DNA of 34,317 nucleotides from Candidatus Poseidoniales archaeon (lineage in GTDB: Archaea > Thermoplasmatota > Poseidoniia > Poseidoniales > Poseidoniaceae): NCBI GenBank assembly GCA_003602605.1, contig QQRW01000041.1, forward strand, positions 1 through 34,317, read 5' to 3'. The position numbers were made by a program, and so were the translations under genes. Numbering within the stretch: the first letter of the stretch is position 1; each line of letters opens with the position of its first letter. The notes under the pieces are model-generated. The model was given only the letters and a program-made list of their open reading frames with translations. It did no database searches and was not told where the DNA came from. This document shows, one piece after another, positions 1 through 34,317 of the stretch.

Positions 1-284
1 TATGCTCTACTGGATTTCTTTTCTTTGGAATTCATATTTACTGAATCTCGAAGAAGCGAAGCAGCCTTACGATAATCGGATTTAGAATTTGTTTGTTGAG
101 CGATTTTTTGAGTTGCCGTGCCTGCAAGACGAAGTGTGGTTTGGTGAGAACCACTCTCATCCAATTCTCGAAGTAGCAAAAGAGCATCTTCTGCTTTATT
201 TTGGGCTATCAATTTCTCTACTCTTTTCCAAACCTTTCTCTGCTTGTCTGACTCCGACAGAATGTTGTTCTTCTTGTCGGCCAT
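1..284 (-). CDS. Hypothetical protein, N-terminal part, runs off the left edge
   Basis: Reading the minus strand from an ATG at 284 gives an open frame of 94 codons to the window edge with no stop. It begins MADKKNNILSESDKQRKVWK and continues with alternating charged and hydrophobic residues, for example DALLLLRELDESGS and YRKAASLLRDSVNMN. The pattern suggests amphipathic helices like those of TPR-type repeat proteins, although no family is recognised. It lies 23 bp downstream of a small ORF on the same strand and may be the third gene of an operon that starts at 1237. The C-terminus is missing from the window, so no function can be assigned. Confidence 0.7.
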   Translation of the reverse strand, partial: MADKKNNILSESDKQRKVWKRVEKLIAQNKAEDALLLLRELDESGSHQTTLRLAGTATQKIAQQTNSKSDYRKAASLLRDSVNMNSKEKKSSRA

Positions 285-307
285 GATAATGGCTAATACA
301 ATGACAG

Positions 308-505
308 TTAATCCAATTGGTACATTGTATCAGTATATTCAATGGGATGAATACGAAGGGTTTGTCCGATTACCCTTAGTAACCATATGAGAATGCGAAG
401 GGCTTGCAGTGGGTCACTGCTAACGCTACCGACGCGTGTGATATTATTTGCTAGAAACTCTACTTGTCTCAAGACAATTGGCTTCTTATCGAGATTGGGC
501 TTCAT
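308..505 (-). CDS. Small hypothetical protein (65 aa)
   Basis: The ATG follows immediately on the stop codon of the upstream 243-aa gene (TGA-ATG). A GGAGGCG sequence formed by that gene's glycine codons sits at a suitable ribosome-binding distance, which suggests translational coupling. The product is basic at its N-terminus and has a hydrophobic stretch around residues 35-50 (ALRILIWLLRVIGQTL). No family is recognised. It could be a small membrane-associated partner of the upstream zinc-ribbon protein, or a chance ORF. The tight junction and ribosome-binding site favour a real gene. Confidence 0.45.
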   Translation of the reverse strand: MKPNLDKKPIVLRQVEFLANNITRVGSVSSDPLQALRILIWLLRVIGQTLRIHPIEYTDTMYQLD

Positions 506-1237
506 TCAATCGCCTCCTCCACCACCACCATCGCTGAACTTTTTGTGAAATTTAGATTTCGGGGTTATCCCGGTCACTTGAGTTAGAAGATTCACAAATT
601 CTGTTTTGCCTTTTTGCTCACCAAATTGAATATGTCCATTTTTACCGCTTACGAAGAGGTCAACCATGCCACCATAACCGCTACTTACAGCACCCGGGCC
701 ATTATGCACTACTATCTGGCGAATCGTTTCTGATGAAATGAACAGAGTACGGTTATGATTCAGTGGTATTGCAAACATATTTCGACCATCCCATAACGCA
801 TATTCTCCGACACATCGAGCCAGTAAGAACCATCTCTTTTTAATCATAAAATCGTTAAAATAATGGAGGGCAACCCAGATTACAATCGGAATAAGAGCGA
901 GAAAACATGCGCCATTACTGATCTTAGTCATTCCCACAAGGAACCCTATAACTGCACATAAAAGTAGAACAATAAAAATTTTATCAGACATCGGCAACTT
1001 TTCTCCATTCGGTGATAAAGTTCTCTTGGGGCGATACCCAAAAGCCCTCCATCCCTTGAAAACGCCACCGTTCACCAAAGAGCCAGTATTTGAGTGAGGC
1101 TTTTTCTCAGATACTTTCAATTCATTTCCTAACAAATATTCTAAATTCATATTGCAGTTTGGACATTGATATACACCAGTTGTATCGCTACCAAGAACTA
1201 CCTCCTTAGTACAATTGGGGCAATCAAATATGATCAT
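506..1237 (-). CDS. Zinc-ribbon membrane protein of unknown function (243 aa)
   Basis: The N-terminus has two CPNC motifs (Cys6/Cys9 and Cys25/Cys28), which form a treble-clef or rubredoxin-like zinc ribbon. After a basic linker come two hydrophobic segments at about residues 88-105 and 110-126, which are probably two membrane helices. The C-terminal half (about 135-230) is mixed beta-rich sequence (FLLARCVGEYALWDGRNMFAIPL...LFISSETIRQIVVHNG), possibly a PH-like soluble domain. The protein ends in a run of glycines and Asp. A TATA-like box 26 nt upstream of the ATG suggests leaderless expression. The function is unknown. The architecture of zinc ribbon, two TM helices and a beta domain fits a cytoplasm-facing sensor or scaffold, but that is inference. 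Confidence 0.8.
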   Translation of the reverse strand: MIIFDCPNCTKEVVLGSDTTGVYQCPNCNMNLEYLLGNELKVSEKKPHSNTGSLVNGGVFKGWRAFGYRPKRTLSPNGEKLPMSDKIFIVLLLCAVIGFLVGMTKISNGACFLALIPIVIWVALHYFNDFMIKKRWFLLARCVGEYALWDGRNMFAIPLNHNRTLFISSETIRQIVVHNGPGAVSSGYGGMVDLFVSGKNGHIQFGEQKGKTEFVNLLTQVTGITPKSKFHKKFSDGGGGGGD

Positions 1238-1257
1238 GTATGAACCTGAATACTACG

Positions 1258-1267
1258 TTATTATAGT
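1258..1267 (-). promoter_or_regulatory. TATA-like box, leaderless promoter of the zinc-ribbon gene
   Basis: On the minus strand the sequence ACTATAATAA is centred about 26 nt upstream of the ATG at 1237. This is the spacing expected if transcription starts at the start codon. The same ACTATAATA string lies 24 nt upstream of the DsrE-like gene at 13927. Confidence 0.55.
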
Positions 1268-1349
1268 TCTTGAGCCGACATTATCATCGCTTGACACTTG
1301 AAGCGACTGTTTATCCAAAACGACGCACGTGAATTCGATTGCCTGTTGA

Positions 1350-3491
1350 TTATCTCTCACGGGTTGTGAATAGTGCTGCTCCAAGCAAAGCCACCATGCT
1401 GAGCAGAACACCAAATCCAGGAACACTGTCTTCATTTCTATCGTTCTCATCCTCCAGTGAATCGACAACTTCGTTCGAATAAACGCCATCGACGCATGTC
1501 CCACTTCCAACAGTGAACGGTACTTCTGAATCCGACAATACGGTAGCATTCTTGACATCAGTGCTGAGGTCGGTACTTTCGTACAGGGATGCAAGTATCG
1601 AGTAGCATCCTTTCTCTAAGGAAAAGGTGTGTTCGTATTGTTCCCCGTTTTCTTCGATATCGTTCCACCACCAGATACCCTTCCACTCTTCAGTCTCAAG
1701 TTCCTTGACAACAATCAATGCGGTATAGGTCAGACCTGTCTGAAGTTCGTCGACTTCTACTTGGTAGTCCCAAGTTGAGGCGGTGCTTGAAGAGGAATTT
1801 CGAAGTTGAATTGAATTTACAGTGATGCTACCAGCAGCTTCCAATGGTGTCGATTTCTCGCCCCAAAGCCATACCATGTTGCTTTCATGCTTGTTGGTGT
1901 CTTCTCCAATGAGGAGACGACCATCATCAAGAACCAGGAGGTTGTCAGGACCAGCAAGGTTGTTTACATCGCATTCGTATTGAGCCGTAGAGGTGTAAGG
2001 GCCTCCGGAAATGACTGGGTCAATCCGATTGACGTCCCATCCATTGCCAAACGCCATTCTGTAGACGATGCCACAGGAATTCAGTGAAACATCGATGTCG
2101 TCTTGTCCATCGGTCATTGCCGATTCAATTCTCGACATCGCAAGGTAGAGGCTATCAGGCACATTTGGGTTGAATGCAACGCCTTCCATCTTGCTCCACT
2201 CATCGGTGACACCGAGTGCTGCTGCTGCTTTGCGTGACTCGAGGAATGGAACTCGGTCGTCGTTTGCATATCCAATGGTACCGTCACCGTTGAGATCCTC
2301 ATTCAATCGTCCCTCAGCCCAATCATTAATTTCTTCATCCGTAATGTAGGAGTTCTGTCCTGAAACGAAATCATCGGTTGTGATGCCGTTGTATTCATCA
2401 ATCCAAGTGCGGATTTCAGCGTTTGAAGATGAGGCCATTTCCATCCATTCAACGTCAAACCCGGTTATGGAAGAGTCTTTGGTGTTATCTTGGGTGACTT
2501 TCGCACCGTAAAGCGTGCCTGCACTGAGGTCGCCTGCTGTGTTTGCTATGAATTTGAACAGAACCGTTTCATACCCATCGTCGGTAAGATAGACGGTTCG
2601 TTCATCTGGCATGACAGCTGCATTTTCATGGGAGTAGCGGCCCATTGCTAGGTGCCTAACAAAATCAGGTTCAGCGGCCGTTGCGTTCTCGATTTCGACG
2701 ATGTATCCATAATCGTAAGGGTTCGGATAGTGGCCAAGGTAATTCTCTAACTTCGTTTGGTCCGAATGATACCTAAAACTGTCATCGTTCCAATATTGGG
2801 TGTTGTCGAAATACAATTCCTCTGAGAAAAGCGGAGAACCCCAAGGACTCATGCTGCCGAAACAGAAGACCCACCCACCGTTGATACTGCTGAGGTTCAA
2901 CATCTTGCTGCTCAACACAGCCCACTCGGAGGAGGAACTGTCCCATTCGAGTTCCAATTGACTGAGACCTGCCGGACGGTCTTCCCAAGCGGTGTAGAGA
3001 TAACCGTGTGTGGCATCGACGTTCAACGGAACAAAGGCATTGTAGTCTGGTTTCTTGCTGATGAAGATCTGGCTTTCATCATCGGCCGCGTATATCCCTC
3101 CTGCAACACCGCCTTCTGAAAGTGCATCTCCGCTTTGCAGAATCACCTGATAGTCTCCATAAGATGTTCGAATACCGTGCCAAATATCATCCGCACTGCT
3201 TGAGGAGTCGAGTTCAGGAACTGTTTCGGGAAGATCATTCCAGTCAATACCGTTGATGACTCCAATTGTTGCCTTGAAGTTGTCTTCATCCGGGTGCATG
3301 GCATTGACAAAGAAATTACCGTTTGCATCGATGTGCATTCCTGTAACCTCTGCCTCGGGGGGAAGCATCATGATTCTGGTCATCGATTCCGGAGTCGTAT
3401 CTTCACTTCCTTGGGCCATCACGAAAGGAGAAACGTTGAGTGCAAGCAGTAAGCCAATTGAGAGAAGAATCAAGTTGGACTTGGTACGCAT
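1350..3491 (-). CDS. Secreted PhoX-like (DUF839) protein with PGF-CTERM anchor (713 aa)
   Basis: The protein starts with a Sec-type signal peptide (basic MRTKSN, then a hydrophobic core ending near VMAQG, about residue 28). The middle matches the PhoX/DUF839 family, a beta-propeller type of Ca/Fe-dependent alkaline phosphatase; a typical stretch is MGRYSHENAAVMPDERTVYL followed by TDDGYETVLFKFI and AGTLYGAKV at about residues 280-335. The last 25 residues (VPGFGVLL, hydrophobic helix, TTRER) are a PGF-CTERM signal. Archaeosortase would process this and attach the protein to the cell-surface lipid. The predicted place is therefore outside the membrane. It may release phosphate from organic phosphate, but DUF839 members vary and I cannot confirm the metal ligands by eye. 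A 14-bp palindrome just upstream may regulate it. Confidence 0.85.
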   Translation of the reverse strand: MRTKSNLILLSIGLLLALNVSPFVMAQGSEDTTPESMTRIMMLPPEAEVTGMHIDANGNFFVNAMHPDEDNFKATIGVINGIDWNDLPETVPELDSSSSADDIWHGIRTSYGDYQVILQSGDALSEGGVAGGIYAADDESQIFISKKPDYNAFVPLNVDATHGYLYTAWEDRPAGLSQLELEWDSSSSEWAVLSSKMLNLSSINGGWVFCFGSMSPWGSPLFSEELYFDNTQYWNDDSFRYHSDQTKLENYLGHYPNPYDYGYIVEIENATAAEPDFVRHLAMGRYSHENAAVMPDERTVYLTDDGYETVLFKFIANTAGDLSAGTLYGAKVTQDNTKDSSITGFDVEWMEMASSSNAEIRTWIDEYNGITTDDFVSGQNSYITDEEINDWAEGRLNEDLNGDGTIGYANDDRVPFLESRKAAAALGVTDEWSKMEGVAFNPNVPDSLYLAMSRIESAMTDGQDDIDVSLNSCGIVYRMAFGNGWDVNRIDPVISGGPYTSTAQYECDVNNLAGPDNLLVLDDGRLLIGEDTNKHESNMVWLWGEKSTPLEAAGSITVNSIQLRNSSSSTASTWDYQVEVDELQTGLTYTALIVVKELETEEWKGIWWWNDIEENGEQYEHTFSLEKGCYSILASLYESTDLSTDVKNATVLSDSEVPFTVGSGTCVDGVYSNEVVDSLEDENDRNEDSVPGFGVLLSMVALLGAALFTTRER

Positions 3492-3498
3492 GATTTAC

Positions 3499-3512
3499 TC
3501 ACTCCAGAGTGA
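3499..3512. promoter_or_regulatory. 14-bp palindrome upstream of the PhoX-like gene (possible operator)
   Basis: TCACTCCAGAGTGA is a perfect inverted repeat (6-bp arms, CA spacer) 8-21 nt upstream of the start codon at 3491. A dimeric regulator could bind here. A phosphate-responsive regulator would make sense for a PhoX-like gene, but nothing in the sequence identifies one. Confidence 0.3.
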
Positions 3513-3620
3513 ATCAAAAACATTCCTCACGAATCAAACGGAAGTGTCGACCTATCTGCATGACTGAAATGCGGAAAGAGAACGAAGCCGTAGGAGAATA
3601 TCAATCAGAAAACATTGATT

Positions 3621-3630
3621 CATATACTAC
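3621..3630 (+). promoter_or_regulatory. TATA-like box of the small DUF2892-like gene
   Basis: CATATACTAC is centred about 24 nt upstream of the ATG at 3649, and there is no Shine-Dalgarno between them. This fits a leaderless transcript and supports ATG 3649 over the TTG three codons upstream. Confidence 0.5.
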
Positions 3631-3648
3631 AAGGCAGTTTTGTTTCAT

Positions 3649-3879
3649 ATGGCACTCACATGTAACATCGGCGCTGCAGGTAAAGCATTCCGTTTGAGAA
3701 TTGGTATCGCAACCGTATTTGGCGGACTTGTACTCGGGGCCATCACCGCAACTGGCATCCTTCCTTCTATCGCTTGGGTAGCCGTCGCAGGTAGCCTTCT
3801 TGGTGGCTCGTTCTCCATATGGGAAGCACGTGCTGGATGGTGCATCGTTCGAGCTATGGGATTCAAGACTGCATTCTGA
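3649..3879 (+). CDS. Small YgaP/DUF2892-type inner-membrane protein (76 aa)
   Basis: The sequence MALTCNIGAAGKAFRLRIGI... has the layout of DUF2892/YgaP transmembrane-domain proteins: a short Cys-containing N-terminus, a basic patch, two hydrophobic helices (about residues 20-38 and 42-60), and a closing CIVRAMGFKT-like segment with a second Cys. In this family the domain is often fused or linked to a rhodanese. A stand-alone rhodanese lies 2 kb away but is not adjacent. The stop is only 2 bp from the stop of the convergent rmuC gene. The function of the domain is not established. Confidence 0.75.
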   Translation: MALTCNIGAAGKAFRLRIGIATVFGGLVLGAITATGILPSIAWVAVAGSLLGGSFSIWEARAGWCIVRAMGFKTAF

Positions 3880-3881
3880 AA

Positions 3882-5111
3882 CTATTCGTCTTCTTTCGAC
3901 GAAATCTGTTTGACTGTTCTTGGCACCGCTGCATCCGGTAATTCTGCCAACTTTCGTTGAGCCCCGTCTGCCAGTTTCAGTTCCTCGAGACGGCGTCCAC
4001 TTGGAATCACACTGCCATCGTACGAGCCCACCGCATCGTTGTAGGCGCCAACAACGGTATTGATTCCTCTACCCATTTTCGCTAAATCGTGACTGAACTT
4101 GCTGACTCGGTCATAGAATTCCCGGGCTTTCTTGTGAATTTCTTTTGCATTATCCGCCATGGATTGCTGTTGCCAGTACAGTCCAACCGTACGTAGTAAC
4201 GCGATAAGCGTCACCGGAGTAACAATGAGAACATGCTTGTTGAAAGCATACTCTTGGAGCGTTGGTTCATACTCAAAAGCGGTGGAGAGAATCGGTTCAG
4301 CAGGGATGAACATCACCGTAAAGTCAACCCCATCCAGAAGACGAGGGTAGTCTCGGTCCACTAGGTCGTCAATGTGTTTCTTGACTGCTTTGGCATGCTC
4401 TTTCATCTTCACAGCTCGAGCGTTGCTGTCTTCTAATTCCAATCCGTCCCAGTACGCAGCGAGTGGTACTTTCGAATCGACAGGAATGCTTCCTCCATTC
4501 GGAATGTTGGCCAGGAGATCCACCCGTGCGCCACCAGCGCCCGACTTGAGCGTGACTTCTGTATCAAAATCGCAATGTTCGAGCATTCCTGCTGCCTCAG
4601 CGATGTTCTTGAGAGCAACTTGCCCCCAATTTCCTCTAGCTTTCACCGAGCCTCTGAGAGCTGTTGATAATTGGACATTCGTATCGCGAAGGTCCACGGT
4701 TTGCTGATGGAGCATGTCCGCAGTTCGCTTCAGCCCCTGATACGCCCCTTCGCGCTTGAGTTCCATCTCAGTGGTTGCCTTTTCCAATTTCTCAAGGTGT
4801 TCCTTGATTGGAGTAACCAGAGACTCCACCTCTTTCTTTCGAGCCACGTGGTCCTTTGCCGATTCAGATTCAACCTTGCCGAGTCGTTCCTCAGCAAGCC
4901 GCAAAAAATCTTCTGAATTTTGTCGAGCGACGTTGGTTGCCACGCTTTGCATTTCTGCCAACATTGAATCTTTACTCAGCGAAATCGCTGCAACTTGAGC
5001 CTCAGCACGTATCACGTCACTGGAGTAACGGTTCTTGGCCAAAAGCCAACCAATACCTAAGCCCAATGCAGTTCCAAGTATGATAAATCCGTATTCAGCA
5101 ATGCCAGCCAT
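3882..5111 (-). CDS. rmuC: RmuC-family DNA recombination protein (409 aa)
   Basis: RmuC proteins carry an N-terminal membrane anchor, a long coiled coil and a PD-(D/E)XK-like nuclease fold. They limit recombination at short inverted repeats. Here the order is as expected: a TM helix (YGFIILGTALGLGIGWLLA, about residues 7-25), a coiled coil (about 40-150), then the conserved RmuC core with RGNWGQVALKNIAEAAGM and VDLLANIPNGGSIPVDSKVPL, and later DFTVMFIPAEPILSTAF and NKHVLIVTPVTLIALLRTVG. I chose ATG 5111 because the helix follows directly; a further in-frame start 20 codons upstream would add a polar stretch before the anchor. It lies 60 bp downstream of eL15 on the same strand. A perfect 14-bp palindrome sits just upstream of the start. 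Confidence 0.93.
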   Translation of the reverse strand: MAGIAEYGFIILGTALGLGIGWLLAKNRYSSDVIRAEAQVAAISLSKDSMLAEMQSVATNVARQNSEDFLRLAEERLGKVESESAKDHVARKKEVESLVTPIKEHLEKLEKATTEMELKREGAYQGLKRTADMLHQQTVDLRDTNVQLSTALRGSVKARGNWGQVALKNIAEAAGMLEHCDFDTEVTLKSGAGGARVDLLANIPNGGSIPVDSKVPLAAYWDGLELEDSNARAVKMKEHAKAVKKHIDDLVDRDYPRLLDGVDFTVMFIPAEPILSTAFEYEPTLQEYAFNKHVLIVTPVTLIALLRTVGLYWQQQSMADNAKEIHKKAREFYDRVSKFSHDLAKMGRGINTVVGAYNDAVGSYDGSVIPSGRRLEELKLADGAQRKLAELPDAAVPRTVKQISSKEDE

Positions 5112-5121
5112 ATCACAATGA

Positions 5122-5135
5122 AAGTGTCGACACTT
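5122..5135. promoter_or_regulatory. Perfect 14-bp palindrome upstream of rmuC
   Basis: AAGTGTCGACACTT is fully self-complementary and lies 11-24 nt upstream of the rmuC start codon, in the gap between eL15 and rmuC. Ten bases of it (AAGTGTCGAC) recur at 3542-3551, upstream of the PhoX-like gene. It could be a regulator-binding site. Confidence 0.3.
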
Positions 5136-5171
5136 CTTGAAGACATTGGCGTAAAGAGGACGAGTGCCCAA

Positions 5172-5774
5172 TCACTTTCCACGGTTGAGGTTTGCCTTAA
5201 GCGAAGGACGCAATTTCTCTGCTCCCTTACCCTTGTTATGCAAACCACGGCCTCGCTTTCCAGCAGAGGTCTTGCCTCGGAAAGCACGTCCACGGTGAGA
5301 CTTGTTTCCGTTAGCACCGCTGAACACACCGAGTTGCTTGTCAGCAATGATTGCTGGGTGGTGTGTGTCGATGAGAATAACTTCGTAGAACTTGTGCTTA
5401 CCGTCTTGTCCGACCCAGTATGAGTTGAGGACTTCCATGTTCGGGAAATGACGTGCAACACGCTCTTCAGCCATGCGCTGCGTGTTCTTTGCCATGGTGA
5501 TCTTCTTGATACCAGCCTTACTTGGCTTGCGCTTCATGTGAATCTTACCCTTGCGAAGTCCACCACGGCGGATACGAGTACGAATCATGACAACGCCTTG
5601 CTTGGCCTTGTAACCGAGGCGACGTGCAGCGTCTATACGAGTAGGTCGTTCAATCTTGCAATTGACCGGTTCTCGACGCCATTGAGCCATACGGGTCTGG
5701 CGGAACATGTGAGGCGTAGCCTCTTTTGGTTGCTTCCAAGTTTCACGAACATGTTGATACAATCCCCGAGTCAT
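5172..5774 (-). CDS. rpl15e: Large-subunit ribosomal protein eL15 (L15e, 200 aa)
   Basis: The protein is a 60S/50S component that binds 23S rRNA and occurs in archaea and eukaryotes but not in bacteria, so it fixes the domain of the host. The typical L15e opening (TRGLYQHVRETWKQP), RRLGYKAKQGVVMIRTRIRRGG, FPNMEVLNSYWVGQDGKHKFYEVILID and the basic tail with RGLHNKGKGAEKLRPS are all present. The length of about 200 aa is normal. ATG 5774 is chosen because AGGTG lies at a good distance upstream and the protein then begins MTRGLYQ; an alternative start three codons earlier overlaps that site. Confidence 0.97.
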   Translation of the reverse strand: MTRGLYQHVRETWKQPKEATPHMFRQTRMAQWRREPVNCKIERPTRIDAARRLGYKAKQGVVMIRTRIRRGGLRKGKIHMKRKPSKAGIKKITMAKNTQRMAEERVARHFPNMEVLNSYWVGQDGKHKFYEVILIDTHHPAIIADKQLGVFSGANGNKSHRGRAFRGKTSAGKRGRGLHNKGKGAEKLRPSLKANLNRGK

Positions 5775-5897
5775 AATGAACACCTGCGCTTCTCAGCATC
5801 CTGCCGACTTAACTCCCCTTTATGAGTCTGTCCACGCGATAGGAGTGCATCGTTTTGGTGTAAAACGCGTGCTGCTTGCGTAAAACGGTGCAAAATC

Positions 5898-6269
5898 TCA
5901 TTCGATAGGAAGACCTTCTGCTTGGATTCCACGCCAGCCTCCCCAAAGTGAGATAGCGTTACTGTAGCCCATTTCTTTCAATGATTTAGCCGCAATCGCG
6001 CTTCGGAATCCGCCTCCACAATACAAGACCATCCGAGTATCATCTTTGAAATCATGCTTCTCAATATCACGCTCAAGAACACCCTTGCCGATATGAACCG
6101 AACCAATCAGATGCCCGGCGTCATATTCATGCTGTTCACGAACATCAAGCACCACAATCGGTTGCCCATCAGCAAGCATCGAGCGTAATTCCCCAGCCCC
6201 GCATTCTGGAATCGCTGCTCTTGCCGCTTCGACCACCGCTAAAAATTTCGCACTGTGCTTCTTCGCCAT
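5898..6269 (-). CDS. Single-domain rhodanese-like sulfurtransferase (123 aa)
   Basis: A rhodanese transfers sulfane sulfur through a persulfide on its catalytic cysteine. The sequence shows the entry motif LDVREQHEYDAGHLIGSVHI (about residues 41-60) and the active-site loop CGGGFR (Cys84 to Arg89) with the usual four residues between them. The close GYSNAISLWGGWRGIQAEGLPIE is standard for the family. The roughly 23-residue helical N-terminal extension is basic. It is divergent from the methyltransferase gene, with about 50 bp between the two starts. The physiological sulfur donor and acceptor cannot be told from sequence. Confidence 0.9.
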   Translation of the reverse strand: MAKKHSAKFLAVVEAARAAIPECGAGELRSMLADGQPIVVLDVREQHEYDAGHLIGSVHIGKGVLERDIEKHDFKDDTRMVLYCGGGFRSAIAAKSLKEMGYSNAISLWGGWRGIQAEGLPIE

Positions 6270-6319
6270 AGCAACCCCAGTGCGGATAGCCTCATGAGGA
6301 CTGCGGACAACGGCTGACC

Positions 6320-7033
6320 ATGGCAGGACAAATCACGGGCGCTGAAGCCGTGCTGGCTGCACTGCACTCTCAAGATGACTTGGAGATGGTTTTGGTTGAC
6401 AGGGACAAGGATACCACTGAAATCCGACGGCTGTGTGAAGAACTGAACATCCCGCTTGAAGAAGGTTCGACCAACGACCTTTGGCGCATGTCAGCAGAAG
6501 GCCATGTTGATGCTTTAGCTCTCATTGGTCGAACGCCCAATGGCGACTTAGAGCAGGTGCTTGAACGAGGCGGTACAGTGTGGTTTTTTGACGGTGTCAC
6601 ATATTCAACAAACCTCGGATTTGCAATTCGTACGGCCGAAGTTTCAGGAGCTGATGCTGTCGTTCTTAACGTCGCCAAGACCCATGAAGAGCGACGAACA
6701 ATTCGGCGCTCAAGCATGCGTGCCGACCGGTTTATTCCGGTGGTCTACAGTACGACAGAAGAAATTCTAAAGGCCGTTAAAAGCACTGATTTTCGATTGA
6801 TTTCGGTTGAAGATGTGGGCACTCACGAACCTTGGGATGAAGACTTAACAGGCAATGTGATGCTTGTTGTTGGAGCAGAGAAAGAAGGCATCAGTGCGGA
6901 AGTATTGGATGCTTCAGATGCTTGCGTATTGCTTCCAATGGACGGTTTTGTTCCATCGTACAATCTTCAAGTTGCTGTTAGCGTTGTTGCTTTGGAAGCA
7001 CTGCGTCAGAGAAATCTCAACTCTAAAAATTGA
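6320..7033 (+). CDS. TrmH/SpoU-family RNA 2'-O-methyltransferase (237 aa)
   Basis: SPOUT methyltransferases move a methyl group from SAM to a ribose 2'-OH in rRNA or tRNA and bind SAM in a trefoil knot. Motif 1 is NLGFAIRTAEVSGADAVVL (about residues 95-115), motif 2 is VMLVVGAEKEGIS (about 180-193), and motif 3 is LLPMDGFVPSYNLQVAVSVVALEALRQ near the C-terminus. The usual SLN of motif 3 reads SYN. The first 90 residues form a short substrate-recognition region (ITGAEAVLAALHSQDDLEMVLVDRD), as in TrmH/RlmB types. The specific target nucleotide cannot be assigned. Confidence 0.9.
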   Translation: MAGQITGAEAVLAALHSQDDLEMVLVDRDKDTTEIRRLCEELNIPLEEGSTNDLWRMSAEGHVDALALIGRTPNGDLEQVLERGGTVWFFDGVTYSTNLGFAIRTAEVSGADAVVLNVAKTHEERRTIRRSSMRADRFIPVVYSTTEEILKAVKSTDFRLISVEDVGTHEPWDEDLTGNVMLVVGAEKEGISAEVLDASDACVLLPMDGFVPSYNLQVAVSVVALEALRQRNLNSKN

Positions 7034-7056
7034 GAAAAACTTCAGTTTGCGAACCC

Positions 7057-7062
7057 TTTAAA
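7057..7062 (+). promoter_or_regulatory. TATA-like box and short leader of the HNH gene
   Basis: TTTAAA in the context CCCTTTAAATCG would place transcription start near 7086. That leaves a leader of about 27 nt holding AAGGTGA just ahead of ATG 7113. This gene therefore appears to use a Shine-Dalgarno rather than a leaderless transcript. Confidence 0.4.
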
Positions 7063-7112
7063 TCGAGTCAGTAAAACATTCCGTTGGGTTCAGTCCTCGG
7101 AAGGTGAGATGC

Positions 7113-8642
7113 ATGGATGAGAGTTTGAAAGAACTGTTCTATGCACACCTCGCTGAAATGGTCTTTGGAGCCGCACAAGTGAATCCGAGCTTGAAGGCGT
7201 TTTATCGACAGAACGGTTCAAAAAAAGAAGTGTTCAAAAAATTGGACTTCAAAGGCCAAATCTCTCTTCAAAAGAGGCTTGACCGACTTTTTCCTGATGA
7301 GTTCCGAGTTCAATCTGGACTTGTTTCTTTTACCGAACACTCGAAGCACGAAAAAATGGTCGAAAAGCGAGCAAGTCTTCGTCAACAACGCTTAGAAGCG
7401 CACATTTTAGCAGCGCAAAAGGCAGCGCAAATCCACTTTGAAAACCACTGGTCGCCAACCAAACGTGACCCCATAAAACTTCGGCCTTTGGTGCGGAAAT
7501 CGAGAGGGAAAAACTGCCCCACGTGTGGCGTTGAAATGCTTCCCCGAAACGGAATGCATGGCTTCACTGTTGAGCACATTGTACCTGTGCGATATGGAGG
7601 GAAAAACACCTATGACGGAGAATTTCCACAGTGTGTAGGAATGTGCTATCTTTGCAATCAAACCAGAAACAACATCGTTCTCGCCATCGGTCGAGAAGAA
7701 ATCCGTGGCCGAACAAAAATTACCGACCGAGCAATTCGTTTTCTCATCACCCAAATCTACGGCGAACACGACCAGGTTGACAGCCAGATGGCACAAATGT
7801 TTTGCGAACAGTATCAACTTGTATCCTCACAGGAAATCGCTGTGGAAGAGTACGACCTATGGGGCATTGGGGAATGGGTGGAATACCAAATACCTCCTGA
7901 GGAGAATACGACTTCCCCCTCGGCAAACATTCCTAAAACTGAGGAAGATGAGATCGAACCGGTCTATCTTGATCTCGATAAAGAACAGGCCATTGCTTGC
8001 TTGAAGAGAGATTTGAAGAAGGAAATTGAGGTAAGTAACAAGAATGGAAAACCGTATTCTCTTAACAGGCTTGAACGGCTTTTCCTCAAGCACGGTAGTC
8101 CTGAACAATTCAGAGAAAAAATCGGCATGCCAAAGGAAGACATTGATGTCATCCTCTTCCGCCTTTATCCGCATCAGTTCATTCTTGAAACGAAAGGTAC
8201 GGTTCGATACATTCACGCTCTTGAACATGAAAACCGTCACTTTTACGACTTTTCAGCAGAGGTGGTCATACCACCTTTGACGAAGACGCCCGATGAAGAG
8301 GAAACGGTAGACACTGATACAGTTCACGTAGCCCCTAAGCCCGTACCAATGCCCGTTCTTTTCGTCCGGGATGCACTGGCTTCGCTCCACCTTTCCAACG
8401 AGCGGAAGGAAATGCCGTTTGAAAGAATCAAAGAAATTCTCGACGGTTTACGGAAAGAAGACGGAATGGATTGGGATGCCTACCTCGACTGTTTCAACAT
8501 TAAACTCAGTGGAAGTTTAGCTGAGGGAATCAATATGCTCTTGGCAGAATGCGGGTTCAAATGCCTCCTCAAGAAAGACAACCAAAACCTCTTCTTTGTC
8601 TTTGAACCGCCTCACGGTTTTGAAGAACATCAGACTGCCTGA
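7113..8642 (+). CDS. HNH endonuclease with duplicated flanking domain (509 aa)
   Basis: The HNH (beta-beta-alpha metal) nuclease lies at about residues 130-190. A zinc pair is at CPTC (Cys135, Cys138), the catalytic VEHIVP has His155, then comes YGGKN, and a second zinc pair CYLC (Cys178, Cys181) is followed by NQTRNN. All key residues look intact. The flanks are unusual: a segment at about residues 27-80 (LKAFYRQNGSKKEVF... RLFPDEF...V...EHS) resembles one at about 319-372 (LERLFLKHGSPEQF... RLYPHQF...V...EHE). This points to an internal duplication of a small, perhaps winged-helix or LOTUS-like, domain. ATG 7113 is chosen for its AGGTGA site; a GTG three codons earlier overlaps it. The 3' end overlaps the convergent thioredoxin gene by 13 bp. 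It could be a stand-alone defence or mobile-element nuclease. Confidence 0.85.
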   Translation: MDESLKELFYAHLAEMVFGAAQVNPSLKAFYRQNGSKKEVFKKLDFKGQISLQKRLDRLFPDEFRVQSGLVSFTEHSKHEKMVEKRASLRQQRLEAHILAAQKAAQIHFENHWSPTKRDPIKLRPLVRKSRGKNCPTCGVEMLPRNGMHGFTVEHIVPVRYGGKNTYDGEFPQCVGMCYLCNQTRNNIVLAIGREEIRGRTKITDRAIRFLITQIYGEHDQVDSQMAQMFCEQYQLVSSQEIAVEEYDLWGIGEWVEYQIPPEENTTSPSANIPKTEEDEIEPVYLDLDKEQAIACLKRDLKKEIEVSNKNGKPYSLNRLERLFLKHGSPEQFREKIGMPKEDIDVILFRLYPHQFILETKGTVRYIHALEHENRHFYDFSAEVVIPPLTKTPDEEETVDTDTVHVAPKPVPMPVLFVRDALASLHLSNERKEMPFERIKEILDGLRKEDGMDWDAYLDCFNIKLSGSLAEGINMLLAECGFKCLLKKDNQNLFFVFEPPHGFEEHQTA

Positions 8643-9130
8643 GACCAAAATTCTTCGATGACACTGCTATCGGTCATCGGGCCAAGATGGCGGTCAATCA
8701 TTGTGCCATCACTGCCAACGAGGATAAGCGTAGGTGTGTTGTTGATGTCCAGGGTAGTCGAAAGAGCAGCATTGGCCGAGAAAGGCGTATCAACTGTGCT
8801 GTCAGCTTGGCTTTCATTCACTTGAAGATGCCAATCAGAAAGCTTGGTCGAGTCCGAATCATCGGTTGAAACGATGATGTAGGTGTGCTCAGGAAGTTGT
8901 GAATCAACCGCATGCATTGTTGGTCTGCACTGGCTGCACCATGAGGCTGAAAAATGAAGAATGTAAGGCGTTCCAAGTAAATTATCAGAGGAATACGTCA
9001 CATCATCATCAGCGACAACAGTGAACGCAGGTATGGATTCTAACGTTTCAGTATCGTCGCCGCCAATGCAACCTGGTGAGACGGTCAACATAAGCAAGAG
9101 AAGGGAAAGACAAATTGTACTGAACTTCAT
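8630..9130 (-). CDS. Thioredoxin-fold (TlpA/redoxin-like) lipoprotein (166 aa)
   Basis: A signal peptide (MKFSTICLSLLLLMLTV) ends in a lipobox-like SPGC, which would put a lipid on Cys21 and anchor the protein outside the membrane. The thioredoxin fold follows: YILHFSASWCSQC with the redox pair Cys65 and Cys68, and the cis-Pro loop NNTPTLILVGSDG. The spacing is typical of TlpA/AhpC-TSA thiol-disulfide exchangers that reduce or protect extracytoplasmic proteins. I start at ATG 9130, because the open frame upstream codes for a polar region incompatible with a signal peptide. It is divergent from the TSP3-repeat gene with a 90-bp gap. Confidence 0.88.
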   Translation of the reverse strand: MKFSTICLSLLLLMLTVSPGCIGGDDTETLESIPAFTVVADDDVTYSSDNLLGTPYILHFSASWCSQCRPTMHAVDSQLPEHTYIIVSTDDSDSTKLSDWHLQVNESQADSTVDTPFSANAALSTTLDINNTPTLILVGSDGTMIDRHLGPMTDSSVIEEFWSQAV

Positions 9131-9220
9131 GGTTTGCCGTAGAGAATATCCCTCTTCATTCTTACGCCTACATGAGATATAGGCAGTGGCTTTGATAAAC
9201 AAAAGGGTGGTAAAGAAGTC

Positions 9221-10249
9221 GTGCGTCACCAAGTCGTAGTATCGCTCCTCTTGGTTCTGGCCATGTTGTTCTGTCTCAGTTTGAGCGATGTTCATTCTGG
9301 CGACACTGAACTCAAAGAAGTGAAATTTTCATTTGTTGATTCTGATGACGACGGCTACGATGAAACGGATGCATGTCCCGATGTAGCTGGCAATTCTACT
9401 GCAGACCGTATGGGTTGTCTTGATTCAGATGGAGATGGGTATTCTGATGCGGATGACGATTGGAATTACAGTGATGGAGCCGATGTGTATCCGCTGCGAG
9501 AGGATGCATGGAGCGACCAAGACGGTGATTTATGGGCGGACCAAGTGAACCTCAACATCACCGACGATTGTCCACTCAAGTTTGGAACAAGTCGAGAGGT
9601 TTTGTTTGGTTGTTCGGACATGGACTTGGATTGGATTCCAGACGTACTTGACACCGACATCGACGGAGATGGCATCTCGAACGAGATGGAAGTAGCCGCC
9701 TCATTGGTACTCACCTACTACGACCCGATGGACCCGAATTCGGTTCCTGAAGATTCCGACTTTGATACGTTGCCGGATGCTATTGACGATGATGACGACA
9801 ACGACGGTTGGCCGGACATCATCGAACAAGACCGAGGTTCGGACCCCTTGGATGTCGAGAAAACGCCGTTCAACCGGTATTTTGGCATCAATACCGGATT
9901 CTTCTACTTGGGTGGTTTCGAAGCCACCTCATCCTATGATGCTGAAGCCTTTGAAATCTCAATCTCAGGCGTCATTGAAATCGTCACAGAGGAATTGGTA
10001 ATCCCGTTTCTGCTGATTCCACTGTATCTGTATTTCTTCATTTCGAAGAAAAGAAGATTTGAATCATTGCGCACTGAAATCCGATCAACAAAGAAAGAGG
10101 ATGAATTGTATCTACTTGAACGACAAGTGAACGCTTTGGTTGAAAACAGGAAAATCAATACGTTACACGGACTGATTCTGAGAAACTCCATTGAAGAGCA
10201 AGAAAGTTTGGCGCGCCAAATGAAAGGAAGTATCGACCAAGAAGAATAG
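9221..10249 (+). CDS. Thrombospondin type-3-like Ca-binding repeat membrane protein (342 aa)
   Basis: The N-terminal signal sequence (MRHQVVVSLLLVLAMLFCLSLS) uses a GTG start. Residues about 38-200 are full of Asp-rich calcium-binding loops such as DSDDDGYDETDACPD, DSDGDGYSDADDD, DTDIDGDGISNEME and DDDDDNDGWPD, as in thrombospondin type-3 repeats. A hydrophobic helix (ELVIPFLLIPLYLYFFISKKRR, about residues 255-275) then crosses the membrane. A basic, charged cytoplasmic tail of about 65 residues (KEDELYLLERQVNALVENRK) is probably a coiled coil. Repeats of this type are frequent in surface proteins of marine archaea. The ligand is unknown. The stop is 6 bp from the stop of the convergent HEAT-repeat gene. 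Confidence 0.85.
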   Translation: MRHQVVVSLLLVLAMLFCLSLSDVHSGDTELKEVKFSFVDSDDDGYDETDACPDVAGNSTADRMGCLDSDGDGYSDADDDWNYSDGADVYPLREDAWSDQDGDLWADQVNLNITDDCPLKFGTSREVLFGCSDMDLDWIPDVLDTDIDGDGISNEMEVAASLVLTYYDPMDPNSVPEDSDFDTLPDAIDDDDDNDGWPDIIEQDRGSDPLDVEKTPFNRYFGINTGFFYLGGFEATSSYDAEAFEISISGVIEIVTEELVIPFLLIPLYLYFFISKKRRFESLRTEIRSTKKEDELYLLERQVNALVENRKINTLHGLILRNSIEEQESLARQMKGSIDQEE

Positions 10250-10255
10250 CTCCCC

Positions 10256-11785
10256 TCACCATGAATGCTGAACTGCATGAATTTGGGCGGTTGAGCGCAG
10301 TGCGGATTGGCGAACACCGGGTGAAGAATCGTTCAAGCCAGCCTCAAGGTACTTGAGTGCTGATTCATGGCCAGTTTCGCCAAGATACTCGGCCGCATTT
10401 CGACGGACATAAATCGATTTGAACGCTAAGAGATATTGGCCAATAGCCTTGATGGCTTGTTCACATCCAATCTTAGCAAGCGTGGAAATCCCCCGCACAA
10501 TAATGGTGTTACGTTGACCGTTCAACAAATGAGCAATGTAGGAGACTGGAGAGAAACCGTCGGCCCTTTCAAGTGCCGAAAGTAATGCTTGGTGGAGGTT
10601 TGGACGGTCATAAAACGACGGGATTTGGGGTTCAAACCACGGTCCAAACGACTCAATACTCTGCAGAAGACAGCGAATTACGGTATCGTCTTCATGGTTC
10701 AACGTCGATATCAGCATTTGTTCAGTTTGCTCATCACCAGAGTGTCGAAGTGCGCGTATTGCGTTCACCATCTGAACACTGTTCCCTTTCTCAAGGTAGG
10801 GCTTCAAGATTTCAAGTTTGAGCGATGGTTCAATTTCAAGATGACCAATGTGGGGTATGGCGACGTTGCATTGCGAATCAAGAACGGGTTGAATGAGGTC
10901 AAGTTTCTGTTGTGAGTCAATGGGTAAAGAGCGTATCCGAGTCATGACTCTGTGCAGAACCGTTGAGGCAGAATCCTCAAGCATTGGCCTCAAAAGTTTC
11001 AGTTGATGCTCAGTATCGTTGGAACGTAAACTCTCTACAGCCCATGAACGCATAGATTGGTCTTCATGCTTAAGAAACCGTTCAATGTCGTGTTCAGTGA
11101 AGATATAGTGACAGGCATAAAATTGCTCAGAGACCCAACGGCTCACTCCGTTCGGATTGGTTTCATCCGTCGCCAAATGAATTAGAATCCATCGTAGCGT
11201 CGTCTGATGGCGGGTAGGAGAAAGACGTCGAGCATGATGACGCCATTCATCAGCCGGTTGTTCCTGGATGTATTGTCGCGCCTCGCCATCGTTGCACTCA
11301 AGCGGATGGGTCGCCAGTCGTGGGGGATGAACATAGTCGTGAACGTGCTGAGGGGGCAGAAGAGCCAGTTGTTCTTCGGTGAGAATGGCTTTGAGGGTGC
11401 GTGGCACCTGTAGCGGGTCAAAATCCTCTGAACCAAGTAAGAGAATCATGCTGGCGACCATATCGGTGTGTAAAGGCCGGGGGCGTGTCGCTGAATGGGC
11501 GCGTACACATGCGCTTTCACCGTTCAAAAAGATGGGGAGGTGGTTGCGCTGGTGTAAGTCAGGATTGCCAGCATCCAGAGAGGCTGCACGAAGTGGGAAC
11601 ACCTCAACGGTTTGCCCGTTAATGGACTGCGTAAGGGAAACGAAACCTTCGCGAGTGGATTTTTGCCACAGGCTTTCTTCAGCTATTGTCTCGCACCAAT
11701 TGAGGGCACGAAGAATGGCCAAGACCCTGCTTTTTGAAAGGTCCATGTTAACCAGAAGGTGCCCAAATGGGGTGTCAATCATCAT
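10256..11785 (-). CDS. HEAT-repeat protein (509 aa)
   Basis: The C-terminal two thirds (about residues 230-505) is a chain of HEAT-like helical pairs, for example SMRSWAVESLRSNDTEHQLKLLRPML, MVNAIRALRHSGDEQTEQMLISTL, IIVRGISTLAKIGCEQAIKAIGQYL and VRRNAAEYLGETGHESALKYLEAGL. Such solenoids usually serve as protein-binding scaffolds. The N-terminal 200 residues (MMIDTPFGHLLVNMDLSKSRV...) match no family I know. The start is ATG 11785, because a TATA-like box lies 26 nt upstream; the in-frame TTG six codons earlier has no good site. It is followed on the left by a convergent TSP3-repeat gene. The role is unknown. Confidence 0.82.
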   Translation of the reverse strand: MMIDTPFGHLLVNMDLSKSRVLAILRALNWCETIAEESLWQKSTREGFVSLTQSINGQTVEVFPLRAASLDAGNPDLHQRNHLPIFLNGESACVRAHSATRPRPLHTDMVASMILLLGSEDFDPLQVPRTLKAILTEEQLALLPPQHVHDYVHPPRLATHPLECNDGEARQYIQEQPADEWRHHARRLSPTRHQTTLRWILIHLATDETNPNGVSRWVSEQFYACHYIFTEHDIERFLKHEDQSMRSWAVESLRSNDTEHQLKLLRPMLEDSASTVLHRVMTRIRSLPIDSQQKLDLIQPVLDSQCNVAIPHIGHLEIEPSLKLEILKPYLEKGNSVQMVNAIRALRHSGDEQTEQMLISTLNHEDDTVIRCLLQSIESFGPWFEPQIPSFYDRPNLHQALLSALERADGFSPVSYIAHLLNGQRNTIIVRGISTLAKIGCEQAIKAIGQYLLAFKSIYVRRNAAEYLGETGHESALKYLEAGLNDSSPGVRQSALRSTAQIHAVQHSW

Positions 11786-11806
11786 GGGAACTTGAGTATT
11801 CAACTC

Positions 11807-11815
11807 CTAATAAAC
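11807..11815 (-). promoter_or_regulatory. TATA-like box of the HEAT-repeat gene
   Basis: On the minus strand GTTTATTAG is centred 26 nt upstream of ATG 11785, as expected for a leaderless transcript. Confidence 0.45.
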
Positions 11816-11902
11816 TCAAGACGTTTGAATGAACGACTGGTCGTGAAACTCAGCATGAACTTCATCCGACTGTATATGACTCACATCCATCATTGAAGAT
11901 GC

Positions 11903-13834
11903 TCAAAACAGACGGGTCTGAACAGCATATGCAGGCCCAGATTGGTGAGCATGCGCCTCGAACATGAACCGAGCAAGTTCCCATGCTGCATCGTTCAATT
12001 GCTGGAGTGATGGTACTGGATGCTTTGATTCGTCGCTCATCATCGGTGATGCAGTCGACCAAAGCGAGTTTGAGGCGATTTCAAGCCGCCCTTCAACGGC
12101 TGTCATCGCTCCCACAACTGGGTGCTGTTGGCCGTCGATACAAACCGAGAAGGCCCCATTCTCTTCGGAGGCCGAGACATCAGAAGCCGAGAGGAAATGA
12201 GGATTCTCTGCGGTTTGTTCACTCAAAGCAACGTAATGCTTTGAGAGCCATGTTGGATGTTGCGCAAGGTCTCCTTCAGCCAGAGGGCGTGAAAGTTCGC
12301 GTGATGAGGAGGCGTGTTCAGATTCAATAAAGTGAGAACTGTATCCCTGTTCTGCAAGGATGCGACCAACAAAAGCAGTTATCAAATCTCTTCGGTTGAG
12401 AAGATATACGCCTTCAATAAGACTTGGACTGCGGTTCACATGAGCGGCATAACGTTCGGTGTCAAGGCGCGATGAATGGGTCACAATGTCCCGTTTCCTA
12501 ACAACACCCATGACCGGTTCAGAAGGAAAAAAGGCTCGATCAAACAAACCATGGCACCATTGAACGCCAACCACTGAAGATGGATCTCGCCCATCAAGGG
12601 CGTATTTGTCGTTCAGCATCTGCGATTGTTCCAAGGAAGTGTCGAGGTTTTTGGTCCAAAGTGGAAAGGCTTTCCCCCATGTCATTCGGAGGTTGTTATG
12701 CAATTCACCGTGCCGGACAAGCGATTGTTGACAGAGGTTCCACAATTCAAACGGTGAGGTTGCTGATTCAAGTTGTTGTTGCGAGAGGAGAGTGGGTCTC
12801 GGGTCATCACGGGTATCTCTCCACGATTGCTTGGCCCAATCGGGGAGGTTCGAGGATGCATACGGTTCCGGTACAGCATAGATGTGATGCCACGCATGTT
12901 CACGAAAAACCAACAGCTCGTCAAGATACTTATCTGCAGATTTTGTGCCAACAGCAGCCGCTTCTCGAGCAACCCTCATCGGTGATAAAAATCCGTAATG
13001 GAAAGCGTGCGATAACCGTGAAACGCCCGTAGAATCCGCAGCGTTGTTTCTTCTTCGCGCATAGCCGTTAAGCCCTTTATCGAAGAATTTCTGCCATTTT
13101 TGTAGCGCAGCGTTCTCGCCGCCTCGAACATCCCAAATCGGCAAAACGGTCGGATCGATGTTGCATTCTTGGAGCAAGGCAATCCGCTGGTTTGGGTCCT
13201 TGATGCGGTTCGCGATGTCGACTGGCTCAAACGGAAGCTCACCCGTGTATTGTTCAGCCTGAACATCGAGAACGGGCCACGAGGCTTGCAATCGTTTCTT
13301 TCGCAACCGCTTGGTTGCATCTCGGTATTTGTAGGGGCGGTCAACCGATTTTCCAAACAAAGGCATTGGAACAACACAGTGGCAATCAACATCAAACACC
13401 GGTCCTCTGGCCGATTTGGAAATTGTCTCAAGCCATTCTGTCCAAGGTGGAAGTGGAAACATGTCGGTGACGATGCAACTGGCTGTTTGGCTGAATTCCT
13501 TCAGAACCGGCTGGCGATGACCTTCACGTGCAAGGTGAAGCACATACCGAAGACCGCTCTTTCGGCAGTTCTCATCCATGTCAATGGCCGCTTCCAACAA
13601 CATGTTGTGATGGCGAAGGGAAGCGTGTGGATATCGCTCATCGATACCGTGGTAAATCAAAAGCGGAAGACCGTACTGATGAGCAATGGAAGCCCCTACT
13701 TCGATGGCGGGATTCTCGTGAACGCGAAACGAGGACTTGAGCCAAACCACGACCGGTCCGCCTCCATTGAGTGAAGTAATCGCATTAAGTTGGCGAGTTC
13801 GTTCAGCTAAATGACTCGGAAGTTCGTCAATCAT
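11903..13834 (-). CDS. phrB-like: Class II-like DNA photolyase with about 175-residue C-terminal extension (643 aa)
   Basis: Photolyases repair UV pyrimidine dimers with light and FAD. The N-terminal alpha/beta antenna domain opens with GPVVVWLKSSFRVHENPAIE (about residues 25-45). The FAD domain has class II hallmarks: YLDELLVFREHAWHH, NNLRMTWGKAFPLWTKN, and MLNDKYALDGRDPSSVVGVQWCHGLFDRAF followed by PVMGVVRKR (about residues 400-455). Class II enzymes normally end soon after this point. Here about 175 further residues follow (from about 468), starting LIEGVYLLNRRDLITAFVGR. This tail matches no domain I recognise and recalls the tails of cryptochromes. A TATA-like box 27 nt upstream serves it. 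The enzyme could be a repair enzyme, a light sensor, or both. Confidence 0.9.
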   Translation of the reverse strand: MIDELPSHLAERTRQLNAITSLNGGGPVVVWLKSSFRVHENPAIEVGASIAHQYGLPLLIYHGIDERYPHASLRHHNMLLEAAIDMDENCRKSGLRYVLHLAREGHRQPVLKEFSQTASCIVTDMFPLPPWTEWLETISKSARGPVFDVDCHCVVPMPLFGKSVDRPYKYRDATKRLRKKRLQASWPVLDVQAEQYTGELPFEPVDIANRIKDPNQRIALLQECNIDPTVLPIWDVRGGENAALQKWQKFFDKGLNGYARRRNNAADSTGVSRLSHAFHYGFLSPMRVAREAAAVGTKSADKYLDELLVFREHAWHHIYAVPEPYASSNLPDWAKQSWRDTRDDPRPTLLSQQQLESATSPFELWNLCQQSLVRHGELHNNLRMTWGKAFPLWTKNLDTSLEQSQMLNDKYALDGRDPSSVVGVQWCHGLFDRAFFPSEPVMGVVRKRDIVTHSSRLDTERYAAHVNRSPSLIEGVYLLNRRDLITAFVGRILAEQGYSSHFIESEHASSSRELSRPLAEGDLAQHPTWLSKHYVALSEQTAENPHFLSASDVSASEENGAFSVCIDGQQHPVVGAMTAVEGRLEIASNSLWSTASPMMSDESKHPVPSLQQLNDAAWELARFMFEAHAHQSGPAYAVQTRLF

Positions 13835-13856
13835 GTCCCTCGCTTCGTCTTCATGG

Positions 13857-13865
13857 CTATATACC
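13857..13865 (-). promoter_or_regulatory. TATA-like box of the class II-like photolyase
   Basis: On the minus strand GGTATATAG is centred about 27 nt upstream of ATG 13834. It forms one half of a divergent promoter region with the DsrE-like gene. Confidence 0.5.
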
Positions 13866-13898
13866 GCTGTTTAAGCCATGATAAATGAGAAAAAAAAA

Positions 13899-13906
13899 CT
13901 ATAATA
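13899..13906 (+). promoter_or_regulatory. TATA-like box of the DsrE-like gene
   Basis: CTATAATA follows a run of A and is centred about 24 nt upstream of ATG 13927, with no strong Shine-Dalgarno. It is close to the box in front of the gene at 1237. Confidence 0.55.
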
Positions 13907-13926
13907 TCCAAAGATGACGATGAAAC

Positions 13927-14319
13927 ATGAGCAAGAACATGTTCTTCAAAATCGTAACCGACCCCGAAGTTGACCCACGCAAGTGCATCGTTGGCATGGC
14001 TTGTGCCAATCAAGCGATAAATGACGGTCATCAAGTCAGTGTCTTCTTTGCGTCATTCGCGGTAAAACTCTTGCAAAAGGAATACATTTCTGCCCTTGAT
14101 GGTCGCGTTGGTACGCCTGAAGGGTTCTGTTTAGACATCCTCGGAGACCTGGTGAAAAACGCAGAAGGCATCTACTGCTCAACCGGCTCCCAGGCCATCG
14201 TCGGTCTCACGCCTGAAAATTCAGACGGCGTTTTTGTTGAAGGGTTGGACCTCATTTGGAGTGGCCCACCAGGCGTTATCCAACTTGCTGCGAACTCGGA
14301 AGTTCAGATGATTTACTGA
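13927..14319 (+). CDS. DsrE/DsrF-like family protein (130 aa)
   Basis: The product has the DsrE-like alpha/beta layout: FFKIVTDPEVDPRKCIVGMACANQAINDGHQVSVFFASFAVKLL, then a middle region on small-molecule or sulfur binding, and a final strand ending VIQLAANSEVQMIY. DsrE-family proteins carry or relay sulfur in persulfide form or act as small stress proteins. Three cysteines (Cys20, Cys26, and one in GFCLDILG) are candidates, plus one in GIYCSTGSQ. The gene sits between two photolyases, divergent from the first and convergent with the second (3-bp gap). The link to light is positional only. Confidence 0.7.
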   Translation: MSKNMFFKIVTDPEVDPRKCIVGMACANQAINDGHQVSVFFASFAVKLLQKEYISALDGRVGTPEGFCLDILGDLVKNAEGIYCSTGSQAIVGLTPENSDGVFVEGLDLIWSGPPGVIQLAANSEVQMIY

Positions 14320-14322
14320 AAC

Positions 14323-15810
14323 CTAACGCCGTTTTCGACTCCCGTGAATTTCGTACACGACCAGTGAGCGTTGCTTTGATTCTGGTTTTGATTTGGCCGA
14401 ATAGGATTTACTGACGCCTTCCTTGCGCGCCGTTTTTTCATCAACGATTGGAGAAGGATAATCTTCACCGATGAGGCAATTGAAGTTCTTTTGTTGCTCG
14501 TCGCTCATCAACCACGGTTCGTGGATGTGTTCCTTGGGAACATCCCGTAGCTCTTCGACCCAAGTTCGTATAAAATCGCCATCGGGGTCTTGGTCGGTTG
14601 ATTGTTTTCGAACCGAATAAGCACGTATTGAATTGATACCGGTCACACCCGATTGCATGTGGACTTGTGACCAGTGAATTCCCGGCTCGTAGTCTAAGAA
14701 ACAACGGGCCAGATGAAGGCCTGTATCCGTCCAAGGCAACCAAAGCGTGTACGAAGCGACCGATTGAAGCATGGCACGCATTCGAAAATTAATCCAGCCG
14801 GTCGCTATCAATGAACGCATACAAGCGTCAAAGAACGGCCAACCGGTTTTACCTTGAGACCAGGCAGCATACCGTTCAAGGTCCATTTCTCGTGCCAGAT
14901 GCCCGTCCAATTCCGGATTCAAAGCGATGACGTCCATCGTCGCTTCCGACTCCAACCGTTGAATGAAGTGACAATGCCATGCCAAACGGCTTTGAAACGA
15001 ACTCAAACTCGAAGTCCATCCGAGATTTTCTTTTGAGCGTGGGTTCACTTTGACCTTTTTCTGTTTGCGACGGGTATGACCGAGAATCTGTCGAATCGTA
15101 ATGCAACCTGCACTGAGGTACGGTGAAAGACGGGAGCAGGCATACCATCCCGTCTTGGGACTTGACATGTCTTTGCGATAGGTTCGTCCACGCTCATCGA
15201 GAAACGAATAGAGAACGTTGAGTGCGGCTTTTTCTCCTGGCAGTGGTCGGTCGACCAGGGTTCGAGGAGCAAGCCCTAACTGTTCCATCGAGTGAATGGA
15301 GTTGGAAGTGAGGCCTTCGGGTGATTCCATGCGCATTGGCGTCGAGATCTGTTCAGCAGTCACTCGTGCATCGCGATGTTTCTTCCAATTGTCCCGAGTT
15401 CCAAGTCGGCGTACGACGCCGTTGGTAGGAAACTCAGTGAACTCGACGCCGTTTGATGAACACCATGCTGCAACCGATTTGTCTCTGTCCCACGACCATT
15501 GAAGACCCGTTTCCTCGTTGCTGTACAGGTGCTTGATGTCGTATGTATCATGGAGTTGCGACAACTGTTCAGTCACCTGTCCAAAATTGAATCGCATTGA
15601 ACCACCGATGGATTCCAAAGAAGACCGTAATTCCGTCAAGCAATCCAATTCCCATTCGATGTGAATCGGGTCCACATCCGACCTCTCAAGGCGCTCCGGT
15701 TCAAGATTGAAGATGCAAACGACTGGATAAGGCCCATTGATGGCTTCGACCAGAGCAGGATTATCAGAGACCCTGAGGTCTCGCTTAAACCACACAACGG
15801 ATACTGGCAC
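14323..15810 (-). CDS. Photolyase/cryptochrome family flavoprotein (495 aa)
   Basis: The antenna domain opens VSVVWFKRDLRVSDNPALVEAI. The FAD domain shows SPYLSAGCITIRQI, FQSRLAWHCHFIQRLE, TGWPFFDACMRSLIATGWINFRMRAML (about residues 310-345) and a final WVEELRDVPKEHIHEPW, so it is a full-length member of about normal size. The stretch that reads GDxxxNNGGWQW-like in classical CPD photolyases here reads LDYEPGIHWSQVHMQSG, and RiFNP-like becomes IRAYSVRKQ. This defines a distinct subfamily rather than plain class I. The start is a GTG; a weak TATA-like box lies 28 nt upstream. It may be a repair enzyme or a light-sensing cryptochrome. Confidence 0.9.
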   Translation of the reverse strand: MPVSVVWFKRDLRVSDNPALVEAINGPYPVVCIFNLEPERLERSDVDPIHIEWELDCLTELRSSLESIGGSMRFNFGQVTEQLSQLHDTYDIKHLYSNEETGLQWSWDRDKSVAAWCSSNGVEFTEFPTNGVVRRLGTRDNWKKHRDARVTAEQISTPMRMESPEGLTSNSIHSMEQLGLAPRTLVDRPLPGEKAALNVLYSFLDERGRTYRKDMSSPKTGWYACSRLSPYLSAGCITIRQILGHTRRKQKKVKVNPRSKENLGWTSSLSSFQSRLAWHCHFIQRLESEATMDVIALNPELDGHLAREMDLERYAAWSQGKTGWPFFDACMRSLIATGWINFRMRAMLQSVASYTLWLPWTDTGLHLARCFLDYEPGIHWSQVHMQSGVTGINSIRAYSVRKQSTDQDPDGDFIRTWVEELRDVPKEHIHEPWLMSDEQQKNFNCLIGEDYPSPIVDEKTARKEGVSKSYSAKSKPESKQRSLVVYEIHGSRKRR

Positions 15811-15833
15811 AAAGTCAATTTTTTGTCAAGGCT

Positions 15834-15842
15834 CTTTTAATT
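15834..15842 (-). promoter_or_regulatory. Weak TATA-like box of the photolyase/cryptochrome gene
   Basis: AATTAAAAG on the minus strand is centred about 28 nt upstream of GTG 15810, which supports leaderless use of that GTG. Confidence 0.3.
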
Positions 15843-15901
15843 CATGTATTGGAATGGATGTGTTGCACACCTTCAAACGACGAGAAACCGAGAACAGATG
15901 T

Positions 15902-16921
15902 TCACTGTTCAGCATCAAGACGCTCGACTGAACCGGATTCAGTGGTGAAATACCGATAGAAGAAATACACCGAAAAGCCGGTGAGAATATGCCACATTGC
16001 GTGAAACTGAAACAGCGTTTCGGGATTGCAAGCAGCCTCTCCATCACGCCCATACCGCCAAACGATGTTGGCAACAACATAGCAGGCTACTCCAAACCAA
16101 AGATGAGGAGACGGTTGGCGAGTAAGTGCTTGACCCGATTGGAAATGCAAGTAAAGAGCGATACCAACGAACATCAAACACAAGATGACAATCTGCATGA
16201 AAGGAACGCCGACTGAAAGGGTTACACACGCTATCAACGGCAGAGATATCATCCAAATAACTCGGTTTTGACTGAGATTTTGTGCTTCTTGAATAATCCA
16301 AACTCCGATGTAAAGCGACCACATGTAATCTCGAGTGATGCTTGAAAGCCGCAGTTTGTGCGAACCAGAGAAATTGTCAATCAAGACGTGATTGTTGTTT
16401 GCAGCATAGGTATCAAGCAAAGCAGTAAACACGAACATCGTGAAGAAAACGCTGAGGAAAGTCCGGTCGCTCCACCGGTATTGCCGACTCAAATTGTAGT
16501 AGACTGGAAACGAAATGAAAAACAACATACCGGTCCAATCCATACTGGTTCCCCAGTTTGTGTTGGTTCCGTGCATGGCGAAACTGCCGATGCCGATGTA
16601 CATCGAGCCGGCTGCAAAGAGAATTGGGTACACGCCTCGCTCAAGCATCGGATTAGCTGCCTTTTCTTGGTGAGAGGGCATGTTCCAAAGGATGACAAGA
16701 CCGACGAAAACATAGGTCAAGTTGGACAGCGTATTCATCGGCTCTTTGATGAGCCCGGTGGAAATGTCTTCACAAAACTGTGTGGCAGATTGTATTGGTT
16801 CAACCGCCCACCTTGATGCCCCAAAAAGAACGTACATGAGTCCCAAAAGCGAAAGAACACCAAGTGAGATGAAGAACTCTCGCTTTTGCTCAAACATCGT
16901 TGAAAACGACATCTTGCTCAT
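15902..16921 (-). CDS. Alkaline-ceramidase-like (CREST superfamily) membrane protein (339 aa)
   Basis: CREST-family membrane hydrolases use a zinc site made of conserved Ser, Asp and three His. The sequence has the N-terminal FCEDISTGLIKEPMNTLSNLTYVFVGL with its EPxNTLSN signature, then GIGSFAMHGTNTNWGTSMDWTGMLFF (the GS...H and D parts) and, near the end, LFQFHAMWHILTG (the HxxxH part). About seven hydrophobic helices separate these. Alkaline ceramidases split the amide of ceramide; relatives act on other lipids. Ceramide is not a standard archaeal lipid, so the substrate here is open. The start is ATG 16921, supported by a TATA-like box 25 nt upstream. The next gene upstream on this strand makes phospholipid headgroups. 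Confidence 0.85.
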   Translation of the reverse strand: MSKMSFSTMFEQKREFFISLGVLSLLGLMYVLFGASRWAVEPIQSATQFCEDISTGLIKEPMNTLSNLTYVFVGLVILWNMPSHQEKAANPMLERGVYPILFAAGSMYIGIGSFAMHGTNTNWGTSMDWTGMLFFISFPVYYNLSRQYRWSDRTFLSVFFTMFVFTALLDTYAANNNHVLIDNFSGSHKLRLSSITRDYMWSLYIGVWIIQEAQNLSQNRVIWMISLPLIACVTLSVGVPFMQIVILCLMFVGIALYLHFQSGQALTRQPSPHLWFGVACYVVANIVWRYGRDGEAACNPETLFQFHAMWHILTGFSVYFFYRYFTTESGSVERLDAEQ

Positions 16922-16940
16922 GACTCTCCGTACCGGCAAT

Positions 16941-16951
16941 AGTATATGTTA
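16941..16951 (-). promoter_or_regulatory. TATA-like box of the ceramidase-like gene
   Basis: AACATATACTA on the minus strand is centred 25 nt upstream of ATG 16921, with no Shine-Dalgarno between, and decides that start over the TTG six codons earlier. Confidence 0.5.
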
Positions 16952-17009
16952 TTGAGTGTGAAAAACCAATACTAGAACGAAAAAGGCTCAATTCGATTCT
17001 AAGAATCGC

Positions 17010-17780
17010 TCAAGAGCGGGTTGCACCAAAACGGCTGTAGAGTACTGCAAAAGCAAAGATTGCATTGTTGACTCCAAGCACGAGCGTCGGTAAAAAATCA
17101 AGCCGTTCGATGACAGCAAGGCATGCAAAAACGATTGATTGCATACCGTATCCGAGCGCTGAAGAACTGGACAGCTCGACGCTCAAATTCTTCGAACCCC
17201 GGCCTGTCAGCGCTGTGACGATTCGGTCTTGCCAGTAGAAACACACCAGGTAAATGGTGTGAAAGATTTTCACATTACGTTGCTTCTCCCAGGGATGGGC
17301 GTCGGGGCGTTTTCGCTCGTCCATACGACTGGTCGTGTCTCCGGAGCCAGAGGCGCGCAATCGAATCGAAAAATGATTGAATAACGAGTATTGGAACAGG
17401 ATAGCCAGAATCATTCCACCCGTTAGGCGGAGATCCCATTCCAAGACGCTTCCAAACGCCAGCATGAGGGCAATCAGTCCAATGGTATCTGCAACCGTGT
17501 CCCAAAAGCGACCCACATGCGATGGGCGCTCCCTCATTCGGGCCAATTCACCGTCAACAGCATCGACAACACCCTTGACGATCAAAAGCAAACACGCCAC
17601 AATCATCTGCTCTTGAAGAATCAACCACGTACAGAACAACGTGAGAAGAAAATGAAGGTTGGTCACTTGTATGACGGAAACGGGTTTATCCTTGAGAAAC
17701 CGAGCAAAGATTCGAGCGATTGGTCTACCCCAATCGGATAAATCGAACGGCTTGTTTGCCCCGTATTTCTTCGATGCCAA
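17010..17780 (-). CDS. CDP-alcohol phosphatidyltransferase family protein (256 aa)
   Basis: These membrane enzymes join a CDP-activated lipid or alcohol to a second alcohol and release CMP. The signature DGxxARx8GxxxDxxxD is exact: Asp76-Gly77, Ala80-Arg81, Gly90, Asp94 and Asp98, with a further Asp73. Hydrophobic helices lie before and after it (for example about residues 42-70 and 99-130). In archaea this family makes the polar headgroups of ether lipids such as archaetidylserine or archaetidylinositol phosphate. The start is a TTG, since a TAA lies 10 codons upstream and the amphipathic WGRPIARIFARFLKD segment looks like part of the protein. The exact substrate cannot be told. Confidence 0.88.
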   Translation of the reverse strand: MASKKYGANKPFDLSDWGRPIARIFARFLKDKPVSVIQVTNLHFLLTLFCTWLILQEQMIVACLLLIVKGVVDAVDGELARMRERPSHVGRFWDTVADTIGLIALMLAFGSVLEWDLRLTGGMILAILFQYSLFNHFSIRLRASGSGDTTSRMDERKRPDAHPWEKQRNVKIFHTIYLVCFYWQDRIVTALTGRGSKNLSVELSSSSALGYGMQSIVFACLAVIERLDFLPTLVLGVNNAIFAFAVLYSRFGATRS

Positions 17781-17902
17781 CTGGTACGCCCATATGTTGC
17801 CCGTGGCTCTTTACAAATAGCCGTTGAGGAGGGAAAGGCTCGGAAACTGTGCAATTGAAGGCATCATCCTCAAACCAAGCGGGAATACACCGTTCAAAAC
17901 GA

Positions 17903-17911
17903 GATACTAAA
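17903..17911 (+). promoter_or_regulatory. Possible TATA-like box of the ABA4-like gene
   Basis: GATACTAAA is centred about 28 nt upstream of ATG 17935. The match is modest. Confidence 0.3.
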
Positions 17912-17934
17912 GCAGAAAGCATAGATTTAGCATC

Positions 17935-18378
17935 ATGGACATGTACGATTACTCGTTCTTTCTCTCCACCATGTGGGTGGGTCCGTTCTGGTTTGCCATG
18001 CTGGTTTATCCTGAACATGAAATGACGAAAAAAGTCATGCAGGGGCCGTGGTTTTTCCTTGGCCCGATTCTCATTTGGTGGGCCATCAGCATTGCTGATC
18101 CCCAAGGCTTACTGGATTTGGCTAAAGACGCAACCAACCCTGCCGGCGTACTCGAAGGGCTTGCTGCACTCATGGGCTCGAAGCCAGGAGCAGCAGCAGC
18201 TTGGGCGCACATGGTTGCCGGTGATATTTTTGTGACCCACTGGATTTGGAAGCGATGTATTGAGCAAAACAGTCCGCGCTGGATTACAGCAACGACCGTC
18301 TTTTTTGGTGTCATGTTAATGCCGGTTGGAATCGCCTTGCACATGCTGTTGGTTCGACCGAGTTCGGCATCCGAATGA
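17935..18378 (+). CDS. ABA4-like (DUF4281) membrane protein (147 aa)
   Basis: The protein has about four hydrophobic helices. Its opening, FFLSTMWVGPFWFAMLVYPEHEMTKKVMQGPWFFLGPILIWWAIS, fits the ABA4-like family, which in plants is needed for neoxanthin formation and is also found in bacteria and some archaea. The later WAHMVAGDIFVTHWIWKRCIEQNSPRW is also typical (in the family often HYLAFDLFVGRWI). A role in carotenoid or isoprenoid chemistry in the membrane is thus possible but not shown. No carotenoid gene is adjacent in this window. It is 36 bp upstream of the interrupted DUF899 gene. Confidence 0.75.
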   Translation: MDMYDYSFFLSTMWVGPFWFAMLVYPEHEMTKKVMQGPWFFLGPILIWWAISIADPQGLLDLAKDATNPAGVLEGLAALMGSKPGAAAAWAHMVAGDIFVTHWIWKRCIEQNSPRWITATTVFFGVMLMPVGIALHMLLVRPSSASE

Positions 18379-18414
18379 ATCCGGAATAACGATTAAATAA
18401 CGGCAACTGAAAGC

Positions 18415-19158
18415 ATGCTCATAGGTTTGGATTCCAGAAAAATCGTCTCAAATGCAGAATGGGTAGAAGCACGGGTTGCTTTCATGAAACTTGAAGCCGA
18501 ACATAGAGCAGCAACAATTGAATTAGCAAAAAAGAGACAGGCGCTTCCTTAGCGGAAAATCGACAAAGATTACGTGTTCGAGGGTGGGCCTTTAGGCCAC
18601 AAGAGCCTTGGTGAACTGTTTGGTAAAGCCGACACTCTGTTTGTTTACCACTTGATGTACAGCACTGGAAAGGAAAGGGCATGTCCTCGTTGCACTTCCC
18701 TGCTCGATCAATTTCAATCGTTGAAACTCCACGTCCAAGCAAGTGGACTCATGACGTTCGCTATCATCGCCAAGGGTGAATATGAAAGCCTCATTCCAGC
18801 CATTGAATCCAACAACTGGATTTGGGATGTCTACTCCGCAAGCGGCAACAGTTTCCCTGAAGATGTTGGTGTCACCAAAGGCGGTGGCCTCGCTGGTGCA
18901 GAAGGGATGTATGACTACGTCAAACCGTGGCCAAGTGGTGCAGATGGACCGGATAATCTCCCCGGAATTTCCATCTTCAAACGAGATGCTCATGGGCAAG
19001 TCTACCACACCTATTCGGTGTTCGGAACGGCTCTTCTCGAATTGGTTCAGTACAATTTCATGTTTGATTTGACGCCTGATGGCCGGCCTGCTGGTGCGCC
19101 AGAGTTGTCTTTCCTCAAACACAAGGATGCGTACGAGTATCCCGGTGAGGTCTACTGA
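18415..19158 (+). pseudogene. DUF899 thioredoxin-like gene interrupted by an in-frame TAG
   Basis: One frame from ATG 18415 to TGA 19156-19158 encodes a full DUF899 protein, with a single TAG at 18550-18552. The N-terminal 45 codons read IVSNAEWVEARVAFMKLEAE...KKRQALP, the normal family opening. After the TAG come RKIDKDYVFEGG, FVYHLMYSTGKERACPRC, then the DUF899 core with GVFGTAL-like and LDLTPxGR-like parts (VYHTYSVFGTALLELVQYN, FDLTPDGRPAG). In this family the stop position normally codes for Trp (ALPW), so one TGG-to-TAG change explains it. A GTG at 18574 could restart a 194-aa fragment that keeps the CPRC pair. It may be a recent pseudogene, a population variant in the assembly, or a sequencing error. 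Confidence 0.8.
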
Positions 19159-19219
19159 ACATGATTTATCTTTTAGATGTACATCCTACAAAGCAAAAAT
19201 CATTGTAAGCAAAAGAAGA

Positions 19220-19229
19220 TTAAAGTATA
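19220..19229 (+). promoter_or_regulatory. TATA-like box of the viperin operon
   Basis: TTAAAGTATA in a 114-bp AT-rich gap would place transcription start near 19250, about 20 nt before ATG 19273. It is the only promoter-like element seen before the internal genes. No clear operator or terminator was found in the gap. Confidence 0.4.
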
Positions 19230-19272
19230 GTGACTGAACAGTGTGTTTTGTTCGGAGCCGTTGCTCCAGTCC

Positions 19273-20205
19273 ATGTGGACCCCCCAAAATTCCTCTCTTG
19301 AGGCACTTCCTCCCAGCGTTAACTGGCACTTTTGGCCTTGGTGTAATTACGCCTGCACATTCTGCTTTGCTCACTTTGACGACCTGCCAAAGCAGGACAG
19401 GCTTTCCAAGGAGCAAGCACTCAAGATGCCGCAAATGCTTGCAGATGCCGGTGCAACAAAAATCACATTTGTCGGTGGCGAGCCAACACTCTGCCCATAC
19501 CTTGGAGAACTTCTTGAGGGTGCAAAGATTGCGGGTTTGACGACATGTATCGTCTCTAACGGTACGGGATTATCAGAAGAGTTCTTGGAAACTTGGCATC
19601 ATTGCATTGATTGGATTGGACTTTCTATCGATGCTTCAAATGATGTGCTTCACGCCCAAATTGGACGCGGATTGAAACGGGATTTGCGAGAACAACGCAG
19701 TTCTCACCTTGCTGACTCTCTCATTGTTTGGAACCGTTGTGTTCGTTATGGCATCCGAATGAAACTCAATACGGTTGTTAATGCCATGAACCTTGAAGAC
19801 GATATGAGTGAATTGGTTCTCGAGTTACAACCAGAACGTTGGAAAATCTTTCAAGTGCTTCCAGTCGAGGGTCAAAACGATGGTCTTGTTGACCCGTTAT
19901 TGATTGAGGAATCTGAATTTGACACATGGGTAGAACGGCACCGGCATGTGATGGATAAGGGCATTGATTTTGTTCCCGAAAGTAACGATTTGATGCGCGC
20001 ATCGTATGCCATGATGGATGCCCTAGGGCGTTTTTACACAAACGTGAATGGTGGACACGAATACACAAACCCAGTTATGGACATTGGCGTCCTTGAAGCC
20101 TGGAGCGAAAATTGTTTCTTGGAAGAACGTTTCCTCACACGTGGAGGAATTTACAATTGGGCGACAACAAGCAAGATGGAGCGACTAGACGAGGTGATTC
20201 AATGA
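19273..20205 (+). CDS. pVip-like: Viperin-like radical SAM ddh-nucleotide synthase (310 aa)
   Basis: Viperins use SAM and a 4Fe-4S cluster to turn CTP (or GTP/UTP in some prokaryotes) into 3'-deoxy-3',4'-didehydro-NTP, a chain terminator that blocks viral RNA synthesis. The sequence shows SVNWHFWPWCNYACTFCF with the cluster ligands Cys24, Cys28, Cys31; VGGEP at 67-71; KLNTVVNAMNLEDDMSE (viperin KINSVINRFNVEEDM); RWKIFQVLPVEGQN (viperin RWKVFQCLLIEGEN); VPESNDLM..SYAMMDALGRF; and MDIGVLEA...FLTRGGIYNWA. These C-terminal blocks are viperin-specific, not just radical SAM. ATG 19273 leaves 12 residues before the homology; a GTG at 19243 is also possible. Its stop overlaps the AAA+ start. Confidence 0.92.
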   Translation: MWTPQNSSLEALPPSVNWHFWPWCNYACTFCFAHFDDLPKQDRLSKEQALKMPQMLADAGATKITFVGGEPTLCPYLGELLEGAKIAGLTTCIVSNGTGLSEEFLETWHHCIDWIGLSIDASNDVLHAQIGRGLKRDLREQRSSHLADSLIVWNRCVRYGIRMKLNTVVNAMNLEDDMSELVLELQPERWKIFQVLPVEGQNDGLVDPLLIEESEFDTWVERHRHVMDKGIDFVPESNDLMRASYAMMDALGRFYTNVNGGHEYTNPVMDIGVLEAWSENCFLEERFLTRGGIYNWATTSKMERLDEVIQ

Positions 20206-21827
20206 GTGATGAAATTGATGCAGATTTTGATGAAGATATTTTGCGGCCCATTCTTGAATCGGGGGTGTCTCTATGCCAACTGGTTTCTCATGAATGGGAA
20301 CGCGTAGATGGTGCACTCATTACAGCAGCCCTCAGAATGAATCGAACGCTATACAAGTGGAGTGGAGCCTTACGTTTACAACGTTGGAACAACAGTACTT
20401 CACAGTTTGATGCCGTAGATGAAATGATGCCTATTGAATTGATGGAGTGGTTTAGAGATCTTGAAGAGCAAGCCCTCCTCTTAATCGAAGACGGACACAT
20501 CTTACTCGAACCCAACAACGCCGAGCGAGCATTCGTATTATGGTGGCTACGGGAAATGGCGCGTATGCCTAAGCACCAACAAAAGTGCCTCGTAATTGGA
20601 AGTGTTCACCCCACAGTACCTCTTGAATTGGACAAGGAAATGCCACTTCTGCATCTTTCCTTGCCACGTAGAGAGACGCTCGGCATCATATTCGACCATG
20701 TCGTTGCTGAATCCAACCTTCAACCCCATCAAATTGAGAAGAGCGAAGCCTTGCTCGATGCGGCACTGGGCTTGACAATTATGGAGGCAAGATTGGCGTT
20801 TGGTAAAGCCATCGCCGTACGTCAACGCCTAACATCTACCGAGATTGATTTTATCATCGGAGAAAAAGAGCGTATTATTCGGCAAAGTGGTGTCTTGGAA
20901 TACTTTCACCCAAAAACAGGATGGGACGATGTCGGTGGATTAGGGCCGCTTAAGCGATGGCTCAAGAGCCGCGGAAGAGCCTTTTCCTCCCAAGCGAAGG
21001 CGTTTGGACTTGAACCTCCACGAGGCGCTCTTTTGTTAGGCGTTCCAGGCTGCGGAAAAAGCCTCACAGCTAAGGCAGTCGCAGGTTTGTGGAGATTTCC
21101 GCTTCTTCGTTTTGATTTGGGTCGAGTTTTCGGGGGTGTAGTGGGTGAATCTGAAGCTAACATGCGCAAGGCACTTGAGGTAGCCGAAGCAATTTCTCCA
21201 TGCATATTGTGGATTGATGAAATCGAAAAGGGTATGGCCGGCTCCCAAGGTTCAGGCTCACTCGATTCGGGTGTTACTGCCCGTGTGATGGGGACCTTCC
21301 TAACATGGATGCAGGAGAAGCAAGACCCAGTATTTGTTTTTGCTACCTCTAACAACATTAGTCAACTGCCGCCAGAAATGCTACGTAAGGGTCGCTTTGA
21401 TGAAATCTTTTTTGTCGATTTGCCGGCTCAAAAGACCCGAGAGGAAATTCTTCGAATCCATCTCGAGAAGAAAGATCGAGGAGATCTGGCTGAGGACTTT
21501 GATCTAGAAGCTCTTGCAAAGGCTTCTCCTGGCTATTCGGGTGCTGAATTGGAAGAAGCAGTGAAAGATGCGCTCTTCCAAGCCTTTGATGAAGGACGGG
21601 AACTCGAACAGCAAGACATTGCTGCTTCACTTGAGGCGACTTACCCGCTCTCAAAGACAATGCGGGAGAACATCCTTGAGATGCGTAAGTGGGCTAAATT
21701 CCGGGCCCGCCTTGCGTCCGAAGAGGTGACTGAAATCTTGCCTGAAATGACTGAAGAGATTCCAAGGCTTGCAACCGAACGGAGAAACCTCTTTGTGAAG
21801 GAAGGACAACACCCAAATGGAGCATGA
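20202..21827 (+). CDS. ycf46-like: Ycf46-type AAA+ ATPase (541 aa)
   Basis: The AAA+ module occupies about residues 240-480. Walker A is GVPGCGKSLTAKAVA (about 280), Walker B CILWIDEIEKG (about 335), sensor 1 VFATSNNISQLPPE, the arginine finger LRKGRFDEIFFVDLP (about 395), and sensor 2 YSGAELEEAVKDALFQAF. The blocks PLLRFDLGRVFGGVVGESEANMRKALEVAEA and MGTFLTWMQEKQDPVFVFATSNN are the signature of Ycf46, a conserved cyanobacterial/plastid AAA+ family of poorly known role. The N-terminal 230 residues match the degenerate first domain of that family. ATG 20202 overlaps the viperin stop (ATGA) and has GAGGTGA at good spacing. In this operon it probably remodels a nucleic-acid or protein partner. 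The C-terminal 70 residues are charged and helical. Confidence 0.92.
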   Translation: MSDEIDADFDEDILRPILESGVSLCQLVSHEWERVDGALITAALRMNRTLYKWSGALRLQRWNNSTSQFDAVDEMMPIELMEWFRDLEEQALLLIEDGHILLEPNNAERAFVLWWLREMARMPKHQQKCLVIGSVHPTVPLELDKEMPLLHLSLPRRETLGIIFDHVVAESNLQPHQIEKSEALLDAALGLTIMEARLAFGKAIAVRQRLTSTEIDFIIGEKERIIRQSGVLEYFHPKTGWDDVGGLGPLKRWLKSRGRAFSSQAKAFGLEPPRGALLLGVPGCGKSLTAKAVAGLWRFPLLRFDLGRVFGGVVGESEANMRKALEVAEAISPCILWIDEIEKGMAGSQGSGSLDSGVTARVMGTFLTWMQEKQDPVFVFATSNNISQLPPEMLRKGRFDEIFFVDLPAQKTREEILRIHLEKKDRGDLAEDFDLEALAKASPGYSGAELEEAVKDALFQAFDEGRELEQQDIAASLEATYPLSKTMRENILEMRKWAKFRARLASEEVTEILPEMTEEIPRLATERRNLFVKEGQHPNGA

Positions 21828-21837
21828 GGTGGAATCA

Positions 21838-24800
21838 ATGACGGATAATACCTACACGGCTCGCGTCAAGCGAGTGTGGAAGAATCCGCAAGGCGGCCGA
21901 AAGGTTCTGGTCAGTGCCGACGGTGTAGGCGATGCATGGATTGGTTGGAACAAGACGCCAAAAAACATGGAATTCAACCCAGGTGATACGGTGAAAGTCA
22001 AGCTGAAAAAACACGACGACGGTCGCTGGATGGCAACCGAAGTTGTTGTTCGTAATCCTGTCACGAAGGGTAAGAAGGCCAACCAAGCCATGAAGAAAAA
22101 GGAACAAAAGAAAACAAGTTCCTTGGCTAATCGTCTGAAAAAAATGCTAAAGGGGCCTCAAGGCTATCTTCGCAAGATGTACTTGCTGGCACTTGGTGGA
22201 AAAGGTATAGACATGGAAGCCTTAGACGCTCGAACTCAGAGTCTCGGTCCGTTCATCGAGTATGTTGAACTCTCTAAGCAATCCCAGGATCACCTTCGTA
22301 AGCGCGCCCGATTTACATGGGAAATTGTGGAGGATCAGAAAAGAATCAGGGTTTCAAACCGTGAAGCCGTTGACATTCGTGTTCGACGAATACATCTTCC
22401 TTACTGCTTGAGTGAAGATGATACAACCGAACTTACATCAGGAATGAAATTGATGAACCTGAAAAAAGGCGTGACCACTTCAGTCAGAACGGTGCGAAAA
22501 ACTCCATTTGGCCTCGAGTTCTCGACGGAACGAGACCTCCAAGAAAAAGAAGGATGGCAGATTTTTGATGAAAGACAAGCTCCGCTTGAATGGAAACCAA
22601 ATCTCCAAGCAACAGAATTTCAGAATGTTTCCTTAAATGGGCAATCTGTGGACATCAAACATCAAGAAAAATCAAGCGACGATTGGCAGCATCTTATTCT
22701 CGGACACTCTAACCCAACAACGGTTAAAGAAAACGATGTGTTGGTCATTGACGGCTTAGAATTCAGCACCAATGACTGGGATTATGTTCCACCTGGAAAC
22801 ACATTTGGTCCGATGAAGGACGACGTTCGTCAAGTTACCTCAGTCATCCAACTCAACGCAGATGTCCTTGTCGAAGGGCTTCCTGCGGGAAATTTCCTTT
22901 ACGATCCGTACGGAGTAAGGTACTCTGTTAAGGAGACAACGAAAACCTCGAAGGATATCACCTTGGCTGTAAGTCTCGATCCTAAAGTTGAGGAATTACT
23001 CGACGATGATAAAGATGTGAATCCATTGGATGTTCTCTTCTCACCGGATACGGATTTCCGCGAACTCGGTCTTCACGGGCATGACGAACAAGGGCGTTTT
23101 GTAGCCGGTGGGACATTGACAGGTAAACGGAAAGACGGCTCCACCTACCAAACTAAAATGACGGCATTGAGAATTAAGCAGAAAGATATTGAGAGGCAAA
23201 CCATAACCGTAGACCGAGTTCCACCAAATGAAAATGCCCTCTTGACACTCAAGCCAAACGTACGTTACCTTGAGCGTCAACGCGACATGTTGATGATGTT
23301 AAGAGACAGACCATTGTATCACCATGATGGTTTGCTCAAACTGACTGAGGTTGGCAATGAAAATCAACGCGATGCCTTATGGCCAGAATTCTCACCCATT
23401 GTACTCAAAGAAGAAGAGTGGGAAATCCTCAAAAAAAGAGAAGATGGGAGTCTTTATGATGGCACCATTGAACAACGTGAGTTCGTCTGTACTGCGCTCA
23501 GTACGCCGGACTATGCGATTTTACAGGGCCCACCGGGCAGTGGAAAAACCACGGCTATCATTGAACTCATCGCCCAGTGCGCCAAGAAGAATTTGCGCGT
23601 CCTATTGTGTGGGTCGACGCAAGCCTCCATCGATAATGTGTTGACGCGTATCATGGCAAAGCCCCATCTTGCTCACCTTATCTCCCCTTTGCGAATCGGT
23701 TGGAAGGGAGGTATTTACGACGAGAATGTACACCCACTCGTTCTTTCGGAGCAACAAGAACAATACGAGACCATGGGATTCAGCGAAGAGGAAGCTGAGG
23801 ACCTTATTCTTCGACAAAGTAACCTCACCTGCGGAACCATGCAAGGCATACTGAATCATCCTTGGATCAGTGCTGAGCGAAGCTCATCCGGCCGGTTGAT
23901 GAAAGACCCACAGCCTCAGTGGGATGTCTTGATTATCGATGAGGCCAGCAAGACCACCTTTCAACAATTCGTCATTCCAGCAGCCTTTTCCAAGCGCTGG
24001 ATTTTAGTGGGTGATGTTCGCCAACTTCCTCCGTTCTTGGAAACATCAGAGTTAATGACGAACCTCGATCAAATGAAAGATGGAGATGGAAAACCGTTCA
24101 CACACGCAGGACAGAGAGCGTGTCTTCTGCTCCGTCAATTAACTCAAGTAAGACAATCTCCAAAAATACCCCTTGTCTTAATTGAACCGAACGATGTACC
24201 CCTCTACATTGCAAAGGAACTGGAGTCGAGAGAGGAAAAGCTTCGCCCATCCCTCAACATCAGTCTTGTCGGTTCAAAAGAATGCGAGATTGGAGCTTTC
24301 CGTGTTTCAAAACCGTCAGATTTTGAGGACCCAGAACACCACATCGAACTTTTCGGAGCAGATATCATTGTCATCGGCAGCGATGCTTACCACAAAATGG
24401 CTGAATTCCTCCCTCCCTATGCAGTGTTTCGCTCAGGTCGACATGAACTCGGTGCGGTCTCTAAATCACGAATTGAACGTTTGAGAGAGTTGCCCCAGTA
24501 TGATACAGAAAGAGGGCCCTCCCGTTTAGATAAAGATGAACTCAATCACGACTGGTCTCATGAAATTTCATGGCGACTTAACCGAGCGTATGAACTCAAA
24601 GTTTCAAAAAATCAGAATGCTCGCGAAAACTGGGAGAAGCAAATTAACCAACTGCTTCCGAAATCACAAAACGTTGAACAACGCATCGAGGAGGTGCGAA
24701 GCATCGCCTTGCCTTCGGTTTTGGAATGTTTACAGGATGGTTTTGCTGAAGGGCGTGGAAAAGAATTGCTTCCTGAAACGACCCTCACTCGAGGCTTTCC

Positions 24801-25527
24801 AGAAGCTGCCAAGCAATTGAGGTTCAAGAAAATATCATTCCAACACCGCATGCACGGTGAAATCTCAAAGTTTTCTAGGGCTGAATTTTATGAGGGCTCA
24901 GCCTTGAAAGACGCTGACACTATCGATGTTCGGAACCGAGACTTCCCGTTCGATTATCGGTTGAACAAGCATCGTTCGACATGGTTAGACGTGCCGAGCC
25001 AAATCCAAGGAGGGACGAACAAAAAAGAAATCGACGCCATCAGAGCAGTTCTAGAGGATTTCATAGTTTGGGCGAAGAACAATCAACCTCAACAAGGCGC
25101 AAATCGAGACGAGCCTGAATGTTGGGAAGTTGCTCTTCTGTCCCCGTATCAGGCCCAAAGACGCGGATTGAGGGACATGGTCCGCTTATTGACTGGGCTC
25201 CGTTTTGAAACTCGATTTGATCTACGCCAGATGAACCCGCCAACGAACGTCGCCCTTACCGTCAATTCATCCGATAGATTTCAGGGTCAAGAAGCAGACA
25301 TTGTCGTGTTGTCAATGCGAAACGGTGGGCGAAAAGGATTCTTGGACAGCCCTAACAGGATGAATGTGGCGACAACGCGAGCTCGTGAATGGCGGATTAT
25401 TGTCGGGAATTATGATTACTTTTCGGGAGAACAGAAACCAAATCGGGGATCGAAATGTACAGACCCCATGTTAAACGCCTTTGCAAAGGCTCACAAAAAA
25501 GTCTCTTTAAAGGAGTTGAAACAATGA
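21838..25527 (+). CDS. SF1 helicase, Upf1/DNA2-like (COG1112 type), 1229 aa
   Basis: An N-terminal beta-rich segment (YTARVKRVWKNPQGGRKVLVSADG...GDTVKVKLKKHDDGRWMATEVVV) may be an OB- or S1-like nucleic-acid-binding fold. The helicase motifs come later: I, GPPGSGKTT (Gly564 on); II, IIDEAS (Asp701 on); III, VGDVRQLPPF; IV, FQHRMHGEISKFSRAEFYEG; V, VNSSDRFQGQEADIVVLSM; VI, NVATTRAREWRIIVGN (about 1175). About 280 residues lie between III and IV, far more than in a minimal Upf1-like helicase, partly charged and helical, with a basic PLVLIEPNDVPLYIAKELESR segment. ATG 21838 has GAGGTGG upstream and is preferred over ATG 21817. It may unwind or translocate on RNA or DNA. SF1 helicases of this group occur in several phage-defence systems, often with PLD proteins. 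Confidence 0.9.
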   Translation: MTDNTYTARVKRVWKNPQGGRKVLVSADGVGDAWIGWNKTPKNMEFNPGDTVKVKLKKHDDGRWMATEVVVRNPVTKGKKANQAMKKKEQKKTSSLANRLKKMLKGPQGYLRKMYLLALGGKGIDMEALDARTQSLGPFIEYVELSKQSQDHLRKRARFTWEIVEDQKRIRVSNREAVDIRVRRIHLPYCLSEDDTTELTSGMKLMNLKKGVTTSVRTVRKTPFGLEFSTERDLQEKEGWQIFDERQAPLEWKPNLQATEFQNVSLNGQSVDIKHQEKSSDDWQHLILGHSNPTTVKENDVLVIDGLEFSTNDWDYVPPGNTFGPMKDDVRQVTSVIQLNADVLVEGLPAGNFLYDPYGVRYSVKETTKTSKDITLAVSLDPKVEELLDDDKDVNPLDVLFSPDTDFRELGLHGHDEQGRFVAGGTLTGKRKDGSTYQTKMTALRIKQKDIERQTITVDRVPPNENALLTLKPNVRYLERQRDMLMMLRDRPLYHHDGLLKLTEVGNENQRDALWPEFSPIVLKEEEWEILKKREDGSLYDGTIEQREFVCTALSTPDYAILQGPPGSGKTTAIIELIAQCAKKNLRVLLCGSTQASIDNVLTRIMAKPHLAHLISPLRIGWKGGIYDENVHPLVLSEQQEQYETMGFSEEEAEDLILRQSNLTCGTMQGILNHPWISAERSSSGRLMKDPQPQWDVLIIDEASKTTFQQFVIPAAFSKRWILVGDVRQLPPFLETSELMTNLDQMKDGDGKPFTHAGQRACLLLRQLTQVRQSPKIPLVLIEPNDVPLYIAKELESREEKLRPSLNISLVGSKECEIGAFRVSKPSDFEDPEHHIELFGADIIVIGSDAYHKMAEFLPPYAVFRSGRHELGAVSKSRIERLRELPQYDTERGPSRLDKDELNHDWSHEISWRLNRAYELKVSKNQNARENWEKQINQLLPKSQNVEQRIEEVRSIALPSVLECLQDGFAEGRGKELLPETTLTRGFPEAAKQLRFKKISFQHRMHGEISKFSRAEFYEGSALKDADTIDVRNRDFPFDYRLNKHRSTWLDVPSQIQGGTNKKEIDAIRAVLEDFIVWAKNNQPQQGANRDEPECWEVALLSPYQAQRRGLRDMVRLLTGLRFETRFDLRQMNPPTNVALTVNSSDRFQGQEADIVVLSMRNGGRKGFLDSPNRMNVATTRAREWRIIVGNYDYFSGEQKPNRGSKCTDPMLNAFAKAHKKVSLKELKQ

Positions 25528-27188
25528 AAATTCAATTGAAATATACTGGAACTGTGGATGTTTACGACATTAACACAACCTATGCAGCCTCAACAAGAGC
25601 CCCTGGTTTACAGCGACTTTGTCAATGGGCCATGGAAAATACAGGTAAACTCGATGAAGACTCCATTCGAGACGAATATTCTCAGTTATCATCCGGTGCA
25701 GCTCGAAATTTATTCCAAAACGGGATCGTTTCGGGAGTATGGGATGACGATGGGGCCTTAACCGATGAAGGGGAAAAGGCTGCAGAAACGGGTGAAGTCA
25801 TGATCAAAGAAGTGGGGCCTCTTCGAATCTGGGTTTTTGACCACCCATCAACTGGACCCATTCTTCTGCATGCTGACCGATTGACTGCCCTACCGATGGG
25901 TGACGCTGCACCACAAGCTGATCACTCACCAAAAGTGTTGGAAAAAATCTCACAAAATGGTGCCTGCATTAGCCTCCTTTCGGGGGATAAAAAGCGGTGG
26001 AGTGTTCACTGGAATAAAGGCGTTTGGGCATCGGTTGAGAAGTATAGGTCTCGGGCAGATCTTGAATGGCAATGGACTCTTAACGAAGAGAATGAATGGT
26101 TTGCAGAACCAACACTTTCCTTGCGTGGCACCTTCTTGGGTACCACCAAAAACAAGGACCAAGACGGTAAGTCGTTTCGAACAACATGTGCCAACGCCTA
26201 CGAATTCGATCCTGCAGAATGCATTGCTACGTGGCTAAGCCAGGGCCGTTTTTCGAAGAGCCGATGGGATCAGAATCTAAACGGAATGCGTCGACGATTC
26301 GATGAACTCGACACCACCGAGCGCCACCGTTGGACCGTTCACATCGGACTAGAATCTGAAGAAACAGGGCGATGGGCTGGCGAGGTGAACATTGAGGATA
26401 TGCCACTCTACGCTTACAACAACGAAGATGCTTCTTTGTGGATTCAGTACTTAATTCGGGAACACGTGCAAGGCTACACCACCACCGAGGGTGTGGAACG
26501 ACTGCTAACTGAGTTCGTCACTGCCTCGCCGTTTGGTTGGCTCGATGAGAAGAAAATACAAACTCAAGTCCACAAATTATTGGATTCGAACAGAGCCGAC
26601 CAACGCCTCTCTAAACTTCTTTCTGCTGGAGATGACCTCGGGTCCATGGCGTATGTTCCAGAGGTTGCTCAACAACGGCAGGGCATATCAGGAAATATAA
26701 TTCATGATGGAACCAGAGACTACTCTTCGTTCGCTCTAGCCCTCACAGAAGACCTTGGAGGAGAATTGAAGCGAGTTACGGTTGTCGACCGTTATGTCTA
26801 TCGTTCGACATCAATCAAAAAGTTCGGTGCCTTTTCCACAGCCTGTAGTGAACTAGGAAAAGGTGTTGAAGTGCGTTTGCTTACCAGCGAAACCCCATAT
26901 CTCCAAATGTCTACGGATTACACAGAAGAACAAGCTCGGGCAAAGTACGCTGGCAAACTGGCGCCTCATTGCAGTGAAGTTCTGTTCATGGAGTCAACAA
27001 AGGGCGTTATGGCACCACACAACCGTTACATCATTGTTGAATCGAGCAGCGAAACCCGGTTTTTTGAAGGCTCCAACACACTTTTCCAAGGAGAGGGCGA
27101 AAAAAGATTTATTCTGGTCAATCGGATTCTTGAGCCCGACCTATTCAAGCATCTTGAATTGCCGAACAATAAGGAGGAAAAAGCATGA
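25524..27188 (+). CDS. Operon protein with C-terminal PLD-like HxR motif (554 aa)
   Basis: No overall family is recognised. The N-terminal part (about residues 1-110) is helical (LQRLCQWAMENTGKLDEDSIRDEYSQLSSGAARNLFQNGIVSGVWDDDGALTDEGEKAAE) and resembles a winged-helix module. The middle has Trp-rich WSVHWNKGVWASVEKYRSRADLEWQWTLNEE. The end (about 420-554) reads like half a phospholipase-D nuclease: KRVTVVDRYVYRS, VEVRLLTSETPYL, then PHNRYIIVES with His499 and Arg501, and RFFEGSNTLFQGE. Arg replaces the usual Lys of HxK, as in many defence-linked members. ATG 25524 overlaps the helicase stop, with GGAG upstream. A phosphodiesterase, possibly acting with the helicase, is the best guess. Confidence 0.78.
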   Translation: MKIQLKYTGTVDVYDINTTYAASTRAPGLQRLCQWAMENTGKLDEDSIRDEYSQLSSGAARNLFQNGIVSGVWDDDGALTDEGEKAAETGEVMIKEVGPLRIWVFDHPSTGPILLHADRLTALPMGDAAPQADHSPKVLEKISQNGACISLLSGDKKRWSVHWNKGVWASVEKYRSRADLEWQWTLNEENEWFAEPTLSLRGTFLGTTKNKDQDGKSFRTTCANAYEFDPAECIATWLSQGRFSKSRWDQNLNGMRRRFDELDTTERHRWTVHIGLESEETGRWAGEVNIEDMPLYAYNNEDASLWIQYLIREHVQGYTTTEGVERLLTEFVTASPFGWLDEKKIQTQVHKLLDSNRADQRLSKLLSAGDDLGSMAYVPEVAQQRQGISGNIIHDGTRDYSSFALALTEDLGGELKRVTVVDRYVYRSTSIKKFGAFSTACSELGKGVEVRLLTSETPYLQMSTDYTEEQARAKYAGKLAPHCSEVLFMESTKGVMAPHNRYIIVESSSETRFFEGSNTLFQGEGEKRFILVNRILEPDLFKHLELPNNKEEKA

Positions 27189-29218
27189 CTGAAAAAGATT
27201 TGATTCAACCCTATGCCAACACACTCGCCGTCGGCCGTATGTCAGAAACCATCGATGCGGTTTGGATGCGAAACAGCACGGATTCATCGACATCGGAGGC
27301 AATTGCACCGTTTTGGTTTACTGGACCCGAAAACTCGCTTCGAAGCACACTTTGTAGCGCCATCGCAAGAGCGAATGAACGTGTGTTCATTTCCTCCTCA
27401 TACCTCTCTGAGCCTACGGTGATTCAAGCCGTTTCTTCGGCTGTAGAGCGAGGAGTGCGGACCTACCTTCTTTTGGATACCGCAGGATTTGAAGAAGTCC
27501 TCGCAAATTCTGTTGCCCGCCCACTTCATGGAAGAGCATTGATTCGAGAAAGGGATACTCGGGGCATGGACGTCGCCTTGGTAGATTGGCACCTTCCCAG
27601 CAAATGGGGCATGGTAATGGCTTGTTCGTTGGATTTGACACTTTCAGCAACCGAAGGAGGTTGGGGCGTAGAACTTGATGGTGAGCAAATCGATGAAATG
27701 CAACGGCACATAACCCATGAATTCTGGAGCACGAAAGGGACTCGAGAAGTATTGGCAACTGAGGAAGTCAGTCAACCTCCGTTGGTTGCAGAAGCACCTT
27801 TCGTCCTCAAGCCACTGCTCAACGGTGATTTTATCTGTCGTTCTCAGCATTCTACCGAGGGGCATGATGCCTCCTCGGAAGATGCGTTTCGCACCATGAA
27901 AAAATGGACCCATATTAGCAACTCATTGAGCTCACAACAAAGTGTTGCACTGAAAGGGCAATTGGTTGAGTTTGCTGAGAATTCCAAAATATCCGTGTTT
28001 TCAAATCCTGAACAGCATCAACCGTTTACGGGGGCTTTTGCCCACAGCAACGCATCCGTGTTATTGGCGATGGGTAAAAAAGCCTTCATTGCAGGATGGG
28101 ATCGGAGTGCTGAAAGCGATTGGGGTAGTCTCTTGATGTTGAACGACGATCAAAACGCAGCCGCCAAAGTATGGATTGAAAAACATGTAAAAGGAGCGCA
28201 TTGGATTGGAAATGACCAACTCACCATAGGAGATATCAGCGATGAAATCCTTTGGAACGGTCGTCGTATGACCGTTTCTGAGGTTCAAAGTATCGATTTG
28301 AAAACGATCACACTTGAGGAAATGCCTGATTCTCAGGAAACTTTAGAATCGTTCAAGCCCACATTTGAACTCCCCATGGAGGAATTGGCTCGTTCATGCA
28401 ACGTGACTTGGAATGTTCAGCCACCGACACTCGCTCAAAGCACACCTCAGGATTCACTTCATCTTGACTGGGAAAATGCCAAAAACGTTCTCAATGACCG
28501 TTTATCAGCGCTTGATCAGGCGAATCAACCTCCGAAAATCGCTCTCTTTGGGCGAAAAATAAAGGCGTTGCAAACTAAATTAGACAACGCAATGGAGGGC
28601 GTAAGCACATTGAGAACCGTCAAGGCCCTCATCAAGATGAAAGACGAGGTCGAAGGACTCACTCAGAACATCTTGACGAATGCCAAAGCAATGGATGAAG
28701 CGGAGGCTGAAGCTGAAATCGAGAAAGCCAAAGAAGTTCAGATGAAAAAGCATCAATCTAATGTTACGAAAGCGGAAAAAACCGTGAAGAATCTTCAAAA
28801 GAAACTGAAGTCGCTTCAAGATGAACAGAAGGCACTAACGAAACAAGTTGCAAAATCAAAGAAAGAGGAAGAAAAGAAACGGATCAATGCAGACCTTGAA
28901 ACACTCGAACGGACGACTTCCAGCGTTGAGATTGACCTTGCTAAAGCAACTCAAGAAAGCACTGCAACCTTCGCATTCAAACCTCCAAAAGCCAACACTT
29001 CCAACAAGAAGAACAGCGGACATCTGTTTGTTCGTGAAAAAGACGGCCAACTCCTGCCGTTGACCGTTCCCGCAGAAGACCTTCCTGAAACAGGTGAATT
29101 GTATGTTGTAAACGAGCAACGATGGCTAGGAATCAAACGATGGAGTCAAATTGAAATCGCCAAAAAAGAAGCGAAGCGGCTGAAGGCGCAGCTCGCTGTA
29201 ATGGAGGGGAACTCTTGA
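27185..29218 (+). CDS. PLD-like protein with long coiled coil (677 aa)
   Basis: The first 190 residues resemble a phospholipase-D-type domain: ARANERVFISSSYLSEPTVIQAVSSAVERGVRTYLLLDT, then VALVDWHLPSKWGMVMACSLDLTLSATEGGWGVELDGEQIDEMQRHITHEFW. In active PLD nucleases the second block carries HxKxxxD; here no His-x-Lys is visible, so this half may be inactive or structural. Residues about 427-595 are a strong coiled coil rich in Lys and Glu (EIEKAKEVQMKKHQSNVTKAE, LQKKLKSLQDEQ). The C-terminal 75 residues (GHLFVREKDGQLLPLTVPAEDLPETGELYVVNEQRWLGIKRW) look like a small beta domain. ATG 27185 overlaps the previous stop, behind GGAGG. It may act as a scaffold or second PLD half for its neighbour. 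Confidence 0.72.
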   Translation: MTEKDLIQPYANTLAVGRMSETIDAVWMRNSTDSSTSEAIAPFWFTGPENSLRSTLCSAIARANERVFISSSYLSEPTVIQAVSSAVERGVRTYLLLDTAGFEEVLANSVARPLHGRALIRERDTRGMDVALVDWHLPSKWGMVMACSLDLTLSATEGGWGVELDGEQIDEMQRHITHEFWSTKGTREVLATEEVSQPPLVAEAPFVLKPLLNGDFICRSQHSTEGHDASSEDAFRTMKKWTHISNSLSSQQSVALKGQLVEFAENSKISVFSNPEQHQPFTGAFAHSNASVLLAMGKKAFIAGWDRSAESDWGSLLMLNDDQNAAAKVWIEKHVKGAHWIGNDQLTIGDISDEILWNGRRMTVSEVQSIDLKTITLEEMPDSQETLESFKPTFELPMEELARSCNVTWNVQPPTLAQSTPQDSLHLDWENAKNVLNDRLSALDQANQPPKIALFGRKIKALQTKLDNAMEGVSTLRTVKALIKMKDEVEGLTQNILTNAKAMDEAEAEAEIEKAKEVQMKKHQSNVTKAEKTVKNLQKKLKSLQDEQKALTKQVAKSKKEEEKKRINADLETLERTTSSVEIDLAKATQESTATFAFKPPKANTSNKKNSGHLFVREKDGQLLPLTVPAEDLPETGELYVVNEQRWLGIKRWSQIEIAKKEAKRLKAQLAVMEGNS

Positions 29219-29436
29219 AAGAAGAGCGAATTGTTGTAACCATTGATGCAAATGGTGCCATGACGGCCAAAACGACCGGCATCAAAGGCGAACGCTGTAT
29301 CGAGGAGCTGGAAGCGCTTCTTTCGGAACTGGCTGAACTTGATGAAGTGCAACACACCCGTGAATACAAAGAAAAGGATACAACGGTTCGGCACACGACT
29401 CAACAACGCCAACGACTAGGAGGCGGGAATGAATGA
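29215..29436 (+). CDS. DUF2997 family protein (73 aa)
   Basis: The short protein starts RIVVTIDANGAMTAKTTGIKGERCIEELEALLSELAEL, which fits DUF2997 (I.f.I...G.v...v.G..G..C). Members are about 60-70 aa and usually sit beside DUF1257 and a Ycf46-type ATPase in cyanobacteria and other bacteria. The start is TTG, overlapping the preceding stop (TTGA), with GGAGGGG about 5 nt upstream. Its C-terminus is polar (TTVRHTTQQRQRLGGGNE). The function is unknown; it is probably a small adaptor for the DUF1257 protein or the ATPase. Confidence 0.85.
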   Translation: MKEERIVVTIDANGAMTAKTTGIKGERCIEELEALLSELAELDEVQHTREYKEKDTTVRHTTQQRQRLGGGNE

Positions 29437-29900
29437 GCGGTGTCTGGCGAGAGCAAAGCGTGCCGATGGTCGACCAAGAATGCGCCCATTTAGCTCTAGA
29501 AACGATTGGTGCTGTAGTAGCCGACACGTCTCAGGCTCAATGCAGCGTGAGAATCGGTGGACGAACATGGATCATGAGCCACACCAACGGACGGTATGCG
29601 ATTCGATACAACGCCCGACAAGCCGGGAGTCGCCCATCATGGATGGACGGACTTGGTGAAGCTTATGCTCGCCAAGTCCAGTTGAAACAAGAGCGACTGG
29701 CTCGGCGAGAGCAACTCACAACCTTAGATGCGGAACGTGAAGCGATCCGACAAGAGCGAATGGTTATGGAAACAGAGCGAAAAGCCCTGATTGAAACTCG
29801 GAAGGCCACCGTCATTAAGCAAGCAAAAGCCCTCGGCTATCGAGTTAAGGAAACCGTCCAAAACGGAGAGGTACGCTTAGTACTTGTAAAATCGGGATGA
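29433..29900 (+). CDS. ycf35-like: DUF1257 (Ycf35-like) protein with inserted coiled coil (155 aa)
   Basis: The ends fit DUF1257: LALETIGAVVADTSQAQCSVRIGGRTWIMSHTNGRYAIRYN near the start, and KQAKALGYRVKETVQNGEVRLVLVKSG at the end (family: ...A...GY.v.ee...dG.irLvl.r). Between them (about residues 75-125) lies a charged coiled coil (QVQLKQERLARREQLTTLDAE, RQERMVMETERKALIETRKA) that is longer than in the usual plastid or cyanobacterial members. ATG 29433 overlaps the DUF2997 stop, with GGAGGCG upstream. Its partner family DUF2997 precedes it, and the Ycf46-type ATPase is in the same operon. The biochemical role is unknown. Confidence 0.78.
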   Translation: MSGVWREQSVPMVDQECAHLALETIGAVVADTSQAQCSVRIGGRTWIMSHTNGRYAIRYNARQAGSRPSWMDGLGEAYARQVQLKQERLARREQLTTLDAEREAIRQERMVMETERKALIETRKATVIKQAKALGYRVKETVQNGEVRLVLVKSG

Positions 29901-29908
29901 GGTTGAAC

Positions 29909-30481
29909 ATGAAGATACAGATTGGACATACATTGGAAAGCAGTGAAATCTACGGACCTGGGCTTAGAAGTGTCCTTTGGGTTCAAGGTTGCACACTGGC
30001 TTGCAAGGGTTGTTGGAACACACAATATTGGTCATCGACCGGTGGCATAACAACATCAGTGGACGAAATTGTGGAAAAATGGGCATCTACTCCGGAATTA
30101 GAGGGCATCACCCTTCTGGGAGGTGAACCACTCCAGCAAGTTGGTCCCGTTCATGCCCTTATTCGAGGTGCTCGTCGAATGGGCCTCTCGGTTTTTCTTT
30201 ACACGGGATATGAACCGGAAGAATTGAGCACAGATATGCTCGATTGCTTCAACATGAGCGACATCGTGGTCACCGGCCGATACGTTCACGAACTGAGAAA
30301 CACTAACCTTCGGTGGCGAGGTTCAACCAACCAAATCGTTCATTTTCCTACACCCCGCTACCAGGCCCTTGACATTGAAGAACAGCACGAGGTCGAAGTC
30401 CATCTATCCAGTGAGGGAGAACTCTCGGTGTATGGATACGCCACTGACGAGTTCCTTACATCCATTGAGGTGAAATCATGA
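29909..30481 (+). CDS. NrdG-like radical SAM activase (190 aa)
   Basis: The protein has the small radical SAM layout of activases: IYGPGLRSVLWVQGCTLACKGCWN with cluster cysteines Cys28, Cys32, Cys35, then ITLLGGEPLQQ (GGEP at 71-74), FLYTGYEPEEL and DIVVTGRYVHELR, as in anaerobic ribonucleotide reductase activases. Such enzymes make a glycyl radical on a partner, but no NrdD-like or other glycyl-radical protein is in the window. About 60 residues after the core (from about 130: NTNLRWRGSTNQIVHFPTPRYQ...) form an extra tail. ATG 29909 has GAGGT 5 nt upstream; ATG 29897 overlaps the DUF1257 stop and is an alternative. A second radical SAM enzyme beside viperin is notable. Confidence 0.85.
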   Translation: MKIQIGHTLESSEIYGPGLRSVLWVQGCTLACKGCWNTQYWSSTGGITTSVDEIVEKWASTPELEGITLLGGEPLQQVGPVHALIRGARRMGLSVFLYTGYEPEELSTDMLDCFNMSDIVVTGRYVHELRNTNLRWRGSTNQIVHFPTPRYQALDIEEQHEVEVHLSSEGELSVYGYATDEFLTSIEVKS

Positions 30482-32958
30482 CTGAAGAAGAACAACAAGA
30501 AAAAATAGGAACGATTGACAAATACTTCCCCGACAGAGGATTTGGTTTTCTTGAAGACGACCTTTTCTTCCACATCGAAAAGACTCCTGAGGAAATCCAC
30601 CCCTTTTTAGAAGAGGGTTTGAAAGTAAATTACACAGAAGTAATGGGAAACAAGGGGCTGACTGCCATTATTTCCTCAACCGTAGAACAATTGCAGAAAG
30701 AGATATTCAACGGTGATTATACTATCATCGACCCCAAAAAAATCCTTTTACCAGAAACCATCGAAATCATTCAAGCCACAATTGAACAGAGAGGAGCAAT
30801 CTTAATTCCGGGCATCTTGAGTAGGTTCCCAGAAGATTTTGGGGAAGTCAAGAAATATAAAGAGAGAAAATTGATGGGGAAAATTGAGGAGTTTCTTAAG
30901 GAGACATTTAGCGACTCAAGTGTTGCCGATTTCGACCTCTTTTCTGCACAAAAGAAAGGAAGTATTACTTCAATCATAGGACATCCTTTCTTACAGGAAA
31001 CTTCGCCTTTTACTTGGCTCATACGCAAAAAAAGCGTCGACGTATCCTTCAATCCGAGAAAGGGAATTCCTGATGCATTGTTGCAGTTCATCTACTCCCA
31101 TATCATCGAAAATCACAAGGATTGTTGGACCATTGTTGGAGATGAAACCGGCGACTTAGGAGAATTTAGTGGCGAGGAACCTAAGAACCATCATTCTGCA
31201 ATGTGCTGGGTTGTCATTCCACCACAATCAAAACTACCTGGATTACCATCAGGGTTTCATGTTCATGAAGATGAAAACTATATGCTAATAGCCACTGATA
31301 ACCTCAGCGAATCAAATGATGTCGACATATACCAGTTCAAATACGCATCAGGCAATACAATTGAGGGTGTCCCGTTAGAATCTGCGCAAGTTCACCTGAA
31401 TCTGTGGAAGGATACATTACCCCTCGTGTTAAACAAAATTTCCGAACACTCAAATCGAACGCCGAAGGTTCGAATTTACATTGAACAAGTGGGTAATCTT
31501 GAGCCAGGAACCAATCCAGTCACAGCCCTTCTTTCAAATTGGAAACTTGCAATGGGCGATGAGTGGGTGAACATCGAGAAGGCCACGGTCCTTGCAAAGA
31601 GTCCTCTTGAACATCCTTGGCTTGGGTATCCCGATGCTGTTGGTTTCATCAATTCCCCGAGATCTTGGAATAATCCGGAATTGAAACCAAAGATTGCTCA
31701 ACTCAAGAAGCGATTAGTTGAATCGCCTTACCGTCAATACGAACTCGGTAAAATCAACGGGTTGTTCATGACGCCCGGTCAAACCCCAGTTCAATTTGTC
31801 AAGGCACTCTTTGATTTCCCTCAGCGGGATATGAAGGAATACATCGTTGAATACTATGGGCAGCAACTAAGAAAGCGAATTCAAGTGTTGAATGGACGCG
31901 ATTGGCATACGATTCTAGAAGAGATGGAACAGCATTCTGGTGCTCTTCAAGGCCAAAACGCTACTTCCGTTATCTTCGATCATACGGATATTGAGGCTAC
32001 ATTGTCTCAATTGAGAACAGACTCGTTGAAATTCAACTTCTTAATGGCCCTTTTGGGCTGTTCAAACCACAACGGTGATACAGAGCGTTCCCAATTTTGT
32101 AAAAACAATATTGTTACATTGATGGATTCTGAATTTGAACCTACTCGGCAACAAAAAATGCATTTCCTCAATCTGTCAAATGGAGCAAACGACAATGAAT
32201 TTGATTTCAGCATTGATAATGAAGAGATTTTCTCACTTCTCGAAGAGGTCAAGGATGGATTCCAAAATGATGATGAACGCAAACTTGCAGGGGCATATGC
32301 TCTAACCCTCGGACTTCGCTGCAGTGAAGACGACCTCAACATTGCATGGGACATAGAAGAACTTCTGCGTGGGGACTCATGTAGGGATCCTCTTGGCACA
32401 AATCACGCAAGGCGACTCAACATCAAAGCGGAACTCATGCTTGCGAAAGGAGAATATGTCAAAGCTCGGAGCTTCATGGAAGTTGAAATACCAGAAGAGA
32501 TCGAAAATTCACTTCCAGACCTGCTTCGACAAGACGGCTTTTTTGTGGCAGCCCTCATGAAAGCATGCGCTCTTAGTGAAGAAGATGCAGGGAAGTTTGA
32601 GGAATACTCAAGCTATGTTCCTGCCTTGTTGGACAAAAGGCACCCATCTCAACGAATAGCCTACTGGACAGCACGTTGGGCATGGCAAATCGGACGAGAG
32701 AATGATTCAGTGGTGCAACTTTGCACAGAACATCTCATTGAATTAACAAAGCAAGAAATTTTCACAAAAGAAGCACCCGGAGTAATACTCTCATGTGAAC
32801 TTCTCGACCTACACATACTCGGCTTGGTTGAGTTTGATGTTCAAGGATTCCATCAAACCGTCTTGGAAAATTCAACCGCATCAACCAGGGCTTGGGTCGA
32901 AGAACACACACCAAATGATGACGATTGGTTGGCTCCTTTAACGTACAATTACCGATAA
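30478..32958 (+). CDS. Cold-shock-like / DUF3800-like / helical-repeat fusion (826 aa)
   Basis: Residues about 8-65 resemble a cold-shock/S1-like RNA-binding fold: GTIDKYFPDRGFGFLEDDLFFHIEK...LKVNYTEVMGNKGLTAI, with the aromatic RGFGF and LFFHI patches. After a linker, about 215-390 looks like DUF3800, an RNase-H-fold putative nuclease: IVGDETGD (Asp222, Glu223, Asp226), RIYIEQVG (Glu336) and GYPDAVGFINS (Asp386). The order of acidic residues suits a metal site. The rest (about 400-826) is helical, with TPR-like pieces such as KAELMLAKGEYVKARSFMEVEI. ATG 30478 overlaps the preceding stop, with GAGGTGA upstream. It would be an RNA-binding nuclease and probably the effector of the operon, but that is inference. 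Confidence 0.78.
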   Translation: MTEEEQQEKIGTIDKYFPDRGFGFLEDDLFFHIEKTPEEIHPFLEEGLKVNYTEVMGNKGLTAIISSTVEQLQKEIFNGDYTIIDPKKILLPETIEIIQATIEQRGAILIPGILSRFPEDFGEVKKYKERKLMGKIEEFLKETFSDSSVADFDLFSAQKKGSITSIIGHPFLQETSPFTWLIRKKSVDVSFNPRKGIPDALLQFIYSHIIENHKDCWTIVGDETGDLGEFSGEEPKNHHSAMCWVVIPPQSKLPGLPSGFHVHEDENYMLIATDNLSESNDVDIYQFKYASGNTIEGVPLESAQVHLNLWKDTLPLVLNKISEHSNRTPKVRIYIEQVGNLEPGTNPVTALLSNWKLAMGDEWVNIEKATVLAKSPLEHPWLGYPDAVGFINSPRSWNNPELKPKIAQLKKRLVESPYRQYELGKINGLFMTPGQTPVQFVKALFDFPQRDMKEYIVEYYGQQLRKRIQVLNGRDWHTILEEMEQHSGALQGQNATSVIFDHTDIEATLSQLRTDSLKFNFLMALLGCSNHNGDTERSQFCKNNIVTLMDSEFEPTRQQKMHFLNLSNGANDNEFDFSIDNEEIFSLLEEVKDGFQNDDERKLAGAYALTLGLRCSEDDLNIAWDIEELLRGDSCRDPLGTNHARRLNIKAELMLAKGEYVKARSFMEVEIPEEIENSLPDLLRQDGFFVAALMKACALSEEDAGKFEEYSSYVPALLDKRHPSQRIAYWTARWAWQIGRENDSVVQLCTEHLIELTKQEIFTKEAPGVILSCELLDLHILGLVEFDVQGFHQTVLENSTASTRAWVEEHTPNDDDWLAPLTYNYR

Positions 32959-33024
32959 CTGTTTGAGAACGAATTTGAGTACTCTTTGAGTCATTCATAC
33001 TTGCTGAACTTTGCAATTTTAATT

Positions 33025-33034
33025 ACATATAATT
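33025..33034 (+). promoter_or_regulatory. AT-rich promoter of the HEPN-like gene
   Basis: The 110-bp gap after the operon holds ACATATAATT followed by TTTTTATC. The first would set transcription start near 33055, about 14 nt before ATG 33069. The next gene is therefore probably transcribed apart from the operon, and the T-rich tracts may also end operon transcription. Confidence 0.45.
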
Positions 33035-33068
33035 TTTATCAAAGAAACGACGAGGGGTCATCAGTCCT

Positions 33069-34235
33069 ATGTCCGAAAAGATGCCTGGAAAAGAATTGGT
33101 AGTTGCAAAAACGCTGCACTGTGAGCATCGCTCGTTTACAAAAACGTTGTTTAGAAAATCTAAGGTCCCAATCACGTTATTCTCAAATGGCACATTGTAC
33201 ACCGATAGTAACGATCCTCTGTCGCACGAATCTACACGCCAGATTAACATTAAGGGAGCCACTGTAAGATATCATTTTTCAAACGAAGGTCACAAATTCA
33301 CATACAGAGTATCGACCATCATTTCTCTCGTATCTTCACTCTTATTGTTTGGACTGGCCATGGCATGGACTGACAGAATCCTTATCGGAGATTTAGGCAA
33401 TGGAACTGGAGATTTACTCCAACATTTGTTCTACTTCTGGCCTGTAATTGTGTGGATAATTATTGACTTCGCTAGGGATAGAATTGGCGAACAAGAAAAA
33501 CTTGAGATCACTTACGAAAAGGACAAAACAATCTTACTAAAAGGCGATTTACCGTTTCAAGGAGAACATAATTTCTCTGCAATGATGATTTGTATCAGCA
33601 TTGCTACAACAGCAATCGTCATCTCACCTGAAGACGGTTTATCCGTTCTTTTGTTTGGTTTATTATTTTGGGGTGTAATCCTATATTCATTATTCTCAGT
33701 CCTAGGCTGGTTTCTCGCCACGCATGAAGAGGATAAAGAACGAAGCCACCAAGACTTAATCCAATTCTATTTTGCAATCATGAACATCAAGGAAGGAGAA
33801 ATAAAGGTAGAACAATTTGAGAATAAAGAGGATTTCAAAAACATCATCAGCATGAAGGAGAAGCTTACTGTGTATCAAAAAATCCTTGATCAATCTAAAG
33901 CATCTAAAGACATTTTTACATCGAACTCCCCTTCTCTCGTTGTTATTGCAATTGGAGCAACTACCGAGTATCTCATGATGCGAGCGTGTGAATCATTGGG
34001 AGTCACCCGTAAGAAAAACGCACGCCCGACCCTTCAAACATTTATTCATGAATACCAAACTAAGGCAAAAATGGATGACAAAAACATCTCTCAAGTTAAC
34101 TTGATTCGAGAGTACCGTAACAGAGCGACGCACAGTTTCAATATTGATTGGGATGAGTCAATCATTGTTATGAAACAGTTTACAAATTTTGTAGAATGGT
34201 ATGCCCAAGAGTATGCCAATATATTCGAAGAATAA
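33069..34235 (+). CDS. Membrane-anchored HEPN-like protein (388 aa)
   Basis: An N-terminal soluble part of about 80 residues is followed by about four hydrophobic helices (for example VSTIISLVSSLLLFGLAMAW, HLFYFWPVIVWIIIDFA, FSAMMICISIATTAIVIS and GLLFWGVILYSLFSVLGWFL). The C-terminal 100 residues look like a HEPN/DUF4145-type helical domain: VVIAIGATTEYLMMRACESLG, then REYRNRATHSFNID, where Arg350-Asn351 and His355 fit the R-x4-6-H ribonuclease motif. HEPN domains with this motif are often RNases in toxin and defence systems. The start is ATG 33069. It lies directly after the viperin operon but has its own promoter, so it may be a co-inherited effector or an unrelated gene. Base composition is more AT-rich than the left half. 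Confidence 0.72.
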   Translation: MSEKMPGKELVVAKTLHCEHRSFTKTLFRKSKVPITLFSNGTLYTDSNDPLSHESTRQINIKGATVRYHFSNEGHKFTYRVSTIISLVSSLLLFGLAMAWTDRILIGDLGNGTGDLLQHLFYFWPVIVWIIIDFARDRIGEQEKLEITYEKDKTILLKGDLPFQGEHNFSAMMICISIATTAIVISPEDGLSVLLFGLLFWGVILYSLFSVLGWFLATHEEDKERSHQDLIQFYFAIMNIKEGEIKVEQFENKEDFKNIISMKEKLTVYQKILDQSKASKDIFTSNSPSLVVIAIGATTEYLMMRACESLGVTRKKNARPTLQTFIHEYQTKAKMDDKNISQVNLIREYRNRATHSFNIDWDESIIVMKQFTNFVEWYAQEYANIFEE

Positions 34236-34266
34236 TTCCCGTCTGGTAACAGTCAACCTCTCGATT

Positions 34267-34313
34267 AGCGGGGAACACGATGAAATCTAATGCCTACGAA
34301 AGTGGTCCCCGCT
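34267..34313. repeat. Inverted repeat at the right edge
   Basis: AGCGGGGAAC (34267-34276) pairs with GGTCCCCGCT (34304-34313) in 9 of 10 positions, with a 27-nt loop between. It lies 31 bp after the HEPN-like stop. The arms recall a tRNA acceptor stem but the loop is far too short for a tRNA. It could be a terminator-like hairpin, a mobile-element end, or part of a structure that continues past the window. Confidence 0.4.
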
Positions 34314-34317
34314 CCCA

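What the first reader, a model, noticed from the sequence alone, without database searches (positions are those of the whole stretch)
25524..29218. Paired PLD-like proteins with altered catalytic motifs beside an SF1 helicase
The 554-aa protein has HNRY (HxR) where active PLD enzymes have HxK, and the 677-aa protein has a PLD-like fold with no visible HxK. PLD enzymes need two motifs, so the two proteins could make one composite site or a binding-only platform. Helicase plus PLD is known from the Mokosh and DISARM phage-defence systems, which supports a defence reading.
Basis: partly seen in the sequence, partly recalled or inferred. Interest (0 to 1): 0.6.

Follow-up and report, generated by a model that had tools for sequence, protein, structure and literature searches.

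The report
Viperin-linked helicase operon, inactive PLD pair
A marine archaeon carries a tightly packed operon that joins an antiviral viperin to a helicase and two phospholipase-D-like proteins; one of these has lost its active site across its whole branch, the other carries a conserved motif shared with a human cell-division protein, and the set looks like a widespread but apparently unnamed antiviral machine.

Summary
The 554-aa protein (PLD1) ends in a PLD-like domain with H499-N-R501; the 677-aa protein (PLD2) has two PLD lobes and no HxK. Neither is random decay. H499 and R501 are the only invariant columns among 29 homologues. By fold and profile this domain is closest to the C-terminal domain of human MITD1, which has the same His-Asp-Arg motif. 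Helicase-PLD1-PLD2 is a conserved trio (83 of 85 loci) in two forms. Form B (RtcR/CARF regulator) has both HxK motifs in PLD2 (38/38) and a short PLD1. Form A (this window) has none in PLD2 (0/36), usually carries the HDR domain on PLD1, and adds an AAA+ ATPase, DUF2997, DUF1257 and an NrdG-like radical-SAM protein. A composite PLD1/PLD2 active site is unsupported: form A PLD2 has no conserved histidine. Defence is well supported; membership of Mokosh or DISARM is not met. Most likely: a nucleic-acid-targeting defence complex with PLD2 as scaffold.

The parts
19243..20205 (+). Prokaryotic viperin (pVip), radical SAM with CX3CX2C (CNYACTFC); first gene of the operon
   Evidence: NF038283 268.8 bits (cut-off 180); PADLOC pVip 2.8e-76; stop codon overlaps next ATG by 4 nt
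20202..21827 (+). AAA+ ATPase, Cdc48/IetA-like, Walker A GVPGCGKS and Walker B intact; form A marker gene
   Evidence: Pfam AAA 1.4e-29; 42-78% identical homologue beside the helicase in about 30 loci; motifs. Start placed at ATG 20202
21817..25527 (+). SF1 (UPF1/IGHMBP2-like) helicase, 1236 aa, Walker A GPPGSGKTT, DEAS
   Evidence: AAA_11/AAA_12; PADLOC MkoA 219 bits; relatives
25524..27188 (+). PLD1, 554 aa: N-terminal winged helix (24-88), middle domain ending in a conserved A..DL motif, C-terminal MITD1-like PLD half
26679..27185 (+). C-terminal MITD1-like (MIT_C-type) PLD-like domain of PLD1 (residues 386-554)
   Evidence: Foldseek/VIA hits to MITD1; profile A6 hits MITD1 first in PDB, E 0.01, with HDR on HDR
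27018..27026 (+). Invariant His-x-Arg (H499-N500-R501) of PLD1
   Evidence: only invariant columns in 29 homologues
27185..29218 (+). PLD2, 677 aa: two PLD lobes (residues 38-360) without HxK, then coiled coil (424-592)
29215..29436 (+). DUF2997 small protein (73 aa, TTG start overlapping the PLD2 stop)
   Evidence: PF11211 32.9 bits, cut-off 24.1; same small ORF in all 28 form A loci readable at this junction
29433..29900 (+). DUF1257-like (Ycf35-like) protein, 155 aa
   Evidence: homologue L050:11261-11755 hits PF06868 31.6 bits, cut-off 22.2; found in 28 loci
29897..30481 (+). NrdG-like radical-SAM activase, CX3CX2C intact
   Evidence: Fer4_12 2.9e-32; NrdG model 113.8 bits, below its 126.1 cut-off; homologue in 29 loci
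30478..32958 (+). Cold-shock domain protein, 826 aa, rest unassigned; lineage-specific accessory
   Evidence: CSD 2.6e-4; homologue without the CSD part only in L047
33069..34235 (+). 388-aa protein with weak DUF4145 similarity; lineage-specific accessory
   Evidence: homologue only in L047, 74% identical over the 177 aa that the contig holds

Best explanation
This is an antiviral operon of a marine archaeon built on a conserved trio: an SF1 UPF1-like helicase, a winged-helix protein (PLD1) and a two-lobe PLD protein (PLD2). In this branch (form A) the PLD2 lobes have lost catalysis and most likely serve as a nucleic-acid or protein platform (inferred). PLD1 carries an appended MITD1-like domain whose invariant His-x-Arg pair is the only conserved candidate active or phosphate-binding site left in the two PLD proteins (shown by conservation; the chemistry is inferred). 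The helicase and the Cdc48-like AAA+ ATPase would load or remodel viral nucleic acid, more likely RNA (inferred from the UPF1-like helicase, RtcR/CARF partners and viperin chemistry), and the DUF2997/DUF1257/NrdG-like radical-SAM group would supply an iron-sulfur or radical-dependent modification or activation step (inferred, weakest part). Viperin is coupled to the machine by overlapping genes. From its known chemistry it makes chain-terminating nucleotides, so it would act in parallel or feed terminated transcripts to the helicase complex (speculative).
For: Trio conserved: PLD1 homologues in 83 of 85 sources, PLD2 in 74, next to the helicase. Form B PLD2: H138, K140, N161, H308, K310, N325 invariant in 38/38; form A: no His column reaches half of 36. 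Form A PLD1: only H499 and R501 invariant. MITD1 match by fold and by profile, HDR aligned on HDR. Helicase tree splits into a side with all AAA/NrdG loci and a side with all RtcR loci, support 94 each. Viperin overlaps AAA by ATGA and precedes the trio in 5 of 14 Asgard pVips, with a divergent CARF-winged-helix gene in 4. In two further archaeal genomes the locus pVip is the only one found. Flanks hold AbiE, MkoA, Jet, WYL, Csx1 and other defence families. RtcR_PspF1 partner E 4.5e-209.
Against: Five form A loci (L058, L059, L064, L067, L110) have neither HxK in PLD2 nor the HDR domain on PLD1, so a nuclease in either PLD protein is not essential everywhere. MITD1 is known as a membrane-binding adaptor, so HDR may not be catalytic. 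No assay; no complex model; RNA as target is only inferred. The viperin link in Poseidoniales rests on one locus: relative L046 has the AAA gene without a viperin in front.
Confidence: 0.5

Rival explanations
1. Binding-only machine: both PLD proteins are non-catalytic. PLD2 is a scaffold, and the HDR domain of PLD1 binds phosphates (RNA ends, lipids or protein) as in MITD1. The effect comes from the helicase, the AAA+ remodeller and viperin.
For: Five form A loci lack both motifs. PLD2 lobe 1 resembles non-catalytic FAM83 DUF1669 and TrmBL2. MITD1 is described as a PLD-fold protein that binds membranes (title of Hadders 2012, cited in PMC9477494).
Against: Absolute conservation of exactly H and R in 29 divergent domains is more typical of chemistry than of loose binding.
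Confidence: 0.3
2. Composite PLD site shared by PLD1 and PLD2.
For: Genes overlap by 4 nt and travel together; PLD chemistry normally needs two histidines.
Against: Form A PLD2 has no conserved histidine, and both HxK motifs are gone in all 36. A PLD1 homodimer could supply two HxR motifs without PLD2.
Confidence: 0.04
3. RNA repair or stress-response system rather than antiviral defence; viperin is an incidental neighbour.
For: RtcR, the partner in form B, is a regulator of RNA repair (PMC4012209); DUF2997-DUF1257 occurs with ferredoxin fed7 in cyanobacteria (PMC4284462), a housekeeping setting.
Against: Repeated viperin linkage, patchy spread (4 of 340 class genomes), defence-island flanks, plasmid carriage near cas and dnd genes.
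Confidence: 0.15

Closest known systems
Form B module: SF1 helicase + 369-aa protein + two-HKD PLD + RtcR_PspF (CARF-AAA-HTH), e.g. Vibrio aerogenes plasmid NZ_AP024863
   Same: Homologous helicase (33% id), PLD1 core, PLD2; same gene order helicase-PLD1-PLD2
   Different: PLD2 motifs intact, PLD1 without HDR domain, RtcR in place of AAA+/DUF2997/DUF1257/NrdG-like. No name found for it here
Mokosh (MkoA/MkoB; MkoC)
   Same: MkoA-type SF1 helicase (219 bits) and a PLD protein (weak MkoB hit, E 1.3e-4)
   Different: No kinase on the helicase, no helicase-PLD fusion, PLD2 without HxK, many extra genes
DISARM (DrmC)
   Same: PLD2 and its relatives resemble DrmC (window E 4.7e-4; form B NF038319 106 bits, cut-off 133)
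   Different: No SF2 DrmA, no DUF1998 DrmB, no methylase in the operon
CoCoNuT type III-C (CnuH UPF1-like helicase; CnuE winged helix + two PLD), PMC11090510
   Same: UPF1-like helicase with a winged-helix/PLD partner; RtcR links in other CoCoNuT types; RNA-target prediction
   Different: No McrB GTPase or McrC in the operon
Human MITD1 C-terminal PLD-like domain
   Same: Fold (VIA Z 10.6) and HDR motif; 'DPYIR' against 'DRYVR'
   Different: 15% identity; attached to a MIT domain, no helicase partner
Prokaryotic viperins (pVip)
   Same: The first gene is a pVip above the curated cut-off
   Different: Part of a large helicase/PLD/AAA operon; the passages I could search in two papers on archaeal viperins (PMC11291487, PMC12988326) showed no such operon

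Membership tests
PLD superfamily, PLD2 | Two-lobe PLD fold | tested here: met
   AlphaFold model, VIA Z 16.0 to 7e0m over 254 residues; Foldseek E about 1e-7
PLD superfamily, PLD2 (active enzyme) | HxK motifs for catalysis | tested here: not met
   absent in the window and in all 36 form A sequences
MITD1-like (MIT_C-type) PLD domain, PLD1 C-terminus | Fold of the MITD1 C-terminal domain | tested here: met
   top Foldseek and VIA hit, Z 10.6
MITD1-like (MIT_C-type) PLD domain, PLD1 C-terminus | Match to a curated sequence family | tested here: inconclusive
   Pfam scans of 29 members gave no MIT_C hit; a profile search against PDB sequences links it to MITD1 at E 0.01
pVip viperin | Score over the NF038283 cut-off; CX3CX2C motif | tested here: met
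   268.8 vs 180 bits; CNYACTFC
Mokosh type I | Helicase with a serine/threonine kinase domain plus MkoB PLD | tested here: not met
   no kinase domain in the 1236-aa helicase; MkoB only 19.4 bits. The definition of Mokosh is from memory
Mokosh type II | Helicase-PLD fusion (MkoC) | tested here: not met
   PLDs are separate proteins
DISARM | DrmA SF2 helicase, DrmB DUF1998, DrmC PLD, methylase | tested here: not met
   helicase is SF1; no DUF1998 or methylase among the proteins scanned
CoCoNuT | McrB-type GTPase and McrC | tested here: not met
   no McrB/McrC hit among operon proteins
PLuB system (NF040671) | Helicase over the 999-bit cut-off | tested here: not met
   105.7 bits
DUF2997 | Pfam gathering score | tested here: met
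   window protein 32.9 over 24.1
DUF1257 | Pfam gathering score | tested here: inconclusive
   over the cut-off for homologue L050, not for the window protein itself
NrdG (anaerobic RNR activase) | Score over the TIGR02491 cut-off | tested here: not met
   113.8 vs 126.1 bits; NrdG-like, not shown to be NrdG

The most novel reading that the evidence does not exclude
A whole branch of helicase-PLD defence systems moved its chemistry: PLD2 lost both HKD sites while PLD1 gained a one-motif HDR phosphodiesterase of the MITD1 type, working as a homodimer in an RNA-targeting complex coupled to viperin; human MITD1 would then descend from a prokaryotic immune effector.
Probability: 0.15. Interest if true: 0.85.

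Novelty: new variant of a known kind. Interest (0 to 1): 0.6.

Why it matters
It shows a recurrent genetic link between viperin and a helicase/PLD machine in archaea, including Asgard archaea, from which eukaryotic viperin is thought to come. It also gives a testable case of a protein pair in which one partner turned into a pseudo-enzyme while the other acquired a conserved motif of unknown chemistry, shared with human MITD1.

Tried and rejected
Composite PLD1/PLD2 active site: no conserved His in form A PLD2. Chance HxK regex hits in some form A PLD2s: they lie outside the PLD motif positions, several in the coiled coil. Conserved non-coding RNA in the ~200-nt gap between PLD2 and the DUF1257 gene: it is a coding gene, DUF2997. 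Relatives in viral contigs: none for PLD1 or for the helicase alignment. PLD2 on plasmids: no direct hit. PADLOC models for form A PLD1: none of use. Pfam MIT_C hit: not obtained. Search with n=1: uninformative. Papers on RNA-repair systems (Burroughs and Aravind 2016), conflict systems (JB 2020), CARF classification (2020), prokaryotic viperins (Bernheim 2021, Shomar 2024) and the MITD1 structure (2012) were not held, so prior description of parts of this set cannot be excluded.

Full report
The window is a contig of a 2.0-Mb archaeal genome; its nearest relatives are Poseidoniales (marine group II) assemblies.

PLD1. No Pfam family matches. An AlphaFold model from 29 homologues (pLDDT 81) shows a winged helix at 24-88 and a C-terminal alpha/beta domain at 387-536. 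Its best solved match is the C-terminal domain of human MITD1 (Foldseek E 1.4e-3 and 4e-3; VIA Z 10.6, rmsd 3.0, 126 residues), ahead of polyphosphate kinase (8.3), SauUSI (8.1), Tdp1 (7.5) and NucT (7.4). A profile of the domain alone finds MITD1 first in PDB sequences (E 0.01; the next, unrelated, hit is 0.07), with MITD1 'IHDRE' aligned on the conserved HDR. In 29 sequences from archaea, Myxococcota, Planctomycetota, Pseudomonadota, Spirochaetota and others, H499 and R501 are the only invariant columns. So HxR is the family signature, not a damaged HxK.

PLD2. The model (pLDDT 81) has two PLD lobes (residues 38-360; VIA Z 16.0 to a PLD, 15.4 to NucT, 15.7 to the FAM83B pseudo-PLD) and a coiled coil at 424-592. 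No HxK is present.

Conserved trio and two forms. tblastn of the helicase found Vibrio and Pontibrevibacter plasmids with helicase, a ~369-aa protein, a PLD protein and RtcR side by side. A genome scan gave 80 further loci. PLD1 homologues were found in 83 of 85 sources and PLD2 in 74. Form B: helicase ~900 aa, PLD1 ~370 aa, PLD2 ~510 aa with both HAK motifs, usually an RtcR (CARF-AAA-HTH) gene. Form A: AAA+ ATPase, helicase ~1100 aa, PLD1 ~556 aa, PLD2 ~680 aa, DUF2997, DUF1257, NrdG-like radical SAM. The catalytic H, K and N of both lobes are invariant in 38 form B PLD2s; in 36 form A PLD2s no histidine column reaches half. The helicase tree puts the two forms on two sides (support 94 each; quick method, midpoint root), which fits one change of state. 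Five form A loci (L058, L059, L064, L067, L110) have a short PLD1 without the HDR domain and no HxK in PLD2. Hence neither PLD protein can be the indispensable nuclease in every member.

The rest of the window operon. Junctions overlap by 4 nt: viperin/AAA, helicase/PLD1, PLD1/PLD2, PLD2/DUF2997, DUF2997/DUF1257, DUF1257/NrdG-like, NrdG-like/CSD. The apparent ~200-nt gap after PLD2 is a DUF2997 gene, present in all 28 loci that show this junction. DUF2997-DUF1257 is known beside ferredoxin fed7 in cyanobacteria (PMC4284462). The last two genes are lineage-specific, shared only with L047.

Viperin. The first gene is a pVip (268.8 bits against a cut-off of 180). Only 10 of 293 genomes of the order carry one over the cut-off; none of the other nine could be shown next to this module, and one 86%-identical copy (L030) lies at a contig edge. 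In the Asgard phylum 14 pVips were found in 13 of 227 genomes. Five stand just before the helicase (L117, L148, L151, L155, L159), four with a divergent CARF-winged-helix gene; L148 and L151 have a kinase-like gene in between. A rough estimate of my own: a random gene lies within 3 kb of one module in a 3.7-Mb genome with p about 0.0016, so 5 of 14 is far beyond chance. Several of the other nine lie on short contigs and cannot be judged. In L110 a pVip overlaps a second, cut, helicase-like ORF (by eye).

Defence context. RtcR_PspF1 partner, type III CRISPR and Dnd genes near the plasmid copies, and among 117 flank proteins hits to AbiE, MkoA, Jet, WYL, Csx1, CARF and others (no control set was run).

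Mechanism. Shown: gene overlap, folds, motif conservation and loss, linkage. Inferred: nucleic-acid remodelling by helicase and AAA+, PLD2 as platform, HDR as active or phosphate-binding site, RNA as target. Speculative: that viperin products and the helicase complex act on the same transcripts.

Known or new. It is not Mokosh, DISARM, CoCoNuT or PLuB by their defining features. No name was found in Pfam, NCBIfam, PADLOC or the papers I could open, but several key papers were not available, so parts may be described already.

Noticed in passing
L022, L025, L028 (G107, G294, G035): Other Poseidoniales viperins: L022 and L028 have a nucleotide-kinase-like gene and then a large protein, which in L028 (1190 aa) is a different SF1 helicase; L025 is cut. 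A second viperin-helicase arrangement.
   Followed up: partly
L148:10644-11366, L151:1419-2135: A gene that looks like an amino-acid-kinase-fold kinase (by eye) lies between viperin and the helicase; it may phosphorylate the viperin substrate or product.
   Followed up: no
L047:5415-7456: PLD2 is split over two overlapping frames in this Poseidoniales assembly; frameshift, assembly error or real split not resolved.
   Followed up: no
window 30478-32958: 826-aa cold-shock-domain protein with an unassigned middle part ('IVGDETGDLG', DUF3800-like by eye) and helical C-terminus; the L047 homologue lacks the cold-shock part.
   Followed up: partly
L030:1-599: A viperin 86% identical to the window's lies at a contig edge of G198, so its downstream genes are unknown.
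   Followed up: no
L110:1-2619: A second helicase-like ORF of this family overlaps the viperin gene, about 6 kb from a complete form A operon: two related modules in one island.
   Followed up: no
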